Positions 1 through 64,000 of a stretch of 64,000 nt of DNA are shown here, piece after piece (position 1 is the stretch's first letter; the number at the start of each line of letters is the position of its first letter). A program made the position numbers and the translations under genes. The DNA lies in contig NZ_JAVFJK010000006.1 of assembly GCF_030908215.1 (NCBI RefSeq), forward strand, positions 1 through 64,000. Direction: 5' to 3'. The stretch comes from Sinomonas sp. ASV486 (GTDB taxonomy: Bacteria > Actinomycetota > Actinomycetes > Actinomycetales > Micrococcaceae). A model generated the notes under the pieces. It saw nothing but the letters and a program-made list of their open reading frames with translations. It was not told the origin of the DNA and made no database searches.

Positions 1-43
1 TGTGATGACTCGGGACATCCTTCACGGATGAGTCGGGACATCG
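1..43. repeat. Left terminal inverted repeat of the IS
   Basis: Positions 1-43 match the reverse complement of 1332-1374 at 34 of 43 bases. The inner 16 bases (28-43) are perfect and the outer part is degenerate. The transposase stop codon at 22-24 lies inside this repeat. Confidence 0.85.
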
Positions 44-1230
44 GTAACACCCCCGGTCTTCGGACCGGGGGTGTTGTGTTTTTTGGGCTGGTAGCCCTTG
101 GTGGGGTCGATGGTGAATTCGGCGAGGATCTCGCCGGTGCCGTGCTCGATGGCGGTGACGTCGGCGTCGTGGACGAGCAGGATGAGTCTCTTGTGCCTGT
201 GGGCCCTTCCGATGCCGAGGTGTCTGAGGCGTCCTGCGTGGCGGAGGGTTACCTTGCCGTCGGCGTCGACGCGGTCGGTCCGGACGCGGAAGTGTTCCCC
301 CTGGGCGGCGATGGCGGGGGCGGCCTTGGGGGTCTGGGTATAGGCCTCGTGCGGGGTGTGCCGGCCGATGGCCCTGTGGGGGCGTTCGTGGTTGTAGATG
401 TGGCGGAACTTGGCCAGGAGCTCGTTCAGGTGCGCGATGGTGTGGGCCTGGGGCTGGGAGGCAAGCCATTTCTTGAGGGTCTGGTGGAACCGCTCGACCT
501 TTCCCTGGGTCTGGGGGTGGCCGGGGGACCCGTTCTTCTGGGCGATCCCGAGGGAGGCGATGAGGGTCTCGAAGGCGTTGCGGCCTCCTCTGCCGCCTGC
601 CAGACGGGTGGTGTAGACCATGCCGTTGTCGGTCAGGGTGGAGGCGGGGAGGCCGTGGGCGGCGGCGGTGTCCAGGAAGGCCTCGATGACGATCGGGCCG
701 GTGATGCGCGGGTGGGCGCTGAGGTGGAGCAGGTAGCGGGCGTGGTCGTCGAGGAAGTCGATGATCTCGGTGTCGGTGCCGTCGGCGAGGTGCCAGTGGG
801 TGAAGTCGGACTGCCAGGTCTCGTTCGGCTGGGCCGCTTCGAAGCGGTGCAGGGAGGACTTGGGCCGCTTGCGGGGCTCCGGGGCGACGAGCCCGGCGGC
901 GGTGATGATCCTGCGGATCGTGGAGACCGCCGGCGCCGTGCTGCCCTCCTTCTCGAGGTGCCATGCGATGGTCGCCGGCCCCGCGTCCAGGCCCTCGGAG
1001 ACCAGCTCGGCCCGCAGTGCCAGCACACGGGCACGGACCTCTTCGCCTGTCGCGTGCGGGCTGGTGCGGGGTCGGCGGGAGCGGGCCTCCAGTCCGGCGT
1101 CCCCATGCTCGGCGTGGCGGACGAGGAGCTCGTGGACCCAGCGGCGGCTGACGCCGTACCGTCGCGCTGCTTCTGATCTGGACATTCCGCCCTCGAGGAC
1201 CGCCAGGACGATGACCTTGTTCTTCGACAT
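22..1230 (-). CDS. IS481-family DDE transposase
   Basis: This 402-residue transposase carries out cut or copy transfer of the surrounding element. A helix-turn-helix lies at residues 16-38 (MSRSEAARRYGVSRRWVHEL). An rve-type catalytic core follows, with D142 (WQSDF), D201 (LTDNG) and E246 (QGKVERFH) as the likely DDE triad. The reading frame appears intact and of normal family length, so the copy may be active. The last 20 or so codons are odd: they are encoded by a terminator-like hairpin (about 47-77) and by the left inverted repeat, giving a tail with HNTPGPKTGGV. Any transcription terminator at that hairpin would therefore act inside the gene, before the stop codon. Confidence 0.92.
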   Translation of the reverse strand: MSKNKVIVLAVLEGGMSRSEAARRYGVSRRWVHELLVRHAEHGDAGLEARSRRPRTSPHATGEEVRARVLALRAELVSEGLDAGPATIAWHLEKEGSTAPAVSTIRRIITAAGLVAPEPRKRPKSSLHRFEAAQPNETWQSDFTHWHLADGTDTEIIDFLDDHARYLLHLSAHPRITGPIVIEAFLDTAAAHGLPASTLTDNGMVYTTRLAGGRGGRNAFETLIASLGIAQKNGSPGHPQTQGKVERFHQTLKKWLASQPQAHTIAHLNELLAKFRHIYNHERPHRAIGRHTPHEAYTQTPKAAPAIAAQGEHFRVRTDRVDADGKVTLRHAGRLRHLGIGRAHRHKRLILLVHDADVTAIEHGTGEILAEFTIDPTKGYQPKKHNTPGPKTGGVTDVPTHP

Positions 1231-1331
1231 GGCCCATGCTCGGGCCCACCACCGGAGCGGGAACGATGCCGCGACTCACCCCGCGGCCGGTGAAGCATGT
1301 CCCGACTCACCGGTGAACGATCACCCGTGAA

Positions 1332-1374
1332 CGATGTCCCGACTCATGCGGGAACGATGTCCTGAACTCACACA
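1332..1374. repeat. Right terminal inverted repeat of the IS
   Basis: This is the partner of the repeat at 1-43. It lies about 100 bp upstream of the transposase start, and a further inverted copy of the inner motif sits at about 1285-1298 between the two. Confidence 0.85.
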
Positions 1375-1398
1375 CCCCCATCTCCACGTTGGTGAACA

Positions 1399-1434
1399 GA
1401 ACACCCCCGGTCCTCGGACCGGGGGTGTTCTGTT
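1399..1434 (+). terminator. Rho-independent terminator just outside the IS
   Basis: A 15-bp stem (GAACACCCCCGGTCC paired with its complement) has a TC loop and is followed by TGTTTT. The T-run faces right, so it would end a rightward transcript arriving from beyond the IS. No such gene remains in the window. The sequence is almost identical to the hairpin inside the left end of the IS (47-83). Confidence 0.7.
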
Positions 1435-1507
1435 TTCTGCGGTGGGGTGAAGATGCTCTCGCGTACGCCGCCTGTGCAACGGGGCCCCGGAAGGGCAGGA
1501 TGGGCTT

Positions 1508-2932
1508 GTGAGCCCTTCAGCTGGCGGCAACCTGCGGCGGGTCCTGCTCGTGGCGATCGCCTCGAGCTGCCTCGTCATCATCGACTCGAGCGCCGTGAGC
1601 CTTGCGCTGCCAGCCATCCAGCGAGAGCTCGGCGGCGGCCTTGTCCTCCAGCAGTGGGTCGTGGACGGATACCTTCTCACTCTCGGCGCGCTCATCCTCG
1701 CCGCCGGTGCCCTCGCCGACCGCTTCGGGACCGCGAGGCTCCTCGCGGTCGGCACACTCTGGTTCACCGTGACGTCCGTGGTCTGTGGCCTCGCCCCCGC
1801 GGGATGGGTGCTCGTGCTCGGCAGGCTCACGCAGGGCGCCGCAGGTGCCGTCATTACGCCGAGCGCGCTCGCACTCATCACTGCCGCAGCGACGGGTGCG
1901 ACGAGGGCCAGGCTCATCGGGCAGTGGACCGCGTGGATTGCCGCGGCCTCGGTCGCGGCGCCATTCTTCGGCGGGGCGGCTGTCGACCTCGGGAGCTGGC
2001 GCCTCGTCTTCCTCATCAACATCGTTCCGGCCGCGCTCATGTGGCGGCCGCTCGCCCGACTCCGCCGCGAGGCCCGGCCGCCCGCCACCGTGAAGGAGCC
2101 GTTCGACGTCTTGAGCGCCGTCCTGACCGCCTGCGGGCTGGGCGGCATCGTGCTGAGCCTCATCACCCAGTCGTCGCTCGGCTGGACCCACCCACTCGTC
2201 GCGATTCCGCTCATCGGTGGCGTGCTCCTCATGGCCCTCTATGTGCTGCGGCAGCGCCGTTCGGCGGCGCCGCAGCTGCCGCTGGGGCTCTTCCGCTCAA
2301 GGGCATTCGCGGCGGGAAATGGCGCAACGCTGTGGGCCTACGGCGCCCTTGGCATGGGTGGCTTCCTCGTGGGCCTCTACCTCCAGCAGCGCATGGGACT
2401 CACCGCGTTCGAAGCGGGCATCGGGATGCTTCCGGCGACGATCCCTATGCTCCTGCTCTCAAGCTCGATGTCCAGGCTCATGATCCGGACTGGGCCGCGC
2501 CTTCCGATGGCTCTCGGGCCCGCCGTGGCGGGTGCGGGGTACACGTGGCTCGCGTTCGCCGTGCCGCCGCTGGCCTACTGGCGTGACGTGTTCGGCCCCA
2601 TGGTCCTGCTCGGGCTCGGGCTGGCGATCATGGTCGCGCCGCTCACGGCGACTGTCCTCTCGGCGGTTCCGCCGGGGTCTGAGGGCGTCGGTTCCGCCGT
2701 CAACAATGCGGTGGCGCGGATCGCCTCGCTCGTGGCGATCGGCGCCGCCGGGGCGATCATGGGCGGAGTGCTCGACGACGGCGGGTTCCGCCGCGGCGTC
2801 AGCGCGACGGCGATCCTCTTTGCCGCCGCAGCCGTGACCTCGGCAGTCTGGATTCCGACCGCTAGGATCGTGGCACCACCTGCGGGGGACGGTGAACCGT
2901 CGGAAGCGCGAAGGGGAGTCCATGACGAGTGA
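1508..2932 (+). CDS. MFS transporter, DHA2 (EmrB/QacA-like) drug exporter family
   Basis: This 474-residue membrane protein has about 14 predicted hydrophobic segments, which fits the 14-helix DHA2 proton antiporters. N-terminal features typical of the family are the first helix with IIDSSAVSLALPAIQREL, then WVVDGYLLTLGAL, then GALADRFGTARLL, the conserved loop between helices 2 and 3. The substrate cannot be told from sequence. The GTG start at 1508 is chosen because no Shine-Dalgarno site is visible and a weak -10-like CAGGAT lies exactly 6 nt upstream, as for other leaderless starts here. The stop overlaps the start of the next gene by 11 bp, so the two are probably co-transcribed. Confidence 0.85.
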   Translation: MSPSAGGNLRRVLLVAIASSCLVIIDSSAVSLALPAIQRELGGGLVLQQWVVDGYLLTLGALILAAGALADRFGTARLLAVGTLWFTVTSVVCGLAPAGWVLVLGRLTQGAAGAVITPSALALITAAATGATRARLIGQWTAWIAAASVAAPFFGGAAVDLGSWRLVFLINIVPAALMWRPLARLRREARPPATVKEPFDVLSAVLTACGLGGIVLSLITQSSLGWTHPLVAIPLIGGVLLMALYVLRQRRSAAPQLPLGLFRSRAFAAGNGATLWAYGALGMGGFLVGLYLQQRMGLTAFEAGIGMLPATIPMLLLSSSMSRLMIRTGPRLPMALGPAVAGAGYTWLAFAVPPLAYWRDVFGPMVLLGLGLAIMVAPLTATVLSAVPPGSEGVGSAVNNAVARIASLVAIGAAGAIMGGVLDDGGFRRGVSATAILFAAAAVTSAVWIPTARIVAPPAGDGEPSEARRGVHDE

Positions 2933-3323
2933 TGGCACACGTCGGCGCGATGCACGGCGCCCCGCCTTCGATCCCGAGATGCGCGCGGGGGCGTGGGGCA
3001 TGCTCCACGCCGTCCTCGCATTCGCCCTCGAGGTCGGAGCGCTCGGCGCCTTCTGGTATGCCGGCAGCAGGCTGGCCCCCGGCGCCGGAGGCCTCGTGGT
3101 GGGGTTCCTCGCAGCCGCAGTGTTCGTCGCGCTGTGGGCGATGTTCCTTGCGCCGCGGGCCCGCCGGCGGATTCCGTGGCCATGGCGCCCGGTCGTGGCG
3201 CTGGCCCTCTTCGTGCTGGCCGGAGCGTGGCTGCTGGCCCTCGGGCAATGGGCGGGCGCGGGCCTGATCGTCGTCGGCCTCGTGGACACGGCGCTCGGGT
3301 ACTGGCTGCGCCGCCGCGATTAG
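2922..3323 (+). CDS. YrdB/DUF2568-like small membrane protein
   Basis: The protein has 133 residues with four hydrophobic segments. They are separated by short basic loops, and a charged N-terminal stretch precedes them. The helix spacing and motifs such as HAVLAFALEVGALGAFWYAG resemble the DUF2568 (YrdB) family, whose function is unknown. The ATG at 2922 is preceded by GGGGAG at a good distance; an in-frame start at 2892 would lie deep inside the exporter gene. Overlap with the exporter gene suggests translational coupling. It ends 50 bp before the convergent mntR stop. Confidence 0.7.
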   Translation: MTSDGTRRRDARRPAFDPEMRAGAWGMLHAVLAFALEVGALGAFWYAGSRLAPGAGGLVVGFLAAAVFVALWAMFLAPRARRRIPWPWRPVVALALFVLAGAWLLALGQWAGAGLIVVGLVDTALGYWLRRRD

Positions 3324-3372
3324 CCGCGCAGCCTCGCCGCGGCCGGTGCAGCCGGCGGTGTCGGCGCCGGCG

Positions 3373-4083
3373 TCACGCCCGAACCGCGGTGCAGCCGGGG
3401 TGCGGGCGGTCGTTGTGGATCCAGACGGCGTCGGCCACCTCGTCCGGGACGTCGAAGTCCCGTGCTGTGCCGCCCTGGCCGATCCGCACCACAAGCGGTC
3501 CGCCGAAGGGCTTGCGGCGCACCACCGTCAGCTGGGTGTCGAGCGCGATCTGCTCGGCAGCGAGATAGCGCAGCATGTCGGGGTTCTCGTCGCTGATCCG
3601 GGTGATCGTTCCCTCGTGCCCCGGGTCGAGCTCGCTGAGCAGGCGGGCATCGACCAGCGGGACGACGCCGTCCGCGGTGGGGATGGGGTCGCCGTGCGGG
3701 TCCCGCTGCGGGTCGCCGAGCTTCGCTGCGAGCCGCTCGACGAACAGGTCCGAGACGGCGTGCTCGATCCGCTCCGCCTCGACGTGCACCTCGTCCCAGC
3801 TGTAGCCCAGCTCAGTGACCAGGAACGTCTCGAGGAGGCGGTGCCTGCGCACCATCGTCAGCGCCACGCTGCGGCCCTCGGCGGTGAGATGGACGGCCCC
3901 GTACGGGCGGTGGTCCACGAGCCCTTGGTCCTTGAGCTTCCTGACCATCTCGGACACCGAGGAATTGGCGACGCCGAGCCGCGCGGCCAGCTGGGACGGC
4001 GTGATCGGCGCATCCTGCCATTCCGTGAAGGCGTAGATCGTCTTCAGGTAGTCCTCGGTGGACGAGGAGAGTGGGCTTTTCAC
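3373..4083 (-). CDS. mntR: DtxR/MntR-family metal-dependent repressor
   Basis: This 236-residue regulator has an N-terminal winged helix-turn-helix (residues 8-65, with TPSQLAARLGVANSSVSEMVRKL). A metal-binding and dimerisation domain follows (about 66-140, including VRRHRLLETFL), then a C-terminal SH3-like FeoA domain. The layout is that of DtxR/IdeR proteins, but its position directly behind mntH (16 bp gap) argues for manganese sensing, as in MntR. It should bind the palindrome ahead of mntH when Mn is plentiful. The start is GTG at 4083, with no Shine-Dalgarno site but a -10 box TAGGCT 7 nt upstream, so it may also have its own leaderless transcript. IdeR-like iron sensing is the alternative. 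Confidence 0.85.
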   Translation of the reverse strand: MKSPLSSSTEDYLKTIYAFTEWQDAPITPSQLAARLGVANSSVSEMVRKLKDQGLVDHRPYGAVHLTAEGRSVALTMVRRHRLLETFLVTELGYSWDEVHVEAERIEHAVSDLFVERLAAKLGDPQRDPHGDPIPTADGVVPLVDARLLSELDPGHEGTITRISDENPDMLRYLAAEQIALDTQLTVVRRKPFGGPLVVRIGQGGTARDFDVPDEVADAVWIHNDRPHPGCTAVRA

Positions 4084-4090
4084 AGCGACC

Positions 4091-4096
4091 AGCCTA
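4091..4096 (-). promoter_or_regulatory. -10 box for leaderless mntR transcript
   Basis: TAGGCT on the minus strand lies 7 nt before the GTG start of mntR, with no Shine-Dalgarno site between. It sits in the mntH-mntR gap, so mntR could be made both from the operon and from this site. Confidence 0.45.
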
Positions 4097-4099
4097 CCC

Positions 4100-5362
4100 T
4101 CAGCCCGTGGGGGCGACCGTGAGCCACAGGAGGGTGAGGTTGAGCACGATCACGAGCCCCGCGCTGAGCCACGAGGCGATGACAAGCGGCATGCGCAGGG
4201 TGAAGTCGCCGACCACGGTCTTGGCCGTGCTGATCCGGATCAGCGGGACGAGCGCGAACGGAATGCCGAAGCTCAGCACGACCTGGCTCACCACGAGCGC
4301 CCACGTCGGGTCAACGCCGAGGGCGAGGATCACGACGGACGGTATGAGGGTGATGACCCGCCGCAGGACCAGGGGGATCCGCCTCTCGAGGAGCCCCTCC
4401 ATGATCGTGGCACCCGCGTAGGAGCCGACGGCGGTCGAGGCGAGCCCGCTCGCGAGCAGCCCGACGGCGAACACGATGCCGACCACCGGTCCGAGGGCAG
4501 CCCCGATGGCGGCGTGGGCACCCTCGATCGAATCAGTCCCCTCGCTCCCGGCGAGTGTCGACGCCGCGAGGAGCAGCATGCCGATGTTGACGACCCCGGC
4601 CACACCGAGCGCAACGACGACGTCCACCCGGGTACCGCGCAGGAGCCGGCGGACGGCGGAATCAGACACCTCGGCATCCCGGTCGGACCGGTGGCGGTCC
4701 CTCGAGAGGGCGGAATGGACGTAGATGGCATGCGGCATGACGGTGGCGCCGAGCATCGAGGCGGCGAGCAGGACAGAGTCCGGGCCATCGAAGCGCGGCA
4801 GGAGGCCACCGAGCGCCCCGGAGGCCGAGGGAGGGCTCACCGCGAGCCCGGCGAGGAATCCGACCGTGATCACCACCAACAGCCCCACGATCGCGAGCTC
4901 GAAACGCTGCTGCGTGCGGAAGTCCTGGATCGCGAGGATCGCCATGGAGAGGACCCCCACGATGACCGCTCCGAGTGGCAGCGGGATCCTGAACAGCAGG
5001 TGCAGGGCCAGCGCGCCTCCGACCACTTCCGCAAGGTCCGTCGCGAGAGCCACGATCTCGGCCTGCGCCCAGTAGAGCCTGCGGATGCCCGGACGGAATC
5101 GCTGGGCCAGGAGCTCCGGAAGCGTGTGTCCGGTGACGACGCCCAGCTTGGCGGAGAGGTACTGGATGAGCATGGCCATGAGGTTCGCGACCACGAGCAC
5201 CCAGACGAGGAGGTAGCCGTACCGGGCCCCTGCCGTGAGGTTGGCGGCGACGTTGCCCGGGTCCACGTACGCAACCGATGCGACGAAGGCGGGGCCGAGG
5301 ACGCCGAGGAGGAGCGCGGAACGAGTCGCCCGCCTGCCGGACTTTGCCGTCCTGTTCGCCAC
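4100..5362 (-). CDS. mntH: Nramp-family Mn2+/divalent metal transporter MntH
   Basis: This is a 420-residue proton-coupled divalent metal importer with about 11 hydrophobic segments. Both signature motifs are present: DPGN at residues 34-37 in helix 1 and MPH at 209-211 in helix 6, the residues that coordinate the transported metal. Length is normal for bacterial MntH. It is the first gene of a leftward operon with the DtxR-family gene mntR. A promoter (TTGCTG, 17 nt, TATGAT) and a palindromic operator lie 55-100 bp upstream, so expression is most likely repressed by Mn-loaded MntR. Confidence 0.93.
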   Translation of the reverse strand: MANRTAKSGRRATRSALLLGVLGPAFVASVAYVDPGNVAANLTAGARYGYLLVWVLVVANLMAMLIQYLSAKLGVVTGHTLPELLAQRFRPGIRRLYWAQAEIVALATDLAEVVGGALALHLLFRIPLPLGAVIVGVLSMAILAIQDFRTQQRFELAIVGLLVVITVGFLAGLAVSPPSASGALGGLLPRFDGPDSVLLAASMLGATVMPHAIYVHSALSRDRHRSDRDAEVSDSAVRRLLRGTRVDVVVALGVAGVVNIGMLLLAASTLAGSEGTDSIEGAHAAIGAALGPVVGIVFAVGLLASGLASTAVGSYAGATIMEGLLERRIPLVLRRVITLIPSVVILALGVDPTWALVVSQVVLSFGIPFALVPLIRISTAKTVVGDFTLRMPLVIASWLSAGLVIVLNLTLLWLTVAPTG

Positions 5363-5417
5363 CTTCAGCCCCTCTGCTGTCTGCCGTCCGCCGACTTAGA
5401 TACGCCGGAAGACAATT

Positions 5418-5461
5418 TTTCGGTACACCGAAATCATACGGGGCCGGGCATCCGTCAGCAA
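5418..5461 (-). promoter_or_regulatory. mntH promoter with MntR-type palindromic operator
   Basis: On the minus strand a -35-like TTGCTG (5461-5456) and a -10 TATGAT (5438-5433) are separated by 17 nt. The inverted repeat TTTCGGT-AC-ACCGAAA (5418-5433) directly abuts the -10 box and covers the expected start site. The local AT-rich patch stands out in GC-rich DNA. A repressor bound here would block transcription initiation; MntR, encoded in the operon, is the obvious candidate (inference). Confidence 0.7.
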
Positions 5462-5472
5462 TCCGCGTGGCG

Positions 5473-6237
5473 TCAGCCCAGAGTCTCAGTGGCCCGCCAC
5501 GCCTGGCTGATGTACGGGAGGGCCAGCGTCTGGCCGGGGGAATGGCCGAGGTGCTCGAAAAGGTACCACGCGAGGTTGTCTTCGACCTTGCGGCGGTGCT
5601 TCTCCGACGCGCGCAGATAGTAGCTGCGGGACTTGGTCAGCTCGATGATGCCCTCGGGCGTGATCGGGTCCTCCCAGCGCACCTCGACCTGCTCCCACCC
5701 GTGGAGTTCGGGGCCCGACGGCGGGCGGTAGTCGGGCTTGTGGACGTCGCCCGCGTGCATGATCCGGGACAGTCGGTGCACCCAGGGAACCCGCGTGTCG
5801 AGCTGATTCCACACAAGCCCCACACGGCCGCCCGGCTTCAGGAGGCGGGCAGCCTCCCGTGTGGCGGCGGCAGGATCGAACCAGTGCCAGGCCTGGGCCG
5901 CGACCACCACATCCGCGGACGAGCCGGGCAGACCCGTGTGCTCGGCAGGGGCCTGGACACAGTGCACTCCGGGAAGCCTCCGGGCCAGCTGGGCCAGCAT
6001 GTCCGCGGACGGGTCCACGGCGGTCACGTCGAGCCCTTCCGCCACGAGGAGCTCGGTGAACTTCCCGGTCCCGGCGCCGAGGTCGACCGCCGTGCGGGCA
6101 CCAGGAGGGATGATCCATGCGGCCGCCTCTTGCGGGTACCCGGGACGCACCTTCTCGTAGTGCTCCCCGCCGGCAGCGAACGCGGCGGCGAGCTCGCGCC
6201 GTCGCTCGTCGTCGAATTTCGGCCCGCCCCGCCACAT
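5473..6237 (-). CDS. Class I SAM-dependent methyltransferase
   Basis: The protein has 254 residues with a Rossmann methyltransferase core. Motif I is VDLGAGTGKFTELLV (about residues 52-66). Next come an acidic residue after strand 2 (VTAVDPSADML), the motif VVVAAQAWHWFDP near 115 and LLKPGGRVGLVWN near 135. The pattern resembles methyltransferase domain 11 proteins of the UbiE/YcgJ group; the acceptor is unknown. The start has GGGAGGG 6 nt upstream. The 117-bp gap to the upstream aminotransferase gene holds a possible hairpin (6308-6328) and -10-like TAGAGT/TAGGGT boxes, so it is probably separately transcribed. Confidence 0.82.
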   Translation of the reverse strand: MWRGGPKFDDERRRELAAAFAAGGEHYEKVRPGYPQEAAAWIIPPGARTAVDLGAGTGKFTELLVAEGLDVTAVDPSADMLAQLARRLPGVHCVQAPAEHTGLPGSSADVVVAAQAWHWFDPAAATREAARLLKPGGRVGLVWNQLDTRVPWVHRLSRIMHAGDVHKPDYRPPSGPELHGWEQVEVRWEDPITPEGIIELTKSRSYYLRASEKHRRKVEDNLAWYLFEHLGHSPGQTLALPYISQAWRATETLG

Positions 6238-6354
6238 CTTTGCCCTCCCGCAGTGATCCTGTCTCCCGCAGGAATCCGGGACCCTACTCTACGGGGACTT
6301 CCCGGCGCCCGGCACGCACGTGCCCGGGACCGGGCAGCGCGCGGACGACGGCGA

Positions 6355-7803
6355 TCACTCGCCGACGAGGCACGGCGCGGCGCCCGCGGTGCCGGGCGTA
6401 TTGGGCGCCCACGCCGGGAACGGCCGCGGATCGTGGGCCGGGACCCAGCGGCCCTCGTCGACGGTGTAGTCGATGCCGAGCCCGTGGGTGCGCAGCTCCC
6501 GCACGCCCGCGAGGAGCCGCTCCACGTCCTCGAGCCGCGATCCGAGGCCGAAGCTCGCGCGCAGTGACCCAGCGGGCAGGCCTAGACGGGCGAGGAGCGG
6601 GTGCGCGCAGAACTTGCCGTCCCGCAGCCCCACGCCGTGCTCGGCCGAGAGGTATGCGGCGACCAGACCGGCGTCGTGCCCGATCACCGAGAAGTTCACG
6701 ACGCCGATCGCCGACTCGGAGTCCTCGAACAGGCGGTGGACCGTGATGCCTTCGATCTCGCCCAGCCCCGTGACGAGCGCGTCGCGCAGCTGCTGCTCGT
6801 GCCGGTGCCACGCACCCGGATCGAGGGCGCCGAGGGCCTGGGCGGCCCGTGCGAGGGTCGCCGCGCCGAGCACGTTGGGCGAGCCGGCCTCGTGCCGCGC
6901 CGGACCCACGGCCCAGTTCACGGACTCGAGGCGCACCTCGCGCACCGCCCCGCCGCCCGCGAGGTGCGGCCGGCCGGCGTCGAGCCAGTCCGGCCTGCCC
7001 ACGAGAACGCCCGAGCCGAACGGCGCGTAGAGCTTGTGGCCCGAGAACGCGAGGTAGTCGATTCCCGTGTCCGTGCCGTCCGCTCGGCTGGTGCCCGTCA
7101 TGTCGATCCGACGATGCGGGGCGAGCTGCGCGGCGTCGACCGCGATCCTCGCGCCGTACTCATGGGCGAGGGCCGCGAGTTCTGTGAGCGGCAGGATCTC
7201 GCCCGTGACGTTCGAGGCGCCCGTGACGGCGAGCAGCCCGATGCCGCCACCCTCGAGCTCAGCGCGGAGCCGCTCGAGGGTCTCGGCGAGCGTGCCCGCG
7301 GCCCCCACGCTGCGGTGCGCGCGGGCCTGCCAGGGGAGGAGGTTCGCGTGGTGCTCGATGTCGAGGTACAGGACGTCGAGGCCGTCGGGGACGCACCCGG
7401 CCAGGAGATTGAGCGAATCCGTCGTGTTGCGCGTGAAGACCACGGCGTCCTCGGCGCGGGCGCCGACGAATGCACGCACCACGCTGCGGGCGTTCTCGTA
7501 CACGCTCGTGCTGATCTGCGACGCGTACCCGGCGCCGCGGTGCACGCTAGCGTAGAACGGCAGGATCTCCTCGAGGTGTTCGGCGACCTCGACGAGTGCC
7601 GGGGCGGATGCGGCGTAGTCGAGGTTCGCGTACCGGACCTCGCCGCCGCCCACGAGCGGGGCTTGGAGGTTCGCGCCCACTACGGCCGCGAGCGGCTCCC
7701 GGGCGTCGGGGTACCGATCCGTGCCGGCATGACGGACCGCATCAGGACGACGGTCGACGTCGCGGGGCTGGGAGAGAGAGGGTGCGGACAGGGCTGCGCT
7801 CAC
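6355..7803 (-). CDS. Class V aminotransferase/cysteine desulfurase-like PLP enzyme under SAM-IV control
   Basis: This fold-type I PLP enzyme has 482 residues. The cofactor lysine is K257 in FSGHKLYAPFG. EHHANLLPW and RNTTDSLNL are typical of the SufS/CsdA and isopenicillin-N-epimerase-like class V group. About 45 disordered residues precede the core, which starts near RYANLDYAASAP. The start is set at GTG 7803, with GATGAGG 8 nt upstream; an ATG at 7860 is rejected because it lies inside the riboswitch aptamer. Control by S-adenosylmethionine points to sulfur or methionine metabolism, such as sulfur release from cysteine or a cystathionine-type reaction. The exact reaction is not readable from sequence. 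Confidence 0.83.
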   Translation of the reverse strand: MSAALSAPSLSQPRDVDRRPDAVRHAGTDRYPDAREPLAAVVGANLQAPLVGGGEVRYANLDYAASAPALVEVAEHLEEILPFYASVHRGAGYASQISTSVYENARSVVRAFVGARAEDAVVFTRNTTDSLNLLAGCVPDGLDVLYLDIEHHANLLPWQARAHRSVGAAGTLAETLERLRAELEGGGIGLLAVTGASNVTGEILPLTELAALAHEYGARIAVDAAQLAPHRRIDMTGTSRADGTDTGIDYLAFSGHKLYAPFGSGVLVGRPDWLDAGRPHLAGGGAVREVRLESVNWAVGPARHEAGSPNVLGAATLARAAQALGALDPGAWHRHEQQLRDALVTGLGEIEGITVHRLFEDSESAIGVVNFSVIGHDAGLVAAYLSAEHGVGLRDGKFCAHPLLARLGLPAGSLRASFGLGSRLEDVERLLAGVRELRTHGLGIDYTVDEGRWVPAHDPRPFPAWAPNTPGTAGAAPCLVGE

Positions 7804-7838
7804 GGCGTATACCTCATCAGATGGGGGACCCGGGGACG

Positions 7839-7953
7839 GGTCCGCGCTTGCCGTATCCATTCCGGACCGGCCCGGTCGTCACCCGGGGCACCCCGCCGCG
7901 TTCAGGAGGGTTGCCGGCCAGCAAACCGGGGTTTCGCGCTGGCACTCGTGACC
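7839..7953 (-). promoter_or_regulatory. SAM-IV riboswitch
   Basis: Read on the minus strand from 7953, the RNA begins GGTCACGAGTGCCAGCG. It continues through CCCCGG, TTTGCTGGCCGGCAACCC and GGCGGGGTGCCCCGGG, closes P1 with GACC at about 7874, and has the downstream element CGGCAAGCGCGGACC (about 7839-7853). These blocks, in this order, match the SAM-IV class as I remember it from actinobacteria. A competing hairpin (GGACCC/GGGTCC, 7826-7843) overlaps the 3' end of the aptamer. The Shine-Dalgarno site GATGAGG (7812-7818) and GTG start follow, so translational control is plausible. A -10-like TAGTGT lies at 7968-7963. Confidence 0.88.
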
Positions 7954-8059
7954 TTGGAAGAGACACTAGGCCACGCGGACGCCTCAGCGCACGCGTGGCC
8001 CGGTGTGTGGGGCCGAGTATGACGAACGGTGACTCAGCCTCCGGGGGAGGGGCGGGGCG

Positions 8060-8878
8060 TCAGTGCGGCAGCAGGTCGTCGTGCTCAGGGCTGAGCTTCT
8101 TGAGCACCTCGGAATGCAGGATCCCGTTCGTCGCGAGCGCGCTGCCGCCCCAAGGACCGTCCTGGCCATCGAGCGAGGTGAAGCGGCCCCCGGCCTCCGT
8201 GACGATCGGCACGAGCGCGGCCATGTCGTAGAGGGCGAGCTCAGGCTCCGTCGCGATGTCCACCGCACCCTCGGCGACGAGGCAGTAGGACCAGAAGTCG
8301 CCGTAGGCGCGCGTGCGCCAGACATCGTCCGTGAGGCCGAGGAAGCTGTCGAGGCTGCCGCGGTCCTTCCAGCCGGTCAGCGACGAGTAGGACAGGGATG
8401 CGTCCTCGAGCGTGGCCACGTTCGAGACCTTGAGGCGGGTGGCGGAGGCGAGGGAGCGTCCCGTATAGGCGCCGCCGCCCCGGACCGCCCACCAGCGGCG
8501 GTTCAGCGCGGGCGCGCTCACGACGCCCACGACGACCTCGTCCCCGTCCGCGAGGGCGATGAGGGTGGCCCAGACCGGAACGCCGCGGACAAAGTTCTTC
8601 GTGCCGTCGATCGGGTCGATGATCCATCGGCGCGAGCCGTGCCCGGTGGTGCCGAACTCCTCGCCGACCACTGCGTCCCTGGGGCGGGAGCGGGACAGCT
8701 GCCCGCGGATGGACTCCTCAGCGGCGCGGTCGGCGTCGGTGACCGGGGTGAAGTCCGGCTTCGTCTCGACCTTGAGGTCGAGGGCCTTGAACCGCTCCAT
8801 GGTCTGGGCGTCGACGGAGTCCGCCAGCACATGGGCGAGGCGGAGGTCGTCGTTGTACGTCTCGGGCGCAGGGGTCAT
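8060..8878 (-). CDS. hisN: Histidinol-phosphatase, inositol-monophosphatase family
   Basis: This 272-residue enzyme probably dephosphorylates L-histidinol phosphate, the penultimate step of histidine synthesis in actinobacteria. The metal-binding motifs of the inositol monophosphatase fold are clear: GEEFG at 72-76 and [12 protein letters not shown] from 88, plus the C-terminal [17 protein letters not shown]. The hisN assignment rests on family resemblance and on the rsgA/aroA neighbourhood common in Micrococcales. Inositol-1-phosphatase is the alternative. The ATG at 8878 has a -10 box TAGCGT 6 nt upstream and no Shine-Dalgarno site, so the message is probably leaderless and independent of rsgA, which ends 124 bp upstream. 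Confidence 0.82.
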
Positions 8879-8884
8879 GGGCCC

Positions 8885-8890
8885 ACGCTA
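8885..8890 (-). promoter_or_regulatory. -10 box for leaderless hisN
   Basis: TAGCGT on the minus strand lies exactly 6 nt before the ATG of hisN, with no ribosome binding site between. Confidence 0.5.
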
Positions 8891-9002
8891 TCCCGTACCG
8901 GCGGCCGTGCGGGCGAGGCGCCCCGCGCGAAGCGCTGCTGCAGGTGCAAGCCCAGGGGCCCGGCTCAGCGGCCTCAGCTGCTCGGGCGGGCCACGGGTCC
9001 TG

Positions 9003-10172
9003 CTACGAGCCCAGTTCCTTGGCCTCCTGGGCTTCGTCGCGCGGGTCCGTGCCGAGGAGCCGCCGCAACGACGCGAGGCGGGCAGGGCCGGCGTCGCCCG
9101 CGTTCCCTTCGGCGACCCATGCATCGAGGCCGCAGCCCACCGCGGAGGCCGTGTGCCGGCAGCCGCGCTCGCAGGCATCTATCCCGGGCTCGAGGTCGGG
9201 GAAGGCCTGCAGGATCCGGTCCGGGTCCACGTGGGCGAGGCCGAAGGAGCGGATTCCGGGGGTGTCGATGATCCAGCTCCCGGCGGTCGCGTCGGTGAGG
9301 CGCAGGGCAAGGGCCGAGGAGGACGTGTGCCGCCCGCGGCCCGTGACCGCGTTGACGCCCCCGGTCGCCCGGTCGGCGCCCGTGAGCGCGTTGACCATGG
9401 TGGACTTCCCCACGCCCGAGTGCCCGAGCAGGACCGTGACATGCCCGTCGAGCTGGTCGTGGAGCGCCGCGACCGCCGCGGCGTCGAGCTTCGCCGAGGA
9501 TCCGTCAGCGCCGCGTGCGTCGATGGCGTCCAGCGCGTCAGGGCCGTGAGACCCATCAGGGCCGTCAGCCGTATCGGCGCCGTCTTCATCGGCCAGCGGC
9601 TCCGTCTCGGCGGTCCGGCTCACGACGACGGTCAGCGGCAGCTGCTCATAGTTCGCCAAGAGGCCAGCGGGATCCTTGAGATCGGCCTTGGTCACGAGGA
9701 GGAGGGGCTCGATCCCGGCGTCGTAGGCTGCGACGAGCGCCCGGTCGATGAACCCCGTGCGCGGCTCGGGGTTCGCGGCGGCGACGACGATCACGAGCTG
9801 GTCTGCATTCGCGACGACGACACGCTCGATCGGGTCCGTGTCGTCGGCGCTGCGACGCAGGACGGTCTCCCGCTCTTCGACGCGCACGAGCCGCGCGAGG
9901 GTGTCCGGACGCCCGGTCACGTCCCCGACGAGGCCCACGAAGTCGCCGGGGACCACGGGCATCCGGCGCAGCTCGCGGGCCCGCGCGGCGATGACGAGCC
10001 GCTCGTCGGGGGTGTCCTCGTCCAGGATGGCCCTGTAGCGGCCGCGGTCCACGGTCACGATCCGGCCGATGACGGCGTCGTCGTGGCTGGGACGGTCCTT
10101 CGTGCGGGGACGGGTGCCCCGCTTGTTCGGACGGACCCGGACGTCGCTCTCGTCCCACTCGCGCTGGCCCAT
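9003..10172 (-). CDS. rsgA: Ribosome small-subunit-dependent GTPase A
   Basis: This 389-residue circularly permuted GTPase helps mature the 30S subunit. The order is an N-terminal OB fold (about 33-105), G4 TKAD at 161-164, G1 GHSGVGKS at 250-257, G3 DTPG at 303-306, then a zinc-binding Cys/His cluster (CERGCRHTASAVGCGL). The permuted order is diagnostic. Residues 187-228 form an Asp/Gly/Ala-rich insertion between G4 and G1. The ATG at 10172 is chosen because it follows the aroA stop by one base; a longer open frame upstream lies inside aroA in another frame. Confidence 0.93.
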   Translation of the reverse strand: MGQREWDESDVRVRPNKRGTRPRTKDRPSHDDAVIGRIVTVDRGRYRAILDEDTPDERLVIAARARELRRMPVVPGDFVGLVGDVTGRPDTLARLVRVEERETVLRRSADDTDPIERVVVANADQLVIVVAAANPEPRTGFIDRALVAAYDAGIEPLLLVTKADLKDPAGLLANYEQLPLTVVVSRTAETEPLADEDGADTADGPDGSHGPDALDAIDARGADGSSAKLDAAAVAALHDQLDGHVTVLLGHSGVGKSTMVNALTGADRATGGVNAVTGRGRHTSSSALALRLTDATAGSWIIDTPGIRSFGLAHVDPDRILQAFPDLEPGIDACERGCRHTASAVGCGLDAWVAEGNAGDAGPARLASLRRLLGTDPRDEAQEAKELGS

Positions 10173-10173
10173 G

Positions 10174-11538
10174 CTAGGCGCGGGCCTCCGCATCGGTCCC
10201 GGCGGCGGGATCCGTGTGCTGCGCGAGCATGCGGGACCACATCTGCGGGAAGTCGGGCATCGTCTTGGATGTCGTTGCGATGTCCTCGACCTGGACCCCC
10301 TGCACGACGAGGCCCCAGACGGCGCCCGCGGTGGCCATGCGGTGGTCGGCATAGGAGCGCACGACGGCGCCGTGCAGCTTCGCGGGCCGGATGACGAGGC
10401 CGTCGGTGGTCTCCTCGGCGTCGCCGCCAAGCCGCGTGATCTCGTTCACGAGGGCCGCGAGCCGGTCGGTCTCGTGGCCGCGCAGGTGCGCGATCCCGGT
10501 CAAGTGGGAGGGCGTGTCGGCCAGCGCGCACAGTGCCGCGACGGTCGGCGCGAGCTCGCTCGTGCCGGCAAGGTCGGCGCCCGTGATGCGGTCCCCGCCG
10601 CGGACGGTGAGGGTGCCGCCGTCGAGCGTGACGGACGCGCCGAGCTTCGGCAGGATCTCCCGCCACGCATCGCCCACCTGGGTGGTAGGGGAGGGCCAGT
10701 TGGGGATACGGACCGTTCCTCGCGTTGCGAGGGCCGCTGCGAGGAACGGTCCGGCATTCGAGAGGTCCTGCTCGATCCGCACATCGAACGCGCGGATCGG
10801 CCCGGGCATGACGCGCCATTGATTCGGCACCGAGTCGTCGACCTCAACCCCGACACCGCGCAGCACCTCGACGGTCATGGCGATGTGGTCGAGGCTCGGA
10901 ACCGGCGGCCCGACGTGCTCGAGGTGCAGGCCCTCGGCGAAGCGCGCGCCCGCCAGCAGGAGGGCCGAGACGAACTGGCTCGAGCCGCTCGCATCGACCA
11001 CGATGTGGCCGCCGGCCACCTCACCGGTGCCGTGGACAGTGAAGGGCAGCGACATCGGTTCGGTGCCATCGGGCCCGGAGAGCTTGACTCCGAGGGCCGC
11101 GAGGGCCTCGATCACGGGACCCATGGGGCGGACGCGGGCGTGGGGGTCGCCGTCGAAGGCGATCTCCCCGCGCACGAGGGCCGCGACGGGGGGGACGAAC
11201 CGCATGACCGTGCCGGCGAGTCCGCAGTCCACGGACGCTTTGCCGAGTCCGGGCGCCGCCGAGTCCTCGGCGGTTCCGCGGGTGGGGAGGGGGACGATCT
11301 CGAGGTCGGGCCCGTACTCGCCGTCGCCCTCAACTTCGGTGACGGTCGCGCCCAGAGCCCGCAGCGCGCCTACCATGAGCGCGGAGTCGCGCGAGTGCAG
11401 CGGGGCGCGCAGGCGCGAGGGGCCGTCCGCGAGGGCGGCGAGGACGAGGTAGCGGTTGGTCAGCGACTTGGACCCAGGCACTGTGACCGTGGCGTCCACC
11501 GGCCGCGCCGCGAAGGGCGCGGGCCAAGCAGCGGTCAC
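10174..11538 (-). CDS. aroA: 3-phosphoshikimate 1-carboxyvinyltransferase (EPSP synthase)
   Basis: This 454-residue enzyme transfers the enolpyruvyl group of PEP to shikimate-3-phosphate in aromatic amino acid synthesis. Visible signatures are [21 protein letters not shown] near residue 22, the substrate-binding [26 protein letters not shown], and the C-terminal [12 protein letters not shown] and [10 protein letters not shown] blocks. Length is normal. It starts with GTG, whose last bases overlap the TGA of the upstream DoxX-like gene (GTGA), and is followed after one base by rsgA, forming a tight leftward operon. Confidence 0.95.
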
Positions 11539-12146
11539 GCGAAGACGTCCGAGGCCGTGCTGGCCACGTCATGCGCGGCCGAGCGCACGGTGTGCTCGGC
11601 ACGGTGCGCTGCACTCTGGACGGCCTTCTGGGTCTTCCGCGCGGTCTTCTGGACTGTCTTCTGGGTTGCCTTCTCGACATCCGCAAGCTGGCGCCGCCCG
11701 GCCTTCGCCGTGTCCGCGGCGAGATGCTGCGCGCGCCACGCGAGAGAGGGCGCCCCGTTCGTGTCGACGCTCGCGAGGAGCACACCGCCGAGGAGGGAGA
11801 GGTTCTTGAGGAGGCCGGACCGGCGCGCACCGCGTCCTGCGGCGGTGCTGATGTCCGCGCTGCGCCACTCGACGAACGCGTTCAGCGCGCTGGTGATCGC
11901 GAGCACCGAGGCGGACAGCCGTGGGGCCTTCCCGAGCGCGAAGAGCACGCCGGCCCCGAGCTGCGAGGCACCCACGGCCCGGGCGAGGACCTTCTCGTCG
12001 ACTCGGATCGGAAGGGCATCGGCGGCCCGACGGAGAACAGGGGAGAGCTGCTCTGCCGTGTCGTCCGCGTTCTTCAGCTTTCCCGCGCCGGCAACGATGA
12101 ACGACGAGCCGAGGAGCGGGCGGGCGAGGATTCGGACTGCGGACAT
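11535..12146 (-). CDS. DoxX-family membrane protein with lysine/alanine-rich tail
   Basis: The protein has 203 residues. The first 130 form four hydrophobic segments with the DoxX-type opening [22 protein letters not shown]. The last 60 residues are unlike the family: an amphipathic, Ala/Lys/Gln-rich run ([20 protein letters not shown] and onward) that looks like a long helix or coiled coil. The ATG at 12146 has AGGAGG 4 nt upstream; in-frame extensions further upstream would overlap the sigma-factor promoter and are rejected. The stop overlaps the aroA start. The role is unknown; DoxX proteins have been linked to redox and stress membrane complexes. Confidence 0.78.
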
Positions 12147-12203
12147 ATGGCCTCCTGAGACGTGGATGGGCGGGTTCCGACGGGTCCCAGTCTCGCACCT
12201 TTG

Positions 12204-12231
12204 GGGAATATTTTCCTTCCATCGCCGCGTT
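12204..12231 (+). promoter_or_regulatory. Candidate SigH/SigR-type autoregulatory promoter
   Basis: GGGAAT at 12204-12209 and GTT at 12229-12231 (19 nt apart) resemble the GGAAT-N18-GTT consensus of SigR/SigH disulfide-stress promoters. It lies 155 bp upstream of the sigma gene and reads toward it. A second, housekeeping-like -10 TAGACT (12372-12377) is 8 nt before the ATG. Confidence 0.55.
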
Positions 12232-12385
12232 GTGGCTGGTGTCTCCACGTTGGGTCGGGACAGCCGACGAGCCGTGTGGACTGACGTGATGCACGCGACT
12301 AAGAGGAAGGAACCGGGTGCTGGTCCTTGATCGTGCCGTTGGCATCGCGGAGCGCGCGGCGGCCGCGCCAGTAGACTGGGCGGCA

Positions 12386-13063
12386 ATGAGCACTGCTGAG
12401 CCCCGCGAACGCCAGGTCCCGGACAACAGCCGGGAGGAGTCTCCCGTGCGCGACATCGCGTCCGAGACCGATGACGAGCGGCGTGAGCGCTTCGAGCGGG
12501 ACGCAATGCAGTACGTTGACCAGCTCTACTCGGCGGCTATGCGTATGGCGCGCAATCCCGCGGACGCCGAGGACCTCGTGCAGGAGGCCTACGCAAAGGC
12601 CTTCGCGGCGTTCCACCAGTACAAGCCGGGGACCAACCTCAAGGCCTGGCTCTACCGGATCCTCACGAACACGTACATCAATCTCTACAGGAAGCGGCAG
12701 CGGGAGCCCCAGCAGGCCCAGACGGACACCGTCGAGGACTGGCAGCTCGCGCGGGCCGAGTCGCACACCTCGTCGGGGCTGCGCTCCGCCGAGGCGGAGG
12801 CCCTCGACCACCTTCCGGACTCCGACGTCAAGGACGCCCTCCAATCGATTCCCGAGGAGTTCCGCCTCGCGGTGTACTTCGCGGATGTGGAGGGCTTCGC
12901 CTACAAGGAGATCTCGGACATCATGAACACACCGATCGGCACGGTCATGAGCCGACTGCATCGCGGACGCAAAATGCTCCGTGACCGTCTTGCCGACTAC
13001 GCCGCAGAGCGCGGATTCGCTGGTGCCCGCACTGCGGCAGCGTCACAGGAGAAGGAAAAATGA
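12386..13063 (+). CDS. sigH: ECF sigma factor, SigH/SigR (oxidative/disulfide stress) type
   Basis: This 225-residue ECF sigma factor has region 2 (about 45-115, with [31 protein letters not shown]) and region 4 (about 150-205, with [35 protein letters not shown]). The sequence and the RsrA-type anti-sigma gene directly downstream, overlapping by 4 bp (ATGA), place it in the SigR/SigH group controlling thiol homeostasis. Start ATG 12386 has TAGACT 8 nt upstream. An upstream in-frame start at 12317 is considered less likely because its first residues are not family-like. Autoregulation is suggested by the GGGAAT/GTT promoter. Confidence 0.92.
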
Positions 13064-13317
13064 GCGATTGCCAGGGCCTGGGCGACTGTGACGACAGCCG
13101 CCTCCACCGGTTGTACGAGTACCTGGACGGGGCGCTGCCCGCGCACGAGGTCGCTGAGATCCGGACGCATCTCGAGTCCTGCTCGGACTGCCTCAGCGAG
13201 CACGATCTCGAGTGCATGATCCGCTCCGCCATGAAGCGGAGCTGCCATGAGCAGGCTCCAGCGTCCCTCAAGGATTCCATCCTGACCAAGATCCACACGG
13301 CGCGCAGCGAGGCCTGA
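13060..13317 (+). CDS. rsrA: RsrA/RshA-type zinc anti-sigma factor
   Basis: This 85-residue cytoplasmic redox-sensitive anti-sigma factor holds SigH inactive until disulfide stress releases zinc. The ligands of Streptomyces RsrA are matched by C10, H37, C41 and C44 ([10 protein letters not shown]). Additional cysteines at 4, 52 and 62 are present. Its length is normal for the mycothiol-system anti-sigma family. Overlap with sigH (ATGA) gives coupled translation, and a strong hairpin follows the stop. Confidence 0.92.
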
Positions 13318-13361
13318 CCCGCCTCACGGCTGGGTACTGGACAGCGTCAGGCCCGACGAAG

Positions 13362-13393
13362 CGAGGCCCCGGACCATCAGGTCCGGGGCCTCG
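13362..13393. terminator. Bidirectional hairpin between rsrA and bL37
   Basis: A 14-bp perfect GC-rich stem (CGAGGCCCCGGACC and its complement, loop ATCA) lies 44 bp after the rsrA stop and 30 bp after the convergent bL37 stop. There is no T-run, which is usual in this GC range. Confidence 0.65.
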
Positions 13394-13423
13394 TCACGTT
13401 CCGCATAGCGGACCAGGCTGCGC

Positions 13424-13498
13424 TCAGGTGTTGGGGCGCTTGCCGTGGTTCGCGCCGCCGCGCTTGCGGTCACGGCGCTTGCGTGCACGCTTGCTCAT
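13424..13498 (-). CDS. Small ribosomal-associated protein bL37 (24 residues)
   Basis: The 24-codon frame translates as MSKRARKRRDRKRGGANHGK followed by RPNT. This is the very basic actinobacterial protein with an AURKAIP1/COX24-like motif that was found as bL37 on the mycobacterial 50S subunit. A clear AGGAGG lies about 7 nt upstream of the ATG. The identity rests on my memory of that family (MSKRxRKRRDRKRxxANHGKRP) and looks strong despite the length. It is transcribed leftward, convergent with rsrA. Confidence 0.88.
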   Translation of the reverse strand: MSKRARKRRDRKRGGANHGKRPNT

Positions 13499-13582
13499 GG
13501 CTGGCCTCCTTCTCTTGACTTCACTGATGGCCCCGGAACTTCCCCGGAACCGGACGAGTGGCCCAGAAGGCCATCGTCAAGT

Positions 13583-14308
13583 CTAGCGGATCGGGCCCCG
13601 GAGTGCCGTCCGGATGGCCGTCCGGGTGGCGTCGAGCGACTGGCGGAGTGCCTCGAGCGTCACATCCGTCATGGTGTGGGCTGCCGCAAACTCGCGCAGC
13701 TCGAGCCGCATGTCGTCTCGGAACCCGCGGATGAGCATCTCGGCCTCGGCCAGGGCACCGCGGTTGTCGCGGAGTGACTCGGCCCGGCCGCGCGGTGTGG
13801 GGGCGTTCGGCGAGCTCGCGGCCGGTTCGCCCGATGGGCCGCTCTCGGGGCGTCCCGCTGCTTCTGACTGCGTGCCCCCTGCGGACGACGGCGCGCCTCC
13901 GGCCTGCTTGGCGGCCTGCCGGGCCGTCTCGGCCGTGGCAGCGAGGTCGGCGCGCAGTCCGCGCATGCTCGACCTCAGCTCGTCACGTAGGGTGTCCGCC
14001 AGCCGTCGCACCGATGCTGAGATGTCCTGTTCGACGTCCTCGAGCTCCCCGCGCCGGTCCTCGACCTCCGCGCGCCCGGCGTCCGTGATCGAGTACACGG
14101 TGCGCCGCCCGTCCTGGGAGGTGGCCACGAGACCCTCCTCCTCGAGCTTGCCGAGCCTCGGGTACACCGTCCCGGCGCTGGGCGAGTACGTGCCGCCGAA
14201 CCGGTCGCCCAAGGCCTTGATGAGCTCGTAGCCGTGCTTGGGTCCGTCCTCAAGCAGGGCCAGGAGGTACAGCCGCAGGGCGCCATGGGCGAAGACCGGT
14301 GGCGTCAT
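13583..14308 (-). CDS. PadR-family transcriptional regulator
   Basis: This 241-residue regulator has the N-terminal PadR winged helix: residues 8-80 include ALRLYLLALLEDGPKHGYEL, GTVYPRLGKLEEEGLVATSQ and GRRTVYSITDAGRAE. A coiled-coil-like middle and a low-complexity Ser/Pro/Gly linker (about 140-175) follow, then a second helical segment. It overlaps the upstream DUF4097 gene by 4 bp (ATGA), so the two are one operon. It probably represses that operon by binding the two GATATATC palindromes upstream, as PadR proteins encoded beside membrane or envelope genes commonly do (inference). Confidence 0.88.
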   Translation of the reverse strand: MTPPVFAHGALRLYLLALLEDGPKHGYELIKALGDRFGGTYSPSAGTVYPRLGKLEEEGLVATSQDGRRTVYSITDAGRAEVEDRRGELEDVEQDISASVRRLADTLRDELRSSMRGLRADLAATAETARQAAKQAGGAPSSAGGTQSEAAGRPESGPSGEPAASSPNAPTPRGRAESLRDNRGALAEAEMLIRGFRDDMRLELREFAAAHTMTDVTLEALRQSLDATRTAIRTALRGPIR

Positions 14309-15138
14309 GAGTGCTCGCCCTCGGGCTGCTGCGCCGGGGCTGGCGCATGGACCACGGAGATGTCCCCCGACACGGACTTCGCACGGACGGCAGTGCGGCG
14401 GTCCGCTGGGCCCAGAGTGGCGGACACCTTTCCGCCCGAGGTGCGCAGGCGGTCGTCGTCGACCACGACATGGCCCGACACCATGCTCGCGGAGAGGTCC
14501 ACGCCGGTATCGTGCGGGACGCGGACGGTGAGGTCCCCGCTCATCGTGCTCACCGCGAGCGTCCGGCAGAATCCGCTCAGGTCGAACGAGAGCCCGCCGG
14601 AGACCGAGGTGGCCCGGACATCGGTCAGCGCGCCCGAGGCGGTGATCTCGCCCGAGACCGTCTTGGCCGTGAGGACGCCCGAGTGGGCGCGGGCGATGAT
14701 GTCGCCCGAGACGGTGTTGAGGTGCATCTCGCCGTCTGTGTCGTCCGCGAGGAGGGACCCGGACACGGTGTTGAGCCGCGTGGTGGGTCCGGCGCCGGCC
14801 ACAAAGCCCTCGCCGGTGACCGTGGCGATCTCGATGATGGTGCCGCGCGGCACCGCGATGCTCACGATGGCCGAGTTCATGCTGCTGCCGCCCACGGTGT
14901 TGAGGAGGCTCTTGAGCCAGCCCTGCGGGCCCTCCTCGCGATGGCGGACCTCAAGACGACCGTCGATGAGGGAAACGGTCAGCGGTTCCCCCTTCACCTC
15001 GGACACCTCGATACGGGCGCCCGGGCCGTCCCGGACGATGACGTCCAGCCGCCCGTCGACGATTCCGGCGCGCAGCGAGTCCACGGACTCGATGTCGATG
15101 GTCTGCGGTCCCGTCACGGACCAGGTTTCCGGTTCCAT
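14305..15138 (-). CDS. DUF4097-family beta-strand repeat protein
   Basis: The 277-residue protein is built from short beta-strand repeats of the form TVSGxxxA (NTVSGSLLADDTDG, NTVSGDIIARAHSG, KTVSGEITASGALTD, TSVSGGLSFDLSG, STMSGDLTVRV, SMVSGHVVVDDD). This is the pattern of DUF4097 beta-helix-like adhesin or polymer-forming domains. No signal peptide or membrane segment is evident. The ATG at 15138 has GGAGGGG 3-6 nt upstream. It is the first gene of the padR operon and sits just downstream of the twin operators. The function is unknown; partners of PadR regulators often respond to envelope stress. Confidence 0.82.
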   Translation of the reverse strand: MEPETWSVTGPQTIDIESVDSLRAGIVDGRLDVIVRDGPGARIEVSEVKGEPLTVSLIDGRLEVRHREEGPQGWLKSLLNTVGGSSMNSAIVSIAVPRGTIIEIATVTGEGFVAGAGPTTRLNTVSGSLLADDTDGEMHLNTVSGDIIARAHSGVLTAKTVSGEITASGALTDVRATSVSGGLSFDLSGFCRTLAVSTMSGDLTVRVPHDTGVDLSASMVSGHVVVDDDRLRTSGGKVSATLGPADRRTAVRAKSVSGDISVVHAPAPAQQPEGEHS

Positions 15139-15156
15139 GTCCCCTCCTGGGATTAG

Positions 15157-15195
15157 ACGCGATATATCGCGTATTAGGAACAAGATATATCGTGT
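15157..15195. promoter_or_regulatory. Twin palindromic operators ahead of DUF4097-padR
   Basis: Two 16-bp sites share the core GATATATC. ACGCGATATATCGCGT (15157-15172) is a perfect palindrome and ACAAGATATATCGTGT (15180-15195) is near-perfect. Their centres are 23 bp apart, about two helical turns, so two dimers would sit on the same DNA face. They lie 19-57 bp upstream of the DUF4097 start, where the promoter must be. They are probably the PadR binding sites. Confidence 0.7.
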
Positions 15196-15288
15196 CTGGG
15201 GACATGGCAAGGGCCGCGGTGACAGAACACCGCGGCCCTGGGAGAGCGCTGGATCTGGGGCCACCATCTGGAGCCCAGGAGCGCGGGG

Positions 15289-15891
15289 CTACTGGGGCTG
15301 GGGAAGCCGGAGCCAGGGGAACCATCCGCGGTGCAGGACGAGCCACGCGATGAGCCCGTAGCCAGCCTGCCCGGGGGTGCCGGCATTGGCCGCGAGGTCC
15401 CCGCGCCACTGCTCATGGTTCAGCAGCGGCGAGAAGGTGTCGACGTAGTAGTAGTTCCTGCGGGTCGTGACATCTGCGAACGCGGTATTGAGCTCTGCGA
15501 GGCGACGGTTCTGCGACGGATCCAGCGTAGGCGGGGGGCCGACCACGAACACCTCCGCGCTGTTCTGCTGGGCGGAATCGAGGATGTTGGCCACGTTGAG
15601 GCGGCTGCGTGCAGGGGAGAGGCCGAACTCGATGTCGCGTCCGGAGAGCCCGATCACGAGGCGGTTCTCATACCCCGCGCCGAAGCGTCGCATGACCTCG
15701 TTCTCCCAGCGCACCGCCAGGGTCTCGGTGCCCTCCTCCGGCGCGGCGAGCACGTAGGACTCCAGGACGAGCTCCTCACGCGGAGTCCGCGCCAGGACGC
15801 GGCCGAGCCAGCCGAGGGCCCGTGGATCCCCGTTGCCGGCCAGCAGCTCGTCGCCGATCGCTGCAATGCGCAGCTTCCTCTCGTGGGCCAT
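15289..15891 (-). CDS. SGNH/GDSL-like hydrolase
   Basis: The protein has 200 residues. The opening IAAIGDELLAGNGDPRALGW resembles block I of SGNH esterases, with GDE in place of GDS. If that alignment holds, the usual serine nucleophile is replaced by glutamate. A block III-like RLVIGLSGRDI and a C-terminal DTFSPLLNHEQW segment are also visible. It is predicted cytosolic, since there is no signal peptide. The start at 15891 has GGGGAG 6 nt upstream; an ATG 15 bp earlier lacks one. Possible loss of the nucleophile means a non-hydrolytic role should be considered. Confidence 0.68.
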   Translation of the reverse strand: MAHERKLRIAAIGDELLAGNGDPRALGWLGRVLARTPREELVLESYVLAAPEEGTETLAVRWENEVMRRFGAGYENRLVIGLSGRDIEFGLSPARSRLNVANILDSAQQNSAEVFVVGPPPTLDPSQNRRLAELNTAFADVTTRRNYYYVDTFSPLLNHEQWRGDLAANAGTPGQAGYGLIAWLVLHRGWFPWLRLPQPQ

Positions 15892-16002
15892 CCACACTCC
15901 CCTCATCGTGGGGGCCAGCTTGCCCCGTCCTCGCCTTCACGAGTCTAGCGAAGCCGCCAGTGCGCTCCGGGGATTGAGGTCTATCGGGGCGAGCACAGCA
16001 AG

Positions 16003-16034
16003 GGCGGTCGGCCCCCTCGAGGGGACCGACCGCC
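16003..16034. terminator. Terminator hairpin after kgd
   Basis: GGCGGTCGG (16003-16011) pairs with CCGACCGCC (16026-16034), and the stem continues through CCCCTCGAGGGG-like inner pairing. It lies 25 bp beyond the kgd stop on the kgd-transcribed strand. Confidence 0.65.
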
Positions 16035-16058
16035 GTCGTGCGCTGTCAGTGCTGGCGC

Positions 16059-19000
16059 TTAGCGCGCGAACACCTCGTGGACGAGGCCGTTGCCCTCGGC
16101 CGTGTGGCGCTTCATCGACCCTGCGCTCGTCGCGGCCGAGGCCGCGCGCGAGATGAGGCGCAGCCGCTGCTCGAGCGTCGGAGCAAGCGCGACCGCCATG
16201 TAGGGCCAGGGCCCCTGGTTCGCAGGCTCGTCCTGGGCCCACACCACCTCGGCGTTGGGGTACTTCGCGAGCTCGGCCTTGATCTCGGCCTCGGGCAGCG
16301 GGTAGAGCTGCTCGACGCGGACGAGCGCCGTCTTGACGTCCTTGGCCTTGGTCCGCGCGGCCAGCAGGTCGTAGTAGAGCCTGCCGGAGACGAGGACCAC
16401 GCGGTCCACCGTGCTCGCGTCAAACTGCTCGTGCTCGCCGATGACCGGGCGGAACGTGCCCTGCGTGAAGTCCTCGACCGACGATGCCGCCGCCTTGAGG
16501 CGCAGGAGCTGCTTCGGCGTGAAGACGATGAGCGGCTTGCGCGGGCGGCTGAACGCCTGGCGCCGGAGCAGGTGGAAGTGCGAAGCCGGCGTGCTCGGCT
16601 GGGCAACGACCATGTTCTGCTCGGCGCACATCTGGAGGAATCGCTCGATGCGCGCGGACGAGTGGTCCGGGCCCTGCCCCTCGTAGCCATGCGGCAGGAG
16701 CATGACGAGCGAGCTGCGCTGGCCCCACTTCTGCTCGGCCGAGGAGATGAACTCGTCGATGATCGTCTGGGCCCCGTTGACGAAGTCGCCGAACTGCGCC
16801 TCCCACGCCACGAGGGCATCGGGACGCTCCACGGAGTAGCCGTACTCGAATCCGAGGGCGGCGTACTCGGACAGGGACGAGTCGTAGATCGCGAGCTTCG
16901 CCTGGTCCTCGGAGAGGTTTGCGATCGGGGTCCACTCGTTGTCGTTCGTCCGGTCGTGGAACACCGCGTGGCGCTGCACGAACGTGCCGCGCCGCGAGTC
17001 CTGGCCGGCGAGGCGCACCGGGACGCCCTCGGCGATGAGCGAGCCGAGGGCCAGGAGCTCGCCGAAGCCCCAGTCGATTCCGCCCTCGCGGGACATCTGC
17101 TCGCGCCGTTCGAGGATCTGCCGCAGCTTGGGGTGGACCGTGAAGCTCTCCGGCACCTCGACGTGGGCCTGGCCGATCCGTGCGAGCAGCTCTGGGCTGA
17201 TCGCCGTGGGGCGCTGGATGCCGCCCGCGGCGTCGTCCTGCTGCTGGGCCAGCGGGCGCTCGAGGTCCGAGACGGCCTTCGAGTCCGCGGTGATGATCGG
17301 CAGCGGCGAGGTCTGCGCCGCGTGAGTCTCGGCGAAGACCCGCTCAAGGCGCTCCTGGTAGTCGCGCAGCAGCTGCTCGGCCTCGTCCTGCGTGATGTCG
17401 CCACGTCCGATCAGGCTCTCGGTGTAGAGCTTGCGGACGGAGCGCTTCGCCTCGATGAGGTTGTACATGAGCGGCTGGGTCATCGACGGATCGTCGCCCT
17501 CGTTGTGGCCGCGGCGGCGGTAGCACACGAGGTCGACGACGACGTCCTTGTGGAACCGCTGGCGGAACCGGTACGCCATCTGGGCGACGCGGACCACTGC
17601 TTCCGGGTCATCGCCGTTGACGTGGAAGATCGGGGCCTGGACCATCTTGGCCACGTCCGTCGAGTAGACCGACGAGCGCGAGGCCGACGGCGACGTCGTG
17701 AAGCCGACCTGGTTGTTGACCACGATGTGGATCGTGCCGCCCGTGCGGTAGCCGCGCAGCTGCGAGAGGTTGAGCGTCTCGGCAACGACGCCCTGGCCCG
17801 CGAAGGCCGCATCGCCGTGGACGAGGATCGGCAGGACGGGGAAGGCCTCGCCCTGGTCGAGCCGGTCCTGCTTGGCGCGGACGATGCCCTCGAGCACGGA
17901 GTCCACGGCCTCGAGGTGGGACGGGTTCGCGGCGAGGTAGACCTTGGTCTGCTTGCCGTTCTCCGCGGTGAAGGTGCCCTCGGTGCCGAGGTGGTACTTG
18001 ACGTCTCCCGAGCCCTGGACGCTCTTCGGATCCTGCGTGCCCTCGAACTCGCGGAACACCTGGGCGTACGTCTTGCCCGCGATGTTCGTCAGGACGTTGA
18101 GGCGGCCGCGGTGGGCCATGCCGATCCCGACCTCGTCGAGTCCGTCTTCGGCGGCCTCGGAGAGCGTGGCATCGAGGAGCGGAATGAGGGACTCGCCGCC
18201 CTCGAGGGAGAAGCGCTTCTGGCCGACGAACTTGGTCTGCAGGAAGGTCTCGAACGCCTCGGCCGCGTTGAGCCGCGACACGATGCGCAGCTGCTCGTCC
18301 CGGCTGGGCTTCTTGTACGGGTGCTCGAGCTCGTCCTGGAACCACTTGCGCTCGGCGGGCTCCTGGAGGTGCATGTACTCGATGCCGGTGGTGCGGCAGT
18401 AGGCGTCGCGGAGCACGCCGAGGATATCGCGGAACTTCATCTTCGGCTTGCCGCCGAACCCTCCCGTGGGCCACTCGCGGTCGAGGTCCCAGAGCGTGAG
18501 GCCGTACGTCAGGACATCGAGGTCCGGGTGGCGCCGCTGGACGTACTCGAGCGGGTTGGTGTCCGCCATGAGATGGCCCCGCACGCGGAACGCGTGGATG
18601 AGCTGCTGGATCCGGGCCACCTTGTTGATGGTGTCCTCGGGGTTGACCTGGAGGTCGGGGCTCCAGCGCACGGGCTCGTACGGGATGCGCAGCGACTCGA
18701 AGATCTCGTCGTAGAACCCCTGCTCGCCGAGGAGGAGCTGGTGGACGATCCGGAGGAACTCGCCCGAGCCGGCCCCCTGGATGACGCGGTGGTCGTACGT
18801 CGAGGTGAGCGTGATGATCTTGCCCACGGCGCTCAGGGCCAGGACCTTCTCGGACGAGCCCTGGAACTCGGCCGGGTACTCGAGGGCCCCGACGCCGATG
18901 ATCGCCGCCTGGCCCTTGGACAGGCGCGGCACCGAGTGCACCGTGCCGATGCCTCCCGGGTTCGTGAGGGAGACGGTCGTGCCGGCGTAGTCGTCGGCCG

Positions 19001-19889
19001 TGAGCTTGCCGTCGCGGGCCCGCTTGATGAGGTCTTCGTAGGTGTGCCAGAAGTCCGAGAAGTTGAGGGTCTCGGCCTTCTTGATGTTCGGGACCACGAG
19101 GAGGCGGGAACCGTCCGGCCTGGGCAGGTCGATCGCGATGCCGAAGTTGACGTGCGCGTGCTGGATGGCGACGGGCTTGCCGTCGACCTCCTCGTAGGAG
19201 ACGTTCATCGACGGCATGAGCTTGAGTGCGCGGATGACCGCGAAGCCGATGAGGTGCGTGAAGGAGACCTTGCCCCCGCGCACGCGCGTGAGGTGGTTGT
19301 TGATCACGATGCGCTCGTCGATGAGCAGCTTCGCGGGGATCGCGCGCACGGTCGTGGCCGTCGGGACCTCGAGGCTCTGGACCATGTTCGTCGCGATGGC
19401 CTTGGCCGGGCCGCGCAGGGGCGAGACGACGTCTTCCTCGGTCGATTCGCTCTTGGCGGTCTTGGGCAGCTGCGCCGGGATGAGTCCGGTCGTTCCTGCC
19501 TTCGCGCCGTCGCGCACGACGGCGGCCGCTCCCTTCTTCGGGGCGGGCGCCGCGGGCGCTGGCGCAGAGGCAGCAGGCGCAGCCGACGCAGGCGCGGCCG
19601 GCGCCGCGGGGGCAGGAGCTGGGGCGGCCGCGGGAGCAGCGGCGGCGGGTTCAGGGGCCGCAGCCGGCGCCTTGACCGTAGGAATCTGCCGCGTGAGGGT
19701 GTCAACGGCCTGCGCCTTGGCGGTGCCGTTGGACGTGTGGCCGCTGTCCGAGTCGAAGGACTCGAACAGCGGCCACCACTTGGCGTCAACTGAGTTCTTG
19801 TTCTGCTGGTACTGCTCGTAGAGCTCGTCCACAAGCCACTCGTTGCCGCCGAATTCCTCGGGCAGGCGGTGGGTTGGCAGTTCTGGCAC
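16059..19889 (-). CDS. kgd: Multifunctional 2-oxoglutarate decarboxylase/dehydrogenase E1-E2 (Kgd)
   Basis: This 1276-residue actinobacterial enzyme links isocitrate metabolism to succinyl-CoA or succinic semialdehyde in the TCA cycle. Order: an N-terminal E1-like helix (GGNEWLVDELYEQYQQNKNS), an Ala/Pro linker (about 60-100), and an E2 acyltransferase domain without a lipoyl module (about 115-350, catalytic TYDHRVIQGAGSGEF). The thiamine-dependent E1 part follows, with MAHRGRLNVL, HGDAAFAGQG, NNQVGFTTSP and a C-terminal transketolase-like domain. Length and order match mycobacterial KGD. The start is GTG 19889 (family-like PELPTHRLPEEFGGNEW). It is monocistronic, with a terminator after the stop and -10-like TAGACT near 20050 on the minus strand. 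Confidence 0.95.
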   Translation of the reverse strand: MPELPTHRLPEEFGGNEWLVDELYEQYQQNKNSVDAKWWPLFESFDSDSGHTSNGTAKAQAVDTLTRQIPTVKAPAAAPEPAAAAPAAAPAPAPAAPAAPASAAPAASAPAPAAPAPKKGAAAVVRDGAKAGTTGLIPAQLPKTAKSESTEEDVVSPLRGPAKAIATNMVQSLEVPTATTVRAIPAKLLIDERIVINNHLTRVRGGKVSFTHLIGFAVIRALKLMPSMNVSYEEVDGKPVAIQHAHVNFGIAIDLPRPDGSRLLVVPNIKKAETLNFSDFWHTYEDLIKRARDGKLTADDYAGTTVSLTNPGGIGTVHSVPRLSKGQAAIIGVGALEYPAEFQGSSEKVLALSAVGKIITLTSTYDHRVIQGAGSGEFLRIVHQLLLGEQGFYDEIFESLRIPYEPVRWSPDLQVNPEDTINKVARIQQLIHAFRVRGHLMADTNPLEYVQRRHPDLDVLTYGLTLWDLDREWPTGGFGGKPKMKFRDILGVLRDAYCRTTGIEYMHLQEPAERKWFQDELEHPYKKPSRDEQLRIVSRLNAAEAFETFLQTKFVGQKRFSLEGGESLIPLLDATLSEAAEDGLDEVGIGMAHRGRLNVLTNIAGKTYAQVFREFEGTQDPKSVQGSGDVKYHLGTEGTFTAENGKQTKVYLAANPSHLEAVDSVLEGIVRAKQDRLDQGEAFPVLPILVHGDAAFAGQGVVAETLNLSQLRGYRTGGTIHIVVNNQVGFTTSPSASRSSVYSTDVAKMVQAPIFHVNGDDPEAVVRVAQMAYRFRQRFHKDVVVDLVCYRRRGHNEGDDPSMTQPLMYNLIEAKRSVRKLYTESLIGRGDITQDEAEQLLRDYQERLERVFAETHAAQTSPLPIITADSKAVSDLERPLAQQQDDAAGGIQRPTAISPELLARIGQAHVEVPESFTVHPKLRQILERREQMSREGGIDWGFGELLALGSLIAEGVPVRLAGQDSRRGTFVQRHAVFHDRTNDNEWTPIANLSEDQAKLAIYDSSLSEYAALGFEYGYSVERPDALVAWEAQFGDFVNGAQTIIDEFISSAEQKWGQRSSLVMLLPHGYEGQGPDHSSARIERFLQMCAEQNMVVAQPSTPASHFHLLRRQAFSRPRKPLIVFTPKQLLRLKAAASSVEDFTQGTFRPVIGEHEQFDASTVDRVVLVSGRLYYDLLAARTKAKDVKTALVRVEQLYPLPEAEIKAELAKYPNAEVVWAQDEPANQGPWPYMAVALAPTLEQRLRLISRAASAATSAGSMKRHTAEGNGLVHEVFAR

Positions 19890-20065
19890 TGGAGATACGC
19901 CTCTTCCATCGATACTTAGGCCCGCGTATCAGCGGCTCCGCGCCTCCACCCCCGCACCGCACGCCTGTGTGCTCCACCGGGCGATGCCAGGGGCTGGCCG
20001 TATCCGCCGACCGCCGTGGGCGCCGTGAGGAGCCCACACTCAAGAGGACAGTCTAGTAAAGACAG

Positions 20066-20139
20066 ACACGATTCGTGTGATTGTGAGTCGGCTGTCACAC
20101 CAGACACTTGTGACACTCGCCTGAGCGCCCACTGATAAT
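20066..20139 (+). promoter_or_regulatory. Promoter and inverted repeats in the kgd/CNNM intergenic region
   Basis: The 379-bp gap between the divergent genes holds a rightward promoter, GTGACA (20110-20115), 18 nt, GATAAT (20134-20139). The inverted repeat TGTCAC-N11-GTGACA (20093-20115) has its right arm as the -35 box, which suggests an operator. A separate palindrome ACACGATTCGTGT lies at 20066-20078, between this and the likely kgd -10 box. About 115 bp of GC-rich leader follows; it has only minor hairpins, such as CTCGGCCGCCGAG, and no recognisable RNA element. Confidence 0.55.
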
Positions 20140-20268
20140 CTGGATTCACTATGGACGGCACCTCTAGATGCCGGCCCGGTCGTGGGGGCGCCAGTCGCCC
20201 GCTCGGCCGCCGAGCCGGCATGCCCCGTGAACTTGCCCACCTGATTCCTGCGCCGGCGATTCCCCCGC

Positions 20269-21633
20269 GTGCCAGCTGTCCCCGCCTGGAAGAGCGGTGC
20301 TCCTGACGTGGAATGGCTCCTTCTCGCGGTCGGCATCCTGCTCATCCTCGGCACTGGATTCTTCGTCGCCGTCGAGTTCTCCCTCGTCGCCTTGGACAAG
20401 TCGACCGTCCAGGGCAGCGTCGAGGCAGGGGAACCGGGTGCCCGAGCCCTCCTGCACTGTCTCGCCACACTCTCGACCCAGCTCTCGAGCTGCCAGCTCG
20501 GCATCACCCTGACCACGCTCCTGACCGGCTTCGTCATGGAGCCGTCGGTCGGACACCTCCTCGAGGTGCCGCTCACGTCGCTGGGCATCCCAGGGGCCAC
20601 TGCCGTCTCTCTCACGCTCGCGATGATCTTCGCGACACTCCTGTCGATGCTCATCGGAGAGCTGGTTCCCAAGAACCTGGCGATTGCCCGCGCGCTCGTG
20701 GTGGGCCGCGCCGTCGCCCGTCCCCAGTTGGTGTTCACCGCGATCTTCAAGCCTGCGGTGCTGCTGTTCAACGGTTTCGCGAACTGGGTGCTCGGCCTCA
20801 TGGGGATCGAGGCGAAGGAGGAGATCTCCGGCGCCCGCTCGCCAGCGGAGCTTTCGTCCCTCGTGCGCCGCTCCGCCGAGCTCGGCACCCTGGATGCAGG
20901 GACGGCGCGGTTCATCTCGCGCACCCTCCGCTTCTCCGGGCGCACCGCGGCGGACGTCATGACCCCGCGCAACCGGGTCACCATGGTCGACGTCGACGAG
21001 CCCGTGGCCGCCGTTGTCGAGGCGGCGCGGGAGACCGGCCACTCGCGCTTCCCGGTCATCGGGGATTCGCCCGACGATGTCCGCGGCGTCGTGCATGTCA
21101 AGAAGGCCGTCGCCGTCCCGGCCAAGAAGAGGGGCAAGGTTCCGGCGGGCGCCATCATGACGGAGATCCTCCAGGTGCCCGAGACGATCCACCTCGACTC
21201 GCTCATCTCGCAGCTGCGAGATGGCAACCTCCAGCTCGCCGTCGTGCTCGATGAGTATGGGGGCACCGCAGGGATCGTCACGCTCGAGGACCTGGTCGAG
21301 GAGATCGTCGGCGAGGTTGCGGACGAGCACGACAGGCGGGCCCCCGGCGTTCTCCAGAGCTCGGCGGGGGACTGGTATTTTCCCGGGCTCATGCGGCCGG
21401 ACGAGGTGTCGGAGCAGGTGCCGGGCCTCGGCGTCGTCGATGACCCTGCCTACGAGACCGTGGGCGGGTACGTCATGAGCGCGCTCGGCCGAGTGGCACA
21501 GGAGGGCGATTCCCTCGAGGTCGGCGGCGGAACCCTCACTGTGGTCCGCATGGACGGTCGCCGGGTGGACCGCCTCAAGTTCTCCCCGCCCGAGCCGCCC
21601 GGCGCCGAGCACGGCGGCGGGAGTGCAGCCTGA
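20269..21633 (+). CDS. CNNM/CBS-domain membrane protein (CorC/HlyC family)
   Basis: This 454-residue protein has an N-terminal CNNM (DUF21) membrane domain of about four segments to residue 190 (GTGFFVAVEFSLVALDK, IGELVPKNLAIARA). A CBS pair covers about 215-345 (MTPRNRVTMVD, LAVVLDEYGGTAGIVTLEDLVEEIVGEV). A C-terminal CorC_HlyC transporter-associated domain follows (about 355-435). Proteins of this type are often annotated as hemolysins, but the family is linked to magnesium or cobalt efflux. The start is uncertain: ATG 20269 is listed, while GTG 20308 just before the first helix is equally possible. The stop overlaps the next gene start by 1 bp (TGATG). Confidence 0.88.
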   Translation: MPAVPAWKSGAPDVEWLLLAVGILLILGTGFFVAVEFSLVALDKSTVQGSVEAGEPGARALLHCLATLSTQLSSCQLGITLTTLLTGFVMEPSVGHLLEVPLTSLGIPGATAVSLTLAMIFATLLSMLIGELVPKNLAIARALVVGRAVARPQLVFTAIFKPAVLLFNGFANWVLGLMGIEAKEEISGARSPAELSSLVRRSAELGTLDAGTARFISRTLRFSGRTAADVMTPRNRVTMVDVDEPVAAVVEAARETGHSRFPVIGDSPDDVRGVVHVKKAVAVPAKKRGKVPAGAIMTEILQVPETIHLDSLISQLRDGNLQLAVVLDEYGGTAGIVTLEDLVEEIVGEVADEHDRRAPGVLQSSAGDWYFPGLMRPDEVSEQVPGLGVVDDPAYETVGGYVMSALGRVAQEGDSLEVGGGTLTVVRMDGRRVDRLKFSPPEPPGAEHGGGSAA

Positions 21634-22700
21634 TGGGGGACTGGGGAGGAATACTGTGGCTCGCCCTGCTGCTGCTCGGCAACGCCTTCTTCGTCGCCGC
21701 CGAGTTCGCCATCATGAGCGCGCGCCGCAGCCAGATCGAACCACTCGCGGACGCAGGATCGGCCCGCGCCGCGACCACGCTGCGTGCCATGGAGAACGTC
21801 TCGCTCATGCTCGCCGCCGCCCAGCTGGGCATCACCGTGTGTTCGCTGCTCATCCTGCAGGTGGCTGAGCCGGCGATCCACCACCTCATCGGCGGCCCGC
21901 TGCACGCCGTCGGCGTCCCGCTCGAGCTTGCGGACTCTCTGGGTTTCGTCGTGGCGCTCATCGTCGTGACGTTCCTGCACGTGACGCTCGGAGAGATGGT
22001 CCCCAAGAACATCTCGGTCTCCGCCGCAGACCGCGCCGCGGTGCTCCTCGCCCCGGTGCTCCTGAGCATGGCGCACCTCGTGCGGCCCGTGATCTTCTTC
22101 CTCAACGGCAGTGCCAACGCCGTCCTGCACCTCATGCGCGTCGAGCCCAAGGACGAGGTGACCTCGAGCTTCACCCTCGAGGAGGTCCAGTCGATCGTCG
22201 CCGAGTCGACCCGGAGCGGGCTCGTCGACGACGAGTCTGGGCTCCTCTCCGGGGCCCTCGAATTCTCGGACCAGAGTGCCGAGTCGATCATGGTGCCGCT
22301 CGGTGACCTTGTGTCCCTGCCCACCACCGCGACTCCGGCCGAGTTCGAGAAGGCCGTCTCCCGGACCGGATTCTCCCGCTTCCCGATGGTGGACGACGAC
22401 GGCGAGCTCGTGGGCTACCTCCACCTCAAGGACGTCCTTGCGATCGCCCCTGACCAGCGCGCCCGGCCGATCGGGGAGAGCCGAGTCCGTTCGCTCGCGA
22501 ACCTTTCGCTCGACGCCGAGATCGAGGACGCGCTCTCGGCGATGCAGAAGTCCGGCTTCCATCTGGCCCGCGTGATCGGACCCGAGGGAACGACCCACGG
22601 CGTGGTGTTCCTCGAGGATGTCATCGAGCTGCTCGTGGGCGAGATCCGGGACGCCACGCAGAGCCGCGGGTCGTGGAGGGCGCACCACGGATCGGCCTGA
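21633..22700 (+). CDS. Second CNNM/CBS-domain membrane protein
   Basis: This 355-residue paralogue of the upstream gene is translationally coupled through TGATG. It has the CNNM domain (NAFFVAAEFAIMSARRSQIE, LGEMVPKNISVS) and a CBS pair (VPLGDLVSLP, HLKDVLAIAP, VVFLEDVIELLVGEIRD) but lacks the CorC_HlyC domain. The pair may form a heteromer, with only one partner carrying the C-terminal domain (inference). Ion specificity is not readable. It is followed after 140 bp by a zinc-type ABC transporter with its own control region. Confidence 0.87.
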   Translation: MGDWGGILWLALLLLGNAFFVAAEFAIMSARRSQIEPLADAGSARAATTLRAMENVSLMLAAAQLGITVCSLLILQVAEPAIHHLIGGPLHAVGVPLELADSLGFVVALIVVTFLHVTLGEMVPKNISVSAADRAAVLLAPVLLSMAHLVRPVIFFLNGSANAVLHLMRVEPKDEVTSSFTLEEVQSIVAESTRSGLVDDESGLLSGALEFSDQSAESIMVPLGDLVSLPTTATPAEFEKAVSRTGFSRFPMVDDDGELVGYLHLKDVLAIAPDQRARPIGESRVRSLANLSLDAEIEDALSAMQKSGFHLARVIGPEGTTHGVVFLEDVIELLVGEIRDATQSRGSWRAHHGSA

Positions 22701-22724
22701 ACGCGGAGGATTGGCAAACCTAAA

Positions 22725-22739
22725 TGGGAATTGTTCGCA
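22725..22739 (+). promoter_or_regulatory. Candidate Zur box ahead of the znuA-like gene
   Basis: TGGGAATTGTTCGCA keeps the dyad TGxxAA-N3-TTxxCA of actinobacterial Zur boxes (TGAAAATCATTTTCA as I recall it), with 9 of 15 positions matching. It lies in an AT-rich patch 100 bp upstream of the solute-binding gene. A possible -10 TACAGT is at 22748-22753. The Zur candidate gene is 3 kb downstream. Confidence 0.5.
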
Positions 22740-22840
22740 AGACTGGGTACAGTGGTCCTAATGCGATCGGTTCTCACCGATGCTCTCCTGACGCGGGACC
22801 CGTGCCCCGTCCTGTGACAGACCTAGAACTGAGGACTCCT

Positions 22841-23818
22841 GTGCGTTCCTTCACCGCCTCTCTTGCCAAGGCCCGCCCAAGCGTGATTGGCGTCGTTGCC
22901 GCCGCGGCGGTGCTCGGCCTCGCCGCCTGCGCCCCCGGCGCCACGACCGGTTCGAGCAGCGCGGGGGCCGGTGGGGCGATCGCCGTCGTCGCCTCCACGA
23001 ATGTCTACGGAGACCTGGCCAAGGCCGTCGGCGGCGATCGGGTCTCCGTGACCGCGATGATCTCCAAAGCGAGCCAGGACCCGCATTCCTACGAGGCCAC
23101 GAGCCAGGACCGGCTCGCCGTGTCCAAGGCGAAGCTCGTCATCGAGAATGGCGGCGGCTACGACCCCTTCCTGGACACGCTCGCGCGCGAGGGGAAGGTG
23201 GGGCCGGACAGCATCATCACCGCCGTGCAGATCGCGGGCCTCGAGCAGCAGGGGAGCACTGGAACCGCGAGCACTGCCTCGGGCCAAGCGCACGCGTCCT
23301 ACAACGAGCACGTCTGGTATGACGTCGCGGCGATGAGGAAGATCACCGCCGCGGTCGCCGACCGCCTCGCCCAGCTCGACCCCTCGGGCAAGGGCACGTT
23401 CGAGGCCCAGGCCAAGGCTGTTGACACGAGGCTCGCTGCCCTCGAGGGCCAGATCGCGGGCCTCAAAGCCCACGCAGCGGGCAAGAAGGTAGCCGTGACC
23501 GAGCCTGTCCCGCTCTACCTCCTCGAGGCAGCGGGCCTCACCAACGCGACACCCGAGGCCTTCACCTCTGCGGTGGAAGAAGGGCAGGATGTCCCTCCGG
23601 CGGTCCTCAAGGAGATGCTGGACCTTGTCGGCTCGAGGGATGTCGCCATGCTCGCATACAACCCGCAGACGGCGAGCCCGCAGACGGAGCAGCTGCGCAA
23701 GGCTGCGGAGTCCGCGAAGGTCCCCGTCGTCGACTTCACGGAGACCGTCCCCGAGGGCACCGGCTATCTCGACTGGATGCAGTCCAACGTGGATGCCCTG
23801 GGCAAGGCGCTGTCGTGA
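22841..23818 (+). CDS. znuA: Zinc/manganese-type ABC transporter solute-binding lipoprotein
   Basis: This 325-residue cluster A-I binding lipoprotein has a signal peptide ending in the lipobox LGLAAC, with C30 lipidated. Metal ligands of the family are visible: H82 (SQDPHSYEAT), a histidine in YNEHVWYD (about 152), and late acidic positions near DFTETVPEGTGY. The His-rich loop of many ZnuA proteins is replaced by a Ser/Thr/Ala-rich stretch. Zinc is favoured because a Zur-type gene closes the cluster, but manganese is possible. The GTG start at 22841 follows a weak TGAGGA. The stop overlaps the ATPase gene. Confidence 0.88.
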   Translation: MRSFTASLAKARPSVIGVVAAAAVLGLAACAPGATTGSSSAGAGGAIAVVASTNVYGDLAKAVGGDRVSVTAMISKASQDPHSYEATSQDRLAVSKAKLVIENGGGYDPFLDTLAREGKVGPDSIITAVQIAGLEQQGSTGTASTASGQAHASYNEHVWYDVAAMRKITAAVADRLAQLDPSGKGTFEAQAKAVDTRLAALEGQIAGLKAHAAGKKVAVTEPVPLYLLEAAGLTNATPEAFTSAVEEGQDVPPAVLKEMLDLVGSRDVAMLAYNPQTASPQTEQLRKAAESAKVPVVDFTETVPEGTGYLDWMQSNVDALGKALS

Positions 23819-24729
23819 CCGATCCTCATTCTCAGCATGGACCTCTAGACTTGGCCACCATGACAAGCGCAGCGCCTGCGCCGTCGGCTCGCGAGGGTAC
23901 CCCGTCCGGCGTCGGTGGCCCTTCCGTGGTGCGGCTCCGCAACGCGTCCCTCGCCTTCGGCGACAGGACCCTGTGGGCGGGGCTCGACCTGGACATCCGC
24001 GAGGGGGAGTTCTTCGCCATCCTCGGGCCCAACGGCAGCGGCAAGACGACGTTCCTCAAGGCGCTGCTCGGCGCCGTGCCCCTCACCACGGGAACCGTCG
24101 AGGTCGGGGGCCGTGCGCCGGGACGCAGGGGCGATCACGTCGGATACATCCCGCAGCAGAAGATGTTCGCTCCGACCACGCCGATGCGCGCCCGGGACCT
24201 CGTGGCGCTGGGAATCGACGGACACCGGTGGGGGATCCGGCTCCGGTCCGGCGCCGTCGACCGCCGGGTCGACGCGCTCCTCGCGAAGGTGGGGGCCATC
24301 GAGTACGCGAAGGTCCCCGTGGGCCTGCTCTCGGGCGGCGAGCAACAGAGGCTCCGAGTGGCACAGGCGATCGCCGACAACCCGAGGGTGCTGCTCTGCG
24401 ACGAGCCGCTCCTCTCGCTCGACCTCAACCACCAGCAGGCCGTGAGCGGCCTCATCGACGCCCAGCGGAGGGAGGGCGCGGCCGTTGTGCTCGTCACGCA
24501 CGAGATCAACCCGATCCTCGACTACCTCGACCGCGTGCTGTACATCGCCGACGGCAAGTTCCGCATCGGCACGGTCGAGGAGGTCATGACCACCGAGGTG
24601 CTCTCCGAGCTCTACGGCAGCCGCGTCGAGGTCTCGCGCGTCAACGGGCGGATCGTCGTCGTCGGCCTGCCGGACGCCACAACCCATGCGCACGCCCCGG
24701 AGCCCCACCAGGAAGAGCAGCCCGCATGA
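23815..24729 (+). CDS. znuC: Metal ABC transporter ATP-binding protein
   Basis: This 304-residue ATPase energises metal import. It has Walker A GPNGSGKTT, the Q-loop region IPQQKMFAP, the signature LLSGGEQQRLRVAQA, Walker B VLLCDEPLLSLD and switch histidine VLVTHE, all in order. The GTG start at 23815 overlaps the upstream TGA by 4 bp; an ATG at 23860 is the alternative, since the first 35 residues are low complexity. It overlaps the permease gene by 4 bp (ATGA). Confidence 0.93.
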   Translation: MTDPHSQHGPLDLATMTSAAPAPSAREGTPSGVGGPSVVRLRNASLAFGDRTLWAGLDLDIREGEFFAILGPNGSGKTTFLKALLGAVPLTTGTVEVGGRAPGRRGDHVGYIPQQKMFAPTTPMRARDLVALGIDGHRWGIRLRSGAVDRRVDALLAKVGAIEYAKVPVGLLSGGEQQRLRVAQAIADNPRVLLCDEPLLSLDLNHQQAVSGLIDAQRREGAAVVLVTHEINPILDYLDRVLYIADGKFRIGTVEEVMTTEVLSELYGSRVEVSRVNGRIVVVGLPDATTHAHAPEPHQEEQPA

Positions 24730-25637
24730 ACTTTGCAGACTTCTGGGGAACCGTGTTCTCGTTCGAGAACTACGGCGATATCCTCGCGCTCGTCATCGAC
24801 TCGGTCTGGGCCGGGGCGATCCTGGGCCTCCTCGGCGGCGTCGTGGGGACGTTCGTCATGAAACGGGACCTCGCGTTCGCTGTCCACGGGATTTCCGAGC
24901 TCTCGTTCGCGGGTGCCGCGTTCGCGCTCCTCGTGGGGGCAGACATCGTCACGGGTTCCCTCGTCGGATCCGTCGCGGCCGCACTCGTCGTAGGGCTCAT
25001 GGGCGGACGGGCCCGCGAGAAGAACTCCGTGATCGGTGTCCTCATGCCGTTCGGCCTTGGGCTCGGCATCCTGTTCCTCGCGCTCTACCAGGGCAGGGCA
25101 GCGAACAAGTTCAGCCTCCTCACGGGGCAGATCGTTGCCGTGGACACGGTCCAGCTGCAGACCCTCGCCATCGCGGCGGCCGTGGTGATCGCGACCCTCA
25201 TCGCGGTGTGGCGGCCGCTCACGTTCGCCAGCGTCGACCCGGAGATGGCATTCGCGCGGGGCGTTCCGGTGCGGTTGCTTTCGATCGCGTTCATGGTGGT
25301 GCTCGGGGTGAGCGTGGCCCTGTCGATCCAAGTGGTGGGCGCGCTCCTCGTCCTTGCGCTGCTCATCACACCGGCTGCCGCCGCACTCAGGGTCACGTCC
25401 TCGCCGAAGCTCGTCCTCCTGCTCAGCGTGCTCTTCGCGATGGCGGCGACCGTGGGCGGCATTCTGCTCGCGCTCGGCGGGCGCCTGCCGATCAGCCCCT
25501 ACATCACGACGCTCTCGTTCCTGTTCTACGTCGTGTGCGCGGTTATCGGCTGGGTACGGCACCGCATGGGTCTGACCGGGCGAGTCGTCCGTCCTGCCCG
25601 GGAGTCGAGCGAACGCACGACGCCGGTCGCCGCCTGA
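24726..25637 (+). CDS. znuB: Metal ABC transporter permease
   Basis: This 303-residue ABC-3 family permease has about eight or nine hydrophobic segments. Recognisable motifs include GGVVGTFVMKRDLAFAVHGISELSFAG (the family's start-of-core motif), PFGLGLGILFLAL and the coupling region SVALSIQVVGALLVLALLITPAAAAL. The ATG at 24726 overlaps the ATPase stop. A longer in-frame opening upstream is a shadow of the two preceding genes. The stop codon lies inside a strong hairpin shared with convergent zur. Confidence 0.93.
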   Translation: MNFADFWGTVFSFENYGDILALVIDSVWAGAILGLLGGVVGTFVMKRDLAFAVHGISELSFAGAAFALLVGADIVTGSLVGSVAAALVVGLMGGRAREKNSVIGVLMPFGLGLGILFLALYQGRAANKFSLLTGQIVAVDTVQLQTLAIAAAVVIATLIAVWRPLTFASVDPEMAFARGVPVRLLSIAFMVVLGVSVALSIQVVGALLVLALLITPAAAALRVTSSPKLVLLLSVLFAMAATVGGILLALGGRLPISPYITTLSFLFYVVCAVIGWVRHRMGLTGRVVRPARESSERTTPVAA

Positions 25638-25660
25638 GGCGCGCGTCCCGCCTCAGGCGG
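25630..25660. terminator. Bidirectional terminator between znuB and zur
   Basis: CCGCCTGAGGCG (25630-25641) pairs perfectly with CGCCTCAGGCGG (25649-25660) across a 7-nt loop. The znuB stop codon is in the left arm. The zur stop lies 17 bp beyond. Confidence 0.7.
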
Positions 25661-25676
25661 GGCCCGCCGTCGTCCA

Positions 25677-26150
25677 TTAGGACCGCGTTGGAGCGCCCCC
25701 CGCGCCCATGCCGCCCCCGGCGGTCCGGGGAGTACCCTCGCGGGCGACGATGAGGGTGCACTCGGGGCAGAGCCCGAAGATCTCGACGGTGTGCTCGACC
25801 GCCGTGTAGCCATGCTCGCCAGCGACGCGGCTCGCCCACGTCTCGACCGCCGGCGCCTCGACATCCACGGCCTTCCCGCACCGGCGGCACACGAGGTGAT
25901 GGTGGTGTCCCGTGGCCTCGCACCGGCGGTAGACGGCCTCGCCGTCGTCGCTGCGCAGCACGTCGACGAGGCCTTCCTCGGCCATCGACTGGAGGATGCG
26001 GTAGGTCGTCGCCAGGGAGACGGCCGTGCCTTGGTCGTGGAGCAAGCGGTGCAGCTCCTGAGTGCTCACGAAGTCCTCGAGCCGGTCGAGGGCTCCTGAG
26101 ACTGCGAGCCGCTGCTTCGTCACACGCTGCTCGCGTGTCCGTTCTGCCAC
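25677..26150 (-). CDS. zur: Fur-family regulator, probably Zur
   Basis: This 157-residue repressor has an N-terminal winged helix (about 8-82, with SGALDRLEDFVSTQELHRLLHDQG and TYRILQSMAEEGLVDVL). The metal-rich dimer domain follows, with HHHHLVCRRCG (about 96-106) and FGLCPEC, giving the two CxxC pairs of a structural zinc site. Convergence with the zinc-type ABC genes and the Zur-like box upstream of znuA favour Zur over Fur or PerR. No Shine-Dalgarno site stands out, and a degenerate tandem repeat lies directly upstream. Confidence 0.88.
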   Translation of the reverse strand: MAERTREQRVTKQRLAVSGALDRLEDFVSTQELHRLLHDQGTAVSLATTYRILQSMAEEGLVDVLRSDDGEAVYRRCEATGHHHHLVCRRCGKAVDVEAPAVETWASRVAGEHGYTAVEHTVEIFGLCPECTLIVAREGTPRTAGGGMGAGGAPTRS

Positions 26151-26165
26151 CGACCCCTCCTTGCC

Positions 26166-26237
26166 GTGTCCGGACAGCGCTGTTCCGGATCTGCTGTGTT
26201 TGAACCCGCTGTGTCCGGACCTGCTGTCCGGGCCTGC
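26166..26237. repeat. Degenerate 15-bp tandem repeat upstream of zur
   Basis: Five imperfect head-to-tail units related to GTGTCCGGACCTGCT start at 26166, 26182, 26196, 26211 and 26226. Several contain the palindrome TCCGGA. They fill the space between the zur start and the divergent metallo-hydrolase promoter and do not resemble a Zur box. Confidence 0.6.
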
Positions 26238-26275
26238 ATGCCTTCCGAGGCCTACCAGCTTAGCAAGAACGGTTC

Positions 26276-26281
26276 TAGACT
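26276..26281 (+). promoter_or_regulatory. -10 box for leaderless metallo-hydrolase gene
   Basis: TAGACT lies exactly 6 nt before the GTG at 26288, with no ribosome binding site between. Confidence 0.55.
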
Positions 26282-26287
26282 TTCGCC

Positions 26288-26959
26288 GTGCGCATGACCA
26301 AATACACCCACTCGTGTGTCCGGTTCGACAAGCCCGGGACGGATGGAGGCCGATCCACCCTCGTGGTAGATCCCGGGTCCTTCTCGGAGGTCGAGGAAGC
26401 CCTCGACGGTGCGCAGGCCCTGCTCGTGACGCACGAGCATCCCGACCACATCGACGTGGTGCGGGCCGCCGCAGCGCTCGAGAGCAGCGCTTCCCTCGAG
26501 GCCTGGGCGCCGGCGAAGACGGCCGGGCAGCTGACGGAGGCCGCGCCGTCGGCCGCGAGCCGGATCCACGTTGCAGAGCCAGATGCCGAGTTCGAGGCGG
26601 CAGGCTTCCACATCAGGACCTTCGGGAGCCAGCACGCCCTCATCCACGCGAGCGTGCCGGTGGTGGCGAACATCGGCTACCTGATTGACGGCGAGGTGTT
26701 CCACCCGGGGGACTCGTTCACCGTGCCTTACGGTGTGGCCGTCCCAACGCTCCTCGTACCGATCCACGCACCGTGGAGCAAGGTGGGCGAGGTGCTCGAC
26801 TACGTCATCGCGGTGCGCCCGCAGCGGGCCTACCCCATCCACAACGCGCTCATGAACGATCTCGGGACCGGGCTCGTCGAGGGCCACGCCCAGCGGATCT
26901 CGGGCCTCTACGGGACCCAGTTCGCGCATCTCGCGCCGCGCGAGTCTGTCGAGCTCTGA
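26288..26959 (+). CDS. MBL-fold metallo-hydrolase
   Basis: This 223-residue metallo-beta-lactamase-fold protein has the metal motif THEHPDHID (about residues 49-57), GDSF near 140 and a histidine in YPIHNALMND near 190. It resembles the small UlaG/UPF0173-like hydrolases that act on phosphodiesters or lactones; the substrate is unknown. The GTG at 26288 fits the leaderless pattern; an ATG two codons later is also possible. It ends 18 bp before the convergent Cds1-like stop. Confidence 0.8.
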   Translation: MRMTKYTHSCVRFDKPGTDGGRSTLVVDPGSFSEVEEALDGAQALLVTHEHPDHIDVVRAAAALESSASLEAWAPAKTAGQLTEAAPSAASRIHVAEPDAEFEAAGFHIRTFGSQHALIHASVPVVANIGYLIDGEVFHPGDSFTVPYGVAVPTLLVPIHAPWSKVGEVLDYVIAVRPQRAYPIHNALMNDLGTGLVEGHAQRISGLYGTQFAHLAPRESVEL

Positions 26960-26977
26960 GCGAGACACTGGCCGCGG

Positions 26978-28096
26978 TCAACCGCGCCAGCGGCCCGTCG
27001 CGAAGAAGTCCGCGAGCACGGTGCCGTGGTGTTCCGGGTCCAGCCCGTGGGCCTCGAGCCAGGCGTCGTCGCCGTACGAATTCCGGTACCGCGCGCCGCC
27101 ATCGCACATGAGCGTCACAATGCTGCCGCGCTCACCGTTCTCGACCATCTCCGCGACGAGCTGCCACACGCCCCAGAGGCTCGTGCCCGTGGAGGGGCCG
27201 GCGGTGAAGCCGAAGCGCGCGGTGAGGTCCCGCATCGCGGCGACGGACGCGCCGTCGGGCACCCTGAACATGCGGTCGACGATCCGCGGATTGAAGCTCG
27301 GCTCGAGCCTCGGCCGGCCGATCCCCTCGATCCTGGACGCGCTGCCGACCGCCGGAGCACCGGATTCCCAGCTCGGGTAGAACGCCGAGTTCTCGGGATC
27401 GACCACTGCCAGCTGGGTCGCGAGCCGTCGGTAGCGCACGTACCGGCCGATCGTCGTGCTCGTGCCGCCCGTTCCGGCGCCGACGACGATCCATCGGGGC
27501 ACCGGATGGGGCTCGAGCGCCAACTGGTCGAAGATCGTCTCGGCGATGTTGTTGTTGCCGCGCCAGTCCGTGGCCCTTTCGGCGAACGTGAACTGGTCCA
27601 GGTAGTGCCCGCCGCTTTCCCGGGCGAGCCGCGCAGCCTCCCCGTAGACCTCGGACGCCGACTCGACGAAGTGGCACGTGCCGCCGTACTGCTCGATGAG
27701 CGCGATCTTCTCTTCGCTCGTCCCGCGCGTCATGACGGCTGTGAACGGGATGCCGAGGAGCCGCGCGAAGTAGGCCTCGGAGACCGCCGTGCTCCCGCTC
27801 GAGGCCTCGACCACCGGCGTGCCCTCACGGATCCACCCGTTGACGAGGGCGAAGAGGAAGAGCGACCGGGCGAGCCGGTGCTTGAGGCTGCCGGTGCGGT
27901 GCGTCGACTCGTCCTTGAGGTAGACGTCTACGCCCCACTCGCGGGGCAGCGGGATGCGGTGCAGATGGGTGTCGGCGCTGCGATGTGCGTCGGCCTCGAG
28001 GCGGCGGATCGCCTCGTTGACCCAGGCGCGATCGGGCAGGGCGCGGTCTGGCACGGCGCGGTCAGAGGTGTCGTGGCTCGCGGCGCGGGGGTCCAT
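26978..28096 (-). CDS. cds1: PLP-dependent cysteine synthase-fold enzyme, Cds1-like L-cysteine desulfhydrase
   Basis: This 372-residue fold-type II PLP enzyme has its Schiff-base lysine at K72 ([13 protein letters not shown]) and a phosphate loop [16 protein letters not shown]. The sequence fits the actinobacterial Cds1 group, which releases H2S, pyruvate and ammonia from cysteine, rather than CysK/CysM (inference from memory). The first 24 residues contain the triple [14 protein letters not shown] repeat. The ATG at 28096 has -10 TACGCT 6 nt upstream. A much longer in-frame extension would run through the divergent rhodanese gene and is rejected. Confidence 0.82.
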
Positions 28097-28102
28097 TCGG
28101 AC

Positions 28103-28165
28103 AGCGTATCCGTCTCGTGCACGTGCCTCTCCGCCGTGCCCCCCGCGCGGTGGCGCGGCTAGGGT
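28103..28165. promoter_or_regulatory. Divergent leaderless promoters of cds1 and rhodanese genes
   Basis: The 75-bp gap holds TACGCT on the minus strand (28108-28103) and TAGGGT on the plus strand (28160-28165). Each is exactly 6 nt from its start codon, and neither gene has a Shine-Dalgarno site. The -35 regions must overlap, so the two genes may compete or be co-regulated. Confidence 0.5.
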
Positions 28166-28171
28166 GGGGTC

Positions 28172-29092
28172 ATGGGCGCAGAACAGGTTCTCTTGGCGGC
28201 GGATGATCTCGCAGCACTCCTCGCGGCCGGCACGCCGATCGTGGTGCTTGACGTGCGGTGGGCCCTGGGCGGCCCGTATGGCCGCGGGGAATACGAGGCG
28301 GGGCACATCCCGGGCGCCGTGTTCGCCGACCTCGAGACGGAGCTTGCCGCACCGGTGGCCCCCGGGAGCGCAGAGGAGGCCGCGGGCGGGCGCCACCCCC
28401 TCCCGACGAGGGAGGCCCTCGAGGACTCGGCGCGTCGGTGGGGGATCGACGACGGCGACGCGGTGGTCGTGTACGACGCGACCTCGGGCCAGGCAGCGGC
28501 GCGTGCGTGGTGGATGCTGCGCGACGCAGGCCTCGCTCAGGTGCGGATCCTTGACGGCGGCCTCGCGGCATGGACACGAGCCGGCGGGGAGCTCGAGGCC
28601 GGCCGCCGTGAGGCCGAGCCCGGCACGGTCACGCTCGGCGAGGGGCACATGCCGCGGATCGACGCGGCCGCGGCGGCCGCCTTCGCCGCACCGCGGCCCT
28701 CCGGGATCGGCGGTGTCCTCCTCGACGCGCGCGCGGCCGAACGCTACCGGGGCGACGTCGAGCCCGTGGACCCGCGCGCGGGACACATCCCCGGCGCTGT
28801 GAGCGCGCCGACGTCGGGCAACCTCGCCCCGGACGGGACGTTCCTGCCAGCCGTGGCCCTGCGCGAGCGGTACGCGCGCCTCGGGGCCGTGGCCGGGGAA
28901 CCGGTGGCTGTCTACTGCGGCTCGGGCGTCACTGCGGCGCACGACGTCGCGGCGCTGGCCATCGCGGGCATCGACGCCGCGCTGTACCCCGGATCGTTCT
29001 CGCAATGGTCCCGCGACCCATCCCGGCCCGTGGCCGTGGGGGACAGCCCCGGTGGGGCTGCCGGACCGGATGCGATAGCGTCGGACCGATGA
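28172..29092 (+). CDS. Two-domain rhodanese sulfurtransferase
   Basis: This 306-residue thiosulfate or 3-mercaptopyruvate sulfurtransferase has an inactive N-terminal rhodanese domain (about 10-145, [25 protein letters not shown]). The catalytic C-terminal domain (about 160-290) carries the persulfide cysteine C249 in the loop CGSGVTA, which favours the mercaptopyruvate type. It is divergent from the cysteine desulfhydrase-like gene, so both probably serve cysteine and sulfide handling. The tail after [10 protein letters not shown] is disordered. Confidence 0.9.
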
Positions 29093-29208
29093 ACCCCGGA
29101 CGGCCCGTCATCCCGGGCGCGGACAAGATCCGCGCAGATCTTGTTTCGGCCACCGCGACGCGGGACTCGCGCACGGCGGGCACCCAGAACACACCTGACA
29201 GGAGAGCC

Positions 29209-29637
29209 ATGAGCACGCTGTTCACCCGGATCATCGAGGGCGAGCTGCCCGGACGCTTCGTCTGGAAGGACCCGGACGTCGTCGCCTTCCTGAGCATCGG
29301 CCCCCTCGCGGACGGGCACGCGCTCGTGGTGCCGCGCGCGGAGGTCGACAAGTGGACCGATGCCTCGCCCGAGCTTCTCGCGAAGGTCACGCTCGTCGCG
29401 CAGACCATCGGCCGGGCACAGATGGAAGCCTTCGGTGCTCCGCGCGCCGGCGTGATCATCGCGGGCTTCGAGATCAATCATCTGCACCTGCACGTGTGGC
29501 CGTCGTTCTCCGAGGCCGAGTACGACTTCAAGAAGGTCCAGCAGAACCCGGATCCCGCCGTCATGGACGCCGCAGCCGAGAAGATCCGTGAGGCCCTGCG
29601 CGCCGCTGGACACGGCGAGAACGTCCCCGCCGCCTAG
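29209..29637 (+). CDS. HIT-domain nucleotide hydrolase/transferase
   Basis: The protein has 142 residues and a complete histidine triad H91-H93-H95 in EINHLHLHVWPS, with the N-terminal FxRIIEGELPGRFVW opening of bacterial HIT proteins. It probably hydrolyses adenosine-phosphoramidate-type substrates. The ATG at 29209 has CAGGAGA 5 nt upstream; the frame is open further upstream without family features. It is convergent with hrpA across 29 bp. Confidence 0.9.
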   Translation: MSTLFTRIIEGELPGRFVWKDPDVVAFLSIGPLADGHALVVPRAEVDKWTDASPELLAKVTLVAQTIGRAQMEAFGAPRAGVIIAGFEINHLHLHVWPSFSEAEYDFKKVQQNPDPAVMDAAAEKIREALRAAGHGENVPAA

Positions 29638-29666
29638 CCTCGCCTCACCGAGGTGCCTCATCCCCG

Positions 29667-32600
29667 TCAGGCTGGGGCGAGCGCCTCGCCGAGGGCCTGC
29701 CGGACTCGCTTCTCCGAGACCTTCCCGGCCGTGCCGAGTTCGACGGCGAAGAGGCTTACCCGGAGCTCCTCGATCATCCAGCGGACCTGCTCGAGCAGCC
29801 CCTGACTGCGTCCCGTTGGTGCGAGCGCGGCGACCGCGTCGTCGTAGTCGTCCTCGAGGGCCTGGACAGCAGCCATGGCGACGGCGTCGCGCTGGACGTT
29901 CGTGGGCAGCTTCTCGAGCCGCCGCTCGATCGCGCGGAGGTACCGCGGCAAGTGCTCGAGCTGAGCGTAGCCCGTCTGTGCTACAAAGCCCGGGTACACG
30001 AGCTGCTCGAGCTGGGCCTTGATGTCATTCAGCGCGCTGATGAGCGCGAGGCTCGTGGTGCCCTTGAGCGCCTTGGCGATGCGCGCCGAGGCCGCGAGGA
30101 CCTGCTCGACGATCGCCGTGACCTTGAAGACGGTGTCGATGAGCTCGGCGCGGACATCGTCGAAGAGTGCGTCGAACGCCGCGCGGTCCCACGGGAGTTC
30201 GGTGGGGACGAGACGGTCGATCGCAGCGAGCGAGCAGTCCGCAATGAGGTCTGTGACGGAACCGTGCGGGTTCTGGCTGAACGTGAGCTTCTCGCGGTTG
30301 TTGAGGTGCTCGAGAACGTACCGGTCGGGCGGCGGGATCCTCACCGCAAGGAGGCGGATGACGCCGCCCCGGTGGGCGCGCAGCTGGTCCTGACTGGTCT
30401 GGAACACGCGGAGGCCCACCGTGCCGCGGGGCGCGGCCTTGGTGCGGCCCTCATCGATGAGCGCGGGGTACCCGGTGACCGTGTGACCGGCGACGACGGT
30501 GCTCGCCGTCCGCGGAACCGTGCCGACGCTCCAATCGGTCAATCCACTGCGCTCGGCTAATCCGCTGCGCTCGGCGAGGCCCGAGCGGCCGGTGGCGGGC
30601 GCCGTCGTGCGCCCATCCGGTGACGTCGCGCCCGCACGGGGTGACGTCGCGCCCGCACGGGGTGACGTCGCGCCACCACGGGGTGACGTCGCGCCACCAC
30701 GGGGTGACTTCGGCGCGGCGGTCGCGGGGGTGGCGCCGAGGGACTCCGCGATCGCGCGGCGGGTGGCGGGTGCGAGCTGCTCCTGGAGGGCCACGAGGTC
30801 CTTGCCTGCGCCAAGCACCTTCCCCGTCGGGTCGACCACGCTGAAGGTCATCTTGAGGTGCGGTGGGACGGCGTCCCAGTTCCACGAGCCGGGCGGGATG
30901 ATCTGCCCCTTGAGCCGGCGCAGCACGAGCTCGAGGGACTCCTCGAGGGAGTCGCCGGCAGAGTCGAAGTCGGCGTCGAGGGCCGCGACGGACTGGCGCG
31001 CGACGTCCGGCGCGGGCACGAAGTTCTTGCGGATCTGCTTGGGCAGGGACTTGATGAGCGCCGTCACGAGTTCGACGCGCTGGCCGGGGATCTGCCAGCG
31101 GAACGGCTCGGGCTCGAGCTGGTTGAGGAACAGGACCGGAACCTCGGCGGTGACGCCGTCCGTCGGATCGGGAGTGCCCCCCGGGGCGACCGGATGGAAC
31201 TCGTAGGCCAGTGGCAGGTCGAACCCGCCCTGCCGCCACACCGTCGGGTAGGCGGCGTCGGCGGTCTCGGCGGTGCCTGCCGCCGCCTCGCCGAGCACGA
31301 GCGCACGGTCGAAGTCGAGGAGGTGCTCGTCCGCGTGCCGCGCCTTCTTCCACCACGCGTCGAAGTGCCGCTCGGACACGACATCGGCCGGGACGCGGGC
31401 GTCGTAGAACTCGAAGAGCGTCTCGTCGTCGACGCGGAGGCCGCGGCGCCGTACGCGCGTCTCGAGCTCGTCGACCTCCTCGAGCAGCTCACGGTTGCGC
31501 TTGAAGAAGTGATGGCGCGTATTCCAGTCGCCCTCGACGAGGGCGTGGCGGATGAACAGCTCACGTGCCAGCTCGGGATCGACGCGGCCGTAGTTGATGC
31601 GGCGCTGCGCGACGAGCGTCACGCCGTAGAGCGTGACCTTCTCGAACGCCTGGACCGAGCCGGCGCGCTTGGACCAGTGCGGCTCCGAATAGCTGCGCTT
31701 GACGAGGTGCGGGGCCACGAGCTCGCCCCACGCCGGGTCCATCTTGGCCGCGGTCCGGGCCCACAGCCGGCTCGTCTCGACGAGCTCGGCCGCCATGACG
31801 AACGTGGGGTTCTTCTTGAAGAGCGCCGATCCCGGGAAGATCGCGAAACGGGTGCCGCGGGCGCCCAGATAGTCCCGCTTGCGCTCGTCGAGGAGCCCGA
31901 TGTGGCTCAGGAGACCGGCCAGCAGCGACTGGTGGACGGCGTCGTGCTTGCCCACCGGATCGGTATCTCGCGCCTGCCCCAGTGAGATTCCGAGCGGCCG
32001 GGCGAGCTGCCGGAGCTGCGTGAAGAGCTCCTGCCACTCGCGCACCCGCAGGTAGTTGATGTACTCGGCCTTGCACAGGCGCCGGAACGCGGAGGAGGAG
32101 AGCTCGCGCTGCTGCTCCTGGAGGTAGTTCCACAGGTTGAGATAGCCCGTGAAGTCGGAGTTCTCGTCCTTGAACCGCGCGTGCTTCTCGTCCGCGGCCT
32201 GGCGCTTGCCGGTTTCCTGCGACGGGCGCTCGCGTGGGTCCTGGATGGTCAGCGCCGCAGCGAGGACCATGACCTCGCGCGCGCAGTCGCGCCGAGCGGC
32301 CTCCACGATCATGCGTCCGAGGCGTGGATCGACCGGCAGCTGGGCGAGCTGATGGCCGACGGCGGTGAGGCCGCCTCGGGTGCCCCGCCTACCGGCCTCG
32401 ACCGCGCCGCCGGCGCGCCGATCGCGGCGGTGAGCGCCGCCGTCGGGCGCTGCTTCGCCGGGGGTTCCCCCTCCGTCGCCGGCCGAGCCGTCAGCGAGCG
32501 CGCCGAGTTCGCGCAGGAGGGTCACGCCGTCGTTGATCGCGCGCGACTCGGGCGGCTCGACGAAGGGGAAGGCCGCGACATCCTGCGGCCCGCGGGCGAT

Positions 32601-33821
32601 CCCCATGGCCGTCATCTGGAGGATGACGGCCGCGAGGTTGGTGCGGAGGATCTCGGGGTCCGTGAACTCGGGCCGGGAGAGGTAGTCCTCCTCCGAGTAC
32701 AGGCGGATGCAGATGCCGTCCGAGACGCGGCCGCAGCGGCCCGCACGCTGATGTGCGGAAGCCTGTGAGACCCGCTCGATGGGCAGGCGCTGCACCTTGG
32801 TGCGGTGGGAATAGCGCGAGATGCGCGCGGTGCCTGTGTCGACAACGTACTTGATGCCCGGCACCGTGAGCGAGGTCTCGGCGACGTTCGTGGCGAGGAT
32901 GATGCGGCGCCTGCCGCCGGGGGAGAACACGCGGTGCTGCTCGGCGAGCGAGAGTCTGGCGAAGAGCGGGAGGATCTCGGCGCCGGCCATCCGCGGGTTC
33001 TTCTGGATGGAGTTCGCGAGGGCCTCTGCGGCGTCGCGGATCTCGCGCTCGCCCGAGAAGAAGATCAGGATGTCCCCGGGCGCCTCGCGGGAAAGCTCGT
33101 CGACAGCGTCGCACACGGCGTCGACAGGGTCGCGGTCCTCCTCGAGGGCGTCGTCGCTCGCGTTCTCCTCGTCTTCCGTCCCCGTGCCTGCAGGATCGGC
33201 GACCAGAGGCCGGTACCGGACCTCGACGGGATACGTGCGGCCCGAGACCTCGACGATCGGTGCCGGCTCGGAGCTGCCGTCGGGGAGCTCGCGGGCGAAG
33301 TGCCGGGAGAACCGCTGCGGATCGATCGTCGCGGACGTGATGATGACCTTCAGATCGGGCCGCTGCGGCAGGATGCGCCTGAGGTAGCCGAGGATGAAGT
33401 CGATGTTCAGGCTGCGCTCGTGGGCCTCGTCGATGATGATCGTCGAGTAGCGCGTCAGGAGCTTGTCGCGCTGGATCTCGGCGAGCAGGATGCCGTCGGT
33501 CATGAGCTTGACCTTGGTCTCCTTGGACACCTCGCCCGTGAAGCGCACCTGGAAGCCGACCTCTTGGCCCAGTTCGACGCCGAGCTCCTCCGCGATGCGT
33601 TCGGCAACCGTCCGCGCGGCAAGGCGCCGGGGCTGCGTGTGCCCGATGAGCCCCTTCTCGCCGAGGCCGAGCTCTAGGCACATCTTCGGGATCTGGGTCG
33701 TCTTCCCCGAACCGGTCTCTCCTGCGATGATCGTCACCTGGTGGGCGGCGATGGCCTCCATGAGCTCGTCGCGGCGCTCGGAGACCGGGAGGTTGGCGGG
33801 GTACGTGATCGTCAGTGCCAT
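29667..33821 (-). CDS. hrpA: ATP-dependent RNA helicase HrpA (DEAH)
   Basis: This 1384-residue DEAH helicase has Walker A GETGSGKTT (34-42), DEAH (131-134), SAT (about 162) and QRAGRCGR (about 360), in order. HA2, OB and the C-terminal DUF3418 region of HrpA follow. Two insertions depart from the family: an Asp/Gly/Arg-rich one around residues 445-480 and the repeat tract at about 1037-1067 (four RGGATSP/RAGATSP heptads). AERSGL repeats follow the tract. A -10-like TAGACT lies 9 nt before the ATG. HrpA rescues stalled or collided ribosomes in E. coli; the same role is inferred. Confidence 0.92.
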   Translation of the reverse strand: MALTITYPANLPVSERRDELMEAIAAHQVTIIAGETGSGKTTQIPKMCLELGLGEKGLIGHTQPRRLAARTVAERIAEELGVELGQEVGFQVRFTGEVSKETKVKLMTDGILLAEIQRDKLLTRYSTIIIDEAHERSLNIDFILGYLRRILPQRPDLKVIITSATIDPQRFSRHFARELPDGSSEPAPIVEVSGRTYPVEVRYRPLVADPAGTGTEDEENASDDALEEDRDPVDAVCDAVDELSREAPGDILIFFSGEREIRDAAEALANSIQKNPRMAGAEILPLFARLSLAEQHRVFSPGGRRRIILATNVAETSLTVPGIKYVVDTGTARISRYSHRTKVQRLPIERVSQASAHQRAGRCGRVSDGICIRLYSEEDYLSRPEFTDPEILRTNLAAVILQMTAMGIARGPQDVAAFPFVEPPESRAINDGVTLLRELGALADGSAGDGGGTPGEAAPDGGAHRRDRRAGGAVEAGRRGTRGGLTAVGHQLAQLPVDPRLGRMIVEAARRDCAREVMVLAAALTIQDPRERPSQETGKRQAADEKHARFKDENSDFTGYLNLWNYLQEQQRELSSSAFRRLCKAEYINYLRVREWQELFTQLRQLARPLGISLGQARDTDPVGKHDAVHQSLLAGLLSHIGLLDERKRDYLGARGTRFAIFPGSALFKKNPTFVMAAELVETSRLWARTAAKMDPAWGELVAPHLVKRSYSEPHWSKRAGSVQAFEKVTLYGVTLVAQRRINYGRVDPELARELFIRHALVEGDWNTRHHFFKRNRELLEEVDELETRVRRRGLRVDDETLFEFYDARVPADVVSERHFDAWWKKARHADEHLLDFDRALVLGEAAAGTAETADAAYPTVWRQGGFDLPLAYEFHPVAPGGTPDPTDGVTAEVPVLFLNQLEPEPFRWQIPGQRVELVTALIKSLPKQIRKNFVPAPDVARQSVAALDADFDSAGDSLEESLELVLRRLKGQIIPPGSWNWDAVPPHLKMTFSVVDPTGKVLGAGKDLVALQEQLAPATRRAIAESLGATPATAAPKSPRGGATSPRGGATSPRAGATSPRAGATSPDGRTTAPATGRSGLAERSGLAERSGLTDWSVGTVPRTASTVVAGHTVTGYPALIDEGRTKAAPRGTVGLRVFQTSQDQLRAHRGGVIRLLAVRIPPPDRYVLEHLNNREKLTFSQNPHGSVTDLIADCSLAAIDRLVPTELPWDRAAFDALFDDVRAELIDTVFKVTAIVEQVLAASARIAKALKGTTSLALISALNDIKAQLEQLVYPGFVAQTGYAQLEHLPRYLRAIERRLEKLPTNVQRDAVAMAAVQALEDDYDDAVAALAPTGRSQGLLEQVRWMIEELRVSLFAVELGTAGKVSEKRVRQALGEALAPA
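30619..30709. repeat. 21-bp tandem repeat inside hrpA
   Basis: Four head-to-tail 21-bp units start at 30619, 30640, 30661 and 30682, with a partial fifth. Units 1-2 are identical and units 3-4 are identical, differing from the first pair by CCGC versus CACC. They stay in frame and encode heptads ending ATSP. Further 18-bp duplications (CTGCGCTCGGC) lie at 30545-30580. Confidence 0.9.
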
Positions 33822-33877
33822 GGCTGATCCAGTCTAGTGGTGGCACGCTGCGGACACGCCCTGTCCGCGTCCAGGCC

Positions 33878-33883
33878 TAGCCT
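33878..33883 (+). promoter_or_regulatory. -10 box for leaderless PfpI-like gene
   Basis: TAGCCT lies exactly 6 nt before the ATG at 33890, with no Shine-Dalgarno site. Confidence 0.45.
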
Positions 33884-33889
33884 CGAGGC

Positions 33890-34636
33890 ATGGATACACG
33901 AACCGATGAGCGCACGACGGCGGTGCCCGCCGACCCTGTCAGCGCGCCCGCGAGGGTGCTCGTCTACCTGCCGGAGGGAATGGCCGACTGGGAGGTGGGG
34001 TACCTCATGAGCGCGCTGCGCCAGCACGATGTGACCGAGCGGGCCGCCGAGCTCACTACAGCGACGGCCACGGGCCAAGCGGTCGTGAGCATGGGCGGAC
34101 TGACAGTCAGCCCGACGGCGGCCCTCGCCGACATCGTCGACGAGCGATTCGACGCGCTCGTCCTGTGCGGCGGCACATCGTGGTACGACGACGACGACGA
34201 CGACAACAACAACAACGACGACAACAACGCAGCCGCGAACCGCGAGGTGCTCGACCTGGCGGGGCGATGCAAAGCCACGGGCGCCTTGGTAGCGGCGATC
34301 TGTGGGGCCGTCGACGCGCTCGGCAGGGCGGGACTCCTCGACGATGTCGAGCACACGGGGAACGACCTCGGCCAGCTCGAGCGGTGGCCGGGATACCGCG
34401 GGAGCGCGCGGTTCGTGCGCGAGCCGCATGCGGTGAGTGGCGTGACGCCATCGGGCGGAGTGCTCGTCACGGCTGGATCGTGGGCTCCGACCGACTTCGC
34501 CGCCGCGGTCCTCGCTGAACTCGGGGCGCTATCGGCGACTCGTGCGGCCACTTGGCTGCGATTCTGGCGGGACCGCGACGCGGCTGCGATCTACGAGCTG
34601 TTCGTGGCCGAGGACTCATCCGCCGGCGGACGGTAG
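33890..34636 (+). CDS. DJ-1/PfpI-family protein with an Asp/Asn repeat insert
   Basis: The 248-residue protein has a DJ-1/PfpI flavodoxin-like fold. The glutamate-type loop VYLPEGMADWEVGYL comes early, and the nucleophile elbow has C138 in AAICGAVDAL. The family includes deglycases, chaperones and cysteine hydrolases. Between GGTSWY and REVLDLAGRC, where relatives have a short acidic loop, is a run of six Asp, four Asn, two Asp and two Asn, encoded by pure GAC and AAC triplets. Its 3' end overlaps the convergent LuxR-family gene by 46 bp. Confidence 0.82.
   Translation: MDTRTDERTTAVPADPVSAPARVLVYLPEGMADWEVGYLMSALRQHDVTERAAELTTATATGQAVVSMGGLTVSPTAALADIVDERFDALVLCGGTSWYDDDDDDNNNNDDNNAAANREVLDLAGRCKATGALVAAICGAVDALGRAGLLDDVEHTGNDLGQLERWPGYRGSARFVREPHAVSGVTPSGGVLVTAGSWAPTDFAAAVLAELGALSATRAATWLRFWRDRDAAAIYELFVAEDSSAGGR
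34187..34228 (+). repeat. GAC/AAC trinucleotide microsatellite
   Basis: There are fourteen uninterrupted triplets: (GAC)6 (AAC)4 (GAC)2 (AAC)2. AAC is rare in the surrounding GC-rich coding sequence. The tract is in frame inside the PfpI-like gene. Confidence 0.95.
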
Positions 34637-37563
34637 ACGGCGGCAAGCTCCGCACGCGAGCCGATCCCGAGCTTCGCGTAGATCCGTGTGAGGTGGTACT
34701 GGACCGTCTTGACGGACACGAACAGCTCTCGGGCGGCGTCACGATTGCTCAGGCCCGCCGCGACGAGGCGGGCCACGGCGGTCTCCTGGGCCGTGAACGC
34801 GGGCACCGACGGACCAGAAGAGGAGCCGGTCTCGGGAGCCTGGGCGGGATGCGGGGCGCCGGGGTCGTGGCCACCCCGGTGTGGGGCTCCGGGTTGCTGG
34901 GTGCCTGGGTACTGGGCACCTGGGTGCTGCGCTGCGGGGTACTGCCCCACTTGGTGTTGGCCCCGCTGATAGTGGGGAGCAGTGCGGAAGATTCCGGTAC
35001 CCGCGGCCTGGAGCTCACGCTCGCACCGCGCTACGTAGACCTGCGCCCCGACGCCCGCGAAGGCGTCCCGGGCGGCGGCCAGGACCTCGGTCGCGTCGCG
35101 GCGCCGTCCGAACCGCCTCAGCGTCTGCCCGTAGGCGAACCGCCCGCGGGCCGTGTTGTAGGGCAGCGGCAGCCCATCCAGCGCCGCGAGAGCGCCCTCG
35201 AAGCACGCGACCGCGTCGTCGAGCGACCCCTGCGCGCCGAGGATCCGGCCCCTCACGTACCCGAGGCGGGCGATCGTGCTCCGGTGTTCCGCCGATCGTG
35301 CGGCGGCCTCGAGCGGGCGCAGGAAGGCGTCCGCGTCGTCGATGCGTCCGGTCATGACGAGCGCGTTGGCGTACACATCCTGCCAGGGCCAGAACCCCGG
35401 CGCGTCGATGCCCTGCGACCGGTCCATTCGCACGATCGGCTCGAACGCCCGCAGCACCCCGGCGTAGTCGCCCAAGCTTTCGGCGACCGCTGCCGCTGCG
35501 AGCGCACCCGCCAGATGCATGACGGGGTAGGCCTCAGGCCCAGGCTGGGCGAGCCTGCTCTGCTCTGCAGCCTCGGCCGAGTCGCCGCGCAGCGCGTGGA
35601 TCTGCGCGGCAGTGAAGTGCAGGATCGGGGCCAGGAGGTCCATTCCCACGGGCGCATTGAGGGTGATCCCGGTGCGGGCGGCGGCGAGCGCCTCGTCCCA
35701 GCGGCCCACCGAGAACTCGGCGCGGGCGAGCCACGCATAGGCCCACAGGGTGATGCGCAGCGAACCGGGGCTGCGCGCCGAGGTGATCGCCGCACGCAGC
35801 TCGAGCCGAGCCTCGTCCAACTCGTCGACGCCCAGCGCGAGCCAGCCGCGGCCGAGGTGGAGCCGCTGGTCGCGCGCTCCGAGCGCCGGAGTCGCCGCGA
35901 GCTCTTCGTAGGCGGCGCGTGCCTCGGCCAGACGGCCAGCCGAGCCGAGGCCAAGGCCGAGCATCGCGCGTGCCTCGACCCCCGCAGTACTGTCCGGGCC
36001 CGCAAGGCGCACGGCCGTCTCGGTCCAGTCCAGGAGGGCGGGGATGTCCCACTCCGCGAGGGAGTCGAGGACACGGTACTGAGCGATGCGGGCGGCGAGG
36101 TCCGTGGAGCCGAGCGGGGCGCGCGTCTCCCACGCCCGGGCGAGAAGCGCCCCGGCGCGGCGGGCGTGGCCCTTGTGGATCGCGTAGTAGGCAAGCACGG
36201 CGTCCCTTGCCGCGCTCTGCGGAAGGGACTCGATGCGCCGGGCGAGCGGTGTGGCCCTGGGGAGGTCGCCGGCGCCGACCATGGCCTCGGCAGCGCGCAG
36301 GAGGCGGTCCTCGCGGAGGGCGGGGTCCACATGCAGCTGGCTCGCCGCGACGAGTGCGTCCGCCACCGCACTCCAGTCGCCTTCGCCGGCCTCCTCGGCC
36401 GCGAGCCGATCCGCCTCGGCGGCCAGCCCGGCGTCGGGCATGACGGCCGCGGCGACCAGGTGCCGCAACCGGTCCCGCGTGGAGCCTGCGAGCTCGGCAG
36501 CGCGAGTGTGCAGTGCCGCGCGCTCAGCCGGGCCAAGGGCCTCCTCGACGGCATCCCGCAGGAGAGGGTCGCGGATCGTGAGCTGGAGGGTTCCCGCGAC
36601 GGTGCGGCATTCCAGAAGCCCGGCCGACCACGCGGCGTCGGCCGCGGCAAGGAGCGCCTCGGCATTGCCCTCGGGCAGGCCAGCGAGCTGGGCAGCTACC
36701 GCTCCCGTCGGCGTGCCACCGAGCACGCTGACCGCCTCGACGAGCGCGCGGGCGCCTGGGGGAAGCCGCGCGAGGGCGGCCGCCGCGCGGGCGGCGACGG
36801 ATGGCACGACGGAGGGCACGACGGCGCGCGGTCCGTGGGCGGCGAGGCCTTCCGCGCCGATCGACTCGGCGCCGTTCGCCAGCGCCTCCAGTGCCAGTGC
36901 CGGGTTGCCCCGGCTCACCCGCCACAGCGCCTGAGTCGCCTCCGGAGTCAGATCCACCTTCGCGCGTGCCGCGGCGAGCTCGCGGAGGGCTTCGGGCGCC
37001 AGGGGATCGAGAACGATGCGTCGGGCCCTCACAGCGTCGGCGAACGCGGCAGCCGGGCTGCCAGGGACACTCCCCGCCGGGCCGTGCGTCGCCAGCACGA
37101 CGAGTGGGTCATGGACGCGCCGCACGGCGTAGGCCAAAGCCTCGAGGGACAGCGTGTCGGCATGCTCGATGGCGTCGAGCACGACGAGCGCGGGCCCGTT
37201 CGCGGCGAGCCGGGAGAGCGCCTCGAGGGCCGCGCGGCCGGCGGGCAGCCACGAGGGCTGGTCCGTATCCCGTCCCCAGGAATCCTCGGTCGGTCCGGCG
37301 TCTGCCGAGTACGCCGGTAGCACGCCGAGCTGCGCGAGGATGCCGCCACGGAGGCCGTGCTCCCACGCCGATGCCTCGGCCCGGCGTACCGCGAGCTCCG
37401 GGTGGCGCGCCGCGAACGCCTCACAGAGGGCTGTCTTGCCGATTCCGTGGGGTCCTTCCAGCACGGCGCACTGCGCGGCCCCGGACGCGGCTACGCCCAG
37501 GAGCGTGTCCAGTTCGGACAGCTCCTGGGCGCGCGAGACCACGTCCTCGTGGGGTGTCAGCAT
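34591..37563 (-). CDS. Large LuxR-family ATPase regulator (LAL/MalT-like)
   Basis: This 990-residue regulator has an N-terminal AAA-type ATPase with Walker A GPHGIGKT (37-44) and ALVVLDAIEHAD as Walker B. A long helical TPR-like region covers about 300-830. A Gln/His/Pro/Gly-rich linker comes next (FRTAPHYQRGQHQVGQYPAA onward), then a C-terminal LuxR helix-turn-helix (FTAQETAVARLVAAGLSNRDAARELFVSVKTVQYHL). It lies 35 bp upstream-side of the benK stop, on the same strand, next to the benzoate genes. A regulatory link to them is possible but unproven. Start ATG 37563 follows GAGGA very closely; 37617 is an alternative. Confidence 0.87.
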   Translation of the reverse strand: MLTPHEDVVSRAQELSELDTLLGVAASGAAQCAVLEGPHGIGKTALCEAFAARHPELAVRRAEASAWEHGLRGGILAQLGVLPAYSADAGPTEDSWGRDTDQPSWLPAGRAALEALSRLAANGPALVVLDAIEHADTLSLEALAYAVRRVHDPLVVLATHGPAGSVPGSPAAAFADAVRARRIVLDPLAPEALRELAAARAKVDLTPEATQALWRVSRGNPALALEALANGAESIGAEGLAAHGPRAVVPSVVPSVAARAAAALARLPPGARALVEAVSVLGGTPTGAVAAQLAGLPEGNAEALLAAADAAWSAGLLECRTVAGTLQLTIRDPLLRDAVEEALGPAERAALHTRAAELAGSTRDRLRHLVAAAVMPDAGLAAEADRLAAEEAGEGDWSAVADALVAASQLHVDPALREDRLLRAAEAMVGAGDLPRATPLARRIESLPQSAARDAVLAYYAIHKGHARRAGALLARAWETRAPLGSTDLAARIAQYRVLDSLAEWDIPALLDWTETAVRLAGPDSTAGVEARAMLGLGLGSAGRLAEARAAYEELAATPALGARDQRLHLGRGWLALGVDELDEARLELRAAITSARSPGSLRITLWAYAWLARAEFSVGRWDEALAAARTGITLNAPVGMDLLAPILHFTAAQIHALRGDSAEAAEQSRLAQPGPEAYPVMHLAGALAAAAVAESLGDYAGVLRAFEPIVRMDRSQGIDAPGFWPWQDVYANALVMTGRIDDADAFLRPLEAAARSAEHRSTIARLGYVRGRILGAQGSLDDAVACFEGALAALDGLPLPYNTARGRFAYGQTLRRFGRRRDATEVLAAARDAFAGVGAQVYVARCERELQAAGTGIFRTAPHYQRGQHQVGQYPAAQHPGAQYPGTQQPGAPHRGGHDPGAPHPAQAPETGSSSGPSVPAFTAQETAVARLVAAGLSNRDAARELFVSVKTVQYHLTRIYAKLGIGSRAELAAVYRPPADESSATNSS

Positions 37564-37651
37564 TCCTCGACGGTAGTCGCCGCGGTCACACAATGCATCC
37601 TCAGGGACCCCGCGCAACCGTCACGGGTCCCGACCGTAGCGCTCAGCGGGA

Positions 37652-39097
37652 TCACCGGACGGCGGGCTCCGGCTCGCCGTCGGGCACGGTGCCCTCGACG
37701 GGGACGGTCTCCGCTTCGGCGGAAGGGAGTCCGGTGGGGGCCTTCGCTCCGGAGCGGCTCGCAGCAGCGACGTCGTCGTGGGCCCGACCTCGCGGGCGCG
37801 GGACGAGGGCCGTCACCACGGCGCCGAGCAGCGCGACTACGGCGAAGAGGTAGAACGCCGTCTGGCCGGTCACGCCGGCGGAGAGCAGGAGGCCGCCCGC
37901 GAGCGGACCGAGGATCCCGCCGAGCCGCCCGAATCCAGCACACCACGCCACGCCCGCGGCGCGCGTCTGGGTCGTGTAGAAGTTCGAGACGAAGCCGTAG
38001 ACGAGCACCTGCGTTCCGATGGTCCCGATCCCGGCGATGCCCACCGCTGTGAGGAGCACCGGGAATGGCATGTGGAACGTCAGCAGGACGAGGGCCACTG
38101 CCGCGAGGGCGAACGTCCCGGTGATGATCCGCTTCGGGCCCGTGCGGTCCACGGTCGCGGCCGCCGCGAGCCCGCCCACGATCGCCGCCGCGTTGAGCAC
38201 GAGCAGGAACGTCAGGGAGTACGCCTTCCCAAAGCCGTATTGGCCCATGATCTCAGGAAGCCACGTGTTCAGTCCGTAGGTCAGGAGCAGTCCCGCGAAG
38301 CTCATGAGACCGAGGAAGGCGGTCGGAAGGGCGAACCGCCGCGTGGCCAGGCCCGCGAAGCCGGCGCGCTCGCCGCCGGCCGCGCCCGCCGCGGGGCGGG
38401 CCCGGTCCGGTGCCGCCTCGGGGAGCACGACGCCGGCACGGCGGCTCAGCTCCTCGGCCTCCGGGCGCCGGCCGCGCGCCAGCAGCCACAGGGGGGACTC
38501 GGGCAGCTTGGCCACGGCAAGCGGGAGGATGACCGCGAGCGGAGCCGCGCCGATCAAGAAGAGCGGCCGCCAGTTGCCGCCGTTGTCGAAGGCAAGGGCG
38601 AGGACCGAGGCGAGCACGCCTCCTGCCGGCACTCCGGAGTAGACGATCGCATTGTAGAAGTTGCGTCGGTTCTTCGGCGCAAACTCGGCGACGATGGCGC
38701 CGGCGGTCGCTACGAGCGAGCCGACGCCGATGCCGGTGAAGAAACGGAACGCGCCGAACATGGTGACGTTGGTGGTCAAGGCCGTGGCAGCCATGCCGAT
38801 CGAGAACCACGCGAGGGCCGCGAGCATGACCTTGCGGCGGCCGACGAAGTCGCCGATCGCGCCCGATGCGAGCGCGCCGACCATGACGCCGATGAGGGCG
38901 TAGCTTCCCAGGGCGCCGGCGCTCGCGGGGTCGAGGTGGCCGATCTGGCCGGGGTCCCTCAGGAGGCCCGAGACGACCGTGCCGTAGACGACAAGGTCGT
39001 AGCCGTCGAAGGTGAGGGCCGCCGCGCCCAGCGCGACAATCCATGCCAGGGTGCTGCGCTGACGCTGCCCGAGGGCAGCCTGTGCTGAAGATGACAT
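37652..39097 (-). CDS. benK: MFS aromatic acid:H+ symporter, probable benzoate transporter BenK
   Basis: This 481-residue MFS protein has about 12 hydrophobic segments. The AAHS-family motif LTFDGYDLVVYGTVV is in helix 1, followed by GAIGDFVGRRKVML. The aspartate in DGYDL is required for aromatic acid uptake in characterised members. It is the last gene of the leftward benABCD-K run, so benzoate is the likely substrate. ATG 39097 is chosen because GGAGTC lies 5 nt upstream and the family core starts soon after; a longer in-frame opening is not family-like. The 198-bp gap after benD shows only Gln/Leu-type repeats (CTGCTGGT). Confidence 0.88.
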   Translation of the reverse strand: MSSSAQAALGQRQRSTLAWIVALGAAALTFDGYDLVVYGTVVSGLLRDPGQIGHLDPASAGALGSYALIGVMVGALASGAIGDFVGRRKVMLAALAWFSIGMAATALTTNVTMFGAFRFFTGIGVGSLVATAGAIVAEFAPKNRRNFYNAIVYSGVPAGGVLASVLALAFDNGGNWRPLFLIGAAPLAVILPLAVAKLPESPLWLLARGRRPEAEELSRRAGVVLPEAAPDRARPAAGAAGGERAGFAGLATRRFALPTAFLGLMSFAGLLLTYGLNTWLPEIMGQYGFGKAYSLTFLLVLNAAAIVGGLAAAATVDRTGPKRIITGTFALAAVALVLLTFHMPFPVLLTAVGIAGIGTIGTQVLVYGFVSNFYTTQTRAAGVAWCAGFGRLGGILGPLAGGLLLSAGVTGQTAFYLFAVVALLGAVVTALVPRPRGRAHDDVAAASRSGAKAPTGLPSAEAETVPVEGTVPDGEPEPAVR

Positions 39098-39295
39098 GCA
39101 AGACTCCGATGTCTGTGCTGGGATCTGGAGCTGGACAACTGCTGGTAGTGCGTCATGATGCTCGGTCGTGCCTGGTGCTGCTGCTGGTGATTGGTGCTGC
39201 CGGTGGTACTCGTCACCCGGAACAGGCCGGCTGGTTCGACGCCGCCCCCGAACCCAGAGGTCCGGGGGCGGCAACGCTTGGGGGGTACCCAGGCC

Positions 39296-40147
39296 TCAGC
39301 CGAGGTCGCCTCCGGCCACGGGCAGGACCGTGCCGGTGATGTACGAGGCCTCGTCCGAGGCGAGGAAACAGATTGCCGCGGCCTGCTCGGCGAGCGTCCC
39401 ATAGCGCTTCATGAGCGACGACTCGACCGTCTGGTCGACGATCTGCCGGTACCAGGCCTTCTCTTGGTCCGAGGCGGGAAGGGGGCCGCGCTGGACGGCG
39501 CGCGGCGGCGCTTCGGTCCCGCCCGGGGCTGTCGCGACGACCCGGACGCCGTGGGGGGCCGCCTCGAGGGCAAGCGCCGTGGTGATGGCGCGCACCCCGC
39601 CCTTGGACGCCGCGTACGGGACGCGGTTGACTCCGCGCGTTGCGACCGAGGAGACGTTGACGATCGTCCCGGACTCCTGGGCGATGAGGTGGGGGAGTGC
39701 CGCGCGGCACATCCACAGCGTCGGGAAGAGCGAGCGGCGCACCTCCTTCTCGATCTCCTCTGGCGTGTAGTGCTCGTACGGCTTCGCCCAGATCGTCCCG
39801 CCGACGTTGTTGACCACGACGTCGATGCGCCCCGCCGAGGCGACCGCCGCCTCGACAGCCGCGAGCGCGCCGTCGAACGTCTCGAGATCCGCGGTCACGC
39901 TGTGCACAGGGATGTTGGGCACAGTCGTGCCGGCCGTGCGCACGCCGTCTGCGACCTCGTGGACGAGGCTCGCGCGGTCGACGAGTGTGACCTCTCCGCC
40001 CTCGGCGGCGATGCGCTCCGCGACGGACCGGCCGATACCCTGGGCCGCGCCGGTCACGACGACGGACTTGCCCGCGAACCGGCCGTGGTGGACCGAGGGA
40101 ACCGAGGAGGCCGCCGTGTCCGGCCGCGAAGACGCGGTCGTCGTCAT
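39296..40147 (-). CDS. benD: Dihydroxycyclohexadiene carboxylate dehydrogenase
   Basis: This 283-residue short-chain dehydrogenase has the NAD motif VTGAAQGIGRSVAERI, NNVGGTIWAKPYEHY, catalytic Ser in IVNVSSVATRG and YAASK. In the benzoate pathway it oxidises and decarboxylates the cis-diol made by BenABC to catechol. The assignment is strong because it overlaps benC by 4 bp (ATGA). The first 25 residues are a Ser/Thr-rich extension. Confidence 0.93.
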   Translation of the reverse strand: MTTTASSRPDTAASSVPSVHHGRFAGKSVVVTGAAQGIGRSVAERIAAEGGEVTLVDRASLVHEVADGVRTAGTTVPNIPVHSVTADLETFDGALAAVEAAVASAGRIDVVVNNVGGTIWAKPYEHYTPEEIEKEVRRSLFPTLWMCRAALPHLIAQESGTIVNVSSVATRGVNRVPYAASKGGVRAITTALALEAAPHGVRVVATAPGGTEAPPRAVQRGPLPASDQEKAWYRQIVDQTVESSLMKRYGTLAEQAAAICFLASDEASYITGTVLPVAGGDLG

Positions 40148-41220
40148 GCGGCGGCTCCCGCGAGGGCGGGGGCAGCGACGACGCCTACCGCGAACCGCTC
40201 GTAGTAGAAGTTGGTCGGGTCGATGCCCTCGCCGGTGAAGTACTTCCGCACGGCGTCGACCATCGCGGGCGGTCCGCACAGGTAGACGTCGACATCGCCG
40301 TCGTTGAGATGCCCCGGCAGCAGGTGCTGGGTCACGTAGCCCTTCTTGGGGTGGCCGGACGCGGGGTCGGCCACGATCGCGTCGAACGTGAAGCCCGGAA
40401 TGGTCGCGGCGTAGCGCTCGAGCGCCTCGACTTCGACGAGGTCCTTGTCCCACGTGGCGCCGTAGGCGAGGTGGATCGGGAACGCGGGGACCACGCCGGA
40501 TGCGGCGAGCTTCTCGATCTTCTCGAGCATCGCGAGCTGTGGCGCGATGCCCGTGCCGCCGGCCAGCATGAGCACGGGACGCTTGACGTCACGCAGGAAG
40601 AAGCTGCCCTTCGGGCCCTCGAGCGTGAGGGTGTCGCCCTCGGCCGCGCGCTCCCTGAGATACGTGGTCATGACGCCGTCAGGCGCGGTGCGGACGAGGA
40701 ACGTGAGCTTCTCGGCCTCGGGGCCGCTGCTGAACGAGTAGCTGCGCTCCTCGTCGGTGCCGGGCACCTTGACGTTCATGTACTGGCCCGGGAGGTAGTT
40801 GAGCTTGTCGCGGTCCTCGACAGAGAGCGTGAGGCCTGCCGTGTTGTCGGCGTACCAGTGCAGCTTCTCGATCGTGGCCTGGAAGGTCCCGATCCCGCTC
40901 TTGGCCATCTCGGCGGTGCCCGAGACCCGCAGCACGAGGTCGCTCTCAGGCGTCATCTGGCAGGGGAGGCAGTAGCCGGCGTCGGCCTCGTCGTCCGTGA
41001 GCGCGTCTTCGATGTAGTCACCGCCATCGTACGTGCCGGACTCGCAGAAGGCCTTGCACGTCCCGCACGCGCCGTCGCGGCAGTCGAGCGGGATGTTGAT
41101 GCGCGCCCGGTAGGACGCGTCGGCGACCGTCTGGCCGGGTGTCACACTGATGAAGCGCGTGACGCCGTCCTCGAATGACAGGGCAACGGTGTGGTTCACG
41201 GAATCATGGGCTGTAGTCAT
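40144..41220 (-). CDS. benC: Benzoate 1,2-dioxygenase electron transfer reductase
   Basis: This 358-residue reductase passes electrons from NADH to the BenAB oxygenase. The N-terminal plant-type 2Fe-2S ferredoxin domain has C47, C52, C55 and C87. An FAD domain follows (RSYSFSS), then an NAD domain (LAGGTGIAPQLAMLEK, and YLCGPPAMVDAV near the end). Order and length match BenC/XylZ. The ATG at 41220 has AAGGAGCGAGG just upstream. Confidence 0.95.
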   Translation of the reverse strand: MTTAHDSVNHTVALSFEDGVTRFISVTPGQTVADASYRARINIPLDCRDGACGTCKAFCESGTYDGGDYIEDALTDDEADAGYCLPCQMTPESDLVLRVSGTAEMAKSGIGTFQATIEKLHWYADNTAGLTLSVEDRDKLNYLPGQYMNVKVPGTDEERSYSFSSGPEAEKLTFLVRTAPDGVMTTYLRERAAEGDTLTLEGPKGSFFLRDVKRPVLMLAGGTGIAPQLAMLEKIEKLAASGVVPAFPIHLAYGATWDKDLVEVEALERYAATIPGFTFDAIVADPASGHPKKGYVTQHLLPGHLNDGDVDVYLCGPPAMVDAVRKYFTGEGIDPTNFYYERFAVGVVAAPALAGAAA

Positions 41221-41234
41221 GTCCTCGCTCCTTC

Positions 41235-41753
41235 TCAGATGTGGTAGATGTCCACGACGTGGTGGATGTAGTCGTTCTTGAGAATGACCTTCTTCTTCGT
41301 GATGACCGGCTGGGTGCCGGCGAAGTCGACGGTGTAGAAGGAGACGCCGAAGTATGTGTCCACGGTGTTGTAGCGGTAGTAGAGCGTGAACCAGTTGAAG
41401 CGGACGTCGACGACGTCGCCGTCCTGGCGCAGGATCTCCACGTTGGTGATGTTGTGGCCCGTGCGCGGGTCCGGCAGGCTCGTGGCGCCCGAGCGCTCGG
41501 TCTTGATGCGGAAGACGCGGTCCTCGAGACCGCCGCGGTTGGGGTAGTAGATGAGCGAGATCTCGCGCTGCGGGTCCTCGGTGAGCGTGTCGTCGTCGGC
41601 CCACGCGGGCATCCAGAACTCGGCGTCGGGGTGGTAGCAGTCCACCCAGCGGTCGAACTCGCGGTCGTCCAGGAAGCTCGCCTCGCGGTAGAGGAACTGG
41701 CGCACGTCGTCGAGTCCGATCGTCCCGGGCTCGATCGTTGTCATGAGGGTCAT
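41235..41753 (-). CDS. benB: Benzoate 1,2-dioxygenase small (beta) subunit
   Basis: This 172-residue cystatin-like-fold beta subunit has the family blocks FLYREASFLDDREFDRWVDCY and WFTLYYRYNTVDTYFGV. It supports the alpha3beta3 oxygenase and has no metal site. ATG 41753 has AGGAGAG 7 nt upstream. It lies 35 bp after benA and 14 bp before benC. Confidence 0.95.
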   Translation of the reverse strand: MTLMTTIEPGTIGLDDVRQFLYREASFLDDREFDRWVDCYHPDAEFWMPAWADDDTLTEDPQREISLIYYPNRGGLEDRVFRIKTERSGATSLPDPRTGHNITNVEILRQDGDVVDVRFNWFTLYYRYNTVDTYFGVSFYTVDFAGTQPVITKKKVILKNDYIHHVVDIYHI

Positions 41754-41788
41754 CGAAAGTCTCTCCTGTCTCAGTGGTGTCGGAGGCG

Positions 41789-43171
41789 TCAGTTGGACTC
41801 GGGGGAGGACTGCTCGGCCTCAAGCTGCTCTTCGGCCTGGACGGCCGCCTTCATCCGCTCTCGCCAGTAACCGTGCTGGATCGGGTAGAGGCCCTCGTCC
41901 TCGGTCTTGGCGCCGCTCGAGATCGGGTGGAGCCCGAGGCCCTTGGCGGTCTCGTCGGGTCCCGTGATCTGGTGCATCTGGCCGCGGCTCATGTCGTTCC
42001 ACGGCGCCGCGCCGGCGAGGTAGGTCTTCTGGCACGAGCGGAATTCCTCGAGGTCGTCCGGGGTGGCCATGCCGGTGGCGTTGAAGAAGTCCTCATACTG
42101 GCGGATGCGGTTGGCGCGGGCCTCCGCGGACTCGCCCTTCGGGGCGATGCAGTAGATCGTGACCTCGGTCTTGTCCACCGAGATCGGGCGGAAGTGCCGG
42201 ATCTGCGAGCTGAACTGGTCCATGAGGTAGACGTTCGGGTAGAGGCACAGGTTGCGGGACGCTCCGATCATGAACTCTGCTCGTTCGGCACCGAACTGCG
42301 CGGTCCACTCGTCCTTCTTGTCGTAGTTCGGGCGGTCCTGGGGGTTGCCCCACCACATCCACAGGAGGAGGTGGCCGTGCTCGAACGAGTAGTAGCCGCC
42401 GCCCTGCTTTCCCCACGTGCCGGCGTCCATGGCCTTGGTCTCGTTCGTCGACTCGCCCGTGCCGCGGCGCGAGGTGGTGGCGGCGTAGTTCCAGTGCGTC
42501 GCGGAGACGTGGTAGCCGTCGGCACCGTTCTCGGCCTGGACCTTCCAGTTGCCGTCGTAGGTGTAGGTCGACGCTCCGCGGAGCACCTCGAGTCCCTCAG
42601 GGGACTGGTCGACGATCATGTCGATGATCTTGGTCGACTCACCCAGATGCTCTTCGAGCGGCTTCACGTCTGGGTTGACGCTGCCGAAGAGGAAGCCCCG
42701 GTAGGTCTCGAAGCGGGGCACCTTCGTCAGATCGTGCGAGCCCTCCTTGTTGAACTGCTCCGGGTAGCCCGCGCCCTTCGGATCCTTGACCTTGAGCAGC
42801 TTGCCGGTGTTCGAGAAGGTCCACCCGTGGAACGGGCACGTGAACGTGGTGCGGTTGTCCGTCTTGCGCCTGCACAGCATGGCTCCGCGGTGGCTGCAGG
42901 CGTTGATGTTGGCGTGGAGCTCCTCGTCCTTGCCGCGCGAGATTACGATCGGCTGCCGTCCGATGTAGGTCGTGAAGTAGTCGCCGACGTTCGGGATCTG
43001 GCTCTCGTGCGCCAGATAGACCCAGTTGCCCTCGAAGATGTACTTCATCTCGAGTTCGAACAGCTCCTCATCGGTGAAGATGCTGCGCTTGGCGCGGTAG
43101 GTGCCCGTCGACGCGTCCTCGATAAGTGCGTCAGAGAGCTGGGCGCGGACGTGGTCCAGGGTTTCCGTCAT
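41789..43171 (-). CDS. benA: Benzoate 1,2-dioxygenase large (alpha) subunit
   Basis: This 460-residue Rieske non-heme iron oxygenase subunit dihydroxylates benzoate. The Rieske cluster ligands are C92, H94, C112 and H115 (CSH, 17 residues, CPFH). Mononuclear iron histidines H221 and H226 sit in [14 protein letters not shown], with the bridging aspartate D218. The ATG at 43171 has GGGAGAGA 4 nt upstream; a 22-codon longer opening is not family-like. First gene of the leftward ben run, divergent from catA. Confidence 0.96.
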
Positions 43172-43254
43172 TGGTTCTCTCCCTTGCCTGTTGCCATCCA
43201 CGACGTCCTCGTCGCGGGCTGTGAAAGATCCTGTCAACGAGTGAGAACAATCAC

Positions 43255-43399
43255 ACTGGGTATTTGCCTAGGGTTGACCAAGGGTGGTTTTGGAACGTGG
43301 GAGATATCAATTCAATAGAACTAGGTATTTGTGCAGACGCAATGAATGCTCCTAGCGTGAAGTCAGAGCGAGCACGAGTGCCGCCCATCACACTAGGTA
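43255..43399. promoter_or_regulatory. benA-catA divergent control region with ACTRGGTA repeats
   Basis: The 268-bp gap is unusually AT-rich and holds three same-orientation repeats: ACTGGGTATTTG (43255-43266), ACTAGGTATTTG (43320-43331) and ACTAGGTA (43392-43399), spaced 65 and 72 bp. TTGACC (43274-43279) could be a -35 box for catA. No full promoter is certain. The repeats are good candidates for an activator or repressor site controlling both directions. Confidence 0.5.
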
Positions 43400-43439
43400 C
43401 CGGCACCAGCACCGGCACACATCATCAAGGAGGATGACC

Positions 43440-44297
43440 ATGAGCCAGACAGCCACCGAATTCGACGCGAAGGCTGCCGAGTCCGGCAACAAGGCCACTG
43501 AGCGCTTCAAGGAGAGCGGCAAGCGCGCCGGCATCGACGTGCCGAAGGAGCGCGTTTCGCTGCTTGCCCGTGAGGTCCTCGAGGCCGTCTATTCGACGAT
43601 CCGCGAGCACAAGGTCACGTACGCCGAGTACAACGCGCTCAAGGAATGGCTCATCTCGGTTGGCGAGGACGGCGAGTGGCCGCTCTTCCTGGACGTGTGG
43701 GTCGAACATGTGGTCGAGGATGTCGCGACCGAGAACCGGAAGGGCTCCAAGGGCACCATCGAGGGCCCGTACTACGTCCCGGACTCGCCGGCGCAGAACA
43801 CTCCGGCACGCCTGCCGCGTCGCGATGACGAGCCCGGCACCGAGCTGACCTGGAAGGGCCAGATCCGCGACCTCGACGGCAACGGTCTGCCCGGCAAGGT
43901 GGAGATCTGGCACGCGGACGGTGCGGGCTTCTACTCGCAGTACGCCCCGGGGCTGCCCGAGTGGAATCTCCGCGGGACCGTCCTGGCGGACGAGAACGGC
44001 AATTTCGAGATCCAGACGATGCGTCCGGCCCCCTACCAGATTCCGACCGACGGCGCCTGCGGCAAGCTGATCGCCGCCGCAGGATGGCACGCGTGGCGCC
44101 CCGCGCACATCCACGTGAAGGTCTCGGCCCCGGGCCACGAGCTCATCACCGCACAGCTGTACTTCCCGGGCGACGCCCACAACGACGACGACATCGCCTC
44201 GGCCGTCAAGCCCGAGCTCATCCTCGACCCGAAGCCTGCTGCCGACGGCAAGGGTGAGGAGATGGTCTACGACTTCATCCTGGACCCCGAGGACTGA
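43440..44297 (+). CDS. catA: Catechol 1,2-dioxygenase (intradiol)
   Basis: This 285-residue Fe(III) enzyme cleaves catechol to cis,cis-muconate. The four iron ligands are Y165 (GFYSQY), Y199 (PAPYQIP), H223 and H225 (AHIHVKV), at nearly the same positions as in Acinetobacter CatA. The N-terminal helical dimerisation domain is present. ATG 43440 has AAGGAGG 6 nt upstream; the ATG at 43434 abuts that site and is rejected. It stands alone, since no muconate cycloisomerase or isomerase gene follows; a strong terminator does. Confidence 0.96.
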   Translation: MSQTATEFDAKAAESGNKATERFKESGKRAGIDVPKERVSLLAREVLEAVYSTIREHKVTYAEYNALKEWLISVGEDGEWPLFLDVWVEHVVEDVATENRKGSKGTIEGPYYVPDSPAQNTPARLPRRDDEPGTELTWKGQIRDLDGNGLPGKVEIWHADGAGFYSQYAPGLPEWNLRGTVLADENGNFEIQTMRPAPYQIPTDGACGKLIAAAGWHAWRPAHIHVKVSAPGHELITAQLYFPGDAHNDDDIASAVKPELILDPKPAADGKGEEMVYDFILDPED

Positions 44298-44369
44298 GCT
44301 CAGTCCGCGGACCATCTGCACACACGCTTGGGAAGGCCCAGTGCGGAAGGCCCGCAGCCGTGAGGAACG

Positions 44370-44406
44370 GGCAAGGCCCCGCCGTTGCGCTCGGCGGGGC
44401 CTTGCC
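44370..44406 (+). terminator. catA terminator
   Basis: GGCAAGGCCCCGCC pairs perfectly with GGCGGGGCCTTGCC across a 9-nt loop, 72 bp after the catA stop, followed by TGTTGGTT. Confidence 0.75.
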
Positions 44407-44488
44407 TGTTGGTTCTGCGCTTGCGCCCGCTCCCTTTGCCCGCACGGGGCGACCTCGGCGGAGGAGTGGGGCGCCCCTGAAGACCACA

Positions 44489-44518
44489 GCACCCCCGGTC
44501 CGTGTGGACCGGGGGTGC
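44489..44518 (-). terminator. Terminator of tRNA-Arg
   Basis: A 13-bp stem GCACCCCCGGTCC/GGACCGGGGGTGC with loop GTGT lies 5 bp beyond the 3' end of the tRNA. The stem is the same CCCCCGGTCC module as the hairpins at 49-77 and 1399-1430. Confidence 0.7.
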
Positions 44519-44523
44519 AGCTG

Positions 44524-44596
44524 TGCCCTCGATAGGATTCGAACCTACGGCCTTCTGCTCCGGAGGCAGACGCTCTATCCCCTGAGCTACGAGGGC
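44524..44596 (-). tRNA. tRNA-Arg (anticodon CCG)
   Basis: This 73-nt minus-strand cloverleaf has acceptor GCCCTCG paired with CGAGGGC plus discriminator A, D-arm GCTC/GAGC, and anticodon stem TCTGC/GCAGA around loop CTCCGGA. The anticodon is CCG, which reads CGG. The variable loop is AGGCC and the T-arm is GTAGG-TTCGAAT-CCTAT. No CCA is encoded. Confidence 0.95.
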
Positions 44597-44716
44597 AGCT
44601 CGTCCAGCCGGTCTTCCCGGCGCGGGACTCATCGAGCTTAGCAGGTGCCCGGGCAGTCCATGCAAACGCCACGCGTGAGGGCCCGAGGCGCGATCGACGA
44701 GGGAGCAGCGCCTCGC

Positions 44717-44959
44717 CTACTCGCGGTAGTTCTCCACGACGCTCGCGGGACGCACGGCCGCCTCGCCCGGGTCCTCGCCGAACTCGCGCTTGGCACGCCG
44801 CTGGCGCAGGAGGTCCCAGCACTGGTCAAGCTGGGTCTCCACGTCGCCGAGACGGCTCGCGGTGGACGCGTCATCCTCCGGGCCCGGAGTGTGGGCGGTC
44901 CTGAGGCGGTGTTCCTCGTCGATGAGCGATCGGATGCGGTCCTGGATGTCTTGGTCCAT
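44717..44959 (-). CDS. DUF2630-family small helical protein
   Basis: The protein has 80 residues, all predicted helix. It starts MDQDIQDRIRSLIDEEHRLR and has ETQLDQCWDLLRQRRAKREFGEDP near the middle, the hallmark of the actinobacterial DUF2630 family of unknown function. The ATG at 44959 has -10 TACCCT exactly 6 nt upstream and no Shine-Dalgarno site, so the message is probably leaderless. Longer in-frame openings lack family resemblance. Confidence 0.85.
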   Translation of the reverse strand: MDQDIQDRIRSLIDEEHRLRTAHTPGPEDDASTASRLGDVETQLDQCWDLLRQRRAKREFGEDPGEAAVRPASVVENYRE

Positions 44960-44965
44960 GCGCTC

Positions 44966-45039
44966 AGGGTACCCCCGCGCCTTTCCGCCCCGGCGGTGGT
45001 GGACGCGCTTACCGGGCGCGCCGCCTTCCGGTATACCGT
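44966..45039. promoter_or_regulatory. Divergent leaderless promoters (DUF2630 and MFS genes)
   Basis: TACCCT on the minus strand (44971-44966) and TACCGT on the plus strand (45034-45039) each lie 6 nt from their start codons in the 86-bp gap. Confidence 0.45.
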
Positions 45040-45045
45040 CGGCTC

Positions 45046-46338
45046 GTGAACCAGAAGCGCGTGAGGGATGCAGCAGCTCGCCCATGGCGTGGCCGCCTGC
45101 TCGTGATGGCCGGCGTCCTCCTCGTCGCCTTCACCCTCCGCACCGCCGTGACGAGCGTGCCCCCACTGACGCCGCTGATCGGCGGGGAGATCCTCCCGCC
45201 GTGGCTCCTGGGCCTGCTCGGCATGGTCCCGACGGCCCTCTTCGGAGTTGCTGGCCTCCTCACGCCCCTCATCATGCGGGCGTGGAGCGTCGAGGCGATC
45301 GCGGTGGCCGCGATGGCGGTCTCGGGCGCCGGACAGATCCTGCGGGCCGGATCGGGGGAGACCGGACTGTTCTTCGCCGGCTCGATCCTCGCGCTCGCGG
45401 GCATGGGCGTGGGCAACGTGGTGCTCCCGCCGATGGTGAAGAAGTACTTCCCGGACCGCGTCGGCCTCGTCACCGCTCTGTATGTGACGGTCGTGAGCCT
45501 GGGCACCGCCGTGCCGCCGCTTCTCGCCGTCCCCGTGGCCGAAGCGGCAGGGTGGCGTACATCGATCGGCTGGTGGGCCGCGATCAACGTGCTCGCGATC
45601 CTTCCCTGGCTTCGCGTGTGGCCGCCCCGCGGGCGCGGTGGCATGGGGGCGGCAGCGGCGCAAGCTGCGCGCGACGCCGCGGACGCACCACGCGTCGTTG
45701 TCCGGCCCTGGCGTTCTCCCGCGGCCTGGGCGCTGGCCCTGCTCTTCGGCTGCACCTCCCTGAACACGTACACGATGTTCGCGTGGCTCCCCACGATCGT
45801 CTCCGAGGCCGGCCTCAGTGCGGGCGCGGCCGGCTTCCAGCTTGCACTGTTCGCCGGTCTAGGCCTCCCGACGAGCCTCTTCGTCCCGGTGCTGGCAGGG
45901 CGTCTGCGCAACCCGTTTCCCCTCGTCGTCTTCGGACTCGCGTGCTTCGTGGGCGGGTACCTCGGGCTGTGGCTCGCGCCCGGCACGGCGACGTGGGTGT
46001 GGGTGAGCCTCGCAGGCCTCGGCCCCACGACGTTCCCCCTCGCCCTGGTCCTGGTCAACCTGCGCACCCGAACGCATCAGGCCTCCGGGGCTGTCTCCGG
46101 CTTCGCCCAGGGCATCGCGTACACGATCGCGTGCGCGGGACCCCTCGTGGCGGGGCTCCTGCACGAGGCCACCGGAGGGTGGACCGCGATGTTCGGTTTC
46201 CTCGCGGCCACGCTCGTGGTCCTGGGAGTCTCCGGATGGGTCATCTGCAGGCCGCATTTCATCGACGAGCAGCCCCGTGTCGTCGAGTTCGCAGAGCGTC
46301 CGCGGTTTCAGCCCGACGCCGCGCCGCCGGTAGGCTAG
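45046..46338 (+). CDS. MFS transporter, CynX/NimT-like family
   Basis: This 430-residue MFS protein has about 12 hydrophobic segments. The opening AGVLLVAFTLRTAVTSVPPLTPLI and the block AGSGETGLFFAGSILALAGMGVGNVVLPPMVKKYFPDRVGLVTALY are characteristic of the CynX/NimT (cyanate or nitroimidazole) group; the substrate is unknown. GTG 45046 fits the leaderless pattern. It ends 5 bp before the argS start, but argS has its own -10 box inside the end of this gene. Confidence 0.85.
   Translation: MNQKRVRDAAARPWRGRLLVMAGVLLVAFTLRTAVTSVPPLTPLIGGEILPPWLLGLLGMVPTALFGVAGLLTPLIMRAWSVEAIAVAAMAVSGAGQILRAGSGETGLFFAGSILALAGMGVGNVVLPPMVKKYFPDRVGLVTALYVTVVSLGTAVPPLLAVPVAEAAGWRTSIGWWAAINVLAILPWLRVWPPRGRGGMGAAAAQAARDAADAPRVVVRPWRSPAAWALALLFGCTSLNTYTMFAWLPTIVSEAGLSAGAAGFQLALFAGLGLPTSLFVPVLAGRLRNPFPLVVFGLACFVGGYLGLWLAPGTATWVWVSLAGLGPTTFPLALVLVNLRTRTHQASGAVSGFAQGIAYTIACAGPLVAGLLHEATGGWTAMFGFLAATLVVLGVSGWVICRPHFIDEQPRVVEFAERPRFQPDAAPPVG
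46331..46336 (+). promoter_or_regulatory. -10 box for leaderless argS
   Basis: TAGGCT lies 7 nt before the GTG at 46344, overlapping the last codons of the MFS gene. No Shine-Dalgarno site is present. Confidence 0.5.
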
Positions 46339-46343
46339 GGCGC

Positions 46344-48002
46344 GTGACTCCCGAAGAACTTTCCACCGCCATTTCCGCCTGTCTCGCCGACGCCGTGCGC
46401 GCCGGCGAGATCATCGTGGACGTGCCGGACGGAATCCGCGTGGAGCGGCCCAAGAACAGGGAGCACGGTGACTGGGCCACGAACATCGCGCTGCAGCTCG
46501 GCAAGCAGGCCGGCATGGCCCCGCGCCAGTTCGCCGAGGTCCTCGCGGCACGTCTGGCGTCGATGGACGGCGTCGCAGCGGTCGAGGTCGCCGGCCCCGG
46601 CTTCCTCAACATCACCCTCGACGCCGCCGCGGCCGGCGCGCTCGCCAAGGCCATCGTCGAGGCCGGCGCCGCGTACGGGACCACCGATGCGCTCGCGGGC
46701 CATGTGGTCAACATGGAGTTCGTCTCCGCGAACCCGACCGGACCGCTGCACATCGGCCACACGCGCTGGGCCGCGCTCGGCGATTCGATCGCACGCGTGC
46801 TCAAGGCCTCAGGCGCCGATGTCACCCGTGAGTACTACATCAATGACGCCGGCAATCAGATGAACACCTTCGGGAACTCGGTCCTCGCGCGCCTTCACGG
46901 CCGCGACGTGCCGGACGGCGGCTACCCGGGGCAGTACATCGTGGATCTGGGCCACGAGGTGCTCACCGAACACCCCGACGTGCGCGAGCTCACCGACGAG
47001 GCCGCGCTGCCGATCGTGCGCGAGGCCGCCTACACGGCGCAGATGAAGGACATCAAGGACACCCTCGCCGCCTTCGGGGTGACGTTCGACGTCTACTTCT
47101 CCGAGAGGCAGGGGCTCCACGAGTCCGGCGCGATCGAGACGGCGGTCAAGCGTCTGCGCGAGCAGGGTCACGTCTTCGACTCCGAGGGTGCCGTGTGGCT
47201 GCGCACCACCGATTTCGACGACGACAAGGACCGCGTCCTCATCCGGGCCAACGGCGAGCCGACCTACTTCGCCGCTGATGCGGCGTACTACCTCTCCAAG
47301 AAGGACCGCGGCTTCACCGAGAAGGTCTACCTGCTCGGCGCCGATCACCACGGCTACGTCAACCGCCTCAAGGCGATCGCCGCGTGCGCGGGCGACGATC
47401 CCGAGGCGAACATCGAGATCCTCATCGGCCAGCTCGTCTCTGTCAACGGCGCAAAGCTGTCCAAGCGCGCCGGGAACATCATCGAGCTCAAGGACCTCAT
47501 CGACTGGCTCGGCAAGGACGCGGTCCGGTATTCGCTCGCGCGGTACCCCGCCGACTCGCCGCTCACGCTCGACCCTGAGCTGCTCAAGAAGAACTCCAAC
47601 GAGAACCCCGTGTTCTACGTCCAGTACGCGCACGCGCGCTCCCGTGGAGCCGCGAGGAACGCGGACGCCGCCGGCGTCTTCCGCACGGTCGACGGTCATG
47701 ACACGTTCGACGGCGCGCTCCTGACCCACGCCACGGAGAACGACCTCCTCGCGCATCTCGCCGCGTACCCCTCGATCGTCGCGAAGGCCGCCGAGTTCCG
47801 CGAGCCGCACCGGGTGGCCCGCCACCTCGAGACGATCGCGAGCGCCTACCACTCGTGGTACGACAACTGCCGCATCTCCCCGCAGGGCGACGAGGAGGTC
47901 ACCGACCTCAACCGGACGCGTCTGTGGCTCAACGACGCCACGAGCCAGGTCCTCGCGAACGGGCTGGACCTGCTCGGCGTCTCCGCACCGGAGAGGATGT
48001 AG
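46344..48002 (+). CDS. argS: Arginine-tRNA ligase
   Basis: This 552-residue class I synthetase charges tRNA-Arg. It has the N-terminal additional domain (1-110), the HIGH motif at 136-139 (NPTGPLHIGHTRW), a KMSKS equivalent KLSKRAGN near 372 and the DALR anticodon-binding domain to YHSWYDNCRI near the end. GTG 46344 gives a family-like N-terminus; the frame is open far upstream through the MFS gene without resemblance. Confidence 0.96.
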   Translation: MTPEELSTAISACLADAVRAGEIIVDVPDGIRVERPKNREHGDWATNIALQLGKQAGMAPRQFAEVLAARLASMDGVAAVEVAGPGFLNITLDAAAAGALAKAIVEAGAAYGTTDALAGHVVNMEFVSANPTGPLHIGHTRWAALGDSIARVLKASGADVTREYYINDAGNQMNTFGNSVLARLHGRDVPDGGYPGQYIVDLGHEVLTEHPDVRELTDEAALPIVREAAYTAQMKDIKDTLAAFGVTFDVYFSERQGLHESGAIETAVKRLREQGHVFDSEGAVWLRTTDFDDDKDRVLIRANGEPTYFAADAAYYLSKKDRGFTEKVYLLGADHHGYVNRLKAIAACAGDDPEANIEILIGQLVSVNGAKLSKRAGNIIELKDLIDWLGKDAVRYSLARYPADSPLTLDPELLKKNSNENPVFYVQYAHARSRGAARNADAAGVFRTVDGHDTFDGALLTHATENDLLAHLAAYPSIVAKAAEFREPHRVARHLETIASAYHSWYDNCRISPQGDEEVTDLNRTRLWLNDATSQVLANGLDLLGVSAPERM

Positions 48003-48005
48003 CCA

Positions 48006-49586
48006 GTGGCAGACCTGACTTCAGAGGGGGCGTCGCCGCTCGCCCCCGAGTGGCTCGCCGTCCCCGCGGACCTCAACAGGCTGGTGCCGGAGCTCTGGGC
48101 GCACGACGTCGCGCGGCGCCCCGGCGGCGGCGTCGCCTCCGGGGAACTGGCGGTCGGAGGCCTGGGCGTCGGCGACATCAAGTCCGCGTACGGCTCGCCG
48201 GTGTTCGTCCTGAGCGAGCCGGACTTCCGGGCCCGCGCACGTGCCTTCAAGACCGCCTTCGATGCCGCGTTCGCGGACATCTGCGGGGGAGTGGACGTCT
48301 ACTACGCCGGCAAGTCGTTCCTGTGCACGGCCGTCGCGACCTGGGTGCGCGAGGAGGGGCTGCGGCTCGACACGGCCTCCGGCGGCGAGCTCGCCGTCGC
48401 GGAGCGTGCCGGGACGCCGGGCGAGCTCATCGGACTGCACGGGAACAACAAGTCCGACGCCGAGATCCGACGCGCGCTCGACTACGGTGTGGGCAGGATC
48501 ATCGTGGACAGCCTCGACGAGCTCGAGCGCGTGGCGCGCATCGCCGCCGAACGCGGCACGGACACCCCCGGGGCCGTGGATGGCACCGAGGCAGCGCGTG
48601 CCAAGGTCATGCTCCGGCTGACCCCGGGCATCCACGCCCACACGCACGAGTTCATCGCGACCGCGCACGAGGACCAGAAGTTCGGCCTCTCGATGGCGCC
48701 GGGCACCGCAGGTACAGGGTTCAGCGGCTCGGGCTTCGATGGCGAGACTGGGGCTGGCACAGCGAGCATGGCCGAGGAGGCCGTCGCGGCGGCCGCGGGC
48801 CACGACAGCATCGAGCTCCTTGGCGTCCATTGCCACATCGGCTCGCAGATCTTCGAGCCCGAGGGCTTCGAGGCCGCGGCCCTGCGGCTCATCTCATTCG
48901 TCGCCGCCATGCGGGAGGCCTACGGGGTCGGGCTGCCCGAGATGGACCTCGGCGGCGGCTACGGCATCGCCTATGTGCCGGGGGACGCGCCACGACCGCC
49001 GGCCGAGATCGCGACGGCGCTCGCCGCCGTCGTGCGCGACGCGTGCGCGCGGCACGGAATAACCCCGCCGCGGATCTCGATCGAGCCCGGCCGCGCGATC
49101 GTGGGTTCGACGACGTTCACGCTGTACGAGGTCGGGACGGTCAAAGACGTAGTCGTTGATGTGCCAGTCGTTGATGTGCCAGTCGTCGATGCACCGGACG
49201 GTGCGACGCCGGGCCTGACCGCCGTGCGGCGCTACATCTCGGTTGACGGCGGCATGAGCGACAACGCCCGCCCCGTCCTGTATGACGCCGACTACTCGGT
49301 GGTCCTCGCGAACCGGACCTCGCACGCCGCGGCGCAGCTCACGCGCGTGGTCGGCAAGCACTGCGAGAGCGGCGATATCGTGGTCCGCGACGCCTACCTT
49401 CCCTCGGATGTGCGAGCGGGCGATCTGCTGGCGGTCCCGGGCACCGGCGCGTACTGCTGGGCGCTCTCGAGCAACTACAACTACCTTGCCCGGCCCGGCG
49501 TTCTGGCCGTCCGGGACGGCGCGGCCCGCTGGATCGTCCGTGGAGAGACCGAAGACGACCTGCTCTCCCGCGACATGGGCGTGTAG
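48006..49586 (+). CDS. lysA: Diaminopimelate decarboxylase with a repeat insert
   Basis: This 526-residue PLP enzyme makes lysine from meso-diaminopimelate. Cofactor lysine K103 is in VYYAGKSFLC, with the HCHIGSQIFE and glycine-rich GGGYGIAY blocks and C-terminal CESGD. Two insertions enlarge it: one around residues 235-258 (GTAGTGFSGSGFDGETGAG) and one at about 383-405 made of VVDVP, VVDVP, VVDAP units between GTVKD and RRYISVDGG. GTG 48006 lies 3 bp after argS. Confidence 0.94.
   Translation: MADLTSEGASPLAPEWLAVPADLNRLVPELWAHDVARRPGGGVASGELAVGGLGVGDIKSAYGSPVFVLSEPDFRARARAFKTAFDAAFADICGGVDVYYAGKSFLCTAVATWVREEGLRLDTASGGELAVAERAGTPGELIGLHGNNKSDAEIRRALDYGVGRIIVDSLDELERVARIAAERGTDTPGAVDGTEAARAKVMLRLTPGIHAHTHEFIATAHEDQKFGLSMAPGTAGTGFSGSGFDGETGAGTASMAEEAVAAAAGHDSIELLGVHCHIGSQIFEPEGFEAAALRLISFVAAMREAYGVGLPEMDLGGGYGIAYVPGDAPRPPAEIATALAAVVRDACARHGITPPRISIEPGRAIVGSTTFTLYEVGTVKDVVVDVPVVDVPVVDAPDGATPGLTAVRRYISVDGGMSDNARPVLYDADYSVVLANRTSHAAAQLTRVVGKHCESGDIVVRDAYLPSDVRAGDLLAVPGTGAYCWALSSNYNYLARPGVLAVRDGAARWIVRGETEDDLLSRDMGV
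49152..49196 (+). repeat. 15-bp tandem repeat in lysA
   Basis: Two identical units GTCGTTGATGTGCCA (49152-49166, 49167-49181) and a diverged third (to 49196) encode the pentapeptide VVDVP. Confidence 0.9.
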
Positions 49587-49631
49587 CCCGTGAGGGACGA
49601 GACAGTGAGCGAAGAGACAGAGGGAGAGACG

Positions 49632-51035
49632 ATGACGGAAGCGGCGGACACGGTCACGCGGGCGATGGCCGAGGGCAGCACCCTCACCGAGGCGCCCCGT
49701 GTGCTGAGGGTTGCACTGCTGGGCGGCGGGACGGTCGGATCCCAGGTGGCGAGGATCCTCCTCGACGACGCCGAGGCGCTGGCCGCCCGGGCGGGCGCAC
49801 GGCTCGAGCTGGTCGGGATCGCGGTGCGCAACGTCGATGCGCCCCGTGACGTCGAGCTGCCGCGTGAGCTCTACACGACGGACGCAGAGTCCCTCGTGGC
49901 GTCCGCGGACCTCGTGATCGAGCTCATGGGCGGCATCGAGCCGGCGCGTACGCACATCATCGCGGCCCTGCGCCGCGGTGCCTCCGTCGTGACGGGCAAC
50001 AAGGCCCTGCTCGCCCAGGACGGCGCAACGCTGTTCGACGAGGCGGACGCGCACGGCGCCGAGCTCAACTTCGAGGCCGCTGTGGCGGGTGCGATCCCCA
50101 TCATCCGGCCGATCCGTGAGAGCCTCTCGGGCGACCGCATCACCCGCGTGCTGGGAATCGTCAACGGCACCACCAACTTCATCCTGGACGCGATGGACAC
50201 GACGGGCGCGCAGTTCGAGGACGTCCTCGCCGAGGCCCAGCGGCTCGGCTACGCGGAGGCAGATCCGACGGCGGACGTCGAGGGGCTCGACGCCGCGGCG
50301 AAGGCTGCGATCCTCGCCTCGCTCGCGTTCCACACGCGGGTGACGCTCGAGGATGTGCGCTGCGAGGGCATCACGGGCGTCACCGCCTCGGACATCGCCG
50401 CCGCCCAGGACGCCGGGATGACCATCAAGCTCCTCGCCATCGCCGAGCTTGTTCCGGCCGGCGCCGCGGGCGACGGGGTGAGCGTGCGCGTCCACCCGAC
50501 GCTCCTGCCGGCCAAACACCCGCTCGCGGCCGTGCGCGGCGCCTACAACGCCGTCTTCGTCGAGGCAGAGAATGCCGGCGCCCTCATGTTCTACGGCGCG
50601 GGCGCGGGAGGTGCTCCGACGGCGTCGGCCATCATGGGCGACGTCGTCACGACCGCACGCCGCATCATCGCGGGCTCCCCGGGCCGCGCCGGAACCACCC
50701 GCACCCTGCCGATCGTGGGCCTCGAGTCCGTCACCACGAGCTACAGCATCGGGCTCGAGGTCGCCGACGAGCCCGGCGTGCTTTCGCGTGTCGCTCAGGT
50801 GTTCGCGGACCACGGCGTCTCGATCGAGACGATGCGGCAGAAGCTGGAGCAGAAGATCGGCCGCGGCGATGTCCTCTCCGCAGCCGAGGAGGGCACCCCC
50901 GGTGCCGGCCGAGCAGAGCTGCGCTTTGTGACCCACCGGGCCTCGGAGGCCGCGCTCGCGGCGACCGTGGCCGACATCAAGAACCTCGACGTCGTCGAAT
51001 CCGTGACGAGCGTCCTGAGAGTCGAAGGAATCTAG
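49632..51035 (+). CDS. hom: Homoserine dehydrogenase
   Basis: This 467-residue enzyme reduces aspartate semialdehyde to homoserine. It has NAD(P) motif [22 protein letters not shown] near 122, [20 protein letters not shown] and [13 protein letters not shown]-terminal ACT domain ([22 protein letters not shown]) is expected to sense threonine. ATG 49632 is chosen for GGGAGA 3 nt upstream; the GTG/ATG 14 codons earlier lacks one. The stop shares a base with the thrC start. Confidence 0.95.
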
Positions 51036-52195
51036 TGGCCCACCAGTGGCGCGGAGTCATCCGCGAGTATGCAGACCGCCTGCCCGTCACCGAGTCCACG
51101 CGTGTCATCACGCTCGGGGAGGGCGGCACCCCGCTCGTTCACGCACAGAAGCTCTCCGAGCTGACGGGCTCGACCGTCTACCTCAAGGTCGAGGGCATGA
51201 ACCCGACCGGGTCCTTCAAGGACCGCGGCATGACCATGGCGATGACCGCCGCGGTCCAGGCCGGGGCGAAGGCCGTGGTGTGCGCCTCGACGGGCAACAC
51301 ATCCGCGTCTGCCGCCGCCTATGCGACGTCCGCGGGCCTTGCGTGCGCCGTCCTCGTGCCAGAGGGCAAGATCGCCATGGGGAAGCTCAGCCAGGCCATC
51401 GCGCACGGCGCCACCCTGCTGCAGGTGGACGGCAACTTCGACGACTGCCTCGAGATCGCGCGGAAGCTCTCCGACTCGTACCCGGTCTTCCTCGTCAACT
51501 CCGTCAACCCGGCGCGTATCCAGGGCCAGAAGACGGCGGCCTTCGAGATCGTCGACGCCCTCGGCGACGCCCCGGACATCCATGTGCTGCCCGTCGGGAA
51601 CGCCGGCAACATCTCCGCGTACTGGAAGGGCTACAAGGAGTACGCGACGGAGACGACCTACTCGTTCGGTGCGGACGGCAAGGACAGCCAGGACGGCGCG
51701 GAGCACGACGCCGCCCACGAGCGCACGCTGCCCGCTGTCTCCACGAAGCTCCCGGTCATGTGGGGCTTCCAGGCGGCCGGCGCTGCCCCCTTCGTCGCCG
51801 GGCACCCCATCACTCACCCCGAGACGATCGCGACCGCGATCCGGATCGGCAACCCGGCCTCGTGGGACACGGCCGTCGCCGCGCGCGACGAGTCCGGCGG
51901 GCTCATCGACGCCGTGACGGACGGCGAGATCCTCGCCGCGCACCGCTGGCTGTCCGCGAAGGAGGGCGTGTTCGTTGAGCCGGGCTCGGCCGCGTCCGTC
52001 GCTGGCCTGATAAAGATGCACGAGGGCGGCAGGGTCCCCACTGGCAAGACGATCGTGTGCACCGTCACCGGCCATGGCCTCAAGGACCCGCAGTGGGCCC
52101 TCCGCACCGCCGACGGCGGCGAGGTCGTTCCCGTCAAGGTGAGCAACGACGTCGTGAGTGTCGCGGACGCACTGGGGCTGGAGTCCGGCGCCTGA
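51035..52195 (+). CDS. thrC: Threonine synthase
   Basis: This 386-residue PLP enzyme converts O-phosphohomoserine to threonine. Lysine K62 is in [14 protein letters not shown], with [16 protein letters not shown] and the phosphate loop [18 protein letters not shown] start overlaps the hom TAG by one base (TAGTG). A short acidic insertion ([16 protein letters not shown]) lies around 220. Confidence 0.96.
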
Positions 52196-53208
52196 TGACA
52201 GCTTCGAGCGAGCCGCGCGTCGGGACAGCACTGCGCCCCGTGGCGCCGGGACAGCGCGTCACGGTGCGCGTCCCGGCGACCAGCGCCAACCTCGGTCCCG
52301 GCTATGACAGCCTCGGCCTCGCCCTCGCCCTGTATGACACGGTGACCGTCGAGACGACCGACGACGGCGCGCTCTCGTTCGATCTCGCCGGTGAGGGCGC
52401 CGACACGCTCCCGCGCGACGGGAGCCATCTCGTGGTCCGGACGCTCGACGCCGCGCTGGCCCGCCTCGGCTACGCGCGCTCGGGGCTCGCGCTCACCGCG
52501 GACAACGTGAGCCCGCATGGCCGCGGCCTCGGCTCGTCAGCCTCCGCAACGGTGGCGGCGGTGCTCGCGGCGGCTGCCCTCGTCGAGCCGGAAGACCGCC
52601 CCGACCGCGCGTGGGCACTGCAGCTGTGCAGCGAGATCGAAGGGCATCCCGACAACGTGGCCCCGGCCATCTTCGGTTCGCTCGCGCTGTCCTGGCAGGA
52701 CGGCGAGGCCTTCCACACGGCGGTCGCCGAGGTGGCGCCCAGTGTGGTGCCGATCGTCGCGATTCCGGACTTCGAGCTCTCGACGGAGCTAGCGCGCTCC
52801 CTCCTCCCCTCGTCGATTCCGCACACTGCGGCCGCGGCGAACTCGGGCCGGGCCGCGCTGCTCGTGCACGCCCTGACGAAGGAGCCCTCGCTGCTGCTGC
52901 CGGCCACCGAGGACTATCTCCACCAGAGCTACCGCTCGGGCGCCATGGAGCCGAGCGCGCGTCTCATCGGGCAGCTGCGGTCCGAGGGACATGCGGCGGT
53001 CGTCTCGGGTGCCGGCCCCACGGTTCTGGCCCTCGCGGACGGCGAGGAGGAGGCGGACGAGGTGCAGGGCGCCGTCGAACGCTTCACGGGGTATCTGGCC
53101 GAGGGGCTGTTCGATGCGGAGCAGGGCGGCGAGTCTGTGACACGCTGGCGCGTGCTGCGTCTCGCCGTTGACCGCGAAGGTGCTAGAGTGGACGTGCATC
53201 CACGGTAA
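52195..53208 (+). CDS. thrB: Homoserine kinase
   Basis: This 337-residue GHMP kinase phosphorylates homoserine. It has PATSANLGPGYDSLGLAL (28-45), the ATP loop PHGRGLGSSAS (107-117) and C-terminal SGAGPTVLAL. ATG overlaps the thrC TGA (TGATG). The order hom-thrC-thrB with overlaps gives one operon. The rho promoter appears to lie in the last codons of this gene. Confidence 0.95.
   Translation: MTASSEPRVGTALRPVAPGQRVTVRVPATSANLGPGYDSLGLALALYDTVTVETTDDGALSFDLAGEGADTLPRDGSHLVVRTLDAALARLGYARSGLALTADNVSPHGRGLGSSASATVAAVLAAAALVEPEDRPDRAWALQLCSEIEGHPDNVAPAIFGSLALSWQDGEAFHTAVAEVAPSVVPIVAIPDFELSTELARSLLPSSIPHTAAAANSGRAALLVHALTKEPSLLLPATEDYLHQSYRSGAMEPSARLIGQLRSEGHAAVVSGAGPTVLALADGEEEADEVQGAVERFTGYLAEGLFDAEQGGESVTRWRVLRLAVDREGARVDVHPR
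53184..53189 (+). promoter_or_regulatory. -10 box of the rho transcript
   Basis: TAGAGT lies inside the end of thrB, about 386 bp upstream of rho. No good -35 is at the standard distance; TTGACC lies only 10 bp upstream. The start site would be near 53196. Confidence 0.45.
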
Positions 53209-53574
53209 ATCAGCGGTAAATCTGCTCAGTGGTGAATCTCCCCGGCGAATCTCTTCAACGGTGAACCCGGTGATTCTGCGCATTCGTGATTCTTCAGGCC
53301 ACACTGTGAGGGCATGCTGCGCAACCCCAGTCCAGCTTTCCGTCAGGGATGCCGCCCCTCCAGCGCTGCAGCCGGTCTGGCTGCCTGCGGTCGATCCGCA
53401 CGCAGGCCCAGACACGATTCAGGACCTCGCACGCTCGGGGCGGGCTGAACTACTCAGGCCCTGCCTGGCCATCAGGCCCCGCAGGCCACAGCCTGGCCGC
53501 CGCTCCAGTCGGCGGCCACGACCACGATGCGCCGGCTCTGCAATGCCGGCGTTTCGACTCCGGAAGGACCATCC
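53196..53574 (+). promoter_or_regulatory. Long rho leader with GGTGAATC repeats, C-rich segment and hairpin
   Basis: The 366-bp gap has no gene. Seven copies of GGTGAATC-like octamers start at 53204, 53215, 53231, 53244, 53260, 53269 and 53285. A C-rich, weakly structured stretch follows (about 53310-53490), then a perfect 9-bp hairpin TGGCCGCCG/CGGCGGCCA at 53494-53518, without a U-run, 57 nt before the start. The layout suggests attenuation, perhaps by Rho itself through the C-rich part. Confidence 0.5.
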
Positions 53575-55758
53575 GTGACACAGACCACTGAGCTGAACCC
53601 AGCAGTGGAAGCCTCCTCCGCGTCCGAGTCCAAGGGAATCGCCGGCCTCAAGCTCGCGCAGTTGCAGGCCTTGGCATCCCAGCTGGGCATCACCGGTGGA
53701 TCCCGCATGCGCAAGGGCGACCTTGTTACCGCGATCACCGCCCACCAGAAGGGTGAGCCCGTGGGCCGCCCGGCCGCGCGCCGGGCCGCTCCCACCACGA
53801 CCGAGACGCCCGCCGAGCTTCCGCTCCCCGAGACGGGCACAACTGTGCAGGCGGCGCGTACGGCGCAGCCGGCACGGACTGCGGAAACGGCCGACGAGGC
53901 CTCGGAGACCGGGGCGGCGCCTTCCCGCACGCGCGGCCGGGCCCGGCGTCGCGCCGGCAGCGACGGCGTCGTGACGCCCGGAGCCGCGCCGGCCGCCGAG
54001 GAGGCAGCCCCGCAGGTGGAGGCCGCCCAGGCCCCTGCTGCGCCGCAGGCCGAGACCCACACCGAGGCTCCGGCCGAGTCCGGGACGCGCCAGAGCCGCA
54101 CCCGCTCCCGCAACCGCCGCCCCGAGTCCGGCGAAGCCTCGGCCGAGACGGCGCAGGCTCCCCACGGGGACGCCGCAGAGGCTCCCTCGCACGAGCGCGG
54201 CCAAGCGGTTGGCACCACCGAGGCCCCCGCTGAGGGCGCCCGCCAGGACGAGCCCGGCGAGGGCCGGAACCGACGTGGGGACCGGACCCAGCAAGACCGC
54301 CAGCAGGACCGCCAGGGCGGCCAGCAGTCTGATCGCCAGGACCGTCAGCAGGACCGGCGCCGCGACGAGTTCGAGGGCGAGGACGGCGGTTCGCGCCGTT
54401 CGCGCCGGAACCGTCGTGGCCGCGACCGTGACGACGTTCAGGGCCAGCAGGGGAACCGGAACGACCGCTTCCGCGACCGCAACGAGCGCATGCGCGACCG
54501 GAGCGGACGCCGCAACGCCGGCCCAGAGGTCGACGAGACCGAGGTGACCGAGGACGACGTGCTGCTTCCCGTGGCGGGCATCCTCGACGTCCTCGAGAAC
54601 TACGCCTTCATCCGCACGTCCGGCTACCTCCCGGGCCCGAATGACGTCTACGTCCCTCTGACGCAGGTCAAGAAGTACGGCCTGCGCAAGGGTGACGCCG
54701 TAGTCGGTGCGATCCGCGCCCCCCGCGACGGCGAGGAGAACCAGAACCAGAATCAGGGCCAGAGCCACGGCGGCCGCCAGAGCCACAGCAATCGCCAGAA
54801 GTTCAACGCCCTCGTCCGCGTCACGAGCGTCAACGGCAAGAGCCCCGAGGAGATGAAGGGCCGCGTCGAGTTCACCAAGCTCGTACCGCTGTACCCCTCC
54901 GAGCGCCTGCGCCTCGAGACGGACCCGAAGAAGATCGGCCCCCGCGTGATCGACCTCGTGGCCCCGATCGGCAAGGGCCAGCGCGGCCTCATCGTCTCGC
55001 CGCCGAAGGCCGGCAAGACGCTGATCCTGCAGTCCATCGCGAATGCGATCACCATCAACAACCCTGAGGTCCACCTCATGATGGTGCTCGTGGACGAGCG
55101 CCCTGAAGAGGTCACGGACATGCAGCGCTCGGTCAAGGGCGAGGTCATCGCCTCGACGTTCGACCGTCCGGCCGAGGACCACACGACCGTGGCCGAATTG
55201 GCCATCGAGCGTGCCAAGCGGCTCGTCGAGATGGGCATGGACGTCGTCGTGCTCCTCGATTCGATGACCCGCCTCGGCCGTGCGTACAACCTCGCCGCGC
55301 CGGCGTCGGGACGCATCCTCTCCGGCGGTGTCGACTCGGCCGCGCTCTACCCGCCGAAGCGCTTCTTCGGTGCGGCGCGCAACATCGAGAACGGCGGCTC
55401 GCTCACGATCCTCGCCACGGCGCTCGTCGAGACCGGGTCCAAGATGGACGAGGTCATCTTCGAGGAGTTCAAGGGCACCGGCAACATGGAGCTCCGCCTG
55501 TCCCGCCAGCTCGCGGACAAGCGCATCTTCCCGGCGGTGGACGTCAACGCGTCCGGTACCCGCCGCGAGGAGAACCTGCTCTCTCCGGAGGAGGTCCGCA
55601 TCATGTGGCGCCTGCGCCGCCTCCTCTCGGGCCTCGACACGCAGCAGGCCCTCGAACTGCTCACGTCGAAGATCCGCGAGACGGGCTCGAACGTCGAGTT
55701 CCTCCTGCAGGTGCAGAAGACGACTCTCGCGTCCAAGTCGGAGAGCGACAAGCACTAG
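53575..55758 (+). CDS. rho: Transcription termination factor Rho (actinobacterial long form)
   Basis: This 727-residue hexameric RNA helicase ends transcripts. An N-terminal Rho_N helix bundle (about 18-60, GLKLAQLQALASQLGI) is followed by an Ala-, then Arg/Asn/Gln/Asp-rich disordered insertion of about 230 residues typical of actinobacteria. The RNA-binding cold-shock fold (VAGILDVLENYAFIRTSGYL, about 330) and the ATPase come next, with P-loop SPPKAGKTL near 476, VVLLDSMTRLGRAYN and the R-loop. GTG 53575 is preceded by GGAAGGACC. Confidence 0.96.
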   Translation: MTQTTELNPAVEASSASESKGIAGLKLAQLQALASQLGITGGSRMRKGDLVTAITAHQKGEPVGRPAARRAAPTTTETPAELPLPETGTTVQAARTAQPARTAETADEASETGAAPSRTRGRARRRAGSDGVVTPGAAPAAEEAAPQVEAAQAPAAPQAETHTEAPAESGTRQSRTRSRNRRPESGEASAETAQAPHGDAAEAPSHERGQAVGTTEAPAEGARQDEPGEGRNRRGDRTQQDRQQDRQGGQQSDRQDRQQDRRRDEFEGEDGGSRRSRRNRRGRDRDDVQGQQGNRNDRFRDRNERMRDRSGRRNAGPEVDETEVTEDDVLLPVAGILDVLENYAFIRTSGYLPGPNDVYVPLTQVKKYGLRKGDAVVGAIRAPRDGEENQNQNQGQSHGGRQSHSNRQKFNALVRVTSVNGKSPEEMKGRVEFTKLVPLYPSERLRLETDPKKIGPRVIDLVAPIGKGQRGLIVSPPKAGKTLILQSIANAITINNPEVHLMMVLVDERPEEVTDMQRSVKGEVIASTFDRPAEDHTTVAELAIERAKRLVEMGMDVVVLLDSMTRLGRAYNLAAPASGRILSGGVDSAALYPPKRFFGAARNIENGGSLTILATALVETGSKMDEVIFEEFKGTGNMELRLSRQLADKRIFPAVDVNASGTRREENLLSPEEVRIMWRLRRLLSGLDTQQALELLTSKIRETGSNVEFLLQVQKTTLASKSESDKH

Positions 55759-55768
55759 CGCCCCGCCC

Positions 55769-55808
55769 ACGGCGGCCGGCCCCGGACACCACCGGCGCCG
55801 GCCGCCGT
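55769..55808 (+). terminator. rho terminator
   Basis: ACGGCGGCCGGC (55769-55780) pairs perfectly with GCCGGCCGCCGT (55797-55808) across 16 nt, 10 bp after the rho stop, followed by CGTCGTTCGTTG. Confidence 0.65.
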
Positions 55809-55851
55809 CGTCGTTCGTTGAACACACCCACCCCCTGACGAAAGGCCCCAC

Positions 55852-56925
55852 ATGTTCGAGTCCGTGCAAGGACTTCTGGACGAGCACGCCGAGCTCCAGA
55901 AGCAGCTGAGCGATCCCGCGGTCTACCAGGACCAGGCGCTCGCGCGGAAGCTCGGACGTCGTTCGGCCCAGCTGAACGGGATCGTCGAGGCGTACAACCG
56001 CTGGAAGACACTCGGCGACGACCTCGAGGCCGCGCGCGAGATGGCCGCCGAGGACCCCGAGTTCGCGGCCGAGGTCCCGGACCTCGACGCGGCACACGAG
56101 GAGGCACAGGAGAAGCTGCGCCGACTCCTCATCCCGCGCGACCCCAACGACGCCCGCAACGTGATCCTCGAGGTCAAGGGTGGCGAGGGCGGCGACGAGG
56201 CTGCCCTCTTCGCGGGCGACCTCCTGAGGATGTACACCCGCTACGCGGAGTCGAAGGGGTGGAAGACGGAGATCCTCTCCTCGACCGAGTCGGACCTCGG
56301 CGGCTACAAGGACGTCCAGGTCGCGATCAAGGGCTCCTCCAACGATCCGGCGGAGGGTGTGTTCGCCCACCTCAAGTTCGAGGGCGGTGTGCACCGCGTC
56401 CAGCGCGTGCCCGTGACGGAGTCGCAGGGCCGTATCCACACGTCCGCCGCGGGCGTGCTCGTGTTCCCCGAGGTGGACGAGCCGGAGGAGATCGAGATCA
56501 GTCAGAACGACCTCAAGATCGACGTCTACCGCTCCTCGGGCCCGGGCGGCCAGTCCGTCAACACGACCGACTCTGCTGTGCGCATCACCCACCTCCCCAC
56601 GGGGATTGTCGTAGCGATGCAGAACGAGAAGTCGCAGCTGCAGAACCGCGAAGCGGCGATGCGTGTGCTCCGCTCGCGCATCCTCGCGCACCAGCAGGAG
56701 CAGATCGACGCGGAGAACGCCGACCTCCGCAGGTCCCAGGTCCGCACGATGGACCGCTCCGAGCGCATCCGCACGTACAACTACCCGGAGAACCGCATCG
56801 CGGACCACCGCACCGGGTACAAGGCGTACAACCTCGACGCCGTCATGAACGGCGATCTCGGCCCTGTCATCACCTCGTGCATCGAGATGGACGAGCAGCA
56901 CCGCCTCGACGCGATCGGCGAATGA
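55852..56925 (+). CDS. prfA: Peptide chain release factor 1
   Basis: This 357-residue class I release factor reads UAA and UAG. The catalytic GGQ is at 232-234 ([14 protein letters not shown]); the glutamine is the methylation target of PrmC, encoded next. The PAT-type anticodon-reading region precedes it ([16 protein letters not shown]). ATG 55852 is preceded by GAAAGG. It overlaps prmC by 4 bp (ATGA). Confidence 0.97.
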
Positions 56926-57974
56926 GCACACCGTCGGCCGGATTGGGGCCGGTGGGTGACCCCGAGGACCTGGGTGCGGCGCTGCGGCGTGCTGCCGCCA
57001 TCCTCGCCGAGGCCGGGGTCCCGAGCCCGCGCGTGGACGCCGAGCTCCTCGCCGAGCACCTGCTCGCCCGGCAGCCCGACGGCGGGGGGCTCGGCGGCGG
57101 TGGCCTCGGCCGCCTCAGGGCGCTCGCCATCACCGGAGCCCGGGTGCCAGAGGGATTCTGGGACCTCGTGGCCGAGCGCGCCCGCCGCGTGCCGCTCCAG
57201 CACCTCACGGGGACCGCGCACTTCCGCCGACTCGCCCTCGCGGTGGGCCCGGGTGTCTTTGTGCCGCGGCCCGAGACGGAGGGGGTTGTGCAGGTCGCGC
57301 TCGACTGGATAGCCCAGCTTTTCCCGGACGCCGTCACCCCGGAGCCTGCAGGGTCAGGGTCCGGCTCGGGTCAGGGATCGGCGACGCCGTCGGATCGTGA
57401 GTCGGCGCACGACGCCGGCCGGTCGCCCCGCGCCGCCCGCTTGCACCAGACGGGTCCCGTCGTCGTCGACCTCGGCACCGGATCCGGCGCCATCGCCGCC
57501 TCGATCGCGCACGAGGCGCCGGGCGCCGTCGTGCACGCTGTCGAGTTGTCCGATCTTGCGCACGCGTGGGCTGCCCGGAACCTCGCGCTTCCCGAGGCCG
57601 GAGGACGTGTGCACCTGGTCCGCGGCGACCTGCGGACGGCGTTCAGGGAACTCGACGGGTCGGTGGACGTAGTCGTCTCCAACCCGCCGTACATCCCGCC
57701 GGACATGGTCCCGAGGGAACCGGAAGCCGCTCTGCACGATCCCCAGATGGCCCTCTACGGGGGCGCGGAGGGCGGTCTTGAGCTGCCTCTCGCCGCCGCC
57801 GTGACGGCCGCCCGGCTGCTGGTCCCGGGAGGCTTCTTCGTCATGGAGCACGCCGAGGTCCAGGCTGAGCGGATTGCCGAAATCCTGGGAGCGAGCCCGT
57901 CCTGGACCCACGTGCAGCGCCACAACGACCTCAACGGGCTCCCGCGCGCCACGAGCGCAGTCCGGGCCGCCTGA
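56922..57974 (+). CDS. prmC: Release factor glutamine methyltransferase
   Basis: This 350-residue methyltransferase modifies the GGQ glutamine of release factors. It has [15 protein letters not shown] and FVPRPETE, the SAM loop [16 protein letters not shown] and NPPYIPP at 254-260. A Gly/Ser-rich 40-residue insertion (about 145-185) separates the N-terminal domain from the catalytic core. A start at 56922 overlaps the prfA stop. Confidence 0.95.
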
Positions 57975-58015
57975 ACGTCGAGGGGCACACCGGAGCCCGT
58001 GGAAGAATGGACGCC

Positions 58016-58921
58016 GTGACCACCGCGACGTACAACTGCACCGATCCGCTACAGCGCGCCGAGGGCCTCGCCCATGCACAGCGCGCGATCGCCCAGAAGC
58101 AGTGCGTCGTGATACCGACCGACACGGTCTACGGCATCGCAGCCGACGCGTTCTCTGCCCAGGCGGTCGCGACGCTCCTGGCCGCCAAGGGCCGTGGCAG
58201 GTCGATGCCGCCGCCCGTCCTCATCCCCAGGCTCCAGACGATGGACGGCCTCGCTACCGAGGTCCCCGCGGGGGGCCGCGCCCTCGCCGAGAAGTTCTGG
58301 CCCGGCCCGCTCACGCTCATCCTCCACGCCCAGCCGTCGCTGACCTGGGATCTCGGCGAGACGAAGGGAACGGTGGCCCTCCGCATTCCCGATGACGAGC
58401 TTGCCCAGGCCCTCCTGACGATCACAGGCCCCCTTGCCGTGTCGAGTGCCAACCGCACGGGCCAGGCGGCGGCGCAGACAGCCTCCGAGGCCCGCGAGCA
58501 GCTGGCCGAGAGCGTCGAGGTCTACCTCGAGGAGGGCTTCCGGCCCGTCGAAGGGACCGCGGAATCCGGAGGCCTCCCCTCGACGATCGTGGACTGCACG
58601 GGGGAGCGGCTGCGCGTGGTGCGCCAAGGCGCCCTGAGCCTCGACGCGATCCGCGAGATCGTGCCCGACGTCCTCGGACTCGGCGAGGAGCCTGAGACGC
58701 TGACTGAGCCTGAGGCAGCCCAGGATCCGCTGACGCTGGCGAAGCCTGAGGAGCAGTCCGAGCCCGAGGTGCCTGCCCGGGTCGAGCCCGCACAGGCCGA
58801 GGCCGAAGCCGCCCAGGACGAGCCCGCCCAGGACGAGCCCGCTCCGAGCGATCCCGTGGTGCCGGCCGAGCCGGTAGTGCCGACCGAGCCCGAGAACGTC
58901 AAGGGGCAGCCGCGTGACTGA
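58016..58921 (+). CDS. tsaC: L-threonylcarbamoyladenylate synthase (TsaC/Sua5) with acidic tail
   Basis: The protein has 301 residues. The first 205 form a YrdC domain (CVVIPTDTVYGIAADAF, GRGRSMPPPVLIP, FWPGPLTLIL, GTVALRIPDDELAQALL, VSSANRTGQAAAQ) that makes threonylcarbamoyl-AMP for t6A in tRNA. The last 85 residues are a Pro/Glu/Ala-rich disordered tail without the Sua5 domain. GTG 58016 is preferred, since AAGAAT lies 7 nt upstream and family proteins start here; ATG 58007 is possible. Confidence 0.9.
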   Translation: MTTATYNCTDPLQRAEGLAHAQRAIAQKQCVVIPTDTVYGIAADAFSAQAVATLLAAKGRGRSMPPPVLIPRLQTMDGLATEVPAGGRALAEKFWPGPLTLILHAQPSLTWDLGETKGTVALRIPDDELAQALLTITGPLAVSSANRTGQAAAQTASEAREQLAESVEVYLEEGFRPVEGTAESGGLPSTIVDCTGERLRVVRQGALSLDAIREIVPDVLGLGEEPETLTEPEAAQDPLTLAKPEEQSEPEVPARVEPAQAEAEAAQDEPAQDEPAPSDPVVPAEPVVPTEPENVKGQPRD

Positions 58922-60764
58922 TCCCCGCTCGACTCGGGTTGTCGCTGTCATGGTCAGCTACAACCGGCGGGAGCTTCTTGCGCGGTCCCTCGCAGCCATC
59001 GCCGCGGGCGACCGACTGCCGGACGCCCTGGTGGTGGTAGACAACGGCTCGACCGACGGTTCGGCCGACTATGTCGCCTCGCTCACGATGCCGTTCGAGG
59101 TTGATCTCGTTCACCTCGCCGAGAACACCGGCGGTGCGGGCGGATTCACCATGGGCATGGCCACGGCGCTCGAGAAGCACAGCCCGGACCTCCTGTGGGT
59201 CATGGACGACGACACCGTCCCCCGGCCGGCCGCGCTCGCTGAGGCCGTGCGCCTCTGGGACGCGTGCACCGAGACGGACAAGCCGGCCTTCATCGCGAGC
59301 CGAGTTGTCTGGTCCGACGGTCGTGACCACCCGATGAACACGATGCGCGACAGGTGGGATGCCTCGCCGGTCGACCGGCGATTCGCCGCCGCGCACCGAG
59401 CGCGGGTCGTCCGCTCGGCGTCGTTCGTCTCGCTCTTCGTCTCCGCTGACGCGGTCCGCGCGCTCGGCCTTCCGGTGGCGGACTACTTCCTCTGGAACGA
59501 CGACTTCGAATTCACCGCCCGGCTCGCGCGTCGTCGGCTGGGGCTCGCAAGCCTCGATTCGGTCGTCGAGCACCATACGAAGATCTTCGATTCGTTCACG
59601 GTCGATATCGGCGAGCGATTCCGGTTCGAGGTGCGCAACAAGATCTGGACGTTCTTCCGATCGCAGGCGCTCGCGCCCGCCGAGAAGGTGCTGTACGGCG
59701 GGTCGACCCTCCGCCGCTGGGGTCGGATGGTCGCCGGCAGCCCGCGGCCCGGCGTCGTCCTCAGATCCGGCCTCCTCGGGCTGCGGGAGGCCGTCGCCCA
59801 CCCACCGCGGGCGAATGACGCGGTGCTCGCTGGGGTCGGCGGGCTGCCCCGCGGCGCGGCCCACGCCGACCCGGAGGCAGCCGGGTCCTCCGACGACCCG
59901 GCCCACCCCGGGTTCTCCGTCCTCCTTCCTGTCTACGCGGGCGACGACGCCACCCGCGTGCGCAGGGCGCTCGAGTCCGTCACGGCTGACCAGACCGTGC
60001 CGCCAGCACAGGTGGTCATCGTGCGGGACGGCCCGGTCAGCTCCGACATCGAAGCTGTCCTTGCGGATGCCGAGCGTGACGCACGCTTCCCGGCTGAGGT
60101 ACTCCGGCTTCCGGCAGGCGTCGGACTGGCCGATGCGCTCGATGCTGGCCTGCGGGAGTGCCGCCACGATGTCGTGGCCCGGATGGACGCCGACGACGTC
60201 TCCGTCCCCGAGCGGTTCGCGCGCCAGCTTGCCCTCATGGCTGCCGGCTACGACATCGTCGGGTCGGCGATCGCCGAGATCGGGGACGACGAGTCCCACC
60301 GGATCGCGAGCCGGCCCGTTCCGGCCACGCACCGCGAGATCATGGCGCAGCTCGGGTTCCGGACGCCGTTCAACCATCCCAGCGTCATGTACCGAGCATC
60401 GGCGGTCTCTGCGGCCGGGGGCTACCGGGGCGTGCCGGACATGGAGGACTACTGGCTGTGGGCCCGCATGCTGCACCGCGGCAGCCTCGGCGCCAACGTC
60501 CCCGATGCGCTCGTGCTGTACCGCGTGAGCGACGGCGCCTACGCGCGCCGCGGGGGCCAGCGCATGCTGACCGCTGAGCTGCGCCTCCAGCGGCGCATGC
60601 TCGCCGCCGGCTATATCACTGGACTCACCTTCGTCCGGAACATGCTGGTGCGCGGGATCTACCGGCTGGTCCCGACGCGGGTACGGCGCCGCGGCTACCG
60701 CGCTGCCTTCACCGAGCACCCGGACATGTCCGGGAACAGAACCGCCGGGAAAGCGGCCTGCTGA
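58914..60764 (+). CDS. Double GT2 glycosyltransferase (GlfT1-like plus second GT2 domain)
   Basis: The 616-residue protein joins two family 2 glycosyltransferases. The first (about 5-300) has VVAVMVSYNRRELLARSL, DNGSTDGS and DDD at 98-100, and resembles galactofuranosyl- or rhamnosyltransferases of the GlfT1/WbbL group. The second (about 338-600) has FSVLLPVYAGDDATRVRRALES, MDADDVSVPERF (about 424) and a C-terminal MEDYWLWARML. A disordered linker (HADPEAAGSSDDPAHPG) separates them. It overlaps the tsaC stop by 8 bp and precedes the WecA-like gene by 3 bp. A role in surface glycan assembly is likely; the sugars are unknown. Confidence 0.85.
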   Translation: MTDPRSTRVVAVMVSYNRRELLARSLAAIAAGDRLPDALVVVDNGSTDGSADYVASLTMPFEVDLVHLAENTGGAGGFTMGMATALEKHSPDLLWVMDDDTVPRPAALAEAVRLWDACTETDKPAFIASRVVWSDGRDHPMNTMRDRWDASPVDRRFAAAHRARVVRSASFVSLFVSADAVRALGLPVADYFLWNDDFEFTARLARRRLGLASLDSVVEHHTKIFDSFTVDIGERFRFEVRNKIWTFFRSQALAPAEKVLYGGSTLRRWGRMVAGSPRPGVVLRSGLLGLREAVAHPPRANDAVLAGVGGLPRGAAHADPEAAGSSDDPAHPGFSVLLPVYAGDDATRVRRALESVTADQTVPPAQVVIVRDGPVSSDIEAVLADAERDARFPAEVLRLPAGVGLADALDAGLRECRHDVVARMDADDVSVPERFARQLALMAAGYDIVGSAIAEIGDDESHRIASRPVPATHREIMAQLGFRTPFNHPSVMYRASAVSAAGGYRGVPDMEDYWLWARMLHRGSLGANVPDALVLYRVSDGAYARRGGQRMLTAELRLQRRMLAAGYITGLTFVRNMLVRGIYRLVPTRVRRRGYRAAFTEHPDMSGNRTAGKAAC

Positions 60765-60767
60765 GCC

Positions 60768-62300
60768 ATGTTCATCTACCTCCTGGTGGCCATGCTGGCC
60801 GCCGTCGTCACCTACGCTGCCACCGGGGTGGTCCGGGCCGGAGCGCTCCGGCTCGGCATCGTCTCCCCGGTGCGCGAGCGCGACGTTCACACACGAACTG
60901 TGCCGCGGCTCGGTGGACTCGCCATGTTCGCCGGATTCGCGGTGGCCTTCGCGGCGGCCTCGCAGACCTTCTGGCTACGGTCGATCTTCGTCGAGACGGC
61001 CCAACCGTGGGCCGTGCTGTGGGGAGCAGGCGTGATCGTCGTCGTCGGCGCTATCGACGACATCGTGGATCTCAACAGCTGGGTCAAGCTGTGCGGCCAG
61101 CTCGTGGCCGCCGCGATCGTCGCAGTGTGGGGGCCCCGTGTGACCTTCCTGCCTCTCGGGGCGCTCCCGGTGACCGAGGAGTGGCTCCAGATCGGGCTCA
61201 CGATGTTCCTCATCGTGCTGACGGTCAACGCGATCAACTTCGTCGACGGCCTCGACGGGCTCGCCGCAGGAGTGGCGGCCATCGGCGGCCTCGCGTTCTT
61301 CATCACGGCCTACTGGGTTCACCGCAACGCGCTGCTGCCCAATTACACCGACCTCGCGACGCTCCTCATGGCATTGCTCATCGGCATCTGCCTGGGGTTC
61401 CTGCCGCACAACGTCAACCCCGCGAAGATCTTCATGGGTGATTCGGGGTCGATGCTGCTCGGGCTGCTCATGGCCACGGGTGCCGTGGTCGCGACCGGCC
61501 AGATCGGGTCGGGACTCTACGACCGCGCCGAGGGCATCCCGGCCTACTTCCCGGTGATCCTGCCGATCGTGGTCATGTCCCTGCCGTTCCTCGACCTCGT
61601 GCTCGCCGTGCTGCGCCGCACCACGAGCGGACGCTCGCCCTTCTCGCCGGACCGGGAGCACGTCCACCACAAGCTCCTCGACCTGGGCTACACCCATCGG
61701 CAGGCCGTCGCCGTGATGTATGTCTGGGCCGCGTTCGTCGCGTTCGGGGGTGCGGCCTACGCCTTCGTGCCGTGGATGCCGCTCACGCTCGTCAACCTCA
61801 TTGTCCTGCCCACCGTGGCGTTCCTCACGATGCACCCCTGGGTTCGGCAGACGGTGGGAAATCCATCGTCGCGGCCCACATGGCTGCACTGGAGCCTGTG
61901 GGTCCCGCGCTTCACCCTGCCCTTCGTGGCGAGTCTCGCCACGGCGACTGCGTTGGGCTTCACGGGGCTCGCCAACGGGGGAGTGGCCTTCCTCTACTCG
62001 ACCTTCCTCGGGCTCGGCATCGCCGTTCTGTGCGGCGGTGCGCCGGTGGTGATCCTCCACTTCGCGGCGCCGACCCTGCCCTTCACCGGCAGGACCCTCA
62101 TCGCGGATCTGCTCATGAAGCTCGCCGCCCTGGCCATCGCTCTCTTGCTCGTCGGCATCCCCGGGTGGGCCAAAGCCGAGTGGTACTGGTTGTCGCTCGT
62201 AGCCTGCGGGGCCGTGTGGCTCATGGCCCAGGCCCTGGTGGCGCTCGCACAATGGCGCCCGACGGCGCCGGGGCGCCGGGCGAACCGGGTCGGGGCTTGA
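60768..62300 (+). CDS. wecA: WecA/MraY-family polyprenyl-phosphate sugar-1-phosphate transferase
   Basis: The protein has 510 residues with more than 11 hydrophobic segments. The family's acidic sites are present: DD (97-98, GAIDDIVDL), NAINFVDGLDGLAAG (about 152-166), MGDSGSM (about 224) and the histidine loop REHVHHKLLDLGYTHRQ (about 297). It probably loads GlcNAc-1-phosphate on decaprenyl phosphate to start a cell-wall linker or polysaccharide. The last 170 residues add four or five hydrophobic segments beyond the usual family end near residue 340. Confidence 0.9.
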   Translation: MFIYLLVAMLAAVVTYAATGVVRAGALRLGIVSPVRERDVHTRTVPRLGGLAMFAGFAVAFAAASQTFWLRSIFVETAQPWAVLWGAGVIVVVGAIDDIVDLNSWVKLCGQLVAAAIVAVWGPRVTFLPLGALPVTEEWLQIGLTMFLIVLTVNAINFVDGLDGLAAGVAAIGGLAFFITAYWVHRNALLPNYTDLATLLMALLIGICLGFLPHNVNPAKIFMGDSGSMLLGLLMATGAVVATGQIGSGLYDRAEGIPAYFPVILPIVVMSLPFLDLVLAVLRRTTSGRSPFSPDREHVHHKLLDLGYTHRQAVAVMYVWAAFVAFGGAAYAFVPWMPLTLVNLIVLPTVAFLTMHPWVRQTVGNPSSRPTWLHWSLWVPRFTLPFVASLATATALGFTGLANGGVAFLYSTFLGLGIAVLCGGAPVVILHFAAPTLPFTGRTLIADLLMKLAALAIALLLVGIPGWAKAEWYWLSLVACGAVWLMAQALVALAQWRPTAPGRRANRVGA

Positions 62301-62313
62301 GTTCTATCCTGTG

Positions 62314-62319
62314 TAGAAT
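62314..62319 (+). promoter_or_regulatory. Extended -10 of the atp operon
   Basis: TGTG-TAGAAT lies about 70 bp upstream of the first atp gene, just after the wecA stop. No -35 is obvious, which fits an extended -10 promoter. Confidence 0.5.
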
Positions 62320-62390
62320 AGGCATGCACCCACCCTCCACGCCGGCGACCTGGCAGCAGGTCACCGGCGATCTGGCATGAAATGGACCCT

Positions 62391-62903
62391 ATGACGCATC
62401 CACACGGCTTCTCAGGCCGTCCTGGCGTCGGCGGTTCCGCAAGCCACGGCTCGCCGTGGCTCCGCCTCGCAGCCCAGTGCTCGGGGGCGTCCGCGGGGGC
62501 CGCAGCAATCCTCGCGATCGTGGCGTTTGCCACAACCGGCGCTGGCGCCGGGGGCAGCGTGCTCTTCTCGGCGGCAATCGTCATCGTCTTCTTCGCCCTG
62601 AGCCTCATTGCGGGCCACCTCGCGGGCCGCAACAACCCCTCGGGTGCGATCGGCGTCTTCGCCGTCGTGTATGCCATCAAGATCTTCGGGTTCGCTGCGC
62701 TCCTGCTGTGGCTCGGCAAGCCCGCGTGGATTGTCGGCCCGTGGTTCGGGGCGTCCGGGATCGTGACGGTTGTCGTGTGGCAGGCGGTCGAGGTCTTCGC
62801 CTTCAGCAGGCTCAGGCTCCAGATCTTCGACGACGCACCGGCGGCTTCGGCCGACCGAGGCGACGCCCCGTCGTCGTCCGAGGAGGGCGATTCGCATGAC
62901 TGA
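62391..62903 (+). CDS. atpI: AtpI-like ATP synthase accessory membrane protein
   Basis: This 170-residue protein has four hydrophobic segments (about 28-145) followed by an acidic Ser-rich tail. Its position two genes before atpB and its helix pattern fit the actinobacterial ATP synthase protein I group, which assists c-ring assembly in other bacteria. ATG 62391 is listed; ATG 62382 is three codons upstream. The last 8 bp overlap the next gene. Confidence 0.75.
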   Translation: MTHPHGFSGRPGVGGSASHGSPWLRLAAQCSGASAGAAAILAIVAFATTGAGAGGSVLFSAAIVIVFFALSLIAGHLAGRNNPSGAIGVFAVVYAIKIFGFAALLLWLGKPAWIVGPWFGASGIVTVVVWQAVEVFAFSRLRLQIFDDAPAASADRGDAPSSSEEGDSHD

Positions 62904-63186
62904 GAAGACCCCTCCGAAGGGGCCTGCCGGCAAGCCTGAGAGCGATTCCGGATACAACTCCGGAATGGCCGTCTTCAGCTATGTAATTGGCGGGATCGTA
63001 GTCTGGAGTTTGATAGGGTGGGGGCTGGACAATCTCCTGAAAACGCACTGGCTCGTGCTCGTCGGTGCACTGGTGGGGATTGCAGGCGGCATCTATCTGA
63101 CCATGAAGCACGGGCTCCTGACGCACACCAAGGGTCCTGCCGAGCCTCAGGGCCCAGGGGACCGCGCCGACGAGGACAGCCGCTGA
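62896..63186 (+). CDS. AtpZ/AtpI-like small membrane protein
   Basis: This 96-residue protein has two hydrophobic segments. The pattern GMAVFSYVIGGIVVWSLIGWGLDNLLKTHWLVLVGALVGIAGGIYLTMK is typical of AtpZ/F0F1-associated proteins that form the gene 1 family of atp operons. ATG 62896 has AGGAGGG 9 nt upstream, and overlaps the atpI stop by 8 bp. A polar, disordered tail ends the protein. Confidence 0.82.
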   Translation: MTEKTPPKGPAGKPESDSGYNSGMAVFSYVIGGIVVWSLIGWGLDNLLKTHWLVLVGALVGIAGGIYLTMKHGLLTHTKGPAEPQGPGDRADEDSR

Positions 63187-63274
63187 TGGAGCACCCAAAA
63201 ATTTCACATGTGGGGGTCGAAAGCTACTCGCCCCGGCATCTGCCCGATGATGGACACTGCAGAGAGGAAACGCG

Positions 63275-64000
63275 TTGACCCCGCTCACGCTTCCGGCCGA
63301 AGACTCCGGCGCTTTCACCCCGCCCACTCTTGAGGACATGCACCTCCCGGCAATCTTCCCGTGGGGCGAACATGACGGCTTCTCGAAGCAGATGCTCATG
63401 GTCCTGCTGTCCGTCGTCATCATCGCCTGGTTCTTCCTCGCCGCGTCCCGCAAGGGACAGCTCGTGCCGGGCAAGCTCCAGTTCGCCGGGGAGTACCTCT
63501 ACGGCTTCGTGCGCAACTCGATCGGCAAGGACATCATCGGCGGGCGCGACTTCATGAAGTTCGTGCCCCTGCTGTTCGCCCTCTTCTTCTTCATCCTGGT
63601 GAACAACATCTACGGCGCGATCCCGTTCCTCCAGCTGCCCACCATGTCCCACGTGGGCGGCGCGTACTTCCTCGCTGGCCTCGTGTACGTCACGTGGATC
63701 GGGGTTGGGCTCAAGAAGTTCGGCCCGAAGTTCATCAAGCTCACGGTCGTCCCGTCCGGTGTCCCGTGGTTCATCATGCCGATCGTGGTGCCGATCGAGA
63801 TCATCTCGAACTTCATCGTCCGCCCGATGACGCACAGCCTCCGACTCTTCGCGACCATGCTCGCCGGGCACCTCGTCGTCGCCCTCGCTGGCTCGGGCAT
63901 CGCGTTCCTCATCGAGCAGGAGAACGTCCTGCTCAAGGGAGCTTCGATCCTCGTCCTTGCCGGCGCCACGGCGATGTACATGCTCGAGGCCTTGATCATG
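63275..64000 (+). CDS. atpB: ATP synthase F0 subunit a (partial, runs off the window)
   Basis: The visible 242 residues show the N-terminal HLPAIFPWGEHDGFSKQM and the helices of subunit a. The conserved SLRLFATMLAGHLVVALAG block contains the essential arginine of the proton path. Start TTG 63275 is chosen because AGAGAGGAAA lies 5-8 nt upstream and an in-frame stop sits just before; the next in-frame ATG would cut into the conserved start. The gene is cut at the window end, about 30 codons before its expected stop. Confidence 0.94.
   Translation, partial: MTPLTLPAEDSGAFTPPTLEDMHLPAIFPWGEHDGFSKQMLMVLLSVVIIAWFFLAASRKGQLVPGKLQFAGEYLYGFVRNSIGKDIIGGRDFMKFVPLLFALFFFILVNNIYGAIPFLQLPTMSHVGGAYFLAGLVYVTWIGVGLKKFGPKFIKLTVVPSGVPWFIMPIVVPIEIISNFIVRPMTHSLRLFATMLAGHLVVALAGSGIAFLIEQENVLLKGASILVLAGATAMYMLEALIM

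Follow-up and report, generated by a model that had tools for sequence, protein, structure and literature searches.

In the present study, a SAM-IV riboswitch was identified in the 5' leader of a gene for a stand-alone cysteine-desulfurase-like PLP enzyme of the soil actinobacterium Sinomonas sp. ASV486. Both features lie on the minus strand of the stretch of 64,000 nucleotides analyzed herein (the window). We consider it quite probable that this riboswitch turns the gene down at high SAM through translational OFF control, and that the enzyme supplies cysteine sulfur for homocysteine synthesis. Judging from the sequence comparisons described below, expression of the enzyme is very likely switched off at sufficient levels of SAM. 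Herein, we propose that the binding of SAM would lock helix P1 and pseudoknot PK-2, that PK-2 would take G7843, and perhaps also G7842, from the hairpin at 7843-7826, and that the altered leader would hinder ribosome entry at the GATGAGG motif, resulting in translational OFF. When SAM or methionine is short, the enzyme would be made, would remove sulfur from cysteine and would offer it as persulfide or sulfide, and this sulfur would then go to homocysteine synthesis by the MetY/MetZ sulfhydrylases bearing the same riboswitch in this genome. In this way, a start codon and a mode of regulation are assigned for a widespread, uncharacterized PLP enzyme, and the pairing yields a definite prediction on the flow of sulfur between methionine and cysteine.

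The SAM-IV class was reportedly described by Weinberg and colleagues in 2008. An earlier note on this DNA, made from the letters alone, had recognized four blocks in SAM-IV order on the minus strand and had called for an Rfam covariance search with RF00634. All four blocks are present in this order, namely GAGTGCCAGCG at 7947-7937, GCTGGCCGGCAACCC at 7922-7908, GGGGTGCCCCGGG at 7894-7882 and CGGCAAGCGCGG at 7853-7842, and the search (cmscan of the entire window against 4227 families) gave a single SAM-IV match, at 7953-7839 of the minus strand, that covers model positions 1-116 completely and scores 102.6 bits, far above the gathering score of 38. With an E value of 1e-17 over the whole window and 4227 families, a match by chance is excluded, and the identity of 7953-7839 as a genuine SAM-IV riboswitch can be regarded as certain on this sequence match. 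The passages on architecture in the cryo-EM report of SAM-IV describe helices P1, P2a, P2b, P3 and P5 together with pseudoknots PK-1 and PK-2, the second strand of PK-2 lying at the 3' end (PMC6890682). Using the RF00634 alignment and this order of elements, the CGCG of the P3 loop (7900-7897, minus strand) is assigned as the probable 5' strand of PK-2, and it is complementary to the CGCG at 7846-7843 within GCGCGG (7847-7842), of which the terminal GG (7843-7842) is shared with the hairpin that follows. In the distant relative L041, one PK-2 pair is altered on both sides (G-C to A-U) and another is broken, as a single case. The strands of PK-1 are evident in the window solely through the covariance-model match. 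Compared with the SAM-IV consensus, the match is full-length, the PK-2 strands are present and nothing essential differs, except that PK-2 in the window probably has 4 bp and lacks the additional pair seen in the consensus.

The second result concerns the start codon of the enzyme, which the earlier note had moved from ATG 7860 to GTG 7803, and the comparison of leaders bears this relocation out. The ATG at 7860-7858 begins a 501-codon open frame running to 6355 and sits inside helix P5 of the aptamer, and the GTG at 7803-7801 lies in the same frame, 19 codons downstream, with the putative ribosome-binding site GATGAGG (7818-7812, minus strand) 8 nt upstream of it. An in-frame start preceded by a motif resembling a Shine-Dalgarno (SD) sequence, 26-42 nt 3' of the aptamer, was observed in 40/40 leaders (the window and 39 relatives), a result that is partly built in because the start codons were picked by our own rule; the motif was GTGAGG in 25 of the 40. 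If translation began at ATG 7860 instead, the aptamer would be partly coding, and consistent with this are the open frame from 7860 to 6355 and the 17 of 39 relatives in which the frame is also open back into the aptamer, 10 of the 39 having an in-frame start codon there, like the window. Against it, an in-frame stop separates the aptamer from the start in the other 22 of the 39 relatives, the SD-preceded start is found 3' of the aptamer in every leader, and a ribosome in P5 would disrupt the aptamer itself. ATG 7860 was rejected on these grounds as a highly improbable start, and the assignment of GTG 7803 is well supported by the compared sequences.

Directly 3' of PK-2, a hairpin of 7 bp with a loop of 4 (7843-7826, minus strand) forms the putative expression platform. 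It is present in all 40 leaders, which comprise 38 distinct sequences, and it covaries: numbering along the 5' arm of the predicted fold of each leader, pair 3 is A-U in 35, C-G in 2, G-C in 1 and G-U in 1, pair 5 is C-G in 25, U-A in 10, U-G in 1 and G-C in 1, and pair 7 is C-G in 32 and G-C in 4. The energy of the hairpin was more than 2 standard deviations below the mean of 200 base shuffles in 32 of the 40 leaders. Since the GG at the end of the PK-2 strand also forms the first one or two pairs of the hairpin, the full PK-2 and the full hairpin are mutually exclusive by one or two pairs. The earlier note had proposed that this hairpin overlaps the 3' end of the aptamer and could switch ribosome access; its position and overlap proved exact, and it is conserved, but the modeled effect on ribosome access is weak and mixed. 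In a folding model that handles no pseudoknots, applied to 40 mutually related leaders, the mean accessibility of the SD fell from 0.29 to 0.18 when the aptamer was imposed (lower in 27/40, higher in 7/40). When the PK-2 GG alone was blocked, accessibility was lower in 18 and higher in 10 of the 40 leaders, and it was practically unchanged in the window leader (0.17 versus 0.18). The modeled influence of the aptamer on ribosome entry is thus small and points to switching at the SD only weakly.

Translational OFF control is nevertheless the likely mode here, as suggested by the model and by the layout of the leader. The alternative is that the same riboswitch acts on the same gene through transcription, with the 7843-7826 hairpin or Rho ending the transcript early when SAM is bound. 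Passages of a study on Streptomyces clavuligerus report premature transcript ends at the SAM-IV leader of CRV15_21540, a gene with one of the most extreme falls from premature transcript to coding sequence, which suggests transcriptional control in that organism (PMC8269248), and some Arthrobacter-type leaders have 3-4 U after the hairpin. In the window leader, however, the sequence after the hairpin is CCCAUCU, no more than 7 nt separate hairpin and SD, and neither a U-tract terminator nor a sigma-70-like promoter was found within 7700-8100; an intrinsic terminator was accordingly dropped as a candidate, and transcriptional control at this gene appears rather unlikely.

The open frame at 7803-6355 (minus strand) encodes 482 aa from the GTG. 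The name "class V aminotransferase" used in the earlier note is right for the fold family (Pfam Aminotran_5, 260.1 bits) but not for the identity of the enzyme, which is cysteine-desulfurase-like in its catalytic Lys, His and Cys. Numbered from the GTG, H152, K257, R394, G396, C399 and A400 do not vary across an alignment of 29 rows (the window enzyme, 27 homologues and the SufS of the same genome), and the RxGxxCA context of the catalytic Cys is present along with the Lys and His; presumably, K257 is the PLP lysine, H152 the substrate histidine and C399 the catalytic cysteine. The closest solved proteins are cysteine desulfurases, and the fold family and active-site residues are those of SufS and other group II cysteine desulfurases (PDB 9ddd, 8odq, 1i29 and others). 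However, the ten best PDB matches stop at residue 437-438 of 482, and the enzyme carries a C-terminal extension past residue 438. The best NCBIfam family was sufS (TIGR01979), with 251.7 bits against a cut-off of 475.1, whereas the SufS of the same genome, whose gene lies about 100 kb from the SAM-IV element on its contig, scored 536.8 bits; an identity of the enzyme as SufS was rejected on this score. In a tree of 33 rows, a clade of 23 (support 100/99) holds all of the SAM-IV-linked rows and four without SAM-IV (L151, L153, L154 and L155), and outside this clade are SufS, two NifS-like proteins and seven distant rows. Of these seven, two (L156 and L157) come from genomes in which no SAM-IV was found, and the loci of the other five likewise gave none. 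From these comparisons, the enzyme appears to be a group II cysteine-desulfurase-like protein distinct from SufS, set apart by its score, its clade, its extension and the SAM-IV link of its gene.

Five SAM-IV sites, including that of the window, were found in the genome, and the company of this regulon bears on the role of the enzyme. The second site lies upstream of an O-acetylhomoserine sulfhydrylase (745.5 bits, cut-off 703). The third precedes three genes in a row (G000:C1:484024-486086; L056 2025-4093), which encode a DUF1737 protein, a rhodanese and an O-succinylhomoserine sulfhydrylase (755.7 bits, cut-off 618); this arrangement suggests a sulfur-carrier route to homocysteine. The fourth lies upstream of a flavin reductase at C14, and the fifth upstream of what looks by eye like a similar flavin reductase, at C12, after which comes an NMT1/THI5-like ABC binding protein. 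Apart from a second O-acetylhomoserine sulfhydrylase-like protein, the genome also encodes a cystathionine gamma-synthase, and with the latter in place, the desulfurase fills no obvious gap. A sulfur role other than that of a cysteine desulfurase for methionine synthesis is to be weighed, such as cysteine/cystine C-S lyase, selenocysteine lyase, supply for thiamine or tRNA thiolation, or keto-acid transamination in methionine salvage. The score far below the sufS cut-off and the C-terminal extension would both suit such a role, and in S. lividans, a cysteine desulfurase linked to SAM-IV has been assigned by annotation to thiamine metabolism (PMC8079986). On the other hand, the enzyme retains all three group II desulfurase residues (Cys, His and Lys), and methionine supply agrees better with control by SAM and with MetY/MetZ as fellow members of the regulon. 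Another sulfur role is a serious possibility, and the supply of cysteine sulfur to homocysteine synthesis remains the reading that we favor.

The pairing of riboswitch and gene is widely conserved. A scan of genome contigs gave at least 47 relatives, and among the 47 listed, SAM-IV lies directly upstream of the homologue in 39 (16/16, 15/15 and 8/16 in three batches); the eight without it are distant, with 29-42% identity in the best segment. In a class sample of 296 genomes, a homologue was found at E <= 1e-60 in 114 and SAM-IV in 187. From the 150 SAM-IV places listed, 76 of the 114 homologue genomes have an adjacent SAM-IV, and a second search of the other 38 added 30, bringing the number with SAM-IV directly upstream to 106/114; three distances (552, 582 and 888) come out long as a result of partial protein matches. 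For the remaining eight genomes, SAM-IV was not found anywhere in the assembly (one assembly being only 78% complete), no other known riboswitch was found near the homologue at gathering scores in 8/8 loci, and no SAM riboswitch was found at E values up to 5 in 7/8 loci, L156 being excluded because of its size. Of the 150 SAM-IV places listed, on the other hand, 74 do not adjoin a homologue, indicating several targets with the enzyme gene among them. Within Micrococcaceae, gene order is shared. In a comparison of 35 loci, of which 18 were SAM-IV-linked and came from other families, no neighbor family was shared by more than six; the ORF calling used there did not pick up the enzyme in L150, L152 and L155. 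Shared synteny alone thus does not account for the pairing. Taken from these sequences, the link between riboswitch and enzyme appears to be old and to have been kept in one enzyme clade across actinobacterial families.

Several observations were made on exceptions and neighbors. In genus g6, of the same order, the homologues L150, L152, L153 and L155 are in genomes without SAM-IV found, and another g6 genome (G204) has SAM-IV and no homologue, so that regulation by SAM-IV might have been lost or replaced in this genus. Downstream of the enzyme gene in the window (6237-3373, minus strand) are a SAM-dependent methyltransferase, an MntH-type NRAMP transporter and, by eye, an MntR-like regulator, and among the 47 listed relatives, the vicinity of the gene includes the methyltransferase in 37 cases, the regulator in 36 and the transporter in 10. 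The methyltransferase follows the enzyme in all of these 37, which have one Micrococcaceae-type gene order, and it was dropped as a conserved operon partner or functional clue given the 35-locus comparison. Two assemblies with the Micrococcaceae locus in the same gene order, L030 (titled Sporosarcina beigongshangi) and L037 (an Acidobacteria MAG), are most likely mislabeled or contaminated. In the Frankia-type locus L041, an MTHFR-like protein follows the enzyme, and the Frankiales MAG L042 has two SAM-IV elements (116-225 and 3789-3901), one ahead of an amino-acid-type ABC transporter and the next ahead of the enzyme; the neighbors in these two loci would fit the sulfur/SAM picture. At the edge of the window (1230-22, minus strand), an ORF with a helix-turn-helix start resembles an IS-type transposase by eye.

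The claim of the earlier note that the enzyme joins the SAM regulon is supported, but it is not new. In the parts of two papers that deal with these genes, SAM-IV is placed ahead of SLIV_26975 of S. lividans, annotated as "cysteine desulfurase (thiamine metabolism)" (PMC8079986), and CRV15_21540 of S. clavuligerus, with its SAM-IV premature transcript, is annotated as "aminotransferase class V-fold PLP-dependent enzyme" (PMC8269248). The riboswitch class and the kind of enzyme are the same, with homology to the window gene presumed from the annotation. Since SAM-IV with such an enzyme has already been published for Streptomyces, the window adds a further member and a comparative base. In M. 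avium, part of one report places SAM-IV on an O-acetylhomoserine sulfhydrylase (PMC3774663). The words aminotransferase and desulfurase are absent from the main text of a Rhodococcus sulfur-source proteome (PMC8557817), the Actinobacteria covered in the relevant part of PMC3766115 are Corynebacteriaceae and Mycobacteriaceae only, with no bearing on the target, and a term search of PMC2864571 gave nothing bearing on it. A literature search for a class V aminotransferase tied to methionine or sulfur starvation gave no match, which is weak evidence because the known pairing is worded differently in print.

Outside the window, the leaders of genus g31, which is probably Streptomyces (27 of the 296 class genomes, 5.8-11 Mb), differ from the window leader: 3' of the hairpin, where the window has the start of the enzyme itself, the SD and start codon belong to a six-codon ORF (loci L113, L117, L120, L121, L126, L141 and L158-L183). 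This ORF mostly reads RTG NNN NNN CGA ATG CGN TAG, encoding M-x-x-R-M-R-stop. A strict pattern derived from six leaders was found in 18 of the 296 class genomes, all of g31 and in all 18 places just 3' of SAM-IV, and a looser expression, fitted afterwards, found the ORF in 26/26 g31 leaders examined; the 27th genome (G277) has neither SAM-IV nor a homologue. Codons 4 and 5 and the stop are CGA, ATG and TAG in 26/26, and codons 2, 3 and 6 are variable. A joint pattern of aptamer end and ORF matched 194 of 246 genomes of the genus, of which 15, by our count, were already in the class sample (14 of these matching), and G163, among the 52 unmatched, has a variant; a reversed control pattern gave 0 in every row.

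Two features of the g31 leaders relate to the action of this ORF. A short GC hairpin beginning at the last base of its stop codon is predicted in 24/26 leaders (not in G089 and G285), with unexceptional stability (z < -1.5 in 6/26, mean -0.77). Alternative folds that bury the SD exist, and the modeled states were not separated (0.34 versus 0.31; 8 lower, 6 higher). Searches of the literature gave no mention of the peptide MSKRMR and no match for a SAM riboswitch with an upstream ORF in Streptomyces, the latter being weak evidence since keyword blanks missed the known pairing; in the leader-peptide passages of the S. lividans paper, 8 leader peptides are named and this ORF is not among them (PMC8079986). 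As a more speculative extension, which we put forward tentatively and regard as improbable in its entirety, a dedicated desulfurase clade under SAM-IV control might pass sulfur from cysteine on to MetY/MetZ, the co-regulated rhodanese serving as carrier, and so provide a transsulfuration-free route from cysteine to homocysteine, and in the probable Streptomyces genus the same riboswitch might instead gate the start of the six-codon ORF, so that a SAM riboswitch would work through a leader ORF and transcription attenuation. If the ORF is translated, this would be an unusual mode of riboswitch action.
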